Both the position numbers and the translations under genes were made by a program. DNA of 64,000 bases from Thraustochytrium sp. TN22 (lineage: Eukaryota; Sar; Bigyra; Thraustochytrida; Thraustochytriidae). The stretch spans positions 23,292 to 87,291 of the forward strand of contig JABLUY010000166.1 of the NCBI GenBank assembly GCA_013306675.1, written 5' to 3'. The notes beneath the pieces are model-generated. The model had not been told where the DNA came from, made no database searches, and saw only the letters and a list, made by a program, of their open reading frames with translations. This document shows positions 1 to 64,000 of the stretch, piece after piece. Each line of letters begins with the position of its first letter. Within the stretch, counting starts at the first letter, position 1.

Positions 1-761
1 CGCGCGATGGGCTAGGCGTCATGGTCTCGGTGAGCCGCGGCGAAGGCGGCGTGTTGGTGCTCTCATTGCTGGCGCGGGCCTCGAGGCGATCGGCGGGTGA
101 GACACTGGCGTCCACATCGTTCTCAATGTCGTCGTCGTCGTTGTCGCCGTCGCCGTCGTCCTCATCCTCGTCGCGGATGGCGCCCTGGACAGCCGACGGC
201 GGAAGCGGCGGCGGCGCGGCGGCACTGACGATCAAGTCGCGGTCGGGTTCTGACGCTGAGTCGCAGGTGCTGCCCAGGGAGTCGTCGTCGCCAAAGTCCG
301 TGCCGGCGCCGAGCTTCTCCAGCACATGGTAGTCACGCGGCGAGCGGCACTGCGCGTAGTCGGGGAGTGCCGAGAGGTAGGCGGCGACGTCGGCGTGGCC
401 CTCGGCGCGCGCATCGTCGAGTGGTGTGTTACCGTAGCGGTCCCGAGCGGTCGTATCGGCGCCGAAGAGGCAGAGGAGCTTCACACAGTCCAGGTGGCCC
501 TCGGATGCGGCCAGGTGCAGGCAAGTGCGCAGGTCGTAGTCGGGCAGATTGACGTCGACGCCGCGCGCCACGACGCGACGAAGGTGCGCGGCGTCACCGC
601 GCGCCACGCAGTAGAAGAGCTCGTCGTTGATGATCTCGGCCCCGCGCGCAAGACTGGCGGACTGCGCCGCATCCGGCTGAACGGCACGTAGCGCCTGCGA
701 GGACATGCTTACGCGCAGGCGCGACGACGACGATGAGGTCGGCTGCTGTTGCTGCTGTTGC

Positions 762-792
<31 letters not shown>

Positions 793-2527
793 GCTGCTGC
801 TGCTGCTGTCTGGGTCTCGGCTGCGCCAGGAAGCGCGGCGAGAGGCGCGGCGAGAGGCTCGGCGGGGGCGGCACCGCGTAATGGCCGTTCCCGTTCTCCG
901 GCGACGGCAAGGCGAAAATGCCGGCGCCCTCATCGTAGGAGTCGACGCGCGGCAGGTCTGGAATACCAGGCGCTAGAAACTCGCCCTGATCGCTGTACTT
1001 GTCCTCTGCATCGGTCTCGGGCGGGGCGGCGCTATCCTCGTCCTCGTCCTCGTCGTCCTCGTCCTCTTCGTCCTCTTCGTCCTCCTCACTCAGGCTCTCC
1101 TCGAGGCTGCTGCGGCGGCGCTGGCGCTGGAGGTCGCGACGCTCCTGCTCGGCGCGGCGGCGGGTGGCGGCCTCGGCGGCCTTTGCAGCGTCCGCGTCCG
1201 CCTCACACGCGGTCTTGCCCTTGGCGGTGCCGGCCTCGAGGACCGCGTCGCCGAGCGAGTCGCGTGACTCGGGCGGGCCGCGAAAGATCTCGCGGTACAC
1301 GTGGGCGTCCTGCACGACGAAGGAGTCGAAGGTGTGGAGACGGAACTGGTTGACGAACTGCTCCGCGAAGGCCAGGCCGTACTTGCTGATCTCGGCTTCG
1401 GGCTCGAGGCGCGGCGAGTAGGTGCAAAAGCCGCCGAGGTTGGGGATGACGACCATGGTGAAGCCCGAGACGGAGCTCTTGCACGGGTAGCCGATGGTGA
1501 ACTGGAGGGAGCCGCTGTACGGCCCCATGCCGCAGGAAGACATCATGCTGAGGCACATTTGCACGTGCTCCGCGGAGAAGACGCGCGTGTTGGTGGTGGG
1601 GCAGACGCCGCCGCCAGCGAGCGTGGCCGCGAAGACGGCGAGCTGCTGCGTGCTGGCCTCGATGCAGCAGTTCATAAAGTAAAAGTCCATGGTGTCCTCG
1701 AGGCTGGCCGAGGCCTCGCGCGGGAAGCTGTTGTGGTCCTTGAGCATGTAGGCCAGGCAGTAGGCGTGATTGGCGTGGCGGCGCTGCGAGAGGTAGTGCG
1801 AATTGGCAAAGGACGCCTCTGCGTGGCCCGTGGCGCGCTTCCAGATGGAGCGCACGTAGTTGAAGCGGTCTGCCAGGCGGTCCGAGGTCTTGATGAGCGC
1901 CGCCAGCATGATGAGGCCCGAGTCGACGAACGGGTTGAACGGCAGGTTGGCGCTGTCCAGCGAGAGGTCGCGCACGCTGCGGCCGGAGGGCTCGCGGCCG
2001 ATGTAGCTGTGCACGCGCTCGACGCCGTTGAGCTCGAGCGCCGTACAGTACAAGAGCGGCGCGCACATCTCCGTGACGGTGAAGCGCGCCTCGTAGTCGC
2101 CGCGATTCCACTGCTGGCCGTGCATGCTGCAGAAGGAAGCGGCCACGCGCTCCGGGTCCTCGCGCGCCAGCTTGGGCGTGCGCGTGCTCACCTTGCCTGA
2201 GTGCCACGCCTTGCCGCGCACCGTTTGCTCGAAGCACGCGTTGAGTTGCTCTGCGGCCTGCTGGAAGTTCGGGATCACCAGGTTGCCCGTCAGCGCCGTC
2301 TCCACCAGCGCGTTGTGCTTCGCCAGCGCCATGAGCTCGCCTAGCGAGATCTCCTCCTTGCCCAGGCACGCCCTGATGGCGCTGTCGCTGCTCAGCCGCT
2401 CATCGTCGATGCTCAGCCCCGTGCGCTCCAGCAGCGCCAGCAGCTCGCGCGTCGACACTGCGCCGCGCCCGTCCTCCAGCAGCTCCGCCAGCGCCTCGGA
2501 CGCCCCGCCCAGCGACACCTGGCTCAT
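1..2527 (-). CDS. Glutaminase-family protein with C-terminal ankyrin repeats; catalytic residues lost (partial, runs off left edge)
   Basis: The frame is open from the ATG at 2527 to base 1, giving at least 842 residues with no stop seen. Residues 1-60 resemble the N-terminal EF-hand-like domain of animal kidney-type glutaminase. The glutaminase fold follows (motifs GREPSG, FNPFVDSG, AATLAGGGVCPTTN, KSSVSG). Then come an acidic/charged stretch, a Gln run, and ankyrin repeats of the glutaminase C-terminal type (DYDLRTCLHLAASEGHLD). Glutaminases hydrolyse glutamine to glutamate and ammonia using a Ser-Lys dyad (Ser286/Lys289 in human GLS). By eye, these positions are Glu153 and Ala156 here. Human Asn335, Glu381, Asn388 and Tyr466 align with Asp202, Gln248, Ala255 and Gly335. 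Family membership is firm; loss of activity is inferred. A non-catalytic scaffold role is possible. No nearer upstream in-frame ATG was found. Confidence 0.85.
738..806 (-). repeat. CAG/CAA run encoding polyglutamine
   Basis: Mixed CAG/CAA codons, read on the minus strand, encode about 20 Gln residues between the acidic linker and the ankyrin repeats of the glutaminase-family protein. The interruption pattern (CAA block inside CAG) is typical of a somewhat stabilised triplet repeat. Confidence 0.85.
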
Positions 2528-3945
2528 GGCGCTGTGCGCGGTGGCCGCGGCCGCTTGGATGGATTGTGCTTTGCTTCGACTTGATGTGAGTTATGTCATC
2601 ACGGTCTTGTCACCAACGATCTCCGCGAGTCCGAGTCCTCATCAACCAACCCTGCAGCGCCACGCGCTGCCACTGCAGTGCGTAATGAAAGGCAACGTGC
2701 AGTTGCAAGGCACGAACGACCAACCTCACTGTCACTGGCAGTGCAGAGGCTGTGGAGCAACCAAGCAAACCTCGCCTCTGACTCACTGCACAGAGACTCA
2801 CCCGAGTCACCACCGGCCAGACGGTCTGATGAGCGCCGAGTCGAAGCGGAGGAAGCCAAAAGTCGCAGGCAGATCTCACCTCGCATCGGTCCTCCTCTGA
2901 CAGGCTCACATTGGTGGAGGGGAGCGCCGGGTCCGGCCTTTTGGAGGATCTGCTGCTGAGCTGGGCGCCCTGCGAGCCACAGAATCGCTGGTGTCACAGA
3001 ATCTCTGGTATCGTCACGAGTCAGTCAGACCGCCGCGCCGTCGTGGCCATTGAGATGCGCCGCGACTCGCGACGTTGGGACAAGGGGAGTGGCGGCACGT
3101 CGGGCACGATGCAGAATCGTCTCCGGCGCACAGCACCGCGGGCGAGGCTTGGTTGTCACCAGTTTGCAAGGGCGCAACGGCGTGACGAGCGATCCGAAGG
3201 AGGAACAGTGTAGTAGACCTAGGCCTAGGCTGGAATCGCAGTAGCTTGGTGCTACAGCTTTGAGGCCAGCAAGTGAGCGGCTTTTGACCCACTGGCAGGC
3301 ACGTGCGCGCCATCTTGGTTCCTCTGTGTGCCACTGTGTGGCACGTGTCGCATCTCTCTTCACCCCCTCCGGACCGTAACCCACTGGTTCTGCACGAGTC
3401 GGAACCCACACCGGGACTCCAAGGTGTTCCATCCATGGTGCTCGCTACTCACGACGTGCGCGCATGCCATCTTGACAGGGCAGAAGCGCTCTCAAGCATC
3501 ACGATGCGAAGCCTACGGGCCTGATCAGCCTGGTGTCCGGGCCGGATGAGCCTAATTTCCGAACCACTTCGTGCCTGGCGGCACCGCTTTGCATGCGCCA
3601 CGTCATAAAATCAATTCTCCACAGCAAATTGCACGCGTGCGCTTGGCGGCTTGAGTCATGAACTCCAAGGCCGCATCAGCGGAGCGCCACCGTCGCGTAC
3701 GCCGATGACAAGGTCTCCCATCGTCGTCTCTTGAAAGAGAGCGCGCATTCGCCTCGCATGCTGCAAGTACTCTCCCGAAAGAAAACAAGGTCTTCCGAAT
3801 GAGCCAAGGCTCCTGCATCATCCGATTGGCCCATGCTCATGCGCTTGATTGGTTGCTCCGCTTGACTCGGATTTCTAAGTGTGATTACGTACAAGACCGA
3901 GGTCCAGAACGGGCCGCGCGCGGCGTCTTCTGTGTCGTGCGGCTC
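2528..3945. other. Intergenic region, no supported gene
   Basis: Upstream of the glutaminase-family gene and downstream of the next minus-strand gene. Only short overlapping frames without recognisable domains are present. It is less GC-biased than the genes. It contains the palindrome TAGGCCTAGG near 3220 and the motif CACTGGCAGTG at 2733. Confidence 0.6.
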
Positions 3946-4623
3946 TCATGGTCGCATGGGCTCCTGTGCGCACGCCTCGACGAAGACCCAATCCGTGGAT
4001 GGGCCCTCCTTGCGCGTCCAGGCGTAGGTGGTTGTGCCAGAGTCGAGGTCATGGGTGAGCGTGAGGCGCACGCGGAAGCGCTCACGCGGCATTTCTTCAT
4101 TGGCCGGGAAGTCGACGACGCGAAAGGGCTTGGTGATGGAGATGCTCTGCACGGTGCGCGGTGGCTTGTCGGTGAAGTGGATGTCCGTGCGCTGGCGGCC
4201 GCCGTCAAGGAAGTGCGCCTCGTGGTCGTCGCCCTGGATCCAGCGGCGTTGGCCCATGGCGAACCAGCCCACGAGCTCGGACTGGGAGCAGAGGCGCAGT
4301 ACGCGCGCGGCGCGGCGGCGGCTCGGGTTGCGCGCCAGCAGGCGCTGCCAGAGCTCCATGAAGAGCAGCGTGGGGTGGCCCGCCCAGGGCTCGTCGTCCA
4401 CGACCATGTCCATGCGCGGCACATCCAGCACGAACTGCCTGTACACGCTCTCCACGGACACCTCTCGGTCTCGGTTTCGCTCTCGCTCCAGCTTGAGTCT
4501 TCGCGCGGCCTCTGGGTCCTGCGCGGCCAGCGCCTGCAGCCCGAGCTCCTCGCCGGGCGCCTCCACATTTTCCCAGCTCGACACGCCCTCCACCGCCTCC
4601 CAGTCCGCGTCGCCGTCGTCCAT
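3946..4623 (-). CDS. Hypothetical protein, 225 aa
   Basis: Not recognised. I chose the ATG at 4623 because the acidic N-terminus it gives (MDDGDADWEAVE) looks like a genuine protein start; the frame stays open upstream through GC-repeat sequence that reads as Ala/Arg-rich noise. Residues 1-45 are acidic, a short Arg/Glu-rich helix follows (about 45-55), and residues 60-225 look globular with many Trp, Phe and Asp/Arg residues. There is no signal peptide or membrane segment. Codon use matches the neighbours. Its GC-rich leader is shared head-to-head with the acyl-CoA dehydrogenase gene. Confidence 0.65.
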   Translation of the reverse strand: MDDGDADWEAVEGVSSWENVEAPGEELGLQALAAQDPEAARRLKLERERNRDREVSVESVYRQFVLDVPRMDMVVDDEPWAGHPTLLFMELWQRLLARNPSRRRAARVLRLCSQSELVGWFAMGQRRWIQGDDHEAHFLDGGRQRTDIHFTDKPPRTVQSISITKPFRVVDFPANEEMPRERFRVRLTLTHDLDSGTTTYAWTRKEGPSTDWVFVEACAQEPMRP

Positions 4624-5835
4624 GCTGCCCGAGGCCCTCTCCAGCTCCAGCCCCAGCTCCAGCAGCAAGCCTGGCCACCTACCTACCTCCCTTTCCAGTG
4701 CGCGCGAGTCCCAGCTGCACCCGCCGCACGCGCGGGCTTGTCTGTCTGCGCCGCTTCGCTCGGCCGCCGGCGCCGCGCCGTGCGTCCTTCGCCTTCGGCC
4801 GCGGGCTGCGCTCCGCTCCTCGCCTCGCGTCGCCCGCGCGCGCGCCAACGTGCCCTGGGCTCGCCCGCCGGGGCCCTGCCTGCCTCCTGCCTGCCTGCCT
4901 GCCTGCCCGCCGCCCTGGCGCCGCGGATGTTTCCTCGTCCGCCCCGCGCCGCGCGCCGCCCGCCGCCGCCGCGCCGCGCCGCGCCGCCGCGCCCGAGGCG
5001 GCCCGCGCTCCGCCGCCGCCGCCGCGCCTCGGTTCTGCGGCTGGCCGCGATGACGAGGCGCAGCGCGCGGCGGCGGGCGGCGGCGGCGGCGGCGGCGGCG
5101 GCGTCATCGCTTGCACGCCCTCACCGGCGCCGCTGAGGCCGTCACTGGCCAGCGGCGTCACTGCGGTGGCCACGCCCCGGGCCCTCGGTGTGCGCTGCGC
5201 ACACGCGGCGCACACGCGGTGCACACGGGCGCACACGCGGCCCCGGCGCTCGCGCCCCCCTCGCGCGGACCCGGCGAAAGCGGTGACGAGGCGGCGGAAA
5301 ACTCGGCGCCCGAGGCCGCTGCCTGCGTCTGCTCGAGCGGGCGCGGGCCGGCCGGGCGCGGGCGGCGCGGCGGGCGGCGCCTCGCGGCGCCTCGGCTCGG
5401 CTCGGCGCGCGGCGCCTCGGCCGCGCGGCGCGGCGCGGCCGGCGCGCGGCGCGGCGCGGAGGGGCGGCGCGGCGCGGCGCGGCGCGGCGCGCAAACCGAG
5501 GGCGCGACACGAAGCGCGGGATTACAGCCTTAGGCGGCGGCGGGCGCGGGAGGCGCGCGCCGCCTAGCGCAAGGCGCTTACACCTACCGGCAAGGCCTGC
5601 TCGGGCTTTGCGGGCGAGGCCGCTTGTGCATCAAGATCGCACGAGCGGCGGCAGGGCGCCGCGGCAGACAGGAAATCGGGGCCGCGCCGCGCTCGCTGCG
5701 AGTCGTGCCGCGCCGCGTCTCGCTCGCGCTCGCGCCTGGCCCGCGCCGCAGAGCTCGCTCGTTCTCTCGCTCGCCCCCGCCCGCTGCTCGCGCGCGCGGC
5801 TGGGACGCTCGTGGTGGGCCAGGCAGGCAGGCAGG
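4624..5835. promoter_or_regulatory. GC-extreme island between two divergent genes
   Basis: The 1.2 kb between the divergent starts at 4623 (minus) and 5836 (plus) is almost pure G/C over long stretches, with CTGC tetranucleotides (4875-4907), GGC runs (5070-5100) and CGGCG/GCGCGG repeats (5430-5495). All six frames are open here by composition alone, so the long Arg/Ala/Pro-rich frames are not evidence of genes. It is probably a bidirectional promoter island; no TATA-like element was identified. Confidence 0.5.
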
Positions 5836-6999
5836 ATGCTGGGCACGCAGGCCGTGAAGCGCGCCGCCGGGCGGCTCGCGGGCGCGCAGGTGCGCGCGCT
5901 GTCGGGCGGGTCCCTGGGCGGGCCGACGCTGTCGCTGACGGATGACCAGAAGGCGTACCAGGAGCTGGCGCGCAAGTTCGCCAAGGAGGAGATCGCGCCG
6001 GCGGCCGCGGAGCTGGACCGCACCATGGAGTATCCGATGGAGATCTTCAAGAAGGCGCACGAGCTGGGCCTGGTGAACACGCACGTGGACGCCGAGTACG
6101 GCGGCATGGGCCTGGGCTGCCTGGACAACTGCATCATCCAGGAGGAGCTGGCCTGGGGCTGCACCGGCGTCATGACGGCCATCGAGGCGAACTCGCTGGC
6201 GTCCATGCCGCTCATCGTGGCCGGCAACGACGAGCAGAAGCGCGAGTACCTCGGCCGCCTCACGGCCGAGCCGCTGCAGGCCTCGTACGGCGTCACGGAG
6301 CCGGGCGCCGGCAGCGATGTGGCCGGCATCAAGACCACGGCCGTCAAGAAGGGCGACAAGTACATCATCAACGGCCAGAAGATGTGGATCACCAACGGCG
6401 GCCACGCCAACTGGTTCTTCGTGCTGGCCAAGACCGACCCGGACGCCGGCCCCAAGGGCATGACCGGCTTCATCGTCGACGGCGACTCCCCGGGCATCAC
6501 GCGCGGCCGCAAGGAGATCAACATGGGCCAGCGCTGCTCCGACACGCGCGCCATCACCTTCGAGGACGTCGAGGTGCCGGCCAAGAACGTGCTCGGCGCC
6601 GAGGGCCAGGGCTTCCGCATCGCCATGCAGGCCTTTGACCACACGCGCCCGCCCGTCGCCATCGGCGCCGTCGGCCTCGCGCGCCGCGCCATGGAGGAGG
6701 CCATCGCCTACTCGCAGGAGCGCACCACCTTTGGCAAGCCCATCGCCACGCACCAGGCCGTCGCCTTTATGATCGCCGAGATGGCCATGAACATCGAGGC
6801 CGCCCGCCTGCTCACCTACAAGTCCGCCATCGTCATGGACGAGGGCAAGCAGCGCAACACCATGTTCGCCTCCATGGCCAAGGCCTTTGCCTCCGAGGTT
6901 GCCAACAAGACCGCCGCTGACGCCGTCCAGATCTTTGGCGGCAACGGCTTCAACACCGAGTATCCCGTCGAGAAGCTCATGCGCGACGCCAAGATTTAC

Positions 7000-7031
<32 letters not shown>

Positions 7032-7083
7032 TGTCATTGTCGCCCGTGAGCTCTTCTCCGACCCCACTAAGCTGCAGCCGTAA
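5836..7083 (+). CDS. ACADM: Medium-chain-type acyl-CoA dehydrogenase, mitochondrial
   Basis: 415 aa, close to the roughly 420 of mammalian MCAD. It catalyses the first, FAD-dependent step of mitochondrial fatty-acid beta-oxidation (acyl-CoA to trans-2-enoyl-CoA), passing electrons to ETF. The start at 5836 gives a basic, Ser/Ala-rich N-terminus ([16 protein letters not shown]) typical of a matrix-targeting sequence. Family motifs are intact: [19 protein letters not shown], the [21 protein letters not shown] block, and YEGTSQIQR with the catalytic base at Glu392. Upstream in-frame translation is a compositional artefact of the GC island. Chain-length preference (medium versus short) cannot be fixed from sequence alone, but the overall match is best to MCAD. 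Confidence 0.93.
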
Positions 7084-7122
7084 GAAGAAACACCATGAGT
7101 TCGACAAAAAGCGTGCTAGCTA

Positions 7123-7150
7123 GATTTGCGCGCATGCGCGCATGCAAATC
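7123..7150. terminator. 28-base near-palindrome just after ACADM stop
   Basis: Seven-base arms GATTTGC (7123-7129) and GCAAATC (7144-7150) enclose an alternating purine-pyrimidine core (GCGCATGCGCGCAT). It begins 40 bases after the stop codon and directly follows GCTAGCTAG. It could form a hairpin in the 3' UTR or a cruciform; a role in 3'-end formation is only a guess. Confidence 0.3.
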
Positions 7151-8229
7151 AATGCGACAAGGACATTAGATACTGAACCCAGAAGGCCTGTGCCTTGGCC
7201 CTCGCCGTTGACGCTGACGCTAACGGAACGTAAGAAACCTTCTCTCCCTTCTCTCATCAGGCTTTTCGGGCGGCTTGGCCATGGCAGTGACGTCGCACGC
7301 GTTTCTCACGCCCGTTGATCGCATTGAGAGTCATTGGTTCGTTTTTTTTACATGGCTGGAGCAAGCCCCGGCTCCACATTGTGCTCGCGCGTTCGCGAGG
7401 CCCTGGCGCCAGTAGACTCGCCAGCAAGGCGCGCACAACGCCGCTGGCTGGTCCGGTGGCAGCCGTGAACAAGCGCCGGGCTTCCTCTCTCGTGAAACCG
7501 TCAAAAGGCACCAGTGTGTCCGCGTCCGGCAGACTCGAGGCACCCGCAGCGCTGAAGGCCGTCAGCCTGAAGCTGCGAGCCATCTCGCTGTCAAGGCACG
7601 TGGCGTCCTCTGTGTGAGGTGAGAACCCCTTGTTGCCGGTCGGTGGCTGCCCGTGGGTGGCTGGAGGGAGGCTCAGAACTGCTCAGGCATGCTTTTAGGA
7701 AACGCCCAGGTCTCTTGCTCAAAGTCTCAAGCCCAGCCAGAGCGTTTTTAGAAGACCACTCGTCACGGACCAGCCTCGACTGAGCATTGGTGGGGCACCC
7801 GAAACGGTCTCGCAGCCACCACGCTGGCAGCTGGCACTGCACGAGCGGCTCGCTCAGATCACAGTAGTCACAGCTGCCAGTGCCAGCCAAGCTTACGTGG
7901 CCGCCGCTGAGCGCGTTGAGAGCTTCGCTTCCGAATTTTGGGAAAATCACGGAGCGCGAGAGGAGCAAGCAGGTCAGCTAAGCAGCCGGCCCAAGGCCTC
8001 ATCCTCGGCCCGTGCTCGGCCTCCATGTCCACGATTTGGCCCGGCGCCTAGCCGCTAATGACACGAAACGAAACGCGAGCTCAACGGCACCTTTCGCTAA
8101 TCTCGGCTCAGCTGGCACTGCTGCACCGCACAAGCAAGCCATCGACGCGCTCGATGGGCTCGCGTTGCGAGGCACGACCGCGCTGCGCGCCTCGCGGCTG
8201 ACCGAGCCTGAGCAGCACTGCAGCGGCCG

Positions 8230-8339
8230 CAAGCAAGCAAGCAAGCAAGCAAGCTGGCCGCCCGGCCGCGTAGCCGCTGCGAGACCAGGATCACGGGCGC
8301 GCGCTAACAACAGTCAGCCAGCCAGCCAGCCAGCCAGCT
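8230..8339. repeat. Two tetranucleotide microsatellites (CAAG and AGCC)
   Basis: Six CAAG units at 8230-8254 and about seven AGCC units at 8311-8339, separated by roughly 55 bases of unique sequence, in the intergenic region downstream of ACADM. Confidence 0.85.
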
Positions 8340-9358
8340 AGCATGGGGAGAATCCGAACCTCACAGTCGATGTCAGCGAGCGAGCGATGTCAGCTCGCTC
8401 TCAGCTCGCTCATCGCCCATCGCTCATTGTAAAAAATACATCCATAAAATACCAGCCAACGTGGAGCCACCATCAGGGCGGCACGGCGGCTCGTGCTCGT
8501 TGGATCGAGCTGCAGCGCTGCGCGCGCCAGGGGCGAGAAACGCCTGGCTGGCTGACACGAGGCCGGGAGCGTGGTCCCGTGCGCGCGTGCCTGCAGCGTG
8601 CGAGGGATCGAGCACGCGGCTCGGCTCCCGCACGCACTAGGCGTTGAGTGGGGCGGGGCACTGCGTGCTCCCGGATGTTCGTGATCACCAGCGAGCGAGC
8701 ATGTGCAAGTCAAAGGAATCACACGTGGAAGCAGAGGCAAGCTCACGCTCGCAGAAAACCAGCCAGCCAGCTGGCCGGGCCACCTTGCCACTCTTGTGGG
8801 TAAGAAGTAACTTATCGCTCGCTCGCTCGCTCGTGATCGCTCGCACGAAACGAAACGTCGCAGCCGCGTCACCGCGGTCTAGCCCGGCCATCGGCCACAT
8901 GACCAGTAGCCCGGCGCGCTCCAGCCATCGACGTTCCCGCGCGCCGGTCTCTCTCCGCTCGCCGACCTCGAGCCAGACAGAGGCGGCCACGCGGCCGGCC
9001 ATGCGGCCGGCCGGCGAGCCGAACGTGGCTCCGGCTCGGCTCCGTGCCGCCCGCGCCGCCAGCGAGAGAGGTTCCTCGACGCTCGCTCGAGTCTCGACTT
9101 GAGCGCCAGCCAGAAAAGGCCCGCTGAGTCCGAGTCCGGACTTGCGCAAGTGGCACAAGTGGCAGTTTCCCGCGGGACGCCGGCGCGCCGTCCCGCGCGT
9201 GCGCCGAGCGCGAGCGCGCATCCGAGACGCCGCGCCGAGCGCCCGCCGAGCATGCAAACCCGAAACAACCGAGCTCGCGAGACCAGAGCGAGAGCGTGAG
9301 CGCACCCGCGGCAACCTCGCTTCGCCTCGCGTGCACTCTCCGCCCCCTCGAGGCGTAC

Positions 9359-9411
9359 CAGCAGCAGCAGCAGCAGCAGCAGCGGCAGCAGCAGCAGCCG
9401 CAGCAGCAGCG
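9359..9411 (+). repeat. CAG repeat in the 5' leader of the secreted 12-Cys protein
   Basis: An interrupted CAG run (interruptions CGG and CCG) ends about 34 bases upstream of the ATG at 9445. It lies in the presumed 5' UTR, although it is in an open frame with the gene. Confidence 0.8.
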
Positions 9412-9444
9412 CGTGTGCACGGGATCGACATCGAAAACAACACC

Positions 9445-10536
9445 ATGGCCAGCTTCTCCGCGCTCAAGGCTGTGGCCGTGCTGGCCGTGGCCGCCGCCGT
9501 GGCGCAGCCGGCCGAGGCGGACTTCGCCACGGCGTGGAAGACGAACGGCGTGCTCGTGCAGATGCTCGACAGCAGCGTTGTGGACGCCTTGGTGAACTCG
9601 TCCGCAACCACGGACGAGATCAACTTCGAGGCCCTCACCACGTGCGGCCCCATGTGCTCCGCCTGGACCTACTCCACCAAGGGCCTGCCGCTGCCCCTGC
9701 AGGGCTCCAAGATCGGCTTCGCCGTGCGCCGCACCTCCGCCTTCGTGCGCTCCTACGGCCAGGTCATGGCGCCGGCCTACTTCGCGCCGGAGAACCGCCA
9801 GTTCTGCGCCGAGCCCAGCTCCTCGTACGGCCCCTCCCTCTACGAGCTCCCGGCCAACTACACCCCGACCGACGTCGAGACGGCAGGCTGCGGCTCCGAC
9901 AGCACCTGCAAGATGGTGGCGGCCGGCGGCGGCATCGACTACACCCTCTTCCTCGACGACGACTTCGCCAACGAGACCTGCTCCTTCGACGCGATCGACT
10001 CCGGCGACTGCGGTCTCTGCAAGGAGACCTACACCTGCGAGGAGTTCTTCGACAACCAGTTCTCCGGCGAGGACATTGTCGACAGCTTCGTTGCGCCTTG
10101 GTTCGAGAACGAGAACATCACTGTCGAGGAGCGCGACATGAGCATCGCTTCCACCATGTGCCTGCTCAAGGCTGGCGAGAACCGCGACTGGGTCCGCATG
10201 GACGACGCCTCCGCCGCCGTTCTCGAGATGCTCGTCAGTGCCAACATGACGGACGACGCTTACACCGTGCCGCAGGTCACCACCTACGTGCCCATCGACC
10301 AGGACGAGCTCTCCGTCGCCAACGCGGCGCTTAACAACGCCGCCCTCGCTGTCATCTACCGCTCGCCCGACGGCACGCTCGACGCCGACTACGACCTCGC
10401 TTACGAGCTCGTGCAGCTTTACAACGACTCGCGCTCCATCCGCAAGTCCATCGACCTCTACGTCTGCACCGGCACCTGGGACCTCAGCTCGGACCTCTCC
10501 GACAAGATGCCCGCCGGCTGCACCAAGGCTCTCTGA
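9445..10536 (+). CDS. Secreted cysteine-rich protein, 363 aa, unknown family
   Basis: The start at 9445 sits in a strong context (CACCATGG) and opens with a classic signal peptide: short N-region, hydrophobic core at about residues 7-20, likely cleavage near Ala-Glu-Ala25. The mature part is acidic with 12 cysteines (67, 71, 121, 149, 155, 179, 189, 192, 198, 239, 341, 359), suggesting six disulfides. Several N-glycosylation sequons are present (Asn51, 138, 176, 224, 267, 327). There is no C-terminal membrane or GPI signal, so it should be soluble in the secretory lumen or outside the cell. The cysteine spacing does not match the eight-cysteine module of the genes at 35.4-37.6 kb. The function is unknown. 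Confidence 0.8.
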   Translation: MASFSALKAVAVLAVAAAVAQPAEADFATAWKTNGVLVQMLDSSVVDALVNSSATTDEINFEALTTCGPMCSAWTYSTKGLPLPLQGSKIGFAVRRTSAFVRSYGQVMAPAYFAPENRQFCAEPSSSYGPSLYELPANYTPTDVETAGCGSDSTCKMVAAGGGIDYTLFLDDDFANETCSFDAIDSGDCGLCKETYTCEEFFDNQFSGEDIVDSFVAPWFENENITVEERDMSIASTMCLLKAGENRDWVRMDDASAAVLEMLVSANMTDDAYTVPQVTTYVPIDQDELSVANAALNNAALAVIYRSPDGTLDADYDLAYELVQLYNDSRSIRKSIDLYVCTGTWDLSSDLSDKMPAGCTKAL

Positions 10537-11202
10537 TTGCGCGCGCGCACCCAAGTTGTCTGCTTCAAGGCCTGCTCTGCTGCCTCTGGCCGCTTGCACA
10601 TGCAAGCGCACGTTTTTGCTGCGGCCAAGCGCGCGACCGTCCAGCGCTTTCGCGCTGGCGTCTGAACACCAAACGCAACCAATCTGACTGTAGTCTGACG
10701 ATCACATGAGCTCTCACGCGCTCGAAACTCCATCAACCTCACTTTTGGATATCCGATCACCTAAATCACCTGGCTGCTGAACGAGGATGAGCGGCCCTTG
10801 TTGGCTTGGCCAAGCGGAACTTGAAGCTGCTGGCCCTGCGCCCTGTCCCGTGTCGCGTGTTCCGTGCTGGGGACATCCTGTCGGCGTCTCGCGGCCAAGC
10901 AAGAGAGCGAGCAAGCGAGGAGGCATGGAGCGCCCAACCACGGCGCGGCAGAACGCATTCAAACTCGCGCGGCGGCGCAACGGCGGCGGCGGCGCAGCGG
11001 CAGCGGCAGCGGCAGCGGCAGCGGCAGCGGCAGCGGCAGCAGCCGCGGGAGAGCGGGGGCGGCGACGACTGCGTGCGGCCTCGACCACGCCAGAGGCGCG
11101 TGGCGTGGCGTGGCGTGGCGTGGCGTGGCGTGGCGTGGCGTGGCGCTGGCCAGGCGGATCCGCGCGCGCAGAGCCGCGCAGAGGCAAATCCTCCGTTCCG
11201 CC
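10537..11202. other. Intergenic/leader region with GC minisatellites
   Basis: 666 bases between the secreted-protein stop and the RAD54B-like start. The second half carries a GGCAGC hexamer array and a TGGCG pentamer array. Both are translated in the open frame upstream of RAD54B but are unlikely to be coding. Confidence 0.6.
10995..11145 (+). repeat. GGCAGC hexamer array and TGGCG pentamer array
   Basis: About eight GGCAGC units at 10995-11042 and nine perfect TGGCG units at 11101-11145, shortly upstream of the RAD54B-like start at 11203. Both arrays put G-rich repeats on the sense strand close to the presumed transcription start. Confidence 0.85.
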
Positions 11203-14061
11203 ATGCGGCGGTCGCGCGGCTTTAAGGCGCCGAGGCGCGTGGATGGCGCGGGCGTCGCGGGCAAGCCAGCCCCTCCTCCCGAGCGGCGCCCAGCTTCATC
11301 AGCGCCCTCGCGGTCTCCGGCTTCATTAGCGCCCTCGCGGTCTCCGGCTTCATTAGCGCCCTCGCGGTCTCCGGCTTCATTAGCGCCCTCGCGGTCTCCG
11401 GCTTCAACAATGACAACAGCGCCCTCGCGGTCTCTGGCTTCAACAGCGCCCTCGCGATCCACGACGCCGGCGGCAGCGTCACCCCCCACCATGGAGACCT
11501 CGCGCAGCGGCAGCAGCAACAGCAGCGGCAACAGCAGCAAGAGCAACAGCAGTACAACCTGCAAGCAGGTGTACCTGGCACTGCACACGAAGAGATCGAA
11601 CAAAAAGCGCAAGACGTGGGACGACGGCGTGCTGGTGTTGGAGAAGAACAAGGCCATCTTGTACGAGATGGACGGCAAGGTGATGGGGCGCACGCTCTTC
11701 AAGCACGGCGACGACAGTGAGCTCCCGGACGGGAGCACGCTGGCGGTGGCCGGGCGCGACGTGGAGGTGGGCGCGCGCGTGGATGCGGCGCGCTTCGACT
11801 CGGGCCGCCTCTTTGTGGGCGGCCAGACCGGCGCGGCTGCGCAGACCGGGGGCGCCATAGGCTCGGGCGTGCCGGTGAACAAGCCGTTCAAACGCGTCGG
11901 CGGGCCGGCCAAGGCGCGCCCGGCGTCGCAGCCAGTCATCGCCGCGGGCCAGCGCACGCCGGCGCCGGCGCGGCCTCTGCACGCCGAGGACTCGCCCGAT
12001 GCACTGGTCCTCCTCCGCGGAAACGAGCGCAAGGGGACGGCCGCAACGGTGGTGGACCCGAAGCTGTCCAAGGCGCTGCGGCCGCACCAGCGCGAGGGCG
12101 TCCAGTTCCTCTTCGACTGCGTGGCGCAGACGCGCGGCGCCATTCTCGCAGACGAGATGGGGCTCGGCAAGACCCTGCAGTGCATCACGCTCATCTGGAC
12201 GGTGCTCCGCCAAGGCCCGCGCGGCGCGTCCGGGCCGCCTTGGTGCCGCCGCGTCGTGGTGGTGACGCCCAGCTCGTTGGTCAGGAACTGGGACGCCGAG
12301 TTCCGCAAGTGGCTCGGCCGCGAGCGCATCGAGCCCATCGAGGTCTCCGGCACGGCCAAGGAGACGCTCGCGCAAATTGAGGAGTTCGCGCGCTCCAAGT
12401 TGCGCCGTGTGCTCATCATCAGCTACGAGACCTTCCGCAAGCACGCCGACATGGTCAACGCTGTGCCTGGCATCGACCTCGTCATCTGCGACGAGGGCCA
12501 CCGGCTCAAGTCCGCCTCCGGCAACCAGACCATTACTGCGCTGCAGCGCTGCCCCACCAAGCGCCGCATCCTGCTCACCGGCACACCCGTGCAGAACGAC
12601 CTCGGCGAGTTCTTCGCCATGGTCGACTTTGTCGCGCCCGGCGCGCTCGGTGGCGACGTGCGCTCGTTCCAGCGCATCTTCCAGGCGCCCATCGAGCGCG
12701 GAACCGAGCGCGGCGCCTCCGCGGATGACCGCGAGCTCGCCGACGCGCGCTCCGCTGAGCTCCAGGCGCTCACCAAGGGCTTCATTCTGCGCCGAACCGC
12801 CGCCGTCAACGAGCGCTTCTTGCCGCCGCGCACCGACGTCAACGTCTTCGTGCGTCTCTCCGCCGCCCAGGCCCAGGCCTACCAGGACTTTGTCCGCGCG
12901 CACCTCTACGGCGGCGCCGCGGGTTCCGCCGCCGGTGCTGGCGGCACCGACGCGCTCAAGCTCATTCACCACCTGCGCAAGCTTTGCACGCACCCGGCGC
13001 TCATCGCTGGCGACGACGAGGGCGCCGCCGACGCCAACAACGGACTCAGGGGGGGCGCCGCGGACCCCGGCATGAGCTTCGAGGTGGACGTCGCCGCCAA
13101 GCTCGCGCTGCTGCAGGCGTTCTTGCGCCAGATCCGCGCGGCGCGCCCTGCCGATCGCATTGTGCTCGTCTCCAACTCCACCATGACGCTCGACCTCGTG
13201 CAGGTGCTGCTGCGTCGTCTCTCGTACGGCTTCTTGCGCCTCGACGGGTCCACGACGGCGGGCGAGCGCCAGGGCCTGGTGGATCGATTCAACGCGCCGT
13301 ACCGCGGCGACCCAATGCAGCTGGGCTTCCCCTTTGCCTTTTTGCTTTCCGCGCGCGCCGGCGGCTGCGGACTCAACCTCATCGGCGCCAACCGCCTCGT
13401 CCTGCTCGACCTTGACTGGAATCCGGCGACAGACCAGCAGGCCGCCGCCCGCATTTGGCGCGACGGTCAGGCCCACCCGGTCTTCATCTACCGCTTCATT
13501 GCCACCGGCACCATCGAGGAGCGCATCTTCCAGCGTCAGCACATGAAGCTCGCCTCTGCGCAGGGCATTCTGCATGCGAGCTCCGCCAAGGGCCCAAGCG
13601 CGGCGGGCTCCAGCAAGTCCGCGCGCTTCACGCGCGCCGAGCTCAAGCAGCTCTTCGAGTACAAGGCCGACACCGCCTGCGACACCTACGACCTCATGAA
13701 GGCCGGCAGATCGCGCGCCGCAGACGCCGCCGCCCTCTCCGACGTCGCGTACGAGTGGCCTGAGTACCATGGTCCGGGCGACATCGCCGACGCCGCCCTG
13801 CGCGCCACCGCCGACCTTCTCGGGCCCGAAGTCGTCACCTGGGTCAACGCTCAGGAGCGCGCGGTGCGCGATACCGATGCGGACGTCAAGGATGACGGCG
13901 ACCAAGCCGGGGATGACGAGAACGGGCAAGACAACCACGAGGCGGACAAGGATGGCAGCCTTTGCGACCGGCGCGACACGCCACCACCGGCCTGCACCAC
14001 GCCCAAGAAGCGCCGACGTGTGCTGGATGACCCCGAGGACGAGGACGAGTTTGAGCTTTGA
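11203..14061 (+). CDS. RAD54B: RAD54B-like SWI2/SNF2 DNA translocase
   Basis: 952 aa from the ATG at 11203, whose N-terminus (MRRSRGFKAP) echoes Rad54 proteins. These ATPases move along double-stranded DNA and assist Rad51/Dmc1 in homologous recombination. Order: a low-complexity Ser/Pro/Ala region with a nine-residue repeat (about 30-85); a domain at about 122-205 (KKRKTWDDGVLVLEKNKAIL) resembling the N-terminal domain of RAD54B/Rdh54; helicase motif I DEMGLGKT at 317-324; motif II DEGH at 430-433; TGTPVQND; and C-terminal motifs V/VI (GGCGLNLIGANR, DWNPATDQQA). The C-terminus is acidic with a basic patch (PKKRRRV) that could act as a nuclear signal. The N-terminal domain favours RAD54B over RAD54. 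Starts at 10864 or 11491 are alternatives. Confidence 0.9.
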   Translation: MRRSRGFKAPRRVDGAGVAGKPAPPPERRPASSAPSRSPASLAPSRSPASLAPSRSPASLAPSRSPASTMTTAPSRSLASTAPSRSTTPAAASPPTMETSRSGSSNSSGNSSKSNSSTTCKQVYLALHTKRSNKKRKTWDDGVLVLEKNKAILYEMDGKVMGRTLFKHGDDSELPDGSTLAVAGRDVEVGARVDAARFDSGRLFVGGQTGAAAQTGGAIGSGVPVNKPFKRVGGPAKARPASQPVIAAGQRTPAPARPLHAEDSPDALVLLRGNERKGTAATVVDPKLSKALRPHQREGVQFLFDCVAQTRGAILADEMGLGKTLQCITLIWTVLRQGPRGASGPPWCRRVVVVTPSSLVRNWDAEFRKWLGRERIEPIEVSGTAKETLAQIEEFARSKLRRVLIISYETFRKHADMVNAVPGIDLVICDEGHRLKSASGNQTITALQRCPTKRRILLTGTPVQNDLGEFFAMVDFVAPGALGGDVRSFQRIFQAPIERGTERGASADDRELADARSAELQALTKGFILRRTAAVNERFLPPRTDVNVFVRLSAAQAQAYQDFVRAHLYGGAAGSAAGAGGTDALKLIHHLRKLCTHPALIAGDDEGAADANNGLRGGAADPGMSFEVDVAAKLALLQAFLRQIRAARPADRIVLVSNSTMTLDLVQVLLRRLSYGFLRLDGSTTAGERQGLVDRFNAPYRGDPMQLGFPFAFLLSARAGGCGLNLIGANRLVLLDLDWNPATDQQAAARIWRDGQAHPVFIYRFIATGTIEERIFQRQHMKLASAQGILHASSAKGPSAAGSSKSARFTRAELKQLFEYKADTACDTYDLMKAGRSRAADAAALSDVAYEWPEYHGPGDIADAALRATADLLGPEVVTWVNAQERAVRDTDADVKDDGDQAGDDENGQDNHEADKDGSLCDRRDTPPPACTTPKKRRRVLDDPEDEDEFEL
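11293..11455 (+). repeat. 27-base coding tandem repeat (PSRSPASLA)
   Basis: About four near-perfect 27-base units followed by degenerate copies, encoding repeats of Pro-Ser-Arg-Ser-Pro-Ala-Ser-Leu-Ala near the N-terminus of the RAD54B-like protein. The near-identity of the central copies suggests recent slippage. The SP-rich units could be phosphorylated. Confidence 0.85.
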
Positions 14062-14069
14062 GGATGACC

Positions 14070-14104
14070 ACCTCACCTCACCTCACCTCACCTCACACCT
14101 CACT
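14070..14104 (+). repeat. CTCAC pentamer repeat at the RAD54B 3' end
   Basis: A short CTCAC array beginning eight bases after the RAD54B-like stop, in the 133-base gap between two convergent genes. Confidence 0.7.
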
Positions 14105-14194
14105 CATCACGCCACGCCACGCAAACGGAAAAGGAAAGAAAATGATCTCTGTCTTTGTTACTATTTTGTACCACCATCATTACGGAATTCAGAT

Positions 14195-15298
14195 TCACCA
14201 CAGCATGAGGCCGGCCACCATGCAGGCCACTGCCTGAAGCTCCACGCCACGCTTCACGAGAGACGCAGGGGGAGCCTTCTCGGCGCCGTCCGCCGCGGCG
14301 TCCTCGCCTTCCAGGCGCTGGCGCTCCAGGAGCACCTCACGCAGCCGCTGCAGCGCGGCCGTGGCCTCGGTAGCGCGCTTCTCCGAGGCAGCAGCCTCAT
14401 CGCGCGCCGTCTGCAGCGCAAGCTGCAGGTCGCCACTGGCCTGCGCGCGCTCCAGCTCGCCGCGCAGACGCGTCATCTCCTCGCTCCGATCATGCAGCTT
14501 GGCGCGCAGGTGCGCCACGCAGGCGGCGGCCTCCTCGTCGTGCGCGGCGGCCGTGGCGCGCGCCTGCTCGAGCGCCTGCTCGAGGCTGATTACGCGGTCG
14601 AGCGCCGCCTCCTCGCGCACGAGCGCCGCCTCCAACTGCACCTCGGCCTGCTGCGCCGCGGGCGAGGGCCGCGCGACGGCGCGCAGCCCCTCCAGCTCGT
14701 CCGCCTGCTCGTGGTAGGCATCCTCCAGCACAGACATTTGCTGGCGCAGCGCGTCAAGGTCCTCGAGCACGCGCGCCGTCTCGGCCTGCGCCTGCTCCAG
14801 GCGCGCCTCCAGGTCGGCGCGCGCACCGGCGGCCTCGGCCAGCTCGCCGCTGCGCGCGGCGGCCTCGCGCGCCTCGGCTTCAATAATCTCGCGCAGCCTG
14901 CGCTCGCGCGCCAGCTCCGCGCGCGCCTCGTCGCGCTCCACGGCCGCGCGCTCCAGCTCCTCCAGGCGCGCCAGCGCCGTCTCCAGCTCCTTGGCCACGC
15001 GCACCCGCTCCTCGCGCTCCTCCTCCAGCTGCGCGCGCACGTCCTTCTCGCTGCCGACGCTGGTGCTCTCGAACGAGAGCTCCGCCTCGGAGGCCGCCCT
15101 CGCGAGGCGCCCGTCCTCGCCCGCTCCCTCTCCCTCGCGCGCGCGCGCGCCGCCCTTGCCCCCGCCCGTCACCAGCGTCGGTCCGAGCTTGCGCGCGTTC
15201 GCCGCCGCATCGTCGCGCCACCGCCGCGCCAGTCCGCGCCGCCGCGTCGCCAGCAGCAGCGCGCCGGCCGCGCCGCCCGCCAGCGCCGCCGCCTCCAT
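14195..15298 (-). CDS. Coiled-coil protein with terminal hydrophobic segments, 367 aa
   Basis: No family recognised. From the ATG at 15298 the protein starts with a hydrophobic stretch (ALAGGAAGALLLA) followed by Arg-rich sequence, which reads as a short signal anchor. A frame-consistent upstream start at 15421 would add 41 charged residues. Residues about 75-340 are almost continuous Ala/Glu/Arg/Leu heptads, predicting a long coiled coil (DLEARLEQAQAETARVLEDL). The C-terminus ends in a second short hydrophobic patch (LQAVACMVAGLMLW), too short to be a confident membrane helix but compatible with tail anchoring. It is convergent with the RAD54B-like gene. It may be a membrane-bound tether; any organelle assignment would be speculative. 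Confidence 0.7.
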   Translation of the reverse strand: MEAAALAGGAAGALLLATRRRGLARRWRDDAAANARKLGPTLVTGGGKGGARAREGEGAGEDGRLARAASEAELSFESTSVGSEKDVRAQLEEEREERVRVAKELETALARLEELERAAVERDEARAELARERRLREIIEAEAREAAARSGELAEAAGARADLEARLEQAQAETARVLEDLDALRQQMSVLEDAYHEQADELEGLRAVARPSPAAQQAEVQLEAALVREEAALDRVISLEQALEQARATAAAHDEEAAACVAHLRAKLHDRSEEMTRLRGELERAQASGDLQLALQTARDEAAASEKRATEATAALQRLREVLLERQRLEGEDAAADGAEKAPPASLVKRGVELQAVACMVAGLMLW

Positions 15299-16255
15299 CG
15301 CCGCGCGCGCCGCCCGCTCCTGCCCAGGCGCCGCCGCCGCCGACTCGGACTTTGATTGCGGTTCTGCTTCTCGTCCTTTCGCGCGCCGCCTCGCTTCCCT
15401 CCGTTCCCCCTCCCGCGCCACCGTGCACGGTAACGGCTCGCGCGGGACGCCCGCCCTGCGTCCCCGCCGAGCACCGCCGTCGCGGACGAGGGCGGCTGCT
15501 ACGAGCAGCGGGTCGGAGGGCAGCGGCGGCGCCTTGGCTGCGCTCGGCCGGGGAGGCTGACTGGTGCCGGGCTGGGCTGGGCTGCCTGGCCGGTCACGGC
15601 CGGATGGCTGGACGGTTGCAAGGGGTTGTTCTAACTTAGGTGGCTTTCATGGCGCTGCGACAGATGACCTCTGAGGATCATGGGGCAGGCAGGTCTCGGA
15701 AGGCGGGAGATTTTAGGTCTTGGGCTCGTGGCGGCATGCGACTCGAGCGAGCTGGCTGGGGGACGAACATGCAGTGCGAGCTTTTCTTTGACGCCGTGCG
15801 CGTTCAAGGTGATCTGCAGCGAGACAAGTCGACCTTTGTGCGTCGCTTTCAGTTGTATGGTCGTATGGGCCGGGCCGGTCTTACGTTTGGCATCATGGGG
15901 CGCTCAAGCCGCTGTCACCTTCGTTGCAACCTGGTCGACTGCCTAATGCCGAGCCACGGAGTCGCTCACTTCATCACACGGAGCTTATTTCGCGACGATG
16001 GAAAGGAGCTTATCTCGCGAAGATGGAAAGTCCCGACGCTGCCGACCGCCTCGTGAGGCAAGTCACGGTCGCTGTTGCCGCTGCCGAAATGGTCGCCATG
16101 CATGATCACGACGAGCACGAGAAGCTTGACAAGCGCGATTCGTAAAAGCATGACGTGCAGCACGAGTGGCGCCGCCTCGAGTCGCGCTTGCCGCCCCCGC
16201 GCCGCTTGCGCAGAATCAAATCAAAGCGCGGCTTGCGCGAGCGGCGGGCAGCGCG
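15299..16255. other. Intergenic region between divergent genes
   Basis: 957 bases between the coiled-coil gene (minus) and the small mitochondrial-type gene (plus). It includes a 25-base imperfect direct repeat at about 15979-16030 (GGAGCTTATNTCGCGANGATGGAAAG-type). A plus-strand frame at 15640-16056 has no recognisable features. Confidence 0.55.
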
Positions 16256-16702
16256 ATGCTGGCACGGGGGCTGCGCGCGGCGCGCGCGCGCGGCGCGGCG
16301 AGCGGCGGCGCGGTGCGGTGGCTGAGCGCGTCGGAGGGCGGGCGGCTTCATGATGTGGAGCGCGAGCTCCTGGACAGGACGCAGCTGCGCAGGCAGCACA
16401 ACACGCTGAGCGTGCAGGACGAGGCGGTGGGCACGTCGTTCGCGGAGCCCATCAGCGAGTACTTTGACGCGCTGCAGGCCGCGACGCCGGCGCCCGAGCT
16501 CGTGGAGCAGTTCGCGGCCGCCGTCAAGGACACCGAGGGCGGCGGGCAGGTCGCTAGGGACTACGCGCTCCTACTGGCCGCCACGCGCGAGAAGATGCGC
16601 CTCACTGTCGAGTGGAACGACACGGCCAAGCTTACGGAGAAGCAGCGCGTGCTGGCCACCGCCTCGCGCGTTGGCCTTTCCGTGCCGGAGGACCAGAAGT
16701 AG
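16256..16702 (+). CDS. Small protein with probable mitochondrial presequence, 148 aa
   Basis: Not recognised. The start at 16256 gives an N-terminus rich in Arg, Ala and Gly without acids (MLARGLRAARARGAASGG, then AVRWLSAS), typical of a mitochondrial matrix presequence. The remaining 115 residues are mostly helical and charged, with no cysteine motif or membrane segment. The frame is open back to 16166 but that extension would mask the presequence. It is convergent with the kinesin gene, with 66 bases between stops. Confidence 0.7.
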   Translation: MLARGLRAARARGAASGGAVRWLSASEGGRLHDVERELLDRTQLRRQHNTLSVQDEAVGTSFAEPISEYFDALQAATPAPELVEQFAAAVKDTEGGGQVARDYALLLAATREKMRLTVEWNDTAKLTEKQRVLATASRVGLSVPEDQK

Positions 16703-16768
16703 ACAACAGAGAGAGGCCGAGCTGGTGGGTGAAAACAAAACAACGATTGAAAGGAGAGCTCTTCTTCG

Positions 16769-17232
16769 TTACAGATCTGGTGGCCGCTCCTCCTCGGCGG
16801 AGGTCGCGGCGGTGCTCGTGGCGGGCGAGGGCGCGTCCGCGACCTTGGCCCTATTCTTCATGTTGCGCAGCTTGTGCTTGACGGCCGTCGCCCGCTTGCG
16901 GAACTTGGAGTCGCGCGCGGCCTGATCCGCGTCGCTGCTCTCCTCGCGGCGGCGGTCCTCCTCGAGGCGCTCCAGCTCCCGCTGCGCCTTGGCGGCGAGC
17001 CACTGCTGCAGCTTCTTGTGCTTGGCGAGTTCTTTCTGCTTCTCGCGGAGGCTCGCCGACAGCGCCGAGCTTGCTGGGTCTGCCGGATTGCTTGTCTCGC
17101 GCTCCGCTTGCTGCTGATTCTTGTGTACTTGCGGCTGCTGCGGCTGCTCCACGCGGTTGCCAACGCCGCGCACGCGATACGAAGCCGGGAGCGCGGCACT
17201 TGGGACCGGGGCACGCGGCGAGAGCCCACTAC

Positions 17233-17268
<36 letters not shown>

Positions 17269-18883
17269 TGCTGCCACCTACATGACGCCTGAACTCGGCC
17301 TGGAACTCCTCCTCCTCCACCTCAAACGCGAAAAACTTGTCCGCGCAAGACTTGAGCGCCGAAACGGTGCCGCGCAACCTGCGGTTCTCCGCCCGCAGGC
17401 TGGCTGCGTCCGCGTCCGCCTCTGCCTTGGCGGCCGCCACGGCCGCCTGCAGCTTCGGAGGTGTTACGCCCGCGTCCTGCGCCTCGCGCAGCTTTTGGTT
17501 GTCGCGCTCCAGCCTCGCGATGCGCTCGCGCGCGTCAAAGAGGTCCTTGGCTGCCGCAAAGGCCGCTGTGCTGTTGTTTGGTGGCGCTCCAGGTGCGCCG
17601 TCTTCGAGCGCGAGCAGCGGCTGCGCACCAGCAACAGGTTGCTCAGGCTGGTGATGCGCCCCCGCTGGCACGAGCGCCAGCGCATTGCCCGCAGCATAGG
17701 TAATCCCGTGTGCGTCGAGCAGCCCCCGCAGGCTGGTGATCTCTGCCTCGAGGCGGAGCACGAGGTCCAGCGAAACCTCGCGCGTCTCCACCACGCGCGC
17801 GTGCTGCATGACGCGCTTAGCGCGGTCCGCAAACTTGAGCGTGGAGATGGACTCCTCCACAAAGTCAGCGCTCGGCGAGAGCGTGGCGATGACGCACGTG
17901 CGCGAGTTGCCCCCCAGGGCATCCTGCAGAATGCGCGTAAGTTTCGAGTCGCGGAATGGCACGTGCGTGGCCTGCGGGTCCGTGAGCGCTGCGATGCACC
18001 GCCCCAGCGTGTGCAGGCTCGTGTTGATGTTGGTCAGCTCCGAGACGTGGCCCTTGTCGAGCTGCTCCAGCGTACCCCATTTCTCGGAGCCGGCCAGGTC
18101 CACCAGGTTCAGCTTGGCACGCACCACGCGCCCGCTGCGCTGCTTGCGCCGCTCCACGCACATCTGGAAGATCGAGTGACTACGGCTGCTCACGTCGTTC
18201 ATCTGCGTCTGCCTGCACGCGCGCTGCTCGTCGCCCTGCTCCAGCAGCGCCATGCATTCGTGAACGGACGTTACCGCGTACTCGCTCAAGCCCACCACGT
18301 AGATCTCCTTCGTCTCCGCGTTCTCGTGCACTTGCAGCGGCCGCTCGCGCTGCGGATCTCGCAGGAGGTCAAACGGCTGGTCGTTGTAGATCTGCATGAA
18401 GCTGCAGTAGACTGACACCTGCTCGTCCTCCCCGTCCGCGTCCTCGTCCTCCGCGCGCGCGGACCGCCGCTGCTCCACGATGCTCAGCACCTCGCGCACC
18501 GCGCGTGGGATCACGCCCGTACTCTCCGAGAGCGCCTCGGCGCCGTAGATTGACAGGTCGTCCTCCGGCCCGAACATCGTATATGACTTGCCTGACCCGG
18601 TCTGCCCGTATGCAAAAATGGTGCAGTTGAGGCCATCCAGCACCGACCCTGCCGCGAAGCGCACCTGCTCGTACACCTCGTGCTGGCTGCTGCTGCCATC
18701 GAAGACATGGTCGAAGCGCGCGCGCACGTCGTGCAGGTCTGTCTTGATGAGCACCTGGTTCTCGCTCGCCTCCGCCACCATGTCTGCGCCTGCCTCGCGC
18801 CCCAGCGGCGGCCGGATCCGGATGAGCACCTTGATACGCTCGCGGCATGCTTTCGCGCGTGCGTCCGCCATCGCCTCCGCCAT
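16769..18883 (-). CDS. Kinesin-like motor protein, N-terminal motor
   Basis: 704 aa from the ATG at 18883. The motor domain occupies about residues 15-365: P-loop GQTGSGKS at 93-100, switch I NDVSSRSHS around 229-237, switch II VDLAGSE at 261-267, and the microtubule-binding region ending in STLKFADRAKRV. These are the full set of ATPase residues, so it should be an active microtubule motor. A neck/coiled-coil region follows (about 366-520), then a Gly run (about 540-552) and a basic, Gln/Lys-rich coiled tail (TAVKHKLRNMKNRAKV). The N-terminal motor implies plus-end movement by family analogy. Subfamily is uncertain. An upstream in-frame start at 18997 would add 38 residues outside the conserved region. 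Confidence 0.92.
17232..17268 (-). repeat. CCG/GGC run encoding polyglycine in the kinesin
   Basis: About 12 consecutive Gly codons (GGC on the minus strand) in the linker before the basic tail of the kinesin. Confidence 0.85.
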
Positions 18884-19925
18884 CGCGCCCGCCGGCCGAG
18901 GCCCGGCCTCAAGCCTGCCGCGCGCAGAAGCGGGCTCGAGTTGCCGCTTCGAGTAGCTCCACGCTCCGAGTTGTGCTTGACTTTGAGCGCGTGTCACGCT
19001 TCGGGTGGCGCGGCCGCGCCGGAGAACCCAACGGCTACTCTCATTTTCACAACGTCAGCCAGCGCCGTGATGGTAGTTAGCGCGCCTGGGACTCGCTCGA
19101 CGCTTGACCGGAGTGGATGAGCACAAAGAGTGCAAGGATAAAAAAGCTGAATGAAAGCAGTGACGGGCCAGAACAATAGAAGCCTGCTTTGGCATGGGCG
19201 AATCCCAATTTGCGGAACGGTGCGGGCTCGTGCATCGCCACCGGCTTGCACTGCCTGTGATGTGATTTCCATATCTGCTCATTCGTTTCGTACGGCGCAA
19301 TTGGAGCACCCGCTGCGCAGTATGCCCAACGCTCATCTGGTGGTCTTCATCAGCATCGAGTCTCAGGCTCGCATGCCGGCTTTTCGCAACATCTTCATGC
19401 GATGCAATACGATGTGTCATTCTTGCACCGCAGCAGATTGCTCCCTGCAGCCCTTCCCACATCGCGCCACATGATCGGCGCTCGGCCCAGGTTGGTCGTA
19501 CCCGTAGGCTTAATGTTTTGACGAACGGACTGTCCTTGGCAAGCGGCGGTCTTTCGTCCCAGCGCGTACCCCGATCCCCAAACTGGCTGTGATGGCGCTG
19601 CCTCAACGTGAAAGTCAAGGCCGCGCGCTCGCTGGTCTGGATTCTGCTTCAACAAGGTGTAGCGTTCAAACTTCCTGGCTCACCGCCCCCGGCTTGTTAC
19701 GTGACGAGCTGCCTCGCTCTGCGTTGATTTGCGAACAAATGTGCGGCTTTCTCAACTCGTGCACGACATCGCCGATGGCACGACGCGACACGAGGCACGA
19801 GAGCGAGTGATCATGATCATGATCATCCACCATTCGTACGTCAAGGTCCGGCTCGGTCTCGACGGCAGTCTCGATTTGGTCGGCGGACGGGGGCGCGGAC
19901 GCGGACGAGGGCGGGCGCAGGAACG
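18884..19925. other. Intergenic region, no supported gene
   Basis: About 1 kb between the divergent kinesin and phosphorylase/deaminase genes. It is less GC-biased than the coding regions; short frames on both strands show no domains. A TGATCATGATCATGATCAT palindromic stretch lies at about 19808-19827. Confidence 0.6.
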
Positions 19926-22172
19926 ATGTCGGGCGGCAGCGAGGTCGTAGTGCTTGGCGTGATCGGCGGGTCCGGCCTGCTCAAGAGCGACATCTTCTCG
20001 CGCGACGTGCGCGAGGAGGTGGTGTCCACGGCGTTTGGCGAGGTGAAGTTGGCGCGCAAGGAGCTGAGCCCGCAGCTGCACATGGTGTTTGCGCAGCGCC
20101 ACGCGAGCGACCCCGAGGTGGCGTACAGCCCGCCGCACCTGGTGAACTACCGCGCGGTGCTGGCGGCGCTCAAGGAGACGGCGCACGCCGTGGTGGCCAT
20201 CTGCTCGGTGGGCTCGCTGCGGCCCAACGTGCAGCCCGGCACGCTGGTTGTTCCTGACGACTTCTTTTGCCCGTGGCGGCTCATGACGTCCTTCGACGAC
20301 GCGCGCGGGCACTGCATCCCGGGTTTCAACGAGGCGCTGCGGCAGGAGATTCTCGCCGCGCTCACGCAGGACGGCGCGCCGGAGCACCGGATGCTGGACG
20401 GCGGCGTGTACGTAAACAGCCTGGGCCCGCGCTTCGAGACCAAGGCGGAGATCAAGTGGATGAGTCAATGCGGCGATCTCATCGGCATGACGCTGGCCAA
20501 CGAGGCTGGCCTGGCCATGGAGCTCGGCTTGCCGCTGGCCAGCCTGTGCATGATCGACAACATGGCCAACGGGCTTGGCCCGCGGCTCTCGCTGGAGGCC
20601 TTTCACGAGCTGCAGCGCCAGAATCAGGCGCACGTGGAGCAGGCCGTGCACCTCATCCTGAGTCACTTCGAGGGCAACCCGGACGTGCTGCGGCGCATCG
20701 CTGGCGGCGAGGGTGATGGCGCTGCCAAGGGCGAGGCCAAGGGCGAGGATGGCGTCAAGAACGGGGCTTCGGAGGCCCAGGCCGAGGCGGATGAGGTCAT
20801 CCACGCCATGAGCGTCGTGACCGTGGACGCGGAGAACCGCGTGCTGCCGGGCCACGCCGTGGCGCTGCGCGACGGCCGCATCGTGGACATTTTGCCGTCC
20901 GAGGAGGCGGACGCCAAGTACGGCGCGGTGTCCAGCAAGGCCACCAAGATCGTGCGGCGCCCCGAGTGCGTTCTCATGCCGGGCCTCATCAACGCGCACA
21001 CGCACTCGCCCATGAACCTGCTCAAGGGCTTCAGCGACGATCTGCCGCTCTCCACGTGGCTGCAGGAGAAGATCTGGCCCGTCGAGGTGCGTTGCGTGTG
21101 CGGCAACTTCTCGCGCGAGGGCTCGCGCCTGGCCATCGCCGAGATGCTGCGCGGCGGCACCACCTGCTTCTCCGACATGTACTTCTTCCCGGAGTCCACG
21201 GCCGAGGCCGTCGAGGAGACCGGCATTCGCGCCTGCATTGGCTGCATCATCATCGAATTCCCGTCCAACTATGCCGGCGGCGCCGACGACTACTTGGCCA
21301 AGGGCCGCAAGATGCTCGCCGACTTTGCCGGTCGCACCGACCGCCTCACCTTTAGCGTCGCGCCGCACAGCGTCTATGCGGTCTCCGAGGAGCACATTCT
21401 CGAGGCCCGCAAGCTGGCGCGTGACAACAAGATTCCCTTCCACATCCACCTCTGCGAGACCACGGGCGAGGTCGAGGACTCGGAGCGCGGTGACCGGACT
21501 TCACAGTTCTGTCACCAGACCGACAAGAAGGTGCGCCCGCTGCGCAACCTCTTTGACATTGGCGTCGTCGACGACCGCTTTGTTGCCGCGCACATGGTGC
21601 ACCTCACCGACGATGAGATCGCCGAGTATGCCAAGTGCGGCGCGCACGTCGTGCACTGCCCCACGTCCAACCTCAAGCTCGCCAGCGGCTTTTGCCCCGT
21701 GCAGAAGCTCCTCGACGCCGGTGTCAACGTCGCGCTCGGTACCGACGGCGCCTCCTCCAACAACTCGCTCGACATGTTCCAGGAGATGAAGCTCGCCGCC
21801 ATCCTCGCCAAGGGCGTCGCCAAGGAGCCCTGCGCCGTGCCCGCGCCGCAGGCGCTGCGCATGGCCACCATCAACGGCGCCAAGGCGCTCGGCATCGACG
21901 ACAAGGTCGGCTCCATCGAGGTCGGCAAGCAAGCTGATCTCGTCCTCATCAACTTCGCGGAGGTGTCCTGCCTCCCCGCCTTTGACGTAGTCAGCCACCT
22001 CGTCTACTCTTGCAGCCGCCATCAGGTCTGCGACGTCTACGTTGCTGGCAAGTGCCTCGTTCGCGACCACGAGCTCCTCTCCATCGACGCCGCCCAGCTG
22101 CGCGCCGATGCCGAGAAGTGGCACGAGAAGGTTCTTGAGACCGACGCCAGCCACGATGGCAGCTACAAGTGA
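19926..22172 (+). CDS. Fused methylthioinosine (MTAP-type) phosphorylase / MTA-SAH deaminase
   Basis: 748 aa. Residues 1-255 are a purine nucleoside phosphorylase of the MTAP type: phosphate-site GVIGGSGL near 11-18, LGPRFETKAE, and a purine-site segment CMIDNMANG. The position equal to human MTAP Asp220 is Asn212, as in 6-oxopurine PNPs. After a charged linker (about 256-290), residues 290-748 match bacterial MtaD-type deaminases: NAHTHSPMNLL (metal ligands His358, His360), HIHLCET, AAHMVHL and GTDGASSNNSLDM (Asp607). MtaD deaminates methylthioadenosine, S-adenosylhomocysteine and related nucleosides. The deaminase would make methylthioinosine, which the other half would split to hypoxanthine and methylthioribose-1-phosphate. 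Catalytic residues look intact in both halves. The one-reading-frame fusion is seen directly; the order of reactions is inferred. Confidence 0.93.
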   Translation: MSGGSEVVVLGVIGGSGLLKSDIFSRDVREEVVSTAFGEVKLARKELSPQLHMVFAQRHASDPEVAYSPPHLVNYRAVLAALKETAHAVVAICSVGSLRPNVQPGTLVVPDDFFCPWRLMTSFDDARGHCIPGFNEALRQEILAALTQDGAPEHRMLDGGVYVNSLGPRFETKAEIKWMSQCGDLIGMTLANEAGLAMELGLPLASLCMIDNMANGLGPRLSLEAFHELQRQNQAHVEQAVHLILSHFEGNPDVLRRIAGGEGDGAAKGEAKGEDGVKNGASEAQAEADEVIHAMSVVTVDAENRVLPGHAVALRDGRIVDILPSEEADAKYGAVSSKATKIVRRPECVLMPGLINAHTHSPMNLLKGFSDDLPLSTWLQEKIWPVEVRCVCGNFSREGSRLAIAEMLRGGTTCFSDMYFFPESTAEAVEETGIRACIGCIIIEFPSNYAGGADDYLAKGRKMLADFAGRTDRLTFSVAPHSVYAVSEEHILEARKLARDNKIPFHIHLCETTGEVEDSERGDRTSQFCHQTDKKVRPLRNLFDIGVVDDRFVAAHMVHLTDDEIAEYAKCGAHVVHCPTSNLKLASGFCPVQKLLDAGVNVALGTDGASSNNSLDMFQEMKLAAILAKGVAKEPCAVPAPQALRMATINGAKALGIDDKVGSIEVGKQADLVLINFAEVSCLPAFDVVSHLVYSCSRHQVCDVYVAGKCLVRDHELLSIDAAQLRADAEKWHEKVLETDASHDGSYK

Positions 22173-22793
22173 GTCAGTCGGCGTGAGTCCGAGCCAGCCC
22201 TTTTTTTGCATTTGCGCTTCTGAGCTCCTGTGCTGCGTCGGCGTGGGTCCGAGCCAGTCTTCCTGCGTCGTCGAGCTGCACCGGTGTGAGTCCAAGCCAG
22301 GTTCCCGGGGGGGGGGGGCATTTCAGAGCGTTCTTGAGCTGCCGCGGCGTGAGCAGTCTGTCTTTGCGTTCTCTTCGAGCTCCTATTCTAAGTTACGTCG
22401 GCGTAGCTCCGGACCAATCTTTCGCGTGTTTCGCGCGCCTCTCGGCTGCCCCAGCAAGCACACCAATCTTGTCTTGTCCACAACAAGGGTGGGTGGTACC
22501 TGGGCACCCGGGTGCAAGCGCTGCGTAGACAACATCAATAGACGCACGCCAGTGGCGATGTATTTCTTGCCCTGCGACCCCTGGCGATCATCATTCGTCT
22601 CACGTGCCAGCCGGGACACTTGCTGACGGTCGCGCGTCGAACGAAGGTGGCCTTGTCGTCGCAGACCTCCAATCTGCACGAGCTGCACGAATCGACTTTG
22701 TCGCGGGTCGGGACGCTGGCCCGCGCCGGGCGGCGGGGCGCGAGGCGCGCGCGTGCGCCCCTGCGTCCTCGACGCGAGCTGGCCAGGCCAGCT
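22173..22793. other. Intergenic region with degenerate minisatellite
   Basis: 621 bases between the fusion gene and USB1. The first half is a decayed repeat; the second half is ordinary GC-rich leader. The USB1 frame is open back to 22620 but without supporting homology. Confidence 0.6.
22179..22400 (+). repeat. Degenerate minisatellite, unit about 40-60 bases
   Basis: The core CGGCGTGAGTCCGAGCCAG (22179-22197) recurs with changes at 22239-22257 and 22281-22300, and weakly near 22343 and 22397. Flanks such as GAGCTCCTGT/GAGCTCCTAT also recur. It begins right after the stop codon of the fusion gene. Confidence 0.7.
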
Positions 22794-23555
22794 ATGAAGC
22801 GACCGCAGGCGGAAGGTGTCGAGCCGGGGCATGAGCTGGAGCAGGGCAACGAGCGCCAGCGCCGACGCCGACGCAGCGAAAGCCAGGGCGAAGGCGTGGG
22901 CGGGCTGGACGCCGGCAGCTCGAAGGCCGAAGGGGCTGCAGCCGAAGTGAGCCTGCAAGCTGCGCGCGGCGAGCGACTCTTTCCACACGTGGACGGTCAA
23001 TGGGCCACCTCTGTTGCACTGCCCGTGCAGGTGCCAGAGAGCGCAGTCGAGGACGCCGTCGACTTTCTCGAGGACGCGCGACCGGAGGCTGAGGTTGCTG
23101 CAATACTTCAGCCGCATGTGAGCCTGTCGCGAACCTTCCCGCTGCGCGAGCACCAGATCGAGCCCTTTGTCGCCGCCGTGCGCGCTGCTGTCGCACCCTT
23201 CGCCGCCTTCACGGCCAGCGCACGCAGATTACGTCTCTTCGCGAGCGAAAACCTCACGCGCGTTTTCGCCGTCCTGCTCACGGACCGCGGCTCGGATCGT
23301 GTGCTGGCGCTCATCAAGGCCATGGACGCGGTCGCCGCGGCCTTTCAGGCTCCTGCGTACTACGAGGACCCGGTGCCCCACGTCTCGCTAGCATCTGCAG
23401 CACAGGACGTCTCTGCTGCGCTTGCTGACGAGGGACTTTTGGCCGGTCCGCCGGCCTCAATCTCCATGTATGAGGTCGTGGTGACGTGTGGCGACCGACG
23501 CTTCGTTCTTCCACTCGCAACAAAAGGCAGCAGTGGGAGCACACCTCACGTGTAG
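22794..23555 (+). CDS. USB1: U6 snRNA phosphodiesterase USB1 (2H family)
   Basis: 253 aa from the ATG at 22794. USB1/Mpn1 is a nuclear 3'-exonuclease that trims the oligo-U tail of U6 snRNA and leaves a protective cyclic phosphate. Both HxS catalytic motifs of the 2H phosphoesterase fold are present: HVS at 108-110, within QPHVSLSRTFPLREHQIEPF, and HVS at 196-198, within YYEDPVPHVSLA. FPHVDGQWATSVALPV also matches the family. Residues 1-60 are a disordered Gln/Glu/Arg-rich tail with a basic cluster (RQRRRRRSES), a possible nuclear signal. An open extension back to 22620 looks non-coding. Presence of USB1 fits a spliceosome-bearing genome. Confidence 0.92.
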   Translation: MKRPQAEGVEPGHELEQGNERQRRRRRSESQGEGVGGLDAGSSKAEGAAAEVSLQAARGERLFPHVDGQWATSVALPVQVPESAVEDAVDFLEDARPEAEVAAILQPHVSLSRTFPLREHQIEPFVAAVRAAVAPFAAFTASARRLRLFASENLTRVFAVLLTDRGSDRVLALIKAMDAVAAAFQAPAYYEDPVPHVSLASAAQDVSAALADEGLLAGPPASISMYEVVVTCGDRRFVLPLATKGSSGSTPHV

Positions 23556-23997
23556 CCTGTGAGGCGTGCGCTGTTTCGATGTGCGGCAGAGCGCGTCGCT
23601 GCAGCTTGCGGCTGTCGGGCTCGACAATCTCGTGGACACATCTGTGTTGTTCGACCTTCCTTCCTCGTCCTGGGGTCTCCTCAGTTCGTCTCTCTCTCTC
23701 TCTCTCCCTCTCTCTCTCTCGTGTCACAGAGGCTGGCTGTCACATGCTTTCAGTGCTCTAGCTAGCTAGCAATCTAGTCACGTGGCATGGTGGTTGGTAC
23801 CCCAGCCTGATGATGTCAAAGATCCGGTCATCGCGCACACCATCGCGAGAGCCAAGCGGAATTGCACAGAATTGCGCGGAATCGGCAATCATTGCACCAG
23901 AGGCGCACGCGCGGGCGGCCGGCGGGCGGGCGGGCGGGCGGCGGCGGCGGCGGCTGCAGCGGAGCAGGGGTGGCCGCGCGCGCCGGGCGTAAGCGCG
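23556..23997. other. Intergenic region with CT-dinucleotide repeat and CTAG cluster
   Basis: 442 bases. It contains a CT run (23689-23720), a GCTAGCTAGC cluster (about 23759-23769), and an Ala/Gly-rich GC stretch (23910-23960) just before the next start. Confidence 0.6.
23689..23720 (+). repeat. CT dinucleotide repeat
   Basis: About 15 CT units with a single interruption, between USB1 and the next plus-strand gene. Confidence 0.85.
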
Positions 23998-24960
23998 ATG
24001 TCGGCCTCGGCGACGCGACCGCCAATGCTGCGGGCCAAGTCGCAGATCGGGTCGCGGTCCGGGCGCACGAACTTCACGGCGAGCGAGACGGCGCTGCCGG
24101 ACACGCCGGCGTACGCGGAGAAGCGGGCGGTGAAGCGGGCGGTGAAGCGTGCGTCGAGGCCGGACATTCTTGGTCTGCAGCAGACGAAGTGGAACACGAG
24201 CGTGCATGTGGCAGATGACTTTGCGCAGCGGCGGTCGTGCCAGGTATCCAAGCACGACCCTACGCTCTTCCAATACAACTACCGCGCCGAGGAGCTGCCG
24301 CGGCCGAACATGGACTTCGTGCCCAAGCCGGATCGCCACGCGTTCGACCACACCAAGCTGCACCGGGGATACCGCGCGGAGCACTCGGTCATCCCGCCGG
24401 CCTCGCGTGCCGGTGAGCTGCCTGTGAGCGCCACATTGGTGGACAAGCCGGCGTGGCGTGGGTCTACGGAGCTGGACCGCAGGGCGCTCGAGGAGACCTC
24501 GCGCGCTGCCGTCCAGCGCTGCGTGCGCAACAGCCGGCGCAAGAACGCCGTCATCGTGCGCGAGGGATACGTCGGACCTGTGGAACGCGAGACACTGCGC
24601 ATGGAGCGCCTGCGCAAGGAGCGCGAGGCGAAGCGAAATGGGACGTGGCAGGAGCCGTCGGCGCCCTCGCCGACGCCGTCTCGGGGCGGCGACGACCTGG
24701 TGGACCCAGCCCCGCGGCTGACCAAGTCGCGCAAGTACAAGGAGTATTTCAACGACGGCGTGTACATGGAAAATCCGCTTGCACTTTACCCAGAGGATCG
24801 CGAGGAGAACGATGATGACGACGACGACGCGGACAGCGAGTTTGCCGCGCCCAGGGCAACGGAGAAGTATTGGTCGTGCTCCATGAATCCGAACCCAGAC
24901 TTTCGCGGTTCCTGCTACCGCATTCGTAACCCGGACGCGTGGAACTTTGCCAGTCCTTGA
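23998..24960 (+). CDS. Hypothetical protein, 320 aa
   Basis: Not recognised. The ATG at 23998 is favoured because the sequence before it is Ala/Gly repeat. The protein is basic in its first half, with a short internal repeat (KRAVKRAVKRA) and many Tyr/Phe/His/Pro residues that suggest extended structure. It has an acidic patch of Asp residues near 275-282 and an aromatic C-terminus with two cysteines (YWSCSMNPN, then GSCYRIRNPD). There is no signal peptide or membrane segment. Such compact, Pro/Tyr-rich proteins occur among axonemal microtubule-associated proteins, and DRC1 and a kinesin lie nearby, but that link is only a suggestion. Convergent with the RING gene, 193 bases between stops. 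Confidence 0.75.
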   Translation: MSASATRPPMLRAKSQIGSRSGRTNFTASETALPDTPAYAEKRAVKRAVKRASRPDILGLQQTKWNTSVHVADDFAQRRSCQVSKHDPTLFQYNYRAEELPRPNMDFVPKPDRHAFDHTKLHRGYRAEHSVIPPASRAGELPVSATLVDKPAWRGSTELDRRALEETSRAAVQRCVRNSRRKNAVIVREGYVGPVERETLRMERLRKEREAKRNGTWQEPSAPSPTPSRGGDDLVDPAPRLTKSRKYKEYFNDGVYMENPLALYPEDREENDDDDDDADSEFAAPRATEKYWSCSMNPNPDFRGSCYRIRNPDAWNFASP

Positions 24961-24967
24961 CCATGAG

Positions 24968-24969
<2 letters not shown>

Positions 24970-25002
<33 letters not shown>
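24970..25002 (+). repeat. GA dinucleotide repeat after a stop codon
   Basis: About 16 GA units starting nine bases after the stop at 24960, in the short gap between two convergent genes. Confidence 0.9.
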
Positions 25003-25005
<3 letters not shown>

Positions 25006-25153
25006 GGGAGTTTTTAAAAACAAAGAACGTGCGTTTGCGAGACGTATTTGTTTCCTTGCCCTTGAAACACACATGGATAGAACATCATCACGTTTCAGAA
25101 AAACAACATCATCGTCATCATCATCACCACCACCACCAGTACCCGCGCGCCGC

Positions 25154-27430
25154 TTAGGGCGGCAAAATCGGCTGCGTCGGCTGTGTGGTGGCCAGGCGGC
25201 GGCGCTCGCGGCGACGCCGCATCCAGTCAAGCGCGTTGAGGGCCGGGCCGCCGAGGAAGATACGCTGCGCGCTGCGCTCACGCGCAGCGGCCTCGTCCAC
25301 GTGCTCGGGGCCCGCCTCGATGCGCTGTCGATTCAAGTTGTCCATGGCGCCCTCCGTCGTGTTGTCGCTGCTGAATTCCCTCGAGCCGGCGCCGGACTCG
25401 GGGTCGCCGGTCTCGGCCGAGTCGCCCTCGCGCTCCTCGTCGTTGGCCTCGACGTGCTCATCGTGCTCATCGTGCTCGACCGGGCGGCCCGTGACAACGT
25501 GGCACTTGCACAGCGGGCAGTTGCCGCGGCGCAGGAGCCAAGGGTCAACGCAGTCGTCGTGGTAGAGATGCATGCACGGGAGCTCGCGGAGCACCTCGCC
25601 CTTTTCAAAGGGCAGGAGGCAGATTGCGCACGGGTCCTCGTCGTCGTTCATGTAGAAGCTGGCCGGGTCAAAGGTAGGTGTGGTCGCGGCGGGCTCGGCG
25701 CCCGCGGAACCCGCCGCCGAGGCCGCGGAAGGATCGGCAACTTCCGGCTGCGCAGCCTCAAGGTCCGTGGTCGTGGAGGCGGCAGCGCTGCTGCGGCCGT
25801 CCTGGCTCTCGGCCGCCAAGGAGGCGTCCATGAGAGCCTCCTTGTCGGAGCTGGCGGCGACGCGGCGCGGGCCGAGGTGCGCCTGCTGGTCGTCGGGCAG
25901 GTCCTCGTAGGTGTCCTCGCCGTCATCCTTGTGGATGCGCTTGACGTAGACGTGCCGGCCGTCCGGATCGTAGCGCACGAGCGGGAGAGCGTCCACGACC
26001 TCCTGGGAGACGCCCGTGCCCCGGGGGCGACCGTCTTCGGGCAATTGGAACTCCGGCTGGCGCGTGCGAAATAGGCAAAAGAGGGAGACGAGCAGGAATC
26101 CGCAGGCCGCGATGAGGGCGTACTGCAGCGTGACGAGGTTGGCGAGAAAGAAGCTGGAGCTCTCGTAGTCGATCGCGTTCACGAAGCCGCCGCGGGCCAC
26201 GACCGTGGCGCTGTCCATGCGCCAAATGGACATGCGCGTGGTGCCCGGCATGAGCACGACGAGCTGGCCGCCGCGCTGCACGCCGACGGCGTCGGTGGTG
26301 CTGCCGGGGAACTGCGCAATGAAGCCGCACCACACGTACGAGTAAGGTCCGCTGGAGCACTGCACGCTGAGACCGTTCTCAGTGTCGCCCGTGATGCTCG
26401 TGACCGCCACGTAGTCGACGGGAGTCTCCGTCGTAGCGCCGGAGTTGTCCGTGTCGGCGCGCACGCCGCCGTGCAGGAGGACCTTGTTGCCGCCCGTGGT
26501 ACTGAGCAGGTGGCCCGCGCGCGAGACCCACTGGGACTGCGTAACCTCGATAACGCGCGTCGGGAGCTCGCTGGCGTCCATGGTGCCGTCGGCCTCAAGC
26601 ACCAGGGCCGTGAGGTTGAGGACAAGGAGGTCGGAGAGGATGTGCTCCTCGCGCAAGGGGCGCTCGTAGCCGCCGTGAATGGCCCAGGTGGAGTCGGTCA
26701 GCTTGGCGCTGGCTGCGTTGGAGCGGGTCTTGAGCCCCGAGGAGCTTAGTGTCACCCAGCTGCCGCGCGGCACATCGTCCGCCGTCGTGTTGAATTCGTC
26801 GAGGGAGAAGCAGTAGAGCCCGTTGAACATGACCGGGCCCGTCGGCCCGGTGGACCCGCCGTAGATGACCATGCGGCTGCCCAGGCCGACGGCCGCCGGC
26901 TGGTAGCGGCCCAGCACTTCGGTGGACTCGACATTCACCTCGGCCGCGTGCACCAGGCCGTTCGCCTCGAGCTCGATCATCCACACGCGGCCGTCGCTGG
27001 ACCGGTCGTAGCGCAGGGCGCGGTCCGCCACGCCGCCGTGCGCCAAGAACCGGCACGAGGTGGGCCGCTCCTCGTGCGGGTCGATCTCCACCAGCACGCC
27101 GCCCCAGCGCGGCTGCACCAGGTCCTCCGTGACGTCCGAGAGGTCCGTGTACATGCCCGTCTGGAACGAGTATGCGTACAGCCCGCTCGTGGCCAGGCCG
27201 CTCGCTAGCTGGCCGCCCAGCAGCAGCATCACATCCATCCGGCTGCAGTACGCCGCCGCCGGCTGCAGCAGCACGGGCGGCACGTCGCCGCTGTCCGACA
27301 CCAGCTGCGCCCAGAACTCCACGCCCAGCAGCGAGAACTGCGAGTACAGCAGCACGATCGCCGTCACCGTGATGAGCAGCAGCAGCAGCCACAGGCACCG
27401 CCCGGCCCTCTCATTGCACCTCAGCACCAT
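25154..27430 (-). CDS. Membrane RING-H2 protein with kelch-like extracytoplasmic domain
   Basis: 758 aa from the ATG at 27430, chosen because a signal anchor follows at once (residues about 13-29, CLWLLLLLITVTAIVLLY). Residues about 45-425 contain repeated beta-propeller-like blades (LLLGGQLASG, MVIYGGSTGPTG, WAIHGGYERP, VLLHGGVRAD), which resemble kelch repeats and would face the lumen or outside. A second membrane helix lies at about 432-455 (YALIAACGFLLVSLFCLF). The cytosolic part carries a RING-H2 finger at about 602-643 (CAICLLPFEKGEVL ... CMHLYHDDCVDPW ... CPLCK), expected to bind zinc and an E2 enzyme. The architecture predicts a transmembrane ubiquitin ligase. Frame upstream to 27640 is GC-repeat noise. 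Confidence 0.88.
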   Translation of the reverse strand: MVLRCNERAGRCLWLLLLLITVTAIVLLYSQFSLLGVEFWAQLVSDSGDVPPVLLQPAAAYCSRMDVMLLLGGQLASGLATSGLYAYSFQTGMYTDLSDVTEDLVQPRWGGVLVEIDPHEERPTSCRFLAHGGVADRALRYDRSSDGRVWMIELEANGLVHAAEVNVESTEVLGRYQPAAVGLGSRMVIYGGSTGPTGPVMFNGLYCFSLDEFNTTADDVPRGSWVTLSSSGLKTRSNAASAKLTDSTWAIHGGYERPLREEHILSDLLVLNLTALVLEADGTMDASELPTRVIEVTQSQWVSRAGHLLSTTGGNKVLLHGGVRADTDNSGATTETPVDYVAVTSITGDTENGLSVQCSSGPYSYVWCGFIAQFPGSTTDAVGVQRGGQLVVLMPGTTRMSIWRMDSATVVARGGFVNAIDYESSSFFLANLVTLQYALIAACGFLLVSLFCLFRTRQPEFQLPEDGRPRGTGVSQEVVDALPLVRYDPDGRHVYVKRIHKDDGEDTYEDLPDDQQAHLGPRRVAASSDKEALMDASLAAESQDGRSSAAASTTTDLEAAQPEVADPSAASAAGSAGAEPAATTPTFDPASFYMNDDEDPCAICLLPFEKGEVLRELPCMHLYHDDCVDPWLLRRGNCPLCKCHVVTGRPVEHDEHDEHVEANDEEREGDSAETGDPESGAGSREFSSDNTTEGAMDNLNRQRIEAGPEHVDEAAARERSAQRIFLGGPALNALDWMRRRRERRRLATTQPTQPILPP

Positions 27431-28861
27431 CTCCCTCCCTCCCTCCCTCCGGCCCGTCCGCAGCGCCGCCTGCGCGTCCTTCCCGCCGCTCGCCGTGCGT
27501 CGCGTCGCCGCCGCGGGCCCCGCCTCCGCCTCCGCCTCCGCCTCCGCCTCCGCCTCCTCCGCCTCCTCCGCCGCGCCGGCCGCGCCGGCCGCGCCGCGCC
27601 GCGCCGCGCCGCGCGCGCGCCGCGCCGCGCGCCGCGCCACGCGCCGGGGCGATCGCGGTCTGCCGCGCGCGTGCGCCGCCCGCGCCAGCCGCGCCGCGGC
27701 TCAGGCAGCGCGGCCAGCCCGCTCCCAGTCTGTCACAGTCGGAGCTGCCCGTAGGCCTAGTGCTCCACTCTTGCGCACGCTACTACTCTCCACGAGAGCT
27801 ACTTCCTCAACAGTGCCAGCTCGAGGCGCAAAGTAGAGCTGAGGCCAGCTGAGCTCGACTTCCCGCGACTTCCCCCTCCCGCGCAGCTGGCTACTAAGAG
27901 CTAAGCTTAGCTAGCAGCTACCCCGTCGAAGAAGTGGCAGGCGGCGCGGCGCCTGCACGCGCGCCCCGTGCACGGGGCGGGCGCCTGCACGGGCGGCGGC
28001 GTCGGCAGGGCAGGGCGGCCGCCGCGGCGCGCGCGCGGCGGCGGGCGGGCGCCGCGCGGCGGCCGGCAGCAGGAAGGCAGGCAGGCAGGCAGGGCCGGCG
28101 CGAGCGGAGGCGGTGGCCGCGGCGGCCAACGCCGGCGGGAGGACGCGCGGCGACGCGCGAGCGGGCGGTCGTCAATGACTGGCGGGACGCCGGGGACTCG
28201 GACGACTCCGACTCGGACTTGGAGGGCGCGGCCGCCGCGCTGGACGTGCAGCGGAGCAGACCGACCGGACCGTGTCCGTCTCGAGCGCGGCGGCGAGCCG
28301 CGCGGAGGGCTGAGGCGCCGCGCGGCAGGAGGGCTCTCGCGGGCGACGAAGGGCTGCGCTGCCAGGCCTGCTGGACGCGGCGCTGCAGGTTCCAGGGCTC
28401 GCTCGCGCGAGGCGTGTCCGTCGCGGCGCTCGCTACGCTTGCCGCCGTCCGTGACCGCTCCCGGCCGGGGCTCGGCTCGCTGCTCTCAGGCTCTCCCACG
28501 CTCGGCCGATGTCGATCTGCGCGTCGCGCTCGCCCGGGCTCGCCGCGCGCGCGCGCTCGCTGGCTCGCTCGCTCCCTTCGCCGCTCGTCTCGTCTCGCCG
28601 CGCCATGCAGTGCAGACGGCCGCCGGCGGCGCGCCGACGGGGTTTCCGCGCAGCGGGCACGGCGCGCGGCCGGCCGGCCGGCCGGCGCGCTCCGAGCGGG
28701 CCCGCCGGCGCCGCGGCCCGCGCGCGCCGGCCAGCATGAGCCGCGCGGCGCCATCGTGAAGGCCTCATGGCGCGGCGGTGGCGGCGGTTGCCTGCCTGCC
28801 TGCCTGCCTGCCTGCCTGCCCGCCTGCCTGGCGCGGGCGGCGCGGCGCGCAGGCAGACCCC
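27431..28861. promoter_or_regulatory. GC-rich region between divergent RING and DOCK genes
   Basis: 1.43 kb. A GC-extreme core (27500-28200 and 28550-28800) contains CTCCG/GCCGCG repeats and a CCTG tetranucleotide run. A less biased patch at 27740-27910 contains TAGGCCTAG (27752-27760) and GCTTAGCTAGC. Long frames through it are compositional. It probably holds both promoters. Confidence 0.5.
28790..28830 (+). repeat. CCTG tetranucleotide repeat before the DOCK start
   Basis: About ten CCTG units ending roughly 30 bases upstream of the ATG at 28862. A similar CCTG/CTGC run lies at 4875-4907 in the ACADM-side GC island. Confidence 0.85.
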
Positions 28862-29937
28862 ATGGAGCCCCCGGCCGCGGGCGCGCGGTCGCCGGCGGCG
28901 GCGGCGGCGGCGCGGTCGCCCGCGTGGTCGCGGCGCGAGGGCACGGGCCGCGCGCGGTTCGCCTTCGAGGCGCGCGGCAAGCACCAGCTGTCGCTGGCGG
29001 CCGGCGACCTGGTGCACGTGCAGGGCTTCTCCAGCGGCTGGTTCAAGGGCGTGCAGGCGCGCACGGGCAAGCGCGGCATCTTCCCCGCCGCCTACGTGGA
29101 CCTGCTCGAGGCCGGGGACGCGGGCGGCGCCGAGGATGCGCGGCGCCAGGGAGGCGCCGGCGCCCTGGACGCGGAGGCCCTGCTCGCCGAGGTCGATGAG
29201 GTGCTGGGCGCGTGGCAGGCCGTGCTGGACCGCCAGGCCGCCACGCACGAGGTAGGCGACCTGCAGGCGCGCCTCGCGCTGCTCTCGGACTGGCGCCGCG
29301 CGCTCTGGGGCCAGCCCACGCCGCCACCCGAGCCGGAGGCGGCGCGCCTGCGCGGGGGCATCCTCAAGCTGCTCGAGCTGGACGTCCACAGCGAGGCGGG
29401 CGGCATGCTCACGCCGCGCAACGGCGCTGGTCGCCCTGTCTCGAGCGCGGACGCTTCGCTGGCCGAAATGGTCGCACGTCATGAGCGCTTGCAAGCCGAC
29501 CTTGAGACCGGCCTGCAGCGCGCCGACACGTTGTGGGCGCGCATAGGCTCCTGGCCCGTTCAAGGCGACAGCACCGAGGCTTGCGTTGCGCTCTCCGTGC
29601 GTGTAGCGCGCGCCGACCTGCGCTGCAGCGACCCGCTCTGGCTCTGCTTCGCACTTTACGATGCGCGCGCGCAGGTGCAACTCTCCGAGGACGCGATCAT
29701 TCGCGTGGACGGAAGCGCGGCAAGCAACGCAAGCGAGTTGGGCGCCGACGCGTCCTCTGCGCGCTTTGCTTGCGTCCCACGACACCTTGTGGACGAGCGA
29801 CTAGCGCTTGTCTGCAAGATCGTGCGCGAGGGCCCGCTACTGCCGCAGCCGGGCCAAGAGGTCTCCTCCGAGCCACGTGACGACACCTTTCGGCGGCCCT
29901 TTGGCATGGCTGTTTGGTTCTTGGCCGACGCTCTTGC

Positions 29938-29995
<58 letters not shown>

Positions 29996-32900
29996 CTTCC
30001 AGACAGCAAGGACAATGGCTGTCCAGCGGCCAGCCTCTGGCTTGCGCAGGGTCGCGAGGACCACCTCGAAGCGCGTCTGCGCGCCGAGCTCATGCAAGGG
30101 TTCACCAGGAGCATGGTCCGCTCGCCATCGGCGCAGAGCACGCCGCAGGCGCTGGCAAGGCGCGAGCGCCTCGCCATCTGCCTTGAAGCGCACGAGCCCG
30201 AGCTTCAAAACGACTGCACCGGGGCGGTGCTCCTCAACCCGGACGCTTGCCCCTCGGCGCGCGCGCCCGCATTCGAAGCACGGCGCGAGGTCTACCTTCG
30301 CCTCAGGCACGGCAACTTCCAGCAGGACCAGAAGAGGTCGGCGCGCAACGTCCAAATCCGCGTGCACCTTGTCGATGGCGCCGGTAAGCTCTTGGCAGGC
30401 GCGGTGGGCCGCGACCGGGCTGACCTCGGCGACACCTACCGGTCGACCGTGTACTATCATGACAATCAACCAAGCGTCGAGGAGCAACTCATCCTCAGGC
30501 CTCCTCAGGGCGCGAGACCAGGGGATGGTCTGCACGTGCTCTTCGTGTTTCTGCACGCGTCCTCCACAGTGCGCAAGTCGCGGGCCTTTTCATTTTCATT
30601 TTTGCCGCTCTTCACCAAGGCTGGCGCCCTGCGGGCCGATGGCGACTACACGCTCAAATGCTATACGCCTTTATCCGGCATGGGCCCGGTGGAGACCGAG
30701 GTGGCGGGCAACGCCAAGTACCTGGTGGCGGACCCAGTGCTCCCCAAGGGAGGCGTGGCCATGGCGGAGCCCAACTTGCGGCCCAAGGAGACCCTTTCAA
30801 TCCGTCTGTACGCGAGCTCCACGCTGCTGTCGCAGGACGCTCGCCTGGCGACTCTCTTCTCGCTCGTGCGCGAAGGCGCCCCGGGTTCGCGGGAGGACCT
30901 CGGCTCGCTCTTCCGCCTGGTGGCCACGCAGGTGGACATCCACACGCAGCTACGGCATTTGTGGCCGCTCCTCGACTGCGTCTTCATCGCGATGGATACT
31001 GTCGAGGACGACCTCATCGTGCAGGCCGCCTTCTCCATGCTCGTCGCGCTTCTCGACCAGGCCTCCATCACTGTGGACCGGGAGCTCTTGCAGAAGCGTC
31101 TCGACACCTACGTGGGCGACCATTTGCACGAGCAGGCCTTCGCGTCCCGCGCCTACGTGGCGCTCCTCGGCAACCTGCGCCTCTGGCTCGAGGCGCTCCC
31201 ACCCGCTGCCTCTGAGGAGCCGAACGAACGCGGGAACGGCGGTGGCGCCGTCCTGCGGACGCTGGGTCATTTGTGCCAGCTCCTCTTCGCGTCGCGAAGA
31301 TGCGCGGCGGCCGATGCCATGGGACGCAACATCGGCTGGGACGGCAGCAGCGCCGGCCTGGCGAACTTCGAGCAGCACGTACTTGAGCTCTTCTATCTGG
31401 TGGACGCGGTGGCGGCCTCCGAGTCCTCGGGCGTGGCGCAGGAGCTCCGACGCGATGCTTTGGCTGGCATGGCGCAGGTCCTGAACTTTGCGCTCGTGGA
31501 CAGCGGCCTCGAGGAGGCGACCGTGGCAGAGATTGCGCGCGGGTTTCTGGATTCGCTGCACCACGTGCCCTCGGGCGTCAAGCTGGACGCCCTCGACGTG
31601 CTTGGGAGCCTGTGCGAATCGCGCTTGCTGACATGGTGGGAGGTGCGCAGCCGCGTCACGCCCTCGCTCGTGCGCGCGCTGCAGGCGCACCTTCGCGGCA
31701 GCCTCGAAGAGCAGGAGCGCTGTGCGAAGTGCGTGGCGGCCTTCTTTGCGATTGTGCCGCGGCAAGACCCGGTGCTGACCGTGACGCAGCGGCGCGAGGA
31801 CATCTGGAATGCCTCCTTTCTGCTGCCCGACCTCTTTGGCGCCGCCCGAGCTTTCGTAGCGATTCGCCACGAGGCGCCGCCGCCGCCGTCGCGCGTGGAG
31901 GCGGCCGCCCAAGCGCGCAGGGCGCGTCCCAGCTTCATGCTCGACCACCTCCCGGAAGACGTGCGGCGGACGGTGGTGCGCCTGTTGACGTGCGCCTTTT
32001 CGATCATTCTGGACCTGGACGCGCAGCAGCTGCGCTACTTTATGACGGCGGCCTTTTCTCCAGACGATGACCCGGACAAGGCGGCAACGGCAAGTGGCGG
32101 TCCAGGCGGTCCAGGCGCCGCGGATGACTTCGTGCGTGCGGCCCTGGTGTGCTGCAACGCTGCGCTGCGGCGCGCCGACCACGTCTACCTGGACTTGTAC
32201 CCGGATGCTTGGTTTGCGGCGCAGGCAGCCGCGATCGTTGCCATGCTGCGCCTGCTGGAGTGGTTCGCACAGCGCCTGTCCGCGTACTGCAGGGACGGCG
32301 CGGCGCGCGCCGACCTGCAGCGCGGAGACAACAGCGTTTGGCTCCTCTTTATGCGTGCCGGTCTCGCACTCGCTGGCAACCCAGTCCTGGGCGGTGGCGT
32401 GAGTTTGCAGGACGCGGGCCGGCGCCGCGCGCGGGAGCGTGAGCGCCTCCACGAAGGGCCATCGCGGCTCGCGCGCGTCCTTCGCAGCGTGTGGGACGGC
32501 GCCCTGGCTAGCCAGCGCCGCGTCCTCGCGCCGCTCCTGACGGTCGACGTCCTCGACCTCTGCACTGGAACGGACTCGGACGATCTACTTGCGCTGGCAC
32601 GGAAGATGTACCTGGACATGCTTGTGGCCGAGCTCCGGCCTGACGCCAGCACGAATGCCGGCAGCTCAAGCCGCGCCGTGGAGCTCGCCACGGCCTCCTT
32701 TGTGAACTTCGTCTCTCGCGCGCCCTCGTCAGGGCCGGCGCAACGCGCCGTGGAGCTCTTCGAGGTCTCGCTCTTGGAGAGCGCCAGCCTCGAAGTGCAG
32801 CAGAACAATGCGGTGGCGGGCTTCGTGCAGGACATGGCACACTTTTGCCGTCTGCTCCAGGAGCTGGATTCGCTGCCGCGAACGGCAGAGCGCGAGCACG

Positions 32901-34210
32901 AACGCGTCGACGCGCAGGTTGAGCTGCTCAACTATCTGCGCCGCCAGGGCCGCGACGAGAGCTTTTTGAGCCGTCTCGACGAGCTGGTGGGCCTGCACGA
33001 GGAGCGCGGAAACTTTGCGGAGGCCGTCAACGCGCGGCTACTGCAGCTGCCCCTGACGGGGGACCGTGAGCGCGTGCTGTGGGAGGTCGTCGAGGCTTGC
33101 ACGCGCGGCGCGCTTTGGGACCGCGCCGTCACCGTGCTGGACGAGCTTCGTGACATCTTTGAGCGTGACTTCAAGCTGCACCGCGTCCCCGAGGTGCTTC
33201 GCCGACAGGCGGACTTTGTCGAATGCCTCGTGCGTGACCAGCAGCAGCGCGTCTACCCGCACTACTACCGCGTGTCCTTTAAGGCGCCGGGCGCGCTCCC
33301 CGAGCACGACGTTGCGGTATGGAACCGCGTCTTCGTGTACAAGGCCGGACCTATGGAGGGTCTCGTAGACTTTTCCGCGAGCCTTGGCGCCGCCTTTCCC
33401 GGCATTCGTGTTCTGCAGCCCGCCCAGGCTCATGCCGCCGACGCGGCTGCCGCTGGGCCTTGGATTGAGGTGCAGACTGTCAAGCCGGTCTCCTGGTTTG
33501 AGGATGCCCTGCTCGCGGAGCGGAAAGCAGGCGATGGCGCACGAGATATGCACGCGTGGAGGTTGAGCGTGGCGAGCGCGGAGCACGCCGCTAGGGAGCT
33601 GATGCCGCCGGCGCGAGCGCTCAAGGACAAGGCGCACGCGGCGGTCGCCCGCGTGGCGAGCCTGACGTCCTTTCGCAAGCGCACCGCCAAGAGCGGCAAC
33701 GACTTCCTCGACACCTGGGCCCGCGTGCGCGTCACGCTTCTCGAGCCGCCCGGGTTTCCGTGCCTCTCGCGCAGGCTGCCGGCCGCCGGCGAGCTCGAGC
33801 TCGAGGTGGATCCGCTGCGCATCGCCATCCAAGCCATTCAGGACAAGAACTGCGAGCTCGCCGAGCAGTCCGCCGATCATGCGCGCCGTACCGCGCGCGA
33901 CGCGCCGCAGTCCTTTACCATGCTCCTGAGCGGCGTCATTGACGCGGCTGTCAGCGGCGGTGTCGCTCGCAACTACGCCTCCTTCTTCGATGGCTCTTAC
34001 CGTCGCGACTACCCCGAAATTGTTGCGGCGTATCGTTCCGAGGACGTCGCCGAGCTCTGGGTGGCGCACCTGCGTGCCGCAGTGCGCACGCAGGTCGACC
34101 TTCTCGATGCCGCGCTGCGCGCCCACGGCGGCGTCTGCGCCGAGCCTGTGCTCCCGCTTCACGAGTACCTCGTCGACAAGATGGCGGACCTCAAGGCCGC
34201 GCTCCTCTGA
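28862..34210 (+). CDS. DOCK-family Rho-GTPase exchange factor (SH3-DHR1-DHR2)
   Basis: 1782 aa from the ATG at 28862, close to the usual 1800-1900 of DOCK-A/B proteins. DOCK proteins load GTP on Rac/Cdc42-type GTPases to drive actin remodelling and migration. Order: SH3 domain at about 30-82 (ARFAFEARGKHQLSLAAGD, then GIFPAAYVDLLE); helical region with an 18-Gln run (360-377); DHR-1/C2 lipid-binding domain at about 475-615 (REVYLRLRHGNFQ, then ADLGDTYRSTVYYHDN); armadillo-like helical middle; and DHR-2 catalytic domain at about 1380-1782 (YYRVSFKAPGALPEHDVAV, VYKAGPMEGLVDF). The N-terminal SH3 points to the DOCK180/CED-5 branch, which normally partners with ELMO. Whether it prefers Rac or Cdc42 cannot be told. 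Confidence 0.93.
29939..29992 (+). repeat. Pure CAG run (18 units) encoding polyglutamine in DOCK
   Basis: Eighteen uninterrupted CAG codons encode Gln360-377 between the SH3 domain and DHR-1. Lack of CAA interruptions makes it the most slippage-prone triplet run in the window. Confidence 0.9.
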
Positions 34211-34445
34211 AGTTCCGTCTTGCTTGTACACGCGAAACGATGTGCTGCGATGGACTCTCAGCGCCTTTCAACCCGACATAGTTCTTGTGCATGCATTCAA
34301 GCAAGCAAGGAAGCAAATTTGCTGTTATTAGTGAATGAGTGGTGCTGCCCGACAGAAAGCGGACAAGGTGAGTGATGAGAACGTCGAGCGAGCGAGGGGA
34401 AGGCAGGGGAAGGCGCAGGCATGAGAAGTGAGAAAACTTGTCCTG

Positions 34446-34579
34446 GTGGAAAAGGCCGGGCGGTCTCGGTCAGTGCCGATGTGATGGTCAGTGAGCGTCG
34501 CATTGCAGGGCAGAACTTCTGAATGAAAGCTCTTTTTGGTGGAAATGGCCGGGCGGTCTCGGTTAGTGCCGGCGTGATG
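34446..34579 (+). repeat. 41-base direct repeat, two copies
   Basis: Copies at 34446-34486 and 34539-34579 share GGCCGGGCGGTCTCGGT and flanks with four or so differences; starts are 93 bases apart. Confidence 0.8.
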
Positions 34580-34950
34580 AGCGAAGGGAAACCAGAGCAC
34601 ACGCGCACCGAATCTCGCCGGTTGGCTACTCATGAAGGCCTCCTCTTCACTAATAGGGCTGCGGCGCCGCTCCGGCGCATTTTCACGGTGTCCGCCCTTC
34701 CCCAGTCCCTCAGGCTGCATTCACATCCTCTAGCTATGCCTAGGTTGGCGCAGACCTGTGCTGCCTGCCTTGCAGTCCCAGTCACAGTGCGAGTCACGCA
34801 GCGTGCCGCAAGCTTGCAATGCCAGTGGCCAAGACTCCGGCCGCAGGACAGCGCGGTCGGCCCCACCGGCCCAAGCCGCCGCTACTTGTACCGGGGAAGA
34901 AGGACTCGTACGTAAGTTACTCGGACGATGAGACCGGCCCGGGCCGGCGT

Positions 34951-35137
34951 AGGACAAAACCGCACGCGCGGAACCCTTTTGCCGCGAGCGTGTGCAGGCG
35001 TGTGCAGTGAGCGTGGTGGTGGCACTGCAAGTGCACGGATCTTAGGCTACTAGGACAAAACCGCACGCGCGGAACCCTTTTGCCGCGAGCGTATGCAGGC
35101 GTGTGCAGAGAGCGTGGTGGTGGCACTGCAAGTGCAC
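34951..35137 (+). repeat. 86-base direct repeat, two copies
   Basis: Copies at 34951-35036 and 35052-35137, starting with AGGACAAAACCGCACGCGCG, differ at only about two positions and lie 101 bases apart. The near-identity points to a recent duplication. It is upstream of the eight-cysteine gene at 35363. Confidence 0.9.
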
Positions 35138-35362
35138 TGACTCACTGACAGCGCAGCGCGGCGCGTTTGAGCGCGTGGTCGGCGGCCCGGAATCCGTGGG
35201 CCCAGGCGGAAACGTGGCACTGGCAGACCAAGCGCGACCACTGCAAGCTCATTGGCGGTCGTCGGCGGTCGTCGGGCTCGTCGGCGCTCAGATCAGCTCC
35301 TCTCGGCGCGGCGGCGCTCGTCAAGCAGGGCGAGCAAAGGCAGAATCACCGGCGGAGCGAGA

Positions 35363-36208
35363 ATGATGACCTGGACTCGGATGGCGGCGCGTCTCGCGCT
35401 CGTGGCTGTAGCGATGCTTACGCTAGAGGCGCGCGCGCAGGGGCGCCGAGCGGGGGCAGTCCTAGGACGGCAGCTCGACGAGGAAGGCGAAGTGGAATGC
35501 GACCTTTCCATTGCTTGTGAAGGGCCCTTGGCCGCATGTTTGCAGGATCACGCGTGCGCCGAGCTCTATGGAAAGTTGTGGTCGGCACACGCCTCCCAAG
35601 AAGCCCACGTCGCCGCTGTGGAAGCCATGTACGCGAATGAGCGCGGCAAGCTGTGGCTCTCGTGCAGATGGTGCACAGGGATGAGCTGTGACCCCACCGA
35701 GGAGGCCCTTTACCCGGTGGACCCGGACTCAGACCTCGCAGGGATGCTGAACGCTACCTGCGAAGAGCCGAGGGCCACGTACGCGCCGACGGCAGAGCTG
35801 TGCGACGAGGGCGCGGTCGAGGTTGCGTGCTCCAGTGCCCTTGCGGCCTGCGTTGCAGACCCGGCGTGCAACAGCACCTTGTCGGCCCTGGACATCGAAT
35901 ACGAGTCCGAGTCTGACCTGCTTGCGGCGTACTACGCGCACGACTCGAACGATCTAGGTCATGCTGCACTTCTCTGCCAGGCGTGTTTCTCCCCTGCATG
36001 CGCCGAGTTCACACTGTCCATGGCAGTGGTCTTTGACACCCGAGTGACCGGCTTCTACGAGTTTTCTGAGCAGCTCGTCGCCGAGTGCGGCTTCACGATC
36101 TCGCCGACAGCCTCGACGCCAGCGCCTTCGCCCATGCCGGAAAGTTCAAGCACCAAACTTCTTGCCAACACGGTCGCAAGCCTCCTCACTGCTCTTCTCA
36201 TGCGCTAG
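35363..36208 (+). CDS. Secreted, probably GPI-anchored protein with two eight-cysteine modules (paralogue A)
   Basis: 281 aa. The start at 35363 opens a signal peptide (hydrophobic core RLALVAVAMLTL, likely cleavage after Ala-Arg-Ala-Gln). Two modules follow with cysteines at 46, 52, 59, 65, 101, 104, 109, 133 and at 147, 156, 163, 169, 205, 208, 213, 242. A Ser/Thr/Pro-rich stalk (about 247-265) and a terminal hydrophobic tail (LLANTVASLLTALLMR) look like a GPI-attachment signal. No known family was recognised. The module spacing is shared with the convergent gene at 36563-37594. It is probably a cell-surface protein, with up to four disulfides per module. The second ATG at 35366 is an equal candidate start. 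Confidence 0.85.
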   Translation: MMTWTRMAARLALVAVAMLTLEARAQGRRAGAVLGRQLDEEGEVECDLSIACEGPLAACLQDHACAELYGKLWSAHASQEAHVAAVEAMYANERGKLWLSCRWCTGMSCDPTEEALYPVDPDSDLAGMLNATCEEPRATYAPTAELCDEGAVEVACSSALAACVADPACNSTLSALDIEYESESDLLAAYYAHDSNDLGHAALLCQACFSPACAEFTLSMAVVFDTRVTGFYEFSEQLVAECGFTISPTASTPAPSPMPESSSTKLLANTVASLLTALLMR

Positions 36209-36562
36209 CCCAGAAGCGACCATCTGGCGTTCCTTCCTCGTCGGCACGCAAGCCCGCTGGCTTCCTCGGCTTCGTCACCCCTCTTTATTTTTTAGAGCTC
36301 TGTAAAGCATAGCGGGACGACCGCTTCGAGATGCCCACGTCGTCTTCTGGTTCGTGCGCAGCAGCAAGCCAAAGTGCTAGTTGCTCTGGCTAGCTAGTTT
36401 GCCAGAGGACAATAACGTTCGCGAGGAGCTTGGCGCAGTCGCAGTGGTCTTGCCACTGCAATGGGAGGGCCGGCAGGAGCCTCGGGCAGCGCTCGTCAGC
36501 TGACGTAGAGAAATCATCCTGGGGAGGCGGAGAATCGATCGAGAACTCTGCGCGCCAATTGC
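36209..36562. other. Gap between convergent eight-cysteine paralogues
   Basis: 354 bases between the two stop codons. It contains GGCTAGCTAG near 36388-36400 and a Ser/Pro-rich decoy frame; nothing else seen. Confidence 0.6.
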
Positions 36563-37594
36563 CTATCGCGAGGCGAATGCGGCCAAGAGCACGGCAAGGA
36601 CGCCCGTGACTACCGAGTCCGCGAGCCTGGCGGCCATATTCTCGCGAGCATCTGAGATGGTTGGCGAGCTCGTGAAGTCGTCGGTTGGAGCGGTTGGAGA
36701 GCTCGTAGACCCCTCGGCCGTGGTACTGTCGGTTGGAATGGCTGTGGTTGCGGGCGTAGACGTTGAGGTGCTTCCGCCTGGGCACGTGGCGGCAATCTCG
36801 TAGGTAAGCTCCAGCAGCTCCGTGTCCGGGCTTTCGGCCCCCTCAGCGAGGTCGATGTAGAGCGCCTTGCATTCTTCGTCCGCGCAAACCTCGCAGGCGA
36901 TGACAGTCCGGCTGGGCTCCACCTGCCATCCCTCCTGAAGAAGATCTGTGTACTGGGGCGTGCCGACCGTCGCGTTGATGACGTTCTCGTACCAGGTTGT
37001 ACACTGTGAGCTGAGCGCACAATCTACGTAGGTGTCAACGCAAGCGGCCCGGACGTACTCCAGGTCGCAGCCGTCGCCGCTTGTCGGCTCACTTGTGGTC
37101 ATGTTGTTGCCAGGACAAGTCCTGTAGAGGTTTCCAAAGTCCTCATCGAGCGCGGCCATACCCTCCACGAAGTCAGCCGTCTCGTCGTTTTCATCCACGT
37201 TGCAGTCGTCCCTAAAAGGCATGCATACGCCGCACATGACCAGCTCCTCGCCCAGATCAGTCTGGGACACAATGTCGACGTAGAAGTACGCGTATGCCAG
37301 AGCCACTTCCTCGTACGTCGCTGCCCCCGAATTCTCCAATCCATCGAGCGCTTCGTAGTACGACGCATTGCACACTGCATCAGCAAAGCATGCATCTGCC
37401 AATTCTCCGCACAGTGTCTCGTAGTCGCACGTCGGCAAGAGCGGCGCCTCGAGCCATCGGAGGGCCAGGCTGCTCAGCGCACGCGGGTGCTCTGCATGCA
37501 TCAGCCCACGATGCGAGCGCAGCACCGGACTCTGTTGGGTAGTCAGAGCGGCGACAGAAGCAGCCATGAGGCCATGCATCGTTGGGAAGATCAT
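36563..37594 (-). CDS. Secreted, probably GPI-anchored protein with two eight-cysteine modules (paralogue B)
   Basis: 343 aa from the ATG at 37594; later ATGs (37579 and 37567) are also plausible, and an upstream start at 37690 would bury the hydrophobic N-terminus. Cysteines lie at 56, 62, 69, 75, 121, 124, 131, 160 and at 176, 185, 192, 198, 234, 237, 242, 271. A Thr/Ser/Pro-rich stalk (about 273-315) precedes a hydrophobic tail (VVTGVLAVLLAAFASR) typical of a GPI signal. Module 1 has five residues between its first two cysteines and module 2 has eight, exactly as in paralogue A. The pair therefore arose by duplication of a two-module gene. The signal peptide is weaker than in A. Function unknown. 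Confidence 0.83.
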   Translation of the reverse strand: MIFPTMHGLMAASVAALTTQQSPVLRSHRGLMHAEHPRALSSLALRWLEAPLLPTCDYETLCGELADACFADAVCNASYYEALDGLENSGAATYEEVALAYAYFYVDIVSQTDLGEELVMCGVCMPFRDDCNVDENDETADFVEGMAALDEDFGNLYRTCPGNNMTTSEPTSGDGCDLEYVRAACVDTYVDCALSSQCTTWYENVINATVGTPQYTDLLQEGWQVEPSRTVIACEVCADEECKALYIDLAEGAESPDTELLELTYEIAATCPGGSTSTSTPATTAIPTDSTTAEGSTSSPTAPTDDFTSSPTISDARENMAARLADSVVTGVLAVLLAAFASR

Positions 37595-38968
37595 TGCCTT
37601 CGCGCAGGTGTACCAAAGATGGAACGAGCGATAGTTACCAGCGAGAGGGGCGATGGTCCGGGCGGCAGCGGTGTCCAACTTTTGCTTCAAGCCGACTCGG
37701 CGCTTTGCGGTTTTGCTCTCGCGCGAGTACGTAGCCTCCGAGAGGCCAGGCTCTTCGGTCTCGCGATCTTGCGGGTTTCGCGGACTCGCGCTGGTCTCTA
37801 GGCCTAGCTAGCTCTGGCTAGGCAGAGTGACTCACGCGAACCGCAGACGCACGACGCCAGCGGCAGCACTGGCCATGGCAGCCGCAGCCAGCACGACCCG
37901 CAGCCTGACGTCGGCGCGTGCGGGGGTAATTCTGCGGATCCTTGTGGTGAGCCTCAGGCCGCGCAGTGCAACAGCATGTGGCAATGCAAGTAGCTCCCGG
38001 CGCAGGCCTTCACGTGCGGGGCACGCGCTGGCGTCTGGCTGCTCAGGCTGCGGTTCCCCGCCCCGCCCGGCAAGATGCTTTCGTACCTCAGGAGGCTGCC
38101 AGTGGCAGTAAGAAAGTAAAGGTAAGAGTTGCGCGAGACAGGGCGAGACAGTCCCACCGAGGCAGCTGCGGGTCCCCTGCAACGCCGAAGCCTCCGGTTC
38201 CCGTCGCGCTGCTTGCGTGGGCACGCGCGCGCGCGCTCAGGCTGGCACCACGTGATCGCTGGCTGCCGGTCTCGGCTGCGCAAGTGGCGCACGCCCCGAG
38301 CCCGTCCTGACTGTGACGCGCGCCGCTTCAAGTTGTGCGGATCTCCTACGAGTGCCCACTTGAGCAGCGCACGTTCACCACTGCACGCACTGCACTGCCA
38401 CTGCATGCGTCCGGTTCCCGTCACATCTTAGCCAGCGGCACGTAGGAGTGACTGCCAGTGCCAGTGGCACCCGCTCAGGCTGGCCGCAGCGGCGGCGGCG
38501 AGCACTCGTGACCGCACACGGCCTGGGTCCGACTTGGAGCCACGGCGGTACCTCCCTCTGTGCAGGCCGCTCGAGCGGCGAGCCGAGTCGGCCGTCCGAG
38601 TTGCCACGGTGCACCAGGTGCAGTGCAACGGCGGACCGCGACGGCCGACGCGTGAGCCAAATCGTTTCCAAGAAGAAGGAGGAGGGGGACTTGCGTGTGC
38701 CAACCTTTGGCCCCTGGCAGCGAAGTCTCGCCACGAGTAATGTAACTTAGATGAACCGCTGTGATAATTTTGTCAACAACCCTCATCGGGAACGGTCATC
38801 CTTTCTGCGGCAGCGCTGCTTGGGCGCTGAGAACTCGCAGCAGTGCAGGACTAGCACCGAGACCTAACTTAACAGTGAGTGCCGGCCATAAGCACGCAAG
38901 AAAAGGACCTGGACGCCCCCCCTGATTCATCTGCATCAACATTTTCTTGGCTACATTCTTCTCCGTCT
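37595..38968. other. Intergenic region, no supported gene
   Basis: 1.37 kb between paralogue B (start) and DRC1 (stop). It contains TAGGCCTAG (37799-37807) with an adjoining GCTAGCTC/GGCTAGG cluster, and several CAGTG/CACTG-type motifs (for example 38093-38106 and 38450-38466). Frames found here have no domains. Confidence 0.6.
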
Positions 38969-41143
38969 TCAGGGGCGGTAGAGTGTCCGAGGCGCAGCGG
39001 CGGGCGCCGCGTGGTCAACAAAGGTCTCTAGGGGTGGAACGAGGAGATCCTTGACGGTCTGAGAGCCGAGGTATTGATTGAGGAGATCCTTGAGGTCCTC
39101 ATTCTGCGCCTCGAGCTGCTGGAGCTCACCGATACTGGCGGCGCGCTCCTTGAGGACCTCAATGTACTTGTGCATGGCCTGCTCGAGGCCTTCCCAGACG
39201 CGCACGGTGCGGTCCGGGACGATGGTGGCGACCCGCGACCAGTACTGAATCTCCTCGATGCGGTCGCGCTCACGTCGCGCGTCAGAGGCCTCCTGCTCGG
39301 CCTGCGTTGTGGTCTCACGCTTGCTGCGCGGCTTGGCCGGCCCAAGGTCCGCCTCGCTGTCGCGGTTTCGTTGCTCCACAAAGGCGCGCGCCACCTTGAC
39401 AACGTCGTCCTGCTTTACCTTGAGCCCGAGCACCTGGCGGCACGCGTCCTCGGTATCAGCCTGCTCGAGGGCGAAGGCGTCGTCTTCGTCATCGTCGACG
39501 CGGTCGAAGAAGTGGCCTAGCAGGGAGCGGATCTCGGGCTCTGTGACAACGTTGAGCGCCTTGAGGATGGCATTGGCGCGAAGGACGGCGGACCCGGCGT
39601 CGTCACTGGAGGCCGCCTCGTTGCGCGTCTTAGCGTCGACCAAAAAGTCGGCCTCCAGCGAAAGCATCTCCAGCATAATGCGGACCTTGGCGTCGAAGAC
39701 CTTGGAGCGGCCGGCCGCGAGCCCGTCTGCCGCCTGCGCGGACGCGCCCTTGGCTGCGGCGATCCCGTCCTCGCTGGCGTCTGGAGCGTCGGCGGCGTCG
39801 GCGGCAGCGTCCGCACCCGCGACGGCCAAGTCGCCGGCGCCGGCCATGCGCACGCTCTGATCCGCAAAGGCGGCCGATCTGCACACGAGCAACTCGGGCT
39901 TGGGCGGCTGCCAGCGGTGACCGAGTTGCTGCTCCTGGATGATCTTGTCGGCCGCCAGCAGGCGGTCAAGCTGACCGAGGATCTCCTCCTGGTGCATGGT
40001 CCAGACCTCACGGTACTTTTTGTTGTCGGCCAGCTCAAAGTGCCTGAACTTGCTCTGCAGATCTTTGTACTGCTTGGTGATGCGCCGGTACTCCTCGGTG
40101 AGGTCCATGTTCTCCTGCTTGAACTTGGCATCGCTCGCGTGGTACTTGCCCATGAGCGTGGACAGCGCGTCCTTGAGTCTGGCCAGCTTGCGCTTCTGCT
40201 GTGCAAGCGTCGCCGAGTTCTCCATATCGCGCTCCGTCAGCACGCGGTAGTTGTACTCGAGCTTCTCCGTGTTGAGCTGGTACGTGGCGCGCATCTCCTC
40301 GAGCTGCTGCTCCAGCACCTGAATGTCAGTCTCCAGCTTGATCTTGAGCTGGTTGTAGTCCTCGGCGTCGCGCGTGCGCAGCTCCTCAAGCTCCTTCTGG
40401 TAGTTCGCCTCGCGCTCCTGCCGTGCCTCCATGTAGTTCATCTCCATCTCGCGCCGCTTTTCAAAGAGAGCGTCTGTCTCCGCGCGATTCGCCTCGATAA
40501 GCTCCTTTCGCTCTTGCAAGAATGCGTCCTCGATGTTGGAGAGTTCTTCCTCGTACTGGGCGCGCAGCTCCGCGTACTGTGCCGCCATGCGCGAGAGCAG
40601 CTCCTCGATGTCGGCGCCCTGCTGCTTGAGCGCCTTGACGTACTCCTCGTCCTTGATCTTGAGCTCGCGCTGGAACTCCGCGATGAGCCGGTCCTTGCTA
40701 CGGATAATCTCCGCGCAGGCCTCGCGCTGCTTCGTCATTTCGGCAGCCAACTCCAACGGCATGTTGTGCTCCATGAGCTCTGCCCATCGCATCTCAACGC
40801 CGGCATTCTTCTTCCCGCTCGAGAGCGCCTCGCCCTGAAGGTTGTGCAGTCGGCTCTGCCGCTTGTCCTCCTCCGCCACGCGCCGCTTCGACTCCACGAA
40901 GTCCGCCTCCACGCGCACGCTGGTAATGTCTCGCAGCGTCTGCTCCTTCTTGGCGTCGATCTTCTTCAGGCTCTCCGCAACCTGCTTCTTGCGCTTGCCC
41001 GTCTGCTCCTCCTCCGGGTCCACGCGCGCCTTGGCGTTGCCCGTCTCGCTGCGCGTCACATTGCGCTGCTCAATGCGCAGCCGCCGCGCGCGGATGCGCT
41101 CCTCCTGGCTCGCAGACTTTGTAGACGCTGCCGCCTCCTCCAT
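38969..41143 (-). CDS. DRC1: Dynein regulatory complex subunit 1 (DRC1)
   Basis: 724 aa, near the 740 of human DRC1. DRC1 is a coiled-coil scaffold of the nexin-dynein regulatory complex that links outer doublet microtubules and regulates dynein in motile flagella. The central rod (about 150-470) carries the family's conserved blocks: SKDRLIAEFQRELKIKDEEY, EDYNQLKIKLETDIQVLEQQ, ATYQLNTEKLEYNYRVL and the KIIQEQQLGHRW segment. An Ala/Asp-rich stretch (about 440-480) is followed by the C-terminal domain. The start at 41143 (MEEAAASTKSAS) precedes the conserved EERIRARRLRIEQR block; a start at 41203 is open but unsupported. This is the clearest evidence for a motile axoneme. Confidence 0.92.
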   Translation of the reverse strand: MEEAAASTKSASQEERIRARRLRIEQRNVTRSETGNAKARVDPEEEQTGKRKKQVAESLKKIDAKKEQTLRDITSVRVEADFVESKRRVAEEDKRQSRLHNLQGEALSSGKKNAGVEMRWAELMEHNMPLELAAEMTKQREACAEIIRSKDRLIAEFQRELKIKDEEYVKALKQQGADIEELLSRMAAQYAELRAQYEEELSNIEDAFLQERKELIEANRAETDALFEKRREMEMNYMEARQEREANYQKELEELRTRDAEDYNQLKIKLETDIQVLEQQLEEMRATYQLNTEKLEYNYRVLTERDMENSATLAQQKRKLARLKDALSTLMGKYHASDAKFKQENMDLTEEYRRITKQYKDLQSKFRHFELADNKKYREVWTMHQEEILGQLDRLLAADKIIQEQQLGHRWQPPKPELLVCRSAAFADQSVRMAGAGDLAVAGADAAADAADAPDASEDGIAAAKGASAQAADGLAAGRSKVFDAKVRIMLEMLSLEADFLVDAKTRNEAASSDDAGSAVLRANAILKALNVVTEPEIRSLLGHFFDRVDDDEDDAFALEQADTEDACRQVLGLKVKQDDVVKVARAFVEQRNRDSEADLGPAKPRSKRETTTQAEQEASDARRERDRIEEIQYWSRVATIVPDRTVRVWEGLEQAMHKYIEVLKERAASIGELQQLEAQNEDLKDLLNQYLGSQTVKDLLVPPLETFVDHAAPAAAPRTLYRP

Positions 41144-41930
41144 CCTGCCAAGCCAAGCCAAGCCGTCGCCACGCGCGCACTGCAGCGGCGCGAGGCTCGC
41201 CACGCAAGCCTGGCAGCTCGGCAGCTCGGCAGCCAGCCAGCCGGCCAGCTAGCCGCACTGCGCGCGCCGTGCAGGCTCGCCCTCGACCGCTTTGGCCTTT
41301 CCTTCGAGTTCTCCGAGTCCTGCGAGTCCTCCTCTCCCTCTCTTCCGTGTCCTCGATGTTTTTTCTGCCTGCACGATCTGAGTCGAGCTGAGTGATCCCG
41401 ACAGCCGCTCTTCGGCCAGCTGTGACGGATTCGAGGGAAAAACGGCTACGTGTGCACCGGTACGCGCGCCGCCGCCGCCGCGAGTCCAGCATTATTACTG
41501 CGGCGGCGGATGGCGGCGGCGGCCCGGGTGGCACACGCCAACCGGGCTGACCCGTCCGGGCCGGCGGCGACGCGCTGCAGCTGAATACTGCGGTGCAAGG
41601 ATGCCTTCAAATTAGGGCAAAAGCGCTCGCTGTCGAGACCGTGCAAGATCATGCGTACGGATGGTTGGTTACTTGACTCTAACAAAGCGGCTCTCGACAG
41701 TGCAAGATCATGCGTACGGATGGTTGGTTACTTGACTCTCGACAGTGCAAGATCATGCGTGTACGGATGGTTGGTTACTTGACTCTAACAAAGCGGTCAA
41801 TGCTATGGCGCGCGCGCGGCTAATGCTATGGCGCGCGCGCACACATAACATGCGTGCGTGCACAGGATCGCCTCCAAGGGGCAGGATGCGCAGAACAGCA
41901 CAGCCTGAGCCATCAGCTGCACTCCTGGCG
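41144..41930. other. Intergenic region with 39-base triplicate
   Basis: 787 bases between the DRC1 start and the stop of the next minus-strand gene. It contains three copies of a 39-base unit, then a duplicated GCTATGGCGCGCGCG at about 41802-41840. Confidence 0.65.
41642..41786 (+). repeat. 39-base repeat, three copies
   Basis: Unit beginning TGCAAGATCATGCGTACGG at 41642, 41701 and 41746. The third copy carries a two-base GT insertion. Spacers are CT-rich and also partly repeated. Confidence 0.9.
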
Positions 41931-42160
41931 TCAGCTGCTCTTGTTGTTGTTGGTGTTGTTGGTGTTATTTTTGGCGGTGGTGGCGGCGGCAGCGGCGCTG
42001 TTGTTGCTCGTGGCGGCGGCACCCCACTTGGCTGAGGCGAGGACCTCGGCAAGACCGCCGCCGGCCTTGGGGAGCGGGGACGCGCTCGCGGAAGGAGCTG
42101 ACGAGGAGGACAGTAGGCCACTGCTGGACGCGCCGGGCGCCGTGGATGATTGAAGCCCCC

Positions 42161-42191
<31 letters not shown>

Positions 42192-44851
42192 CTGTTGGAG
42201 CGTGGACATGAGGTTCATGGCGAACTGGCCGTTCTGCCACGCATGGAGGAGGTTCCCCGGCACCGCCGCGTTGGGCGAGGCCGTCTGACTGCGGGAGCCC
42301 GAAACAGATCCGGACGAGATGCTGGAAGAGGCACCGTTCGCGCCGAGACTTAGGCCAACGCCGCTGTTGAGCCCGCCGCCGTTGCTGGTGATGGCACTCG
42401 CAGCGCTGTTGTTCTTGCTGTTCTTGAAGAAGTTGGCCAGGAAGGAGCTGGCAGGCGTGTTGCGTTCCGAAGCCGCCGTCACTGCCGCCGCTGCCGCCGC
42501 CGGGCTACTGGACGAGCCCGTAGCCTTGGCCAGCTGCTGGTGCAACTCCTGCAGCTGCTGCAGCTGCTGCATGGAGGTGAGCTCACCAGCAAGGCCACTG
42601 CCGTTGCCCGCGGCATTGGCGCTGCCGCCGTTAGCACTGCCACCAATGCTGCTAGTGCTGCTGCTGTTGCTGCTGCTGCTGCTGCCGCCGCCACCGCTGC
42701 CGCCGATTCTGCCCCCTGTGGCGGACCCGCCGCTGGCAGTGCGCGCGAAGAAGTTTGGCGACGAGCCGGCGCCTGCGGACCAGTTGGACCGACCTTCGCC
42801 CTGCAGGAGGCTCTGGAGGCGTGCCGTGGCGTCCTCGCTGCTTGCGGGTGGCGGTGTGGGCGAGGCGCCGCGCTTCTTGGCCTTGGACGAACGCTGCTTC
42901 TTGGCGCTCGCCGGCTTGGCCGCCGTCTCATTGTTGTTGTTGTTGTTGTTGTTGTTGCGAGCGAAGCCCGGCATCTGCGGGTCAAAGGGCAGATCCGCCT
43001 TGGCCGGTGACGACCCGGACGCGCGGGCGCCACCGCCAACGCGGCCGGCGCCGCGCTTGGTGGCGCTGCCGCCGGCGCCGGCGCCACCGGCAAAGCCGCG
43101 GCCCCTCTTGGCTAGCTCTAGGCCGCCAACGCTCGCTGCAGCGGCAGTGGGCATTGTGGCGTTGACGGGGCTGTTCTTGGCGAGCTTGCGGGCCACCTCC
43201 TTCAAGATCGTCTTCTTGTCATCCTTGAGGGTCTTGAGCTGCTTCTCGTCGATCTGGCCCGTGCCGAGCGACATGATGGAGGCGGCCGTGTCGAAGGTCG
43301 GGTGTGCATCTGTCTTGCGCGGCGCAGACTCCGCGCCCTCCCAGGACCGCCAGCGGAAGTCGAGGCCGGTCAAATCGTCCGTCTCCCAGTCATCCTCCCC
43401 GCTGCTCTCGTCCTCGTCATCTTCCTCATCTCCTGCAGCGACCTTGCGGCGGCGCTTCGCGCGGCCGACCTCGGACGACTGCGCGCCGCGATGCGCGGAG
43501 TCCAGTCCGTTGCGGTCGAAAGCGTCGCGCGCCTCGTCGGCCTCGTCGCCGTCCTCGTCCTCCTCGTCGCCGTCTTCGTCCCCGTCCATGGGCTCGCTGT
43601 TTCGGCGCAAAAGATCGACATCGACCTGACGGCGCTTGCGGCGGTCGTCGAAATAGGGGCGCGCAAGTTCCTCGTTCCACCCCTTGCCGAAGTATCCATT
43701 GAGGCCTTGGTCACGCGGCTCGTCGAGCGGCCGCTTGCGACGGCCGATGGTGACCGGGAAGGCGCGGAAGTGGTAGGTTTCCAGTGGCGAGATGATGGTC
43801 TCCTCCTCGACGCGCTTCCTGCCGGCCACAAAGCGGCCCCAGCCCTGCATCACGGCCTTGTCAATGGCCCGCACGCGGCGAGCCTCCTCCTCTGAGGCCG
43901 GTGCCCGGGAGTCTGGAGGCCCGCTCTGGCCCGGCGTGGCCGCGAACCGCCGCCGGGCGCTCATGGGCGCCGGTCGGCGGCCCGAGCCGCCGCCGCCGTC
44001 ACCTCCTGTCGCGCTGCCGTCGTCCTCGTCATCCGAGGCCGCCTTGGCCGCCTTGGCCGCCTTGGCCGTCGTCTGCGCCTGCGCCCGAGCCGTCCCGGCC
44101 GCTGCCTTGACCGACGAGGACGAGGACGAGGACGTTGCAGCGGCGGCTGTAGCGGCACGCGCGGCCGCGGACCAGTCGCGGCCGCGGTCGCGGTCGTCAA
44201 CGTCGAAGACATAGGGAAAGTCAGCTTCGGGAACGTGGATGTAGCCGGGCTTGCGCGGCGACTGCGCCACCGCAAACTTGTAGTCCGAGAGCGTCTCGTC
44301 GCGCGTGAGCGGGATGGCACTGGAGTCGTCGAGGGGCACCGCGCCGCGCGAGAACACGGGCGAGGCCCAGCAGGCTGGATTCCAGCAGTTGGCCGCCTCG
44401 GAGTGCTTCTCGAGGCGGCACACGTTGCAGCGTGGAATCTTGACAATGGGCGGCACGTACTTGTCCTCAAGGTCGTTCGGGTCGCCACAGATGCGGTCGC
44501 GCCACAGCGTGAGGTCTGGGCGGTGTTGATTGTACTTGACGAGCCTGTCACGGTCGTGCGTCATCCAGGCGTGAATACCGTCCTGGCGCTCCTTGTTGAC
44601 GGCGAGCAGGCGATTGATCTTGGGGTCCTCCGTGAGCGGAATTCGGCTGACGTTCTTGATCTTGGGCCGAGCGCGCGCCGTGCGCCGTGCGCCCTGGCGC
44701 GCGGCGCGCCGCGTCACGTCCGGCGTGCCGGTCGTGCTCCCAGCCACGGAGGACCGGGAGTCCTCATCAGCGGCACCGGCCGAGGCGATGCGACGCGTGT
44801 TGGCGCGGCCGCGCGTGCCGGGCTCGCTGGCCGTGCGCGTCTCCAGCGCGC

Positions 44852-44893
<42 letters not shown>

Positions 44894-45480
44894 GCTTGCG
44901 CTTGCCCGTGCCCTCGGACACCTTGGCCTGCTCGCTCTCCGCAGTGATCTGACCGATCTGCACAAAGAACTGCCGCAGAATGGCCTTGGGCATGTGCGGG
45001 AAGGAAACCGCCTCATGCTGGCGCGCTATTGGGTCGTCTCCGGCGTCCTCCTCCGTGGACCGCAGCACAAAGTAGCTCTTGGTGAACTGGACCACCTGCA
45101 GGCCCGGCCCGCGCTTGGAGCTTTCTCCGCCCCCCTCCAACATCGCCTGCAGCAGGCGCGGGGCCTCCGCCTCGCTCTTGACGATCTCGCCCAAGACCGG
45201 GACGGCGTCTTCCAAAACCTCGAACTGGTCGCGCTTCTTGCGCACCTTCTTCTCGGCGGTGCGAATATACCAGTACCCGTTGCCGCTCAGGATGGTGCCG
45301 ACGGTGCCGCGTTTTGAGCCGTACGTGATGACGCACTTGCGGCCCACCAGGCCGCCGGTCTTGCTGCGGTCGGCCTGCGCGGCGCTCGAGCGCCGCGACG
45401 TCTTGCGCCGCGGCGCCTTGGACCCGGTCTCCGAGTCTGCCTCTCCTTCATCGTCATCATCGTCGTCATCGTCGTCATCC

Positions 45481-45512
<32 letters not shown>

Positions 45513-46781
45513 ATCCCCGTCGCCGTCGCCGTCGCCGTCCCCATCCGCCTCGCCCGCGCCGCCGACACGCCCGCCACCGTCCCGGTCCGAGGAGGTCTCG
45601 TCATGCGCACTCGTATCCTCGTCCGAGGCGCGGCCCGCGCCGGCCTGCGCGTCCTCGTACTCGTACGGCTGCGTCGCAAGCCGCTTCAAGAGCGGAGATC
45701 CGACCGGGACCACCAGCTCCGTGGCGCGGCGCGCGAACTCCGAGTCCACCGCGTCAGCCGCATCTTCCTTGCGCAGCTGCACCCAGCCATTGCCAGACCG
45801 CTGCACGACGGCCACCTCACCCTCGAACTCCGTCGACCGGATGATGACTTGGGCACCCACCCAGTATGCCGGGTTCGTGTCAGCCAGGAGCTTGTCCGAA
45901 GCCTCGACGTCGGGGCGTAGGCATGTCACCAGGGGCTTGCCAGGCGGCGAGTCCGCGCTCTCCGCGGCGGCCGAGGGCGTGCGCGTCATGGCGCCGCCAG
46001 CAGAGGCGCCGGCATCGGTCGATGGCGGCACGCCGGCGGCGGTGGCGCCCGCCGCCGCCGGATCCTCGAGCAGCTCGTTGCCGTCCTCGCCCAGAGGCAG
46101 CAGACCGGGGCCCTGAAACTTGTACAGGTCGCCCGAGTCGTCCATGCGGACCGAGAACCACGTGTTCGGGTGCATGGGCGTCTCGGCGATGACGCCCGTC
46201 TCGCCCACCAGGTGTGACACGCGGCTCCGCGAGTTGTTCACCTCGCGGATGCGCACAGGCCGCCCCAGCGTCAGTAGGCTCTTGTCGGCCGCGCCGCCCG
46301 CGGTCTGGCTGCTCGAGGTCGACGAACTGCTTGCCAGCCGCGCGCTCTTGGCCAGCTGCGGCGGCGCCGCCGCTGCCGTCGCCTCGCCGGCGCCGCTGGC
46401 ACTTGCCTGCGTCTCGTCGCCTGGTGCGTCCATCATGGCCTCGTCGCCGTCCTCCTCCTCGTCGTCGTCCTCGTCCCCGTCCCCGTCCTCGTCCACAGCG
46501 CCGTCGGCGCTGGCTACCGCGCCGTTGCTGTTGCCGTTGCTCAAGGCCGCCGCGGCGCCCGTCGGCCCCTCGCCCTCGCCGTCCACCGGCTCAAAGTGCG
46601 TCTTGCGCAGCCGGATCTCCTCTCCGTCCGAGAACCGGATGCGGTACCACGACGTGGGCTGCGACGGCGCCGTCACGATCTCGCCTTCCAGCCCAACGCG
46701 CCGCTGCAGCTTGTCCCTGGTCACGCGCACGCGCTGCCCGACCGCGAAGAAGACTGGCCCGCCTCCGCGCCCGCCTCCCAT
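41931..46781 (-). CDS. Large protein with KOW/Tudor-like repeats and a CxxC zinc-finger-like motif, 1616 aa
   Basis: No family recognised. From the ATG at 46781, about four SH3-like (KOW/Tudor-type) modules can be seen: residues 10-60 (GQRVRVTRDKLQRRVGLEGE), about 170-230 (VGETGVIAETPMHPNTWFSV), about 310-360 (VGAQVIIRSTEFEGEVAVVQ) and about 470-520 (VGRKCVITYGSKRGTVGTIL). Acidic Asp/Gly runs separate them. At about 784-806 a C-x2-C-x11-C-x4-C motif (CNVCRLEKHSEAANC, then CW) could bind zinc. Basic Lys/Arg clusters suggest nuclear location. The C-terminal third is Ser/Gly/Asn/Gln-rich with poly-Asn and poly-Gln runs. A chromatin or transcription role is plausible but unproven. Start alternatives reach 47216 through GC-repeat sequence. 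Confidence 0.82.
42161..42196 (-). repeat. CAG/CAA run encoding polyglutamine
   Basis: About 12 Gln codons near the C-terminus of the KOW-repeat protein. Confidence 0.85.
42930..42956 (-). repeat. AAC run encoding polyasparagine
   Basis: Nine consecutive Asn codons on the minus strand in the low-complexity C-terminal third of the KOW-repeat protein. Confidence 0.85.
45449..45548 (-). repeat. GACGGC/GAT repeat encoding Gly-Asp and Asp runs
   Basis: About ten Gly-Asp dipeptides followed by a poly-Asp run, forming the acidic spacer between the third and fourth KOW-like modules. Confidence 0.85.
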
Positions 46782-48407
46782 CGCGCTCTGCTCTGCCTGC
46801 TTTGCTCTGCCCGCTCTGCCTGCCTGCCTGCCGCGCGCTCGCTCGCTCGCTCGCTCCGCCGCCCTCCTGCGTCGCGCGCGCGCTGGCGGCCGTGCTCTCC
46901 AATCTCCAGGTGCGAGCGCTTCCACCTGAGCCCGGTACGCTGCGCTACGCTCAGCGTCTGCGCTCGTCGGACGAGGCGGGGCTTCCGCCGCTGCTGGCCG
47001 CTGGCTGGCCGCTGGCTGGCCGCTGGCGGGCCGCTGGCGGCTGGCCGGCGGGCCTCGCGGCGCCTCCGCGCGCGCCGACTGCCTCGCGGCCGCTCGCGCG
47101 CGCCGGCGAGCGGTCTCGGCGCCGCCGCGCCTCTGCCCTGCCCTGCCTGGCCTGCTCTGCTCTGCTCTTGTCTGCTCTGCTCTGCGCTGCTCTGTGCGCC
47201 CTCCTCTCTCGCTCACCTAGGCCGCCTCGCGCTGGCGCCGGCCGCGGTCGCCGCGGTCGGCGCGCCGGCCGGCGGGCGGGCTGGCCGCGGCCGCGCGCCG
47301 GCTCGCGCGCGCCGCGCGCTCGCCCGCGCCGCTCCGCGCGCGCGCAGCCGCGCGCGTGGCGGCGGCGGCGGCGGCGGCGTCAGCAGCTCGAGGCTGTTTT
47401 TCGAAATCGATCACCGGCGCGGCTCCGCAGCCGCCGCGCGCCGCGTGCCGGCCACCAGCCGGCGGGCGACCGGGCGCCGCGCGCGGCCCGCCGGCGAGCG
47501 CTCGCTGCGGCCGCTCCGCTGCCGCCGCGCCGCGCGCCGCCGACCCGAGCGCGCGCCGCGTCCGGACGGGCTCTGGTCTGCCGCGGCTCGCCGCTGCGAC
47601 AGGGCCACGACGGCCGCCCGGAACTCGCACGCCGCCCCCCTGCGCGCTGCTCGCGCCCGCCTGCCCGCGTGCAGCGCGCGCCCTGCCCCCCGCGGGTTGC
47701 GCAGACTGGGTCCGCCGCGCCGCGCGGGGCCCTTTTCCCGTGGACGCCCTCTGGGCAAAATTCATCCTGGGAACCATCCTGGTCTTCATCTTGGTCTTCA
47801 TCTTCGACGCATCTTGTCGCGGTCCCGGCAACGTCAAGGTCGTCTGCAGCGGTGCATCATGGCGATTGACGTGGCTCGGGGTCGGGGGCAGAGTCGTCGT
47901 GCGGACACGAGGCCGGCGGAAGGCGGGGCGGGCGCTGCGATCTGGCTTCGGTGGGGGCAGAGCGGTCTGGACGCGGCACGGGGCCAGGCTCGGGGCCAGG
48001 CTCGGAATGGACGGTCGTGTGCTCCTCCTTGCAGCTGTGGCTAGCCTCATCGCGCACTTGCAGCACGTGGCCACCGCCAAGAGCAACGTCGCTCGCAGGT
48101 CAGCGATCTTGGTGCGCTTTTTGCGGAGACCGGGCTTCTGCGTGCCTCGTGATCAACGGCGAGGCGATCGATCGTCCACGCCGAGCGCGGCAGCTCGTAC
48201 AGCGTGCACAAGCGAGCGCCCCGCACGCGAGCCGGTCGGCGGCGCAGACGACGTCCGCGCCGAGGTCGTCCTGGTCGACGTCCTCGAGGCCGTTGTACGC
48301 CGCGGCGGCGACCGTGACCGCCGAGCTCCAAGTCTCAGAGGCGGGCTCCCAAAGCAAACCAAAGCAAAACCCGCGCGCGCGCGCGGCAGACCCGCGCGCT
48401 CGGCGAG
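46782..48407. promoter_or_regulatory. GC-extreme region between divergent KOW-repeat and TBC genes
   Basis: 1.6 kb between divergent starts. Segments 46800-47700 are dominated by CTCTG, GCTGGCCG and GCGCG repeats. Four or more frames stay open throughout, so their products (Arg/Ala/Pro-rich) are not credible. It probably contains both promoters. Confidence 0.5.
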
Positions 48408-52296
<3,889 letters not shown>

Positions 52297-52453
52297 GTCG
52301 CAAACTACTACCGAGCAGGAGCTTTGACCTCAGGGCTAGGCCAAAGCTATGATTGTGCGATGGGGCAAGTAAGTGCCTCTTGCGCCAGCGCGACAGGATG
52401 CCAGTAGGCTGCTTCCAATTCAATCACCACCATCATCATCACCTTCTTCATCA

Positions 52454-54139
52454 TCAGTTGTTCAGGTTGTCGCGCGCTGCTTGCAGGTTCTTCTTGACGG
52501 CCTCGTACGCGGCGAGCGCCTGCGTCACCTGCTGCTTGAACTTGTTCTTGAGCACGACGTTCTTTTGCTTCTTGAACTTTGCCATGGCCTGATCGTAGGC
52601 CAGCTTGGCATTGCGCAGCTCGCTCTCCAGTTTGCGCACCGCGAGCATCGCCGGGTCCTCGTCGCCCGCGAGCGGCTGTGGCGATGGCAACGGCGCGGCG
52701 GGCGTGCCGCCGGGCGTCATGCCGGGCGTCAAGCCGGGCGTGCCACCCGGCGACGGCGACGGCGACGGGTTCGGCACGGGCGATGGCGATGGGCCAGGCG
52801 CGCCGCCCGTCGAGGATGTCACCGCAGAGGATGAAGACGAGCCGGCCGCACCCGGCGGCGACGGCGACGGCATCACCGTCTGCGACGCCGGCGTGCCTCG
52901 CACAGCGTCCGCGGCGCTCGCCAGCGCACCCGTGGCACCCGGCGTCCCCGCCGGCACAGGTGTCAACCTGCTCGCGGCAGGCGGCGACGGCGTCGGCGCC
53001 GCGGCGGTCCCAGGCGGTGTCAGCACGCTGCCCGTCGTCGCCGGGCTCGGCGTGGGTCGCGGCGGCTGCGGCACAGGCCGCGACTGAGACGGCGCGACCG
53101 GGGGCGGCGGCGGCGGAGGCGGCGGCGGCCCGGGCGGCCCGCCCGAGGGCGCTGCAACCTTGGCAGGCTTGGGCGCCTTGGGCGCCTTGGGCGGCCCCGC
53201 GCCAGGTAGCGTCTTCTTCTCCTTCTTGCTGCTCTTGGCCATGATGTCGTCCATGGGCACAACCTTGATGGCTGGCCGCTCGGTGCGCGAGGAAGCGCCG
53301 CCCGTGGCGCTCGTGCTGGGCGCCGCCGCGGCGCTCGCGTTCGCTGCTTGCTGCGAGACGGCCGCCTGCGCCGCGCTCAGGCTCACGCCCGTGCGCTCCA
53401 AGTGCTGCAGGTAGTTGGCGTACGCCAGATCGTACGCGCGGCGCGAGTCGGACAAGAAGTTGTCCGAGCCCTGCTTGATGATCGTGCGATCTTCCCAGTA
53501 CTGCATGAAGGGCTCCATGTCGATCAGCTCGTCGTACTGCAAAGTCGTCGTCTTGTCCTCGGAGAGTTTGTCCTGCGCGACCGCCACACAGCCGGCTCGT
53601 GAGCGCGTCTTCGAGAGCTCGCCGCGGCCGCGGCCTCAACTTACCACAATCTTGCGCAGCTGCTGGTCCATCCGGCCCACCAGACGGCTCCGCTCCTCCT
53701 TGTCCGTGGGCAGCTTGTTCTTGATGGCGCGATCCATGCGCTTGAAGCGCTGCGTCGCCGCCTGCTTCATGGGCGGCGTCAGGCCGTCCTCCATCATCGC
53801 TGGCACCTCGGGCCTCGGCTTGCTGCCCACCTTGACATTGTGCACCTCCACCACCTGCGCCACGTCCGCGCTCTTATAGTACTTGTAGGAGTCGCGCGTC
53901 TTCTGCGTCTCCACCACCGTCGGCAGGTCGCGCAGCGTCGCGTAGTACGAGTCCTCGCCGATGCAGAACACCAGCTCGCGCGGCCGCTCCGCCGACTCCG
54001 ACTTGATCACCACCTTCTCGCCCAGCCCGTCCGGCCGGCTCACCACCGCCTGCACGCGCTCCGACAGCTCCGGCGGCACGCGCAGCACGGCGTGCTCCTC
54101 CAGCCCGCCCACCGTCAGGTCCGAGACGCGCCCGCTCAT
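52454..54139 (-). CDS. TAF7: TFIID subunit TAF7, two exons
   Basis: Exon 1 runs from the ATG at 54139 to 53645; exon 2 from 53572 to the stop at 52454. Joined in frame they encode about 537 aa. Exon 1 carries the TAF7 (TAFII55) domain: HAVLRVPPEL, SYYATLRDLPTVVETQKT, YKSADVAQVVEV and DGLTPPMKQ. TAF7 is a TFIID subunit that binds TAF1 and restrains its activity. Exon 2 adds a Tyr/Asp-rich segment (LQYDELIDMEPFMQYW), a long Pro/Ser/Gly-rich linker and a C-terminal basic coiled coil. Without splicing, exon 1 stops after RKIVVS, and exon 2 has no ATG before an internal Met. Two separate genes are the alternative; the phase match and missing start favour splicing. RUVBL1 is convergent, 157 bases away. 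Confidence 0.85.
53573..53644 (-). other. Spliceosomal intron in TAF7, 72 nt, phase 0
   Basis: The donor reads GTG|GTAAGT (consensus GTAAGT) and the acceptor GTCGCGCAG|GAC. The retained intron would stop translation three codons after the junction (GTA AGT TGA). Removing it joins the TAF7 frame to the downstream frame without a shift. It is GC-rich with no obvious polypyrimidine tract. Confidence 0.8.
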
Positions 54140-55584
54140 GGCGCCGTCGCGCGCGCCGCCGCCGCCGCTCGCCGCCGCCGCTCGCCGCCGCCGCTCGCCG
54201 CCGCCGCTCGCCGCGCCGCGCCCGCCGCCGCCGCCGCCGTCGCTGCCCGCGCCGAGCGCGCTCGCGTTGCCGTTCTGGAGCGCGCCGGCGACGAGGACGA
54301 CGACGAGGCGAGGACGACGATGAGGACGACGACGACGACGAGGACCAGAAGAGTCTTCACAGATACTTTCGATGGAAACGAGGCCAGCACCGAACGACGC
54401 GAGAGAGGCGGCGGCGCTGATGGAGGAAAGACCTGCGCCGCTCGAGTTGCTCGGCTGCCAAAGCGCGACTCGGAGGGTCTTGTCCTCGAAGCCGCGGACA
54501 GTGGGTTGTTGTTTTTCTCTTCATGTCGAAGTCTCGGACCACTGCGCTGGGTTCATGAGGATTGGCGCGCTTGCGGCGTGCCAGGGCTTGTCGTGCCCGT
54601 TCTGCAGTGCAGAGCGAAGTCAGGGCGCCATTGAATAAATGGAACGGCCTGCTTGGCAGGAAGTTCGACAAGGTGCACTGCATGGTGTGCGGCGCGAGCA
54701 GAGTGACTCACAGTCAGAGTCGATGACCTTTTGCATGTTGTCGGACATCGTGATTTTTGAAAAGTGAAGGCATGAGGCCTCGACACTTCAATTTGGCGAT
54801 GCCGCGGTTCTGACTGATGATGTGCTGCCTTTTTTTTTTGTTTTCGGAAGACCAATGAGGTGAGACTCATGGCGAACGACAATGTTCGCCGCAGGCCGGC
54901 TGGTGTGATGATGCATGCACGCGTTTCTCATGGTCAGCGCAGAGCCTCGTGCTTGGGACGTTTATGCGAAGCTGCGAAGCAACGAGGCTGGGAACCTTTC
55001 GTGTGAAGGCTGCGGGCGGCTGCGCAACGAGGCTGGGCCCTGTAGGGAGAATGCAGAGCGATGGCCCTGGCCAGGTAGCTGTTCCCGAACGCAGACTGAC
55101 CGACTAAAGCACCCTGAACTGGCCAAAAGCACATTCGCCATGGCTGCATGAAGTAGAGACTCTGACGTAGGGCCATGGCTGCATCAAGTAGAGACTCTGA
55201 CATAGGGCCATGGCTGCATGAAGTAGGCCAGAGACTCTGGACATCGTGAAGCGACGAGGCTGTCCATGCCCAGCTGAATCGGATGAGACTCGAAAAGCAC
55301 GACAAGGCTTTGCGCTTCGGAGGTTGGGACTTTACGCGCGGAGTGCCAGCGCTGGCCATAGCGTACTGACTCATCGTCACCCTACTACAGTCAAGGTGAT
55401 GTCACTGTACGAGTGCCTCGAAATTGAGACTTGCAGCACTCCGCTGAACCCGATGAGACTCGAGCAGCACGACAGAGCTTAGCCATGCCGCGCGGGCTCG
55501 CATCGACAGCAAATTCGAAACCCAGAACAATCCAACAGAAAGAAGAACGAAGGCAAGGGGGGAGAAAAGAAAAAGGCAAAGAAG
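54140..55584. other. Intergenic region with GC island and 35-base repeats
   Basis: 1.45 kb between divergent TAF7 and aldo-keto reductase genes. The TAF7 side (54140-54350) is CGCCGC-rich; the rest is AT-richer with short frames of no support. A triplicated 35-base unit lies at 55138-55240. Confidence 0.6.
55138..55240 (+). repeat. About 35-base repeat, three copies
   Basis: Units with the core CCATGGCTGCATGAAGTAG followed by AGAGACTCTG; the second copy has CATC for CATG and the third carries a short GCC insertion. Confidence 0.85.
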
Positions 55585-56685
55585 ATGGGTTCGACGGAGA
55601 CGGAGATGAAGTACCGCATGCTGGGCAACACCGGCCTCGCGGTCTCCGTGTTCGGCTTTGGCATGTTCGGCTTCGGCACCAAGGAGCAGCTCCAGGGCGA
55701 CAAGGGCGTTGAGACAGCCATGGACGTGCTCCGCGTGGCCCGGGATGGCGGCATCAACTACTACGACGTGGCAGAGGTGTACGGCGCCCCGGACGGCTCG
55801 GCGGAAAAGATCCTGGGCAAGGCGCTCAAGAAGCTCCAGGAGGAGGACGAGGTCAAGTGGCGGCGCAGTGCGCTGGTGATCTCGACCAAAATCTTCTGGA
55901 ACGAGCACCCGAGCAAGGACATGTCCTACAACGAGACCGGCCTCTCGCGCAAGCACATCATCCCCGGCCTCAAGGCGTCGCTCGAGCGCCTGCAGCTCGA
56001 CTACGTGGACCTCGTCTACTGCCACCGGCCCGATCCGTACACGAGCACGGAAACCGTGGTCCAGGCGATGACGGACGCCGTGCGCTCCGGCATGGCCACC
56101 GCGTGGGGTACGAGCGAGTGGTCGGCGCAGCAGATCACCGAGGCGTACTTTGTCGCGCAGCGGGGCGGCATGATCCCGCCCGCCTTTGAGCAGCCGCAGT
56201 ACAACATGGCGGCCCGCGAGAAGGTCGAGAAGGAGTTCTTCCCGCTCTACCGCCAGCCGTACAAGCTCGGCGCGGCCATTTGGAGCCCGCTCAACTCCGG
56301 CCTGCTCACCAACAAGTACAAGGACGGCATGCCCGAGGACGCTCGCCTCGACGAGATGGCCTACAAGCACGCGTGGATGCCGGGCTTCTGGGAGGGCTGG
56401 CAGAAGAGCGACTTCCCCGCCAAGACGCAGCGCCTCGCGGACCTCGCCGAGTCCAAGCTCGACTGCTCCGCGGCCCAGCTCGCCCTCGCCTGGTGCCTCA
56501 AGAACAAGAACGTCTCCACGGCCATCCTCGGCGCCTCCAAGCCGGACCAGGTGCGCGAGAACCTTGCCGCGCTCAAGGTGCTCCCCAAGCTCACCGAGGA
56601 GATCATGAAGGAGATCGACGACATCCTCGAGAACAAGCCCGACCCTTGGGAGTGCCAGATGCGCCCTCTCCCCCTCCTTGAGTAA
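55585..56685 (+). CDS. Aldo-keto reductase of the Kv-beta (AKR6) type
   Basis: 366 aa. NADPH-dependent oxidoreductase with a TIM-barrel fold; the closest known group is the beta subunit of Shaker-type potassium channels and related bacterial and plant enzymes. The catalytic tetrad is complete: Asp61 and Tyr66 (NYYDVAEVYG), Lys102 (VISTKIFW) and His147 (VYCHRPDP). Also present are WGTSEWSAQQI, FEQPQYNM and WSPLNSGLLTNKYKDG. The cofactor-binding C-terminal motif ILGASKPDQVRENLAAL is intact. Whether it binds a channel or acts as a free carbonyl reductase cannot be determined. It is convergent with the ecdysoneless gene; the stop codons are only 17 bases apart, so the 3' UTRs must overlap. Confidence 0.93.
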   Translation: MGSTETEMKYRMLGNTGLAVSVFGFGMFGFGTKEQLQGDKGVETAMDVLRVARDGGINYYDVAEVYGAPDGSAEKILGKALKKLQEEDEVKWRRSALVISTKIFWNEHPSKDMSYNETGLSRKHIIPGLKASLERLQLDYVDLVYCHRPDPYTSTETVVQAMTDAVRSGMATAWGTSEWSAQQITEAYFVAQRGGMIPPAFEQPQYNMAAREKVEKEFFPLYRQPYKLGAAIWSPLNSGLLTNKYKDGMPEDARLDEMAYKHAWMPGFWEGWQKSDFPAKTQRLADLAESKLDCSAAQLALAWCLKNKNVSTAILGASKPDQVRENLAALKVLPKLTEEIMKEIDDILENKPDPWECQMRPLPLLE

Positions 56686-56702
56686 AATTGTCCACAGGAT
56701 TT

Positions 56703-57056
56703 TCACTTTTGCACATCCCCATTCTTGGTCCCCGCGTCGAGGCGCGAGAGGAGACTTGAGGCCGGCCCTGTGCCGGCGCCCTCACCCGTCACTGCATCCA
56801 CAAGGCTCTGCACGAGGTTCATGTCCACGTCGAGAGGCGCAAGCCCGCCACCGCGAGCAGCGCCCCCGGTGAAGGTGTTGCGCAGGTTCGGCTGCTCTTC
56901 TAGCTCCGCAGCCATGAGTTCCTCCGCGACCTCGTCCAGGAGTCGGTCGTCGTCCAGGTCATCTGCGGCTGCAACTGGCTGCGCTTCCTCACCGCGCAAG
57001 ATGCCCATGAGCTTGTCAACGCTAAAGCCGCCGCCGGCCGCCACCTCTGGTTGTTT

Positions 57057-57100
<44 letters not shown>

Positions 57101-58400
57101 CATCGTCGTCGACGCCCCCAAAGCCGGACTCGGCGCCGAGAAAGGCGCGCATCTCCCGGGCCAAGGACTCCATGTCCCCGTCGGGTGCCTCGCCGAACAC
57201 AGACTGCATCGACCCAGTCACCTGCTGCAGGATGGTCTCGAGTGCGCCAGGGTTAACCTGCGCCCAGTCCTCGGCATCATCCTCCGGTGGCACACCCTCG
57301 TGCGCGGGGAGCTCCAGCTGGCCCGCGCGCGCCGCGTCAAGCAGGCGGCGCAGGCGGTCCTGGTCTGGCCATGCGGACGCGTATGCAGCCAGGGCAAAGG
57401 ATGCCCCGACTGGGGCCTGCGGCGCCCGCCGAAGCGCAGGTACAGACTGCGACAGAAGCTCCAGTCCGGCCGCCAAGGCCTCGCCGAGCTGAAGGGCCTG
57501 CACGCGCCTCTGCACGTCGACGCCCTGTGTCGACTCCGTGTCCCAAGCGTCCGGGGCCCAGGCCGACGACGGCGCCGCGCTCGAAGCGTGGCGCAGCTGC
57601 GCGAACGAGGTCCGCGACGTACGGAGGTGCACCAGTCGCACGGCCTCGTCCCTGCGAGGCGCGAAGCTGCCGGCAGTCCACGCGCGCCGTCGTACCTCTG
57701 CGGCTTCGACATGGTGCAGCGCGTGCACGGCCAGTGGCACGACGGCCGGGCACGCGTGCACGGCGCGCAGCATCGCGGGCGAGAGCGCGCAGGCAAAGCC
57801 ATGGGCAGCCGCCTGCGTGGCAAATGTCCCGGCCTCCAGAAGAGCACGCACGGCCGGCGGAGCACGCGTCTGCTCAGCATGGTCGACCACGGCGCGCCGG
57901 CACTTGGTGGCCGAGGCGCCCAGCGGCACGAGGTCCGGCGGTACGATGTGCAGGTCGCCCTTGTACAGGTACGCGCGACCTGCGCTGGTGTCTGGTTCGA
58001 GCCAGCCCGGCAGCTCCTCGCCAGCCTCGATGAGCAAGGGGTCGCCGTCCTGGTCCTCCACCTCGACCAGGCACGGAAAGGCGCGCGTCAGCTCGCGCAG
58101 CACGCGGACCACGAGCGCTGCATCCTCCATGGCCTCGCACACGGTCGTGCGGCCGCGCAGGCACGCCCCGCCATCCGCCTCCAGCCACAGCGGTTCGTAC
58201 GCGAAGGCGTGGTCCCGCAGGCGCTCGGCGGCGGCCTCGAGCAGGTCGCGCCGCGCCCGCTCCACCAGCGGCTCGCGGCCGTCGTCCCCCGGCCACGACG
58301 ACGGGACGTGGACGACGTAGGCGACAAAGTCGCAGCGCTCCTCGTCGTCCTCCTCGCCCTCGCCCTCGCCGCCGCGGGCCGCGCCGACCGCGGCCATCAT
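56703..58400 (-). CDS. ECD: Ecdysoneless / SGT1-family protein
   Basis: 565 aa (human ECD 644). The family acts in pre-mRNA splicing and cell-cycle progression and interacts with the R2TP/PRPF8 assembly machinery. Matching blocks are in the N-terminal half: an acidic start, then VRVLRELTRAFPCLVEVEDQ, DGDPLLIEAGEELPGWLEPD and RAYLYKGDLHIVPPDLVPLG, which are the hallmark of the family. The second half contains an acidic Asp-Glu run (about 425-450) and a C-terminal helical segment (AEELMAAELEEQPNLRNTF). Two adjacent Met codons at 58400 and 58397 are equal candidates. The best-known partner complex includes RUVBL1, which is also encoded in this window, though adjacency is not close enough to imply co-regulation. 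Confidence 0.85.
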
Positions 58401-58756
58401 GTGAGGTTTTTCTGTTCTGCCGCTCAGGCTGCGCGCGCTTCAACCTGCAGGCGAGCGAGCGCTCCCGGCGCGCGAGCGAGCGCTCCCGAGCGAGCGCCCT
58501 CGGCTCGCTCGCGCGACTAGCCGGTTCCTGGTTCCTGGGCGCGCACACCAGCTCAGCTGGGCAGGTCACCGGGCTCCGGCCCCGGCCACGGGCGCTGCTT
58601 CGCTGCACTGCAAGCTGCCGCCGCACGTGCAACGCTCCGGCGAGCTGGCAACATCGCTGCGCGTCCATCACAACCCTCCTCGCGCTCGACTCGACTCGGA
58701 GCGGCGCGAGTCAAAACTCGCGCTGCGCGGTCCGCGGGCCATGCGCGCAGGCCAGC
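58401..58756. other. Short bidirectional leader region
   Basis: 356 bases between divergent ECD and the 1488-aa gene, with GAGCGAGCGCTC-type repeats at 58453-58510. It probably holds both promoters. Confidence 0.5.
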
Positions 58757-61700
58757 ATGCCTGCTGACCACGCGGGGGACGCTGCGGCGACGCAGGCGGT
58801 GAGCGCCGTGCAGGCGACGCGTGTACGCGTACTGTGCGAGGTGACGCCGCGCGTGCCGTGGCCAAGGACAGAGTTCGTGGACGTGGACGAGCTCGTGCAC
58901 CGGCGGCGGCGCAGGCGGGGCGACTCCTTCAGGCACCTCGACCTGATCGATGACCGCGATGCCGAGGCACGCGCACTCGTGGAACTCGCGGCACAGAGAC
59001 GCACGCAAATGTACGAAATGTTCCTTGAGGTGGCTGCCGGCACCAGCCTGCTCCCATGGCAGGCGAGCCAATCGCAGGATGATCAGCGTCAGCGTCAGCG
59101 TCCGCAGGAGCAGCTGCAACAGCAGCAAGACCCGGCCGATCTGGTTCACGAATACGCAGGCCTGACTCTGGCGCTGCTGGAGCGTCAGGCCCGCGAGACG
59201 CGCGAGCGGCGCACCGAAGTGCTCCTGCAGAACTTCGAGTCGTCGTGGTCCGGCCTGGCCTCCGTCCAGGAGGTCAAGGTCACCTCGCTCCGGGTCGAGG
59301 CCCTCTGCGCGCTCTTGGCCGCGGCTATCGTGCGCGCCTACGTGGCGCGCTTCGCCGCGGACGGCCTGGCGGCACGCCTCGAGGTGGAAGAGGTGGCGCG
59401 CGCCGAGATGGATCGCACGCTGACGAACGCCGCACAACAGTTGCGCAGGGCGGCCGGCATGGCGCGCTTCACCGGGGACTGGGCCGCGGAGAACGAGGTC
59501 GGCGCGGTCCCAGGGATTGGTAACATCGGCGACTGCTGTCAGCGCCTCGAGCAGGCCGCGCTGGTCTCCGCGCAGGCACTCTGCGCCGCGGCCTTTGGCT
59601 GCCGCGGCCAGGTGCGCGACCTCAAGATGGCCGCGCACATGTGCGGGTCGGCCGCCGCGGCGCTCGTGAGTTTCGACAAGGACTTCGTCAAGGAGACCGC
59701 CGCGGTACTACTCGGCTCTCACTACGTACAGCTGGCCGAGCTGGCGCTCCTGGAGAGCCGCCCAGGCCCGTGGGCCATCTATTCCTGGCTCGCCGCAATT
59801 TGCTTCGGCCAGGCCGCGCGGCGCCGTGGCGTTTGGCGCTGCCTCGACCCGCTCGTCAAGGACGAGAAGCGCCTGGCGGAGATGCGCGCCGCCTTGCCCG
59901 GGGACGCCACCGCATGGTGCCACACACTGCACAGCCGCATCTTGAACGCCCGGCGGCGGCGGCATGCGCCACGCAAGTCAACCATGCCGGGCGAGGAGGG
60001 AGTGGACAACGCCATGCACGGCCTCCTGCTCGGGGTCATCGAGACGGCGCCAGACCTCGCGCAGGTCCGTGCCAAGGTCAAGCAGCACGCGCAGCACCTG
60101 GAGACGGCCCCGCTTTCGAGGCGGGTCCTGCACAGCCTCGCGGCCGCCGAGTCGGCGCAGGACGCGCTTGCGGCGGCAACTGAGGAAGGGCCAGCCTCGC
60201 CCTGGAAGTATGGCATCGAGCAGATTCGCGCGTGCCACCATCGCGTCAAGGTGGACGAGGTGCCAGAGACGGCGGACGGGCCAGCTCACTGCAGCGTCAG
60301 CTTTCTGCGCGGCAGGAGCCAGACCGAGGACCTCGTACTGGACGAGGACGGGGAGGAGCTCGTCGAAGGCGCGGGTCCTGTACTCGGCGTAAGCCACCCG
60401 TCCGTTGTGACGCAAGACGCGGCGGAGGAGGATGTTGAGCTGCAGCTCGGAGACAGCGACGAGGGTCGCCTGCCGGCGGCGTCTTACGTCCGCTATGACG
60501 CCTTTACCGGGGTGGCGGAGCGCGTGTACCAAGGGGCGACGCCGCTGCGGCCCCGCACGAGCCCCGAGGGCGTGGAGGCGATGCAGCGGCGGGGCCGCGC
60601 GACCTGTGGCATGTGCGAGCGCACCGTGGAGGCGGCAAGTCTGGTACCGTGCGGCACGAAGCGGGGCATCTCCAAGCTGCGATCGCTCTGGGGCGCCTTC
60701 CAGCAGGAGGCCAAGGTGCGCGCGCACGCCCTCGTGCACGCGCAGGTCAAGGTGTGCGTCTTTTGCGCGCAGTTCTTCACCGTGCCTTTCGAGATGATGC
60801 GCGCGCCAGAGAAGCTCGAGGCCGGCGCCGTGCCAGCCGCGCCGCGACCCACCGAGACGCAGCAGGACCGCGACGTGGAGTCCATGATCCTCGCGTCCAT
60901 CCAGCTCATGGCGGAGGACGCCTTTCGTAAGCTCGGCGCCGCGGACCGCGCCGGCATTCTGGAAGGCGCCTCCAAGCTCGCCAAGTTGCCGTCGGGCGTC
61001 GTGAACTTGGCTCGAAGCCGGCCGGCGGCACAGAGCAGCACGCGTGCCAGCGAGCCAGAGACCGACCTCGCGGACTCGCGCGTGGAGCGTGACATGGCCG
61101 CGCGGCCGGGCTTGCAGAGCCCGCCAAAGGCCCAGCAGCCTGCGCAGCCTGCGCAGCCTGCGCAGCGCCGCAGCTTCAGCGCCTTCAACGCAGTCGACGA
61201 CGACCTCTACGGATCGCCGGCCTGCACAGAGGAGGAGGCGAATGCGTGGTGGCAGGTCGACCTGCGGCACATGTGCGACGTGCGATCCGTGCGCGTGTGG
61301 CTCGCGGAGCAGCGCGTCCGCGCACAGGTCGTGCACGTGCTGGTGGCGCGCACCGCCTTCGCAGAGTCAATGTCCCTGTCGCAGGCCGTGCAGCACGCCT
61401 GCGCGCATCGTCGCTTCGCGTTTTCCAGCCGCGTCCTGGAGTGGTTCCCGGAGCGCGACGGCGAAGGCGCGCGCGGTGTGCGCGGTCGCTTCCTGCGGGT
61501 CCAGCTCGAGGCGGTGCATGACCGGCTGCAGCTCATGCAGTGTCAGGTCTTCGGCGAGCGCGTTCTCGGCCTGACGCATGGAACCGCTCCCGCGGCTACG
61601 CTCTCGCGCATCGTCCCTGCGGCACAGGCGCCTGCAACCGTGGAGCCGAGCTCGCCGGCCCGAGAGGCGTCCTCCATAGCGCGGCTGGCGCGATTCCGCT

Positions 61701-63223
61701 TCCGCGCCCGCGGCGTGCGCCGTCTGCAGGACGAGCGCTTTGCGCGCGTCTGTGCGCTGCTCTCGCTGGCACAGGAGGCCGCGCCGGTGGCCTCCTCGCC
61801 CGCCGCCTCTCCTCGCACGGGCGCTGGTCCTGCACCCCCGCGCGCCGGCAAGGTGGACCTGCTGCTCCGGCAGTGCAAGATGGGCTACGAGGACGAGGCA
61901 ATCGCGCAGGAGCTGACCGAGGCGCTCGAGACCGCGGTGCATCACAAGCTGCGCGCGCACCTGGCCTCCTTGGACTCCTTGCAGGACGTGCGCGGCCGGG
62001 CCCTCCGCGACAGGCAGCGCGCCTCGCTTGGGACAGCCGACGTGTCGGTGCTCGCCACATGGCAGCTCGACCAGCTGCAGTCCTGCTTCGTGCACTCGCT
62101 GCCGCCCAGCGCGCGAGGAAACTACCGCGACCCGTCGCAGCGGGCGCGTCTCCCCGCGGCTCGCGTCGCGGACATGTTCAAGCTCGGCAGGCCTGCGCAG
62201 CAGTTCGTGGAGAAGTGCTCACTCCTGTCGGGCGCCGCCTCCTCGGGCCAGCTCAGCGCGGCGGCCAGCGTGCTGGCGCAGGTGGACCTCATCGCGGCGG
62301 ATGGCCTCAGCTACCACGGCTTTCTGCTCTTTGCGCTTTTCTGGGACCAGCTGCTCGAGGCGCAGCGCGCGGCACTCCGCGAGGAGCCGCCGGCGCTGGC
62401 GCCGTCAGCGCCTGGGCTTGCCCGGCCGCGCAGCGCGCCTCTGGCCGGCCGGCAGCCGCTCTCCAGCCGCGCCGGCGACGTGCCAGGACCCTGCGCCTCG
62501 TCTTCGTCCTCGCCGGTGCTTGCCGTGGCGCGCAAGAGGTCGGCCTCCAGGCACCGCCTCCCGGCGCGCCTCGAGCCGCTGGTGCCGCGGGAGAGCGACT
62601 GCGCCATGTGCGGGCTCGACTTTAAGCTGGAGAACCTCCCGGTGCTCGTGTCCGTGTCGGAGGCGCGAGAGCGCCTGGCCGGGTGGCGCGCAGCGCGCCG
62701 AGCCGCAGACGCAGGCGTGCTCGACGACCACCTCACGCAGCTCGCGCGACGCCTCGCTCAGACACGCGAATTGCGGCTCTGCGGCGCCTGCGGCACGGCC
62801 TTTGGCAGCGCGGACGTCGACGAAGAGCTTGCCGCCGCCCTCGCGGCGCGAACCCGCCCGCCCGCGAGCCCTCGACGCATGGCGCCCCTCGACGCCTGCA
62901 TATACCGTCTGGACCTCGAGCAGCGCGAGACCCGCACCGTGCGCGAAGTCTGCCGCGACGTCGGGCTGCCGCTGCTCAAGGTGCAGACGCGCGTCGCGGC
63001 CTGGGCCCACCTCACGCGCCTGCAAAAGGTCCTCGCCGTCGTCGCTTTCCGCCTGCAGAGCTGGTGGCGCCGCGTTCGCCTCCGCTGGGCCCGCCTCCCA
63101 CGACCTGACCCACCGCTTCCCTGTGAGCAGCGCATGCATCTCGTCCTCGAGGAGATGCAGCGCCACCTCGACCTCCAGCGCTTCGAAGATCGCTCGCGGC
63201 GCCTTCGCGCCTGGCGACCCTGA
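58757..63223 (+). CDS. Large multidomain protein with F5/8C-like domain and CxxC motifs, 1488 aa
   Basis: No full-length family recognised. Residues about 1-480 are helical. At about 615-680 a pair of CxxC motifs (CGMCERTVEAASLVPCG and VCVFCAQFF) could form a zinc site. Residues about 810-940 resemble an intracellular F5/8 type C (discoidin-like) domain: SFSAFNAVDDDLYGSPAC, ANAWWQVDLRHMCDVRSVRVW, RGRFLRVQLEA. Basic helices after it (FRFRARGVRRLQDERFARV) and near the C-terminus (AFRLQSWWRRVRLRW) look IQ-like. A second CxxC pair lies at about 1284-1345 (CAMCGLDFK, LCGACGTAF). There is no signal peptide, so the F5/8C domain is presumably cytoplasmic, as in several ciliary proteins. A ciliary role is speculation. 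The ATG at 58757 is the first in a clean frame. Confidence 0.8.
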   Translation: MPADHAGDAAATQAVSAVQATRVRVLCEVTPRVPWPRTEFVDVDELVHRRRRRRGDSFRHLDLIDDRDAEARALVELAAQRRTQMYEMFLEVAAGTSLLPWQASQSQDDQRQRQRPQEQLQQQQDPADLVHEYAGLTLALLERQARETRERRTEVLLQNFESSWSGLASVQEVKVTSLRVEALCALLAAAIVRAYVARFAADGLAARLEVEEVARAEMDRTLTNAAQQLRRAAGMARFTGDWAAENEVGAVPGIGNIGDCCQRLEQAALVSAQALCAAAFGCRGQVRDLKMAAHMCGSAAAALVSFDKDFVKETAAVLLGSHYVQLAELALLESRPGPWAIYSWLAAICFGQAARRRGVWRCLDPLVKDEKRLAEMRAALPGDATAWCHTLHSRILNARRRRHAPRKSTMPGEEGVDNAMHGLLLGVIETAPDLAQVRAKVKQHAQHLETAPLSRRVLHSLAAAESAQDALAAATEEGPASPWKYGIEQIRACHHRVKVDEVPETADGPAHCSVSFLRGRSQTEDLVLDEDGEELVEGAGPVLGVSHPSVVTQDAAEEDVELQLGDSDEGRLPAASYVRYDAFTGVAERVYQGATPLRPRTSPEGVEAMQRRGRATCGMCERTVEAASLVPCGTKRGISKLRSLWGAFQQEAKVRAHALVHAQVKVCVFCAQFFTVPFEMMRAPEKLEAGAVPAAPRPTETQQDRDVESMILASIQLMAEDAFRKLGAADRAGILEGASKLAKLPSGVVNLARSRPAAQSSTRASEPETDLADSRVERDMAARPGLQSPPKAQQPAQPAQPAQRRSFSAFNAVDDDLYGSPACTEEEANAWWQVDLRHMCDVRSVRVWLAEQRVRAQVVHVLVARTAFAESMSLSQAVQHACAHRRFAFSSRVLEWFPERDGEGARGVRGRFLRVQLEAVHDRLQLMQCQVFGERVLGLTHGTAPAATLSRIVPAAQAPATVEPSSPAREASSIARLARFRFRARGVRRLQDERFARVCALLSLAQEAAPVASSPAASPRTGAGPAPPRAGKVDLLLRQCKMGYEDEAIAQELTEALETAVHHKLRAHLASLDSLQDVRGRALRDRQRASLGTADVSVLATWQLDQLQSCFVHSLPPSARGNYRDPSQRARLPAARVADMFKLGRPAQQFVEKCSLLSGAASSGQLSAAASVLAQVDLIAADGLSYHGFLLFALFWDQLLEAQRAALREEPPALAPSAPGLARPRSAPLAGRQPLSSRAGDVPGPCASSSSSPVLAVARKRSASRHRLPARLEPLVPRESDCAMCGLDFKLENLPVLVSVSEARERLAGWRAARRAADAGVLDDHLTQLARRLAQTRELRLCGACGTAFGSADVDEELAAALAARTRPPASPRRMAPLDACIYRLDLEQRETRTVREVCRDVGLPLLKVQTRVAAWAHLTRLQKVLAVVAFRLQSWWRRVRLRWARLPRPDPPLPCEQRMHLVLEEMQRHLDLQRFEDRSRRLRAWRP

Positions 63224-64000
63224 GATGATTTGCCTTTGCTCATGTACAATTGGCCCTTGACGTTGCGAGCTCCAGCTCCCCGTCCTTCTGCCCCACCACG
63301 TCCTCCGCGGGGGACGCGCGGTTGCAATCGCTTCAGCGCTGCGAAGACGCGCCTCGCGTACGATCCTCGTCTGGCCCTTGGCTTTGCTTGGCTTTGCGAA
63401 CTCCACCTCACAGCATCTTCATCCCCACGTCCTTGGCCTTGGCGCGAGCACCGCAGCGCCTGAAGATCGCGGCGCGCTCCCGCCGCGAGCGCTTTCTGCA
63501 AGCCTTCTGCGCCGCCGCCGGCTGAGACGCTGCCGACGGCCAGGATCAAGATGGGCGGAGTCTCTTGCATCCTCAAGTAAACCCGAGCGACAGCTGACTC
63601 ACAGGTGAGTCAAGGTGAGCCCGCGTTGCGCTCGCTTGCGACGTGCGTGCCCGCGAGACGCTTGCTCGCTCGTCAGCCCGCCGCGGCCTCGTCTGATCAC
63701 TCATTCAAGTTGGAGTCCGAGGCGCCGCCTGGCCTCCCGCTTGGTCAGCCATGATCCGCGGCAGGCGCCAGGTGCAGTGAATTACTACTGTTCCCGGCCA
63801 AGTGAATCTCCACGCACTCGTTCACTTGGCCAAAGTAGGAGCACGTGCCGCGCAAGTCGAGCAAACACCGCGCGTGCCGCCAGCCGACCGGGCTGCACGC
63901 GCGGTCGGAGAGCAGCAGAGCAACCAGCAGTCGGCAATCAAGCAACGCGCAGCCAGCCAGCAGGCGCGCCTCGCGCAGCGCAGCGCAGGACCATGATGAG
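63224..64000. other. Right-end region, no supported gene
   Basis: 777 bases after the last stop. Short frames on both strands show no domain, signal or favourable start. A short inverted motif (CCAAGTGAA at 63798-63806 and TTCACTTGG at 63822-63830) flanks CTCGTT-type sequence. Confidence 0.55.

Follow-up and report, generated by a model that had tools for sequence, protein, structure and literature searches.

An open frame of Thraustochytrium sp. TN22, located in a 64,000-nucleotide stretch of contig JABLUY010000166.1 (hereafter, the window), runs from a phosphorylase-like part into a deaminase-like part. This raises the question of whether a eukaryote makes one polypeptide out of two purine enzymes and, if so, what that polypeptide does. 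Our analysis confirms that a single frame encodes one protein joining a phosphorylase and a deaminase. From its sequence, we infer two activities that would act jointly and in a set order: with a probability of roughly 0.8, the protein is a bifunctional, deaminase-first enzyme of 5'-methylthioadenosine (MTA) salvage that stands in for MTA phosphorylase (MTAP). The C-terminal amidohydrolase would remove the 6-amino group of MTA, giving 5'-methylthioinosine, and the N-terminal phosphorylase, with Glu171 and Asn212 at its base site, would convert methylthioinosine and phosphate to hypoxanthine and 5-methylthioribose-1-phosphate. MtnA of the same genome would take 5-methylthioribose-1-phosphate onward. 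The fusion would thereby replace MTAP, which was not found in the assembly.

Table 1. Features of the fusion gene, numbered from the first nucleotide of the window
Feature	Position	Strand	Description and basis
Whole fusion gene	19926..22172	+	748 aa, single open frame including stop codon
Phosphorylase half, residues 1-255	19926..20690	+	MTAP/MTIP family; Pfam PF01048, NCBIfam matches, trees
Glu171 codon, in GPRFET	20436..20438	+	Alignment of 110 rows; Ser or Ala in 7 MTAP-type rows
Asn212 codon, 6-oxopurine-type residue	20559..20561	+	Alignments; Asp in 7 MTAP-type rows
Linker, low-complexity, about residues 256-290	20691..20795	+	Codon score; model confidence <50 over residues 264-298
Deaminase half, residues 285-748, PRK09045-type amidohydrolase	20778..22169	+	NF006549, 4f0r, 4gbd, motif positions

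The frame is continuous over 748 codons, both enzyme families are matched and the linker scores as coding, which confirms the one-polypeptide fusion of the original prediction. At the base composition of the window (68% GC), a stop-free run of 748 codons from the given start is expected with a probability of about 1e-7. Pfam matched PF01048 at residues 69-242 (E 9e-25) and PF01979 at residues 349-709 (E 3e-76); together with PF07969, these were the only Pfam families in the protein. A codon table built without the fusion gene, from five others in the window, provided an independent coding score, which was 89.9 for the phosphorylase part, 16.0 for the linker and 199.4 for the deaminase part, and negative for the other five frames over the gene. 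One of the opposite frames, all of which score negative, is open for 565 codons (window positions 19752-21449, minus strand), as is expected where stops are rare. In the AlphaFold model, confidence was high over most of the phosphorylase half but poor from the linker into the early part of the deaminase half, probably an alignment effect, and the model is therefore given no weight on domain arrangement.

The surroundings of the gene are eukaryotic. Its upstream neighbour is a kinesin gene (16787-18784, minus strand) and its downstream neighbour a PF09749 gene (22620-23555, plus strand), with TIP49, NYD-SP28 sperm-tail, TAFII55 and DOCK genes nearby. Third-codon GC is 0.91-0.92 in the fusion gene, as against 0.85-0.96 in the neighbouring genes. 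Eukaryotic neighbours and matching third-codon GC rule out contamination as the source of the gene. The window also holds a 1758-codon open frame with SH3 and DOCK domains (28934-34207, plus strand).

At the base site, the phosphorylase half carries residues other than those of MTAP. Asn212 has its counterpart in an Asn of the P. aeruginosa structure 3ozb, whereas the archaeal MTAP 1v4n has Asp at this position. Of 110 aligned rows, 103 have Asn at position 212 and 7 have Asp; because most rows were fetched by likeness to the fusion protein, the sample is enriched in Asn rows. All 103 Asn rows carry Glu at position 171, where the seven Asp rows have Ser (six) or Ala (one), and none of the 110 rows shows a mixed pair. 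The Asp-type rows comprise 1v4n, four plasmid genes with an MTA phosphorylase annotation, one Halorussus gene annotated as MTAP family and one Thermofilum gene that groups with 1v4n; the Asn rows include the fusion phosphorylase and the canonical PNP of its own genome. The claim that Asn212 stands where MTAP has Asp is thus borne out: with Asn212 and Glu171, the phosphorylase half has the base-site pair of MTIP (methylthioinosine phosphorylase) and not the Asp at 212 with Ser or Ala at 171 of MTAP. We take Glu and Asn at these two positions to be the 6-oxopurine ligands of PNP; the available part of PMC5738077 yielded nothing on base-site residues. Position 223 is Leu in the fusion phosphorylase and His in the canonical PNP of the same genome, but is not a clean discriminator, as His occurs in 9 of the 103 Asn rows, this PNP included.

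Family models did not classify the phosphorylase half above threshold. It scored 128.7 bits with the MTIP model NF006599 (PRK09136), below the cut-off of 223, and about 150-154 bits with the MTAP model TIGR01694, below the cut-off of 274.85. Two members of its clade, L014 and L016, also fell below the NF006599 cut-off (152.5 and 128.5 bits), and ordinary MTIPs (L012 and L023) were above it, at 324 and 398 bits. We know of no assayed member of this clade. The phosphorylase half is predicted to act on methylthioinosine.

The original prediction had described the other half as a complete MtaD-type deaminase, and this description holds: the half passes NF006549, its nearest structures are 4f0r and 4gbd, and its motifs are intact. 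NF006549 (PRK09045; NCBI name TRZ/ATZ family hydrolase) gave 574.3 bits, above its cut-off of 540. PRK07228, named for 5'-deoxyadenosine, and PRK15493, named for MTA/SAH, gave 332 and 242 bits, each below its own cut-off. By sequence, the closest solved structure is 4f0r (418.9 bits), deposited as MTA/SAH deaminase. Foldseek placed 4f0s and 4f0r, both deposited under that name, at the top with 46% identity; it was uninformative on the phosphorylase half because its first 50 rows were all of amidohydrolase type. The P. aeruginosa structures 4gbd and 4dyk, titled adenosine deaminase, are 40-41% identical to the deaminase half, and 4gbd carries bound methylthio-coformycin. The motifs HxH at 358/360, H508 and E511, H556 and D607, presumably the metal and acid-base residues, are all present, and aligned 4f0r has the same HxH, HxxE, H and D motifs. 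The likely reaction of this half is deamination of MTA.

To place the fusion among the salvage genes of its genome, we searched the 37.9 Mb assembly, which may be incomplete, with intron-unaware methods. PF01048 matched three genes, namely the fusion gene, a canonical PNP above the PNP-model cut-off and a third gene above the cut-off for eukaryotic uridine phosphorylase. A separate MTAP gene, the presence of which the original prediction had left to be checked, was not found in this intron-unaware search of 37.9 Mb; TIGR01694 matched only the fusion gene and the PNP, neither over the cut-off, and no further gene of the assembly emerged as a candidate for MTAP or MTA nucleosidase. MtnA is present (412 bits, cut-off 271), as is a gene for SAH hydrolase. 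ARD (PF03079) was not found in the same intron-unaware search of the 37.9 Mb assembly. With MtnA present but ARD not found, the route onward to methionine after methylthioribulose-1-phosphate is uncertain. PF00156 had ten undifferentiated matches, and hence no single hypoxanthine salvage enzyme could be pinpointed. Besides the fusion gene, there were six unclassified amidohydrolase (PF01979) matches.

In prokaryotes, of which 606 genomes (G001-G606) were searched overall, the two functions occur as neighbouring genes. A phosphorylase gene followed by a deaminase gene (mtiP-mtaD), in the same order as in the fusion, was found in Methanomicrobiales, one Pseudomonadota order, some Deltaproteobacteria and other MAGs. 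A contig scan covered the best 80 of at least 587 relatives. A deaminase-like gene lay within the fetched stretch at 18 of 83 loci, and at ten of these 18 (L014, L015, L016, L018, L019, L020, L021, L029, L040 and L075) it directly followed the phosphorylase and was not of the distant L082 type. In a 398-genome sample of the phylum to which a Rhodocyclales MAG belongs, with scoring confined to the top two candidates of each genome and to the matches listed, the Pseudomonadota order just named stood out. This order, with 48 genomes, has the two genes side by side in 35, 32 kb apart in one and on different contigs in two; two genomes have the phosphorylase only, and eight gave weak matches or none. 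The phylum of the L015 genome (99 genomes) has at least ten adjacent pairs among the matches listed, with G583 a weak further case, and in 96 genomes from the phylum of the Verrucomicrobiota MAG G005 no adjacent pair appeared among the matches listed. These adjacent prokaryotic genes provide independent support for the two activities working together. In three genomes of the L015 phylum (L170, L171, L173), two deaminase copies adjoin.

We read 30 pairs at the DNA level, 20 from the 398-genome sample and the ten loci named above, all picked for adjacency. The phosphorylase frame ended in a stop in all 30, so that the genes are separate, and the deaminase start overlapped the phosphorylase stop in 16 of the 30 (12 of the 20 and 4 of the 10). 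Three apparent prokaryotic fusions, G003 (679 aa), G142 (667 aa) and G031 (738 aa), were ruled out by DNA showing separate frames with intervening stops. G583 (L174) was likewise rejected as a fusion: its match spans query residues 89-725 with a TAA inside, and identity over its phosphorylase-like part reaches only 25%. When the two halves were searched apart against plasmids (31 and 1351 records), no match covering both appeared among the 30 listed for each, nor among the ten listed of 15 phage records, all ten being deaminase only. A single-protein query of viral contigs, which reaches close relatives only, found no relative. The original prediction had called such a fusion unusual, and for the prokaryotic genomes sampled this stands, with 30 of 30 pairs separate; the scope of the statement is prokaryotes only. 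Among plasmid genes, an annotated methylthioinosine phosphorylase of a Polaromonas plasmid (L012:2830-4748) is followed about 660 bases downstream by a gene annotated as nucleoside deaminase, and an Azospirillum plasmid (L155:1-1410) carries an MTA phosphorylase gene divergent from, and adjoining, mtnA.

A phylogeny of each half, by which the original prediction proposed to judge their origin, placed the two halves with different kin. The careful phosphorylase tree used 71 of the 110 rows, after removal of six long ones and thinning. In it, the phosphorylase half and 32 other rows form a set (33 rows; support 100/99, the bootstrap not being fully settled) that leaves out PaMTIP and the Asp-type MTAPs. 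Within this set, the sister group of the half consists of the Pseudomonadota order's 20 rows (97/91). A quick tree of all 110 rows agreed, with a set of 34 rows at 99. Of the 32 other rows in the set, 28 adjoin a deaminase; for L022, L025, L030 and L035 (three Verrucomicrobiota), no adjacent deaminase was seen in the fetched stretches.

The careful deaminase tree used 62 of 69 rows, with L006, L082, L059, L101, L019, L042 and L029 dropped as long or partial. Here, the deaminase half clusters with unpaired Pseudomonadota deaminases; the set has 28 rows, counting the half, and support of 100/100. The 27 others have no phosphorylase-like match better than E 0.06 within about 1.5 kb on each side, and all ten of them that were scanned pass the NF006549 cut-off; the deaminases from the L014 and L016 operons fall below it. 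Holding the deaminase half together with 27 operon deaminases, a group chosen after the quick tree had been seen, cost 56.5 log-likelihood units and was rejected (AU p 0.012). Since the phosphorylase half sits in a paired-gene clade and the deaminase half with unpaired deaminases, the halves do not derive from one sampled operon lineage. The data do not support an origin of the fusion from a single operon transferred whole, the deaminase half being apart from the sampled operon deaminases. Apart from the halves themselves, the only eukaryotic rows were the PNP of the same genome in the 110-row phosphorylase tree and one of its own amidohydrolases in the quick deaminase tree. The end branches of the two halves are long (0.84 and 0.77), and the kinship of each half is accordingly given at the level of its group.

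These data also bear on other readings of the locus. Two genes may have been read as one frame where stops are rare, as in a GC-rich genome: at window composition, a 40-codon stretch stays stop-free by chance 43% of the time, which makes the open linker weak evidence for one gene, and the prokaryotic relatives are two genes. We nevertheless consider this highly improbable. Between residues 213 and 295 the frame lacks Met, and the 4f0r match begins at residue 285, which puts residue 295 already within the deaminase. A separate deaminase started from this frame would therefore be incomplete, missing its first residues, unless splicing supplied an upstream exon. In addition, the independent codon table gives the linker a coding score. 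It is also very unlikely, in our view, that MTA has remained the preferred substrate of the phosphorylase half, or that this half is a general PNP, with the deaminase serving a separate pool. Glu171 and Asn212 are found in none of the seven Asp-type MTAP rows, and the tree sets the phosphorylase half apart from these rows with strong support, even though the MTAP model scores slightly better than the MTIP model (150 vs 129 bits); a role as general PNP is further countered by the separate canonical PNP in the genome.

A third reading accepts the fusion as described but makes a different 5'-modified adenosine its main substrate, for example 5'-deoxyadenosine or S-adenosylhomocysteine (SAH), with MTA handled on the side. 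Consistent with this, PRK07228 and PRK15493 are among the deaminase matches, although both are below their cut-offs and the PRK09045 model scores far higher (574 bits). The M. jannaschii MtiP is reported, in the available part of PMC6302742, to act on six purine nucleosides, and the failure to find ARD would agree with a fate that does not lead to methionine. Yet the nearest structures were deposited under the name MTA deaminase or have an MTA-type inhibitor bound, the presence of SAH hydrolase means that SAH does not need the fusion route, and no other candidate for MTAP or MTA nucleosidase was found in the assembly. We regard this reading as unlikely and favor deaminase-first salvage of MTA.

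Beyond deaminase-first salvage itself, we tentatively propose a wider account, which we hold to be possible rather than probable: MTAP may have been given up and MTA salvage rebuilt in one chain out of two genes, both bacterial in type but distinct in lineage, methylthioinosine may be handed between the two sites, and curated models may be missing an operon-type MTIP subfamily.

MTAP, the usual enzyme of eukaryotes for this task, works in one step, releasing adenine. MTAP (TIGR01694) belongs to the same superfamily as the fusion phosphorylase and shares its expected sugar-phosphate product, but has Asp with Ser or Ala at the base site in place of Asn212 and Glu171. The prokaryotic mtiP-mtaD pairs have the same order of functions and, in most, a phosphorylase of the same clade; they differ from the fusion in being separate genes in the 30 read and in having deaminases of another clade. 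FAMIN/LACC1 is a laccase-like protein, and Pfam found no laccase-like domain in the fusion protein. According to the available part of PMC6978800, FAMIN/LACC1 combines adenosine deaminase, PNP and MTAP activities in one polypeptide; one-chain purine enzymes of such reach therefore exist, albeit by a different protein, which cleaves MTA directly with release of adenine and is not a fusion of these two families. The P. aeruginosa route employs an MTA deaminase and a methylthioinosine phosphorylase (Guan et al. 2011, 2012, as summarised in the available part of PMC6302742). This pair (4gbd, 3ozb) shares with the fusion the two families, the expected two-step chemistry and the base-site Asn, but consists of two separate proteins, and its phosphorylase lies in another clade. 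In Plasmodium, as described in the available part of PMC3885546, MTA is converted via methylthioinosine to hypoxanthine by adenosine deaminase and a hexameric PNP. This is the chemistry proposed for the fusion, but carried out by separate, other enzymes that are not relatives. Among the separate-enzyme precedents that the original prediction named, the apicomplexan case thus involves other enzymes with no kinship to the fusion. Tetrahymena MtnAK and MtnBD are methionine salvage fusions (PMC6302742, available part); they are protist fusions in the same pathway, but act at later steps and belong to other families.

Titles and abstract openings in the open-licence literature contained no report of a deaminase-phosphorylase fusion. 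The reading as a fused two-step MTA salvage enzyme is well supported; its architecture is new within the genomes and literature covered, the chemistry and the pathway being already known. If our reading is true, a eukaryote of flagellate type would follow a deaminase-first MTA route with dedicated enzymes, and the purine would leave as hypoxanthine, not adenine. MTAP is a much studied human enzyme, and an organism without it is for that reason informative. The adjacent prokaryotic genes and the eukaryotic fusion predict the same two-step reaction, and the fusion points to an operon-type MTIP subfamily that lies below the cut-offs of curated models.

The operon-type phosphorylase clade (L128-L147, L014-L021 without L017, and L040) is paired with deaminases in bacteria and methanogens. 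Its members that were scanned, L014 and L016, are below both the MTIP and the MTAP NCBIfam cut-offs.
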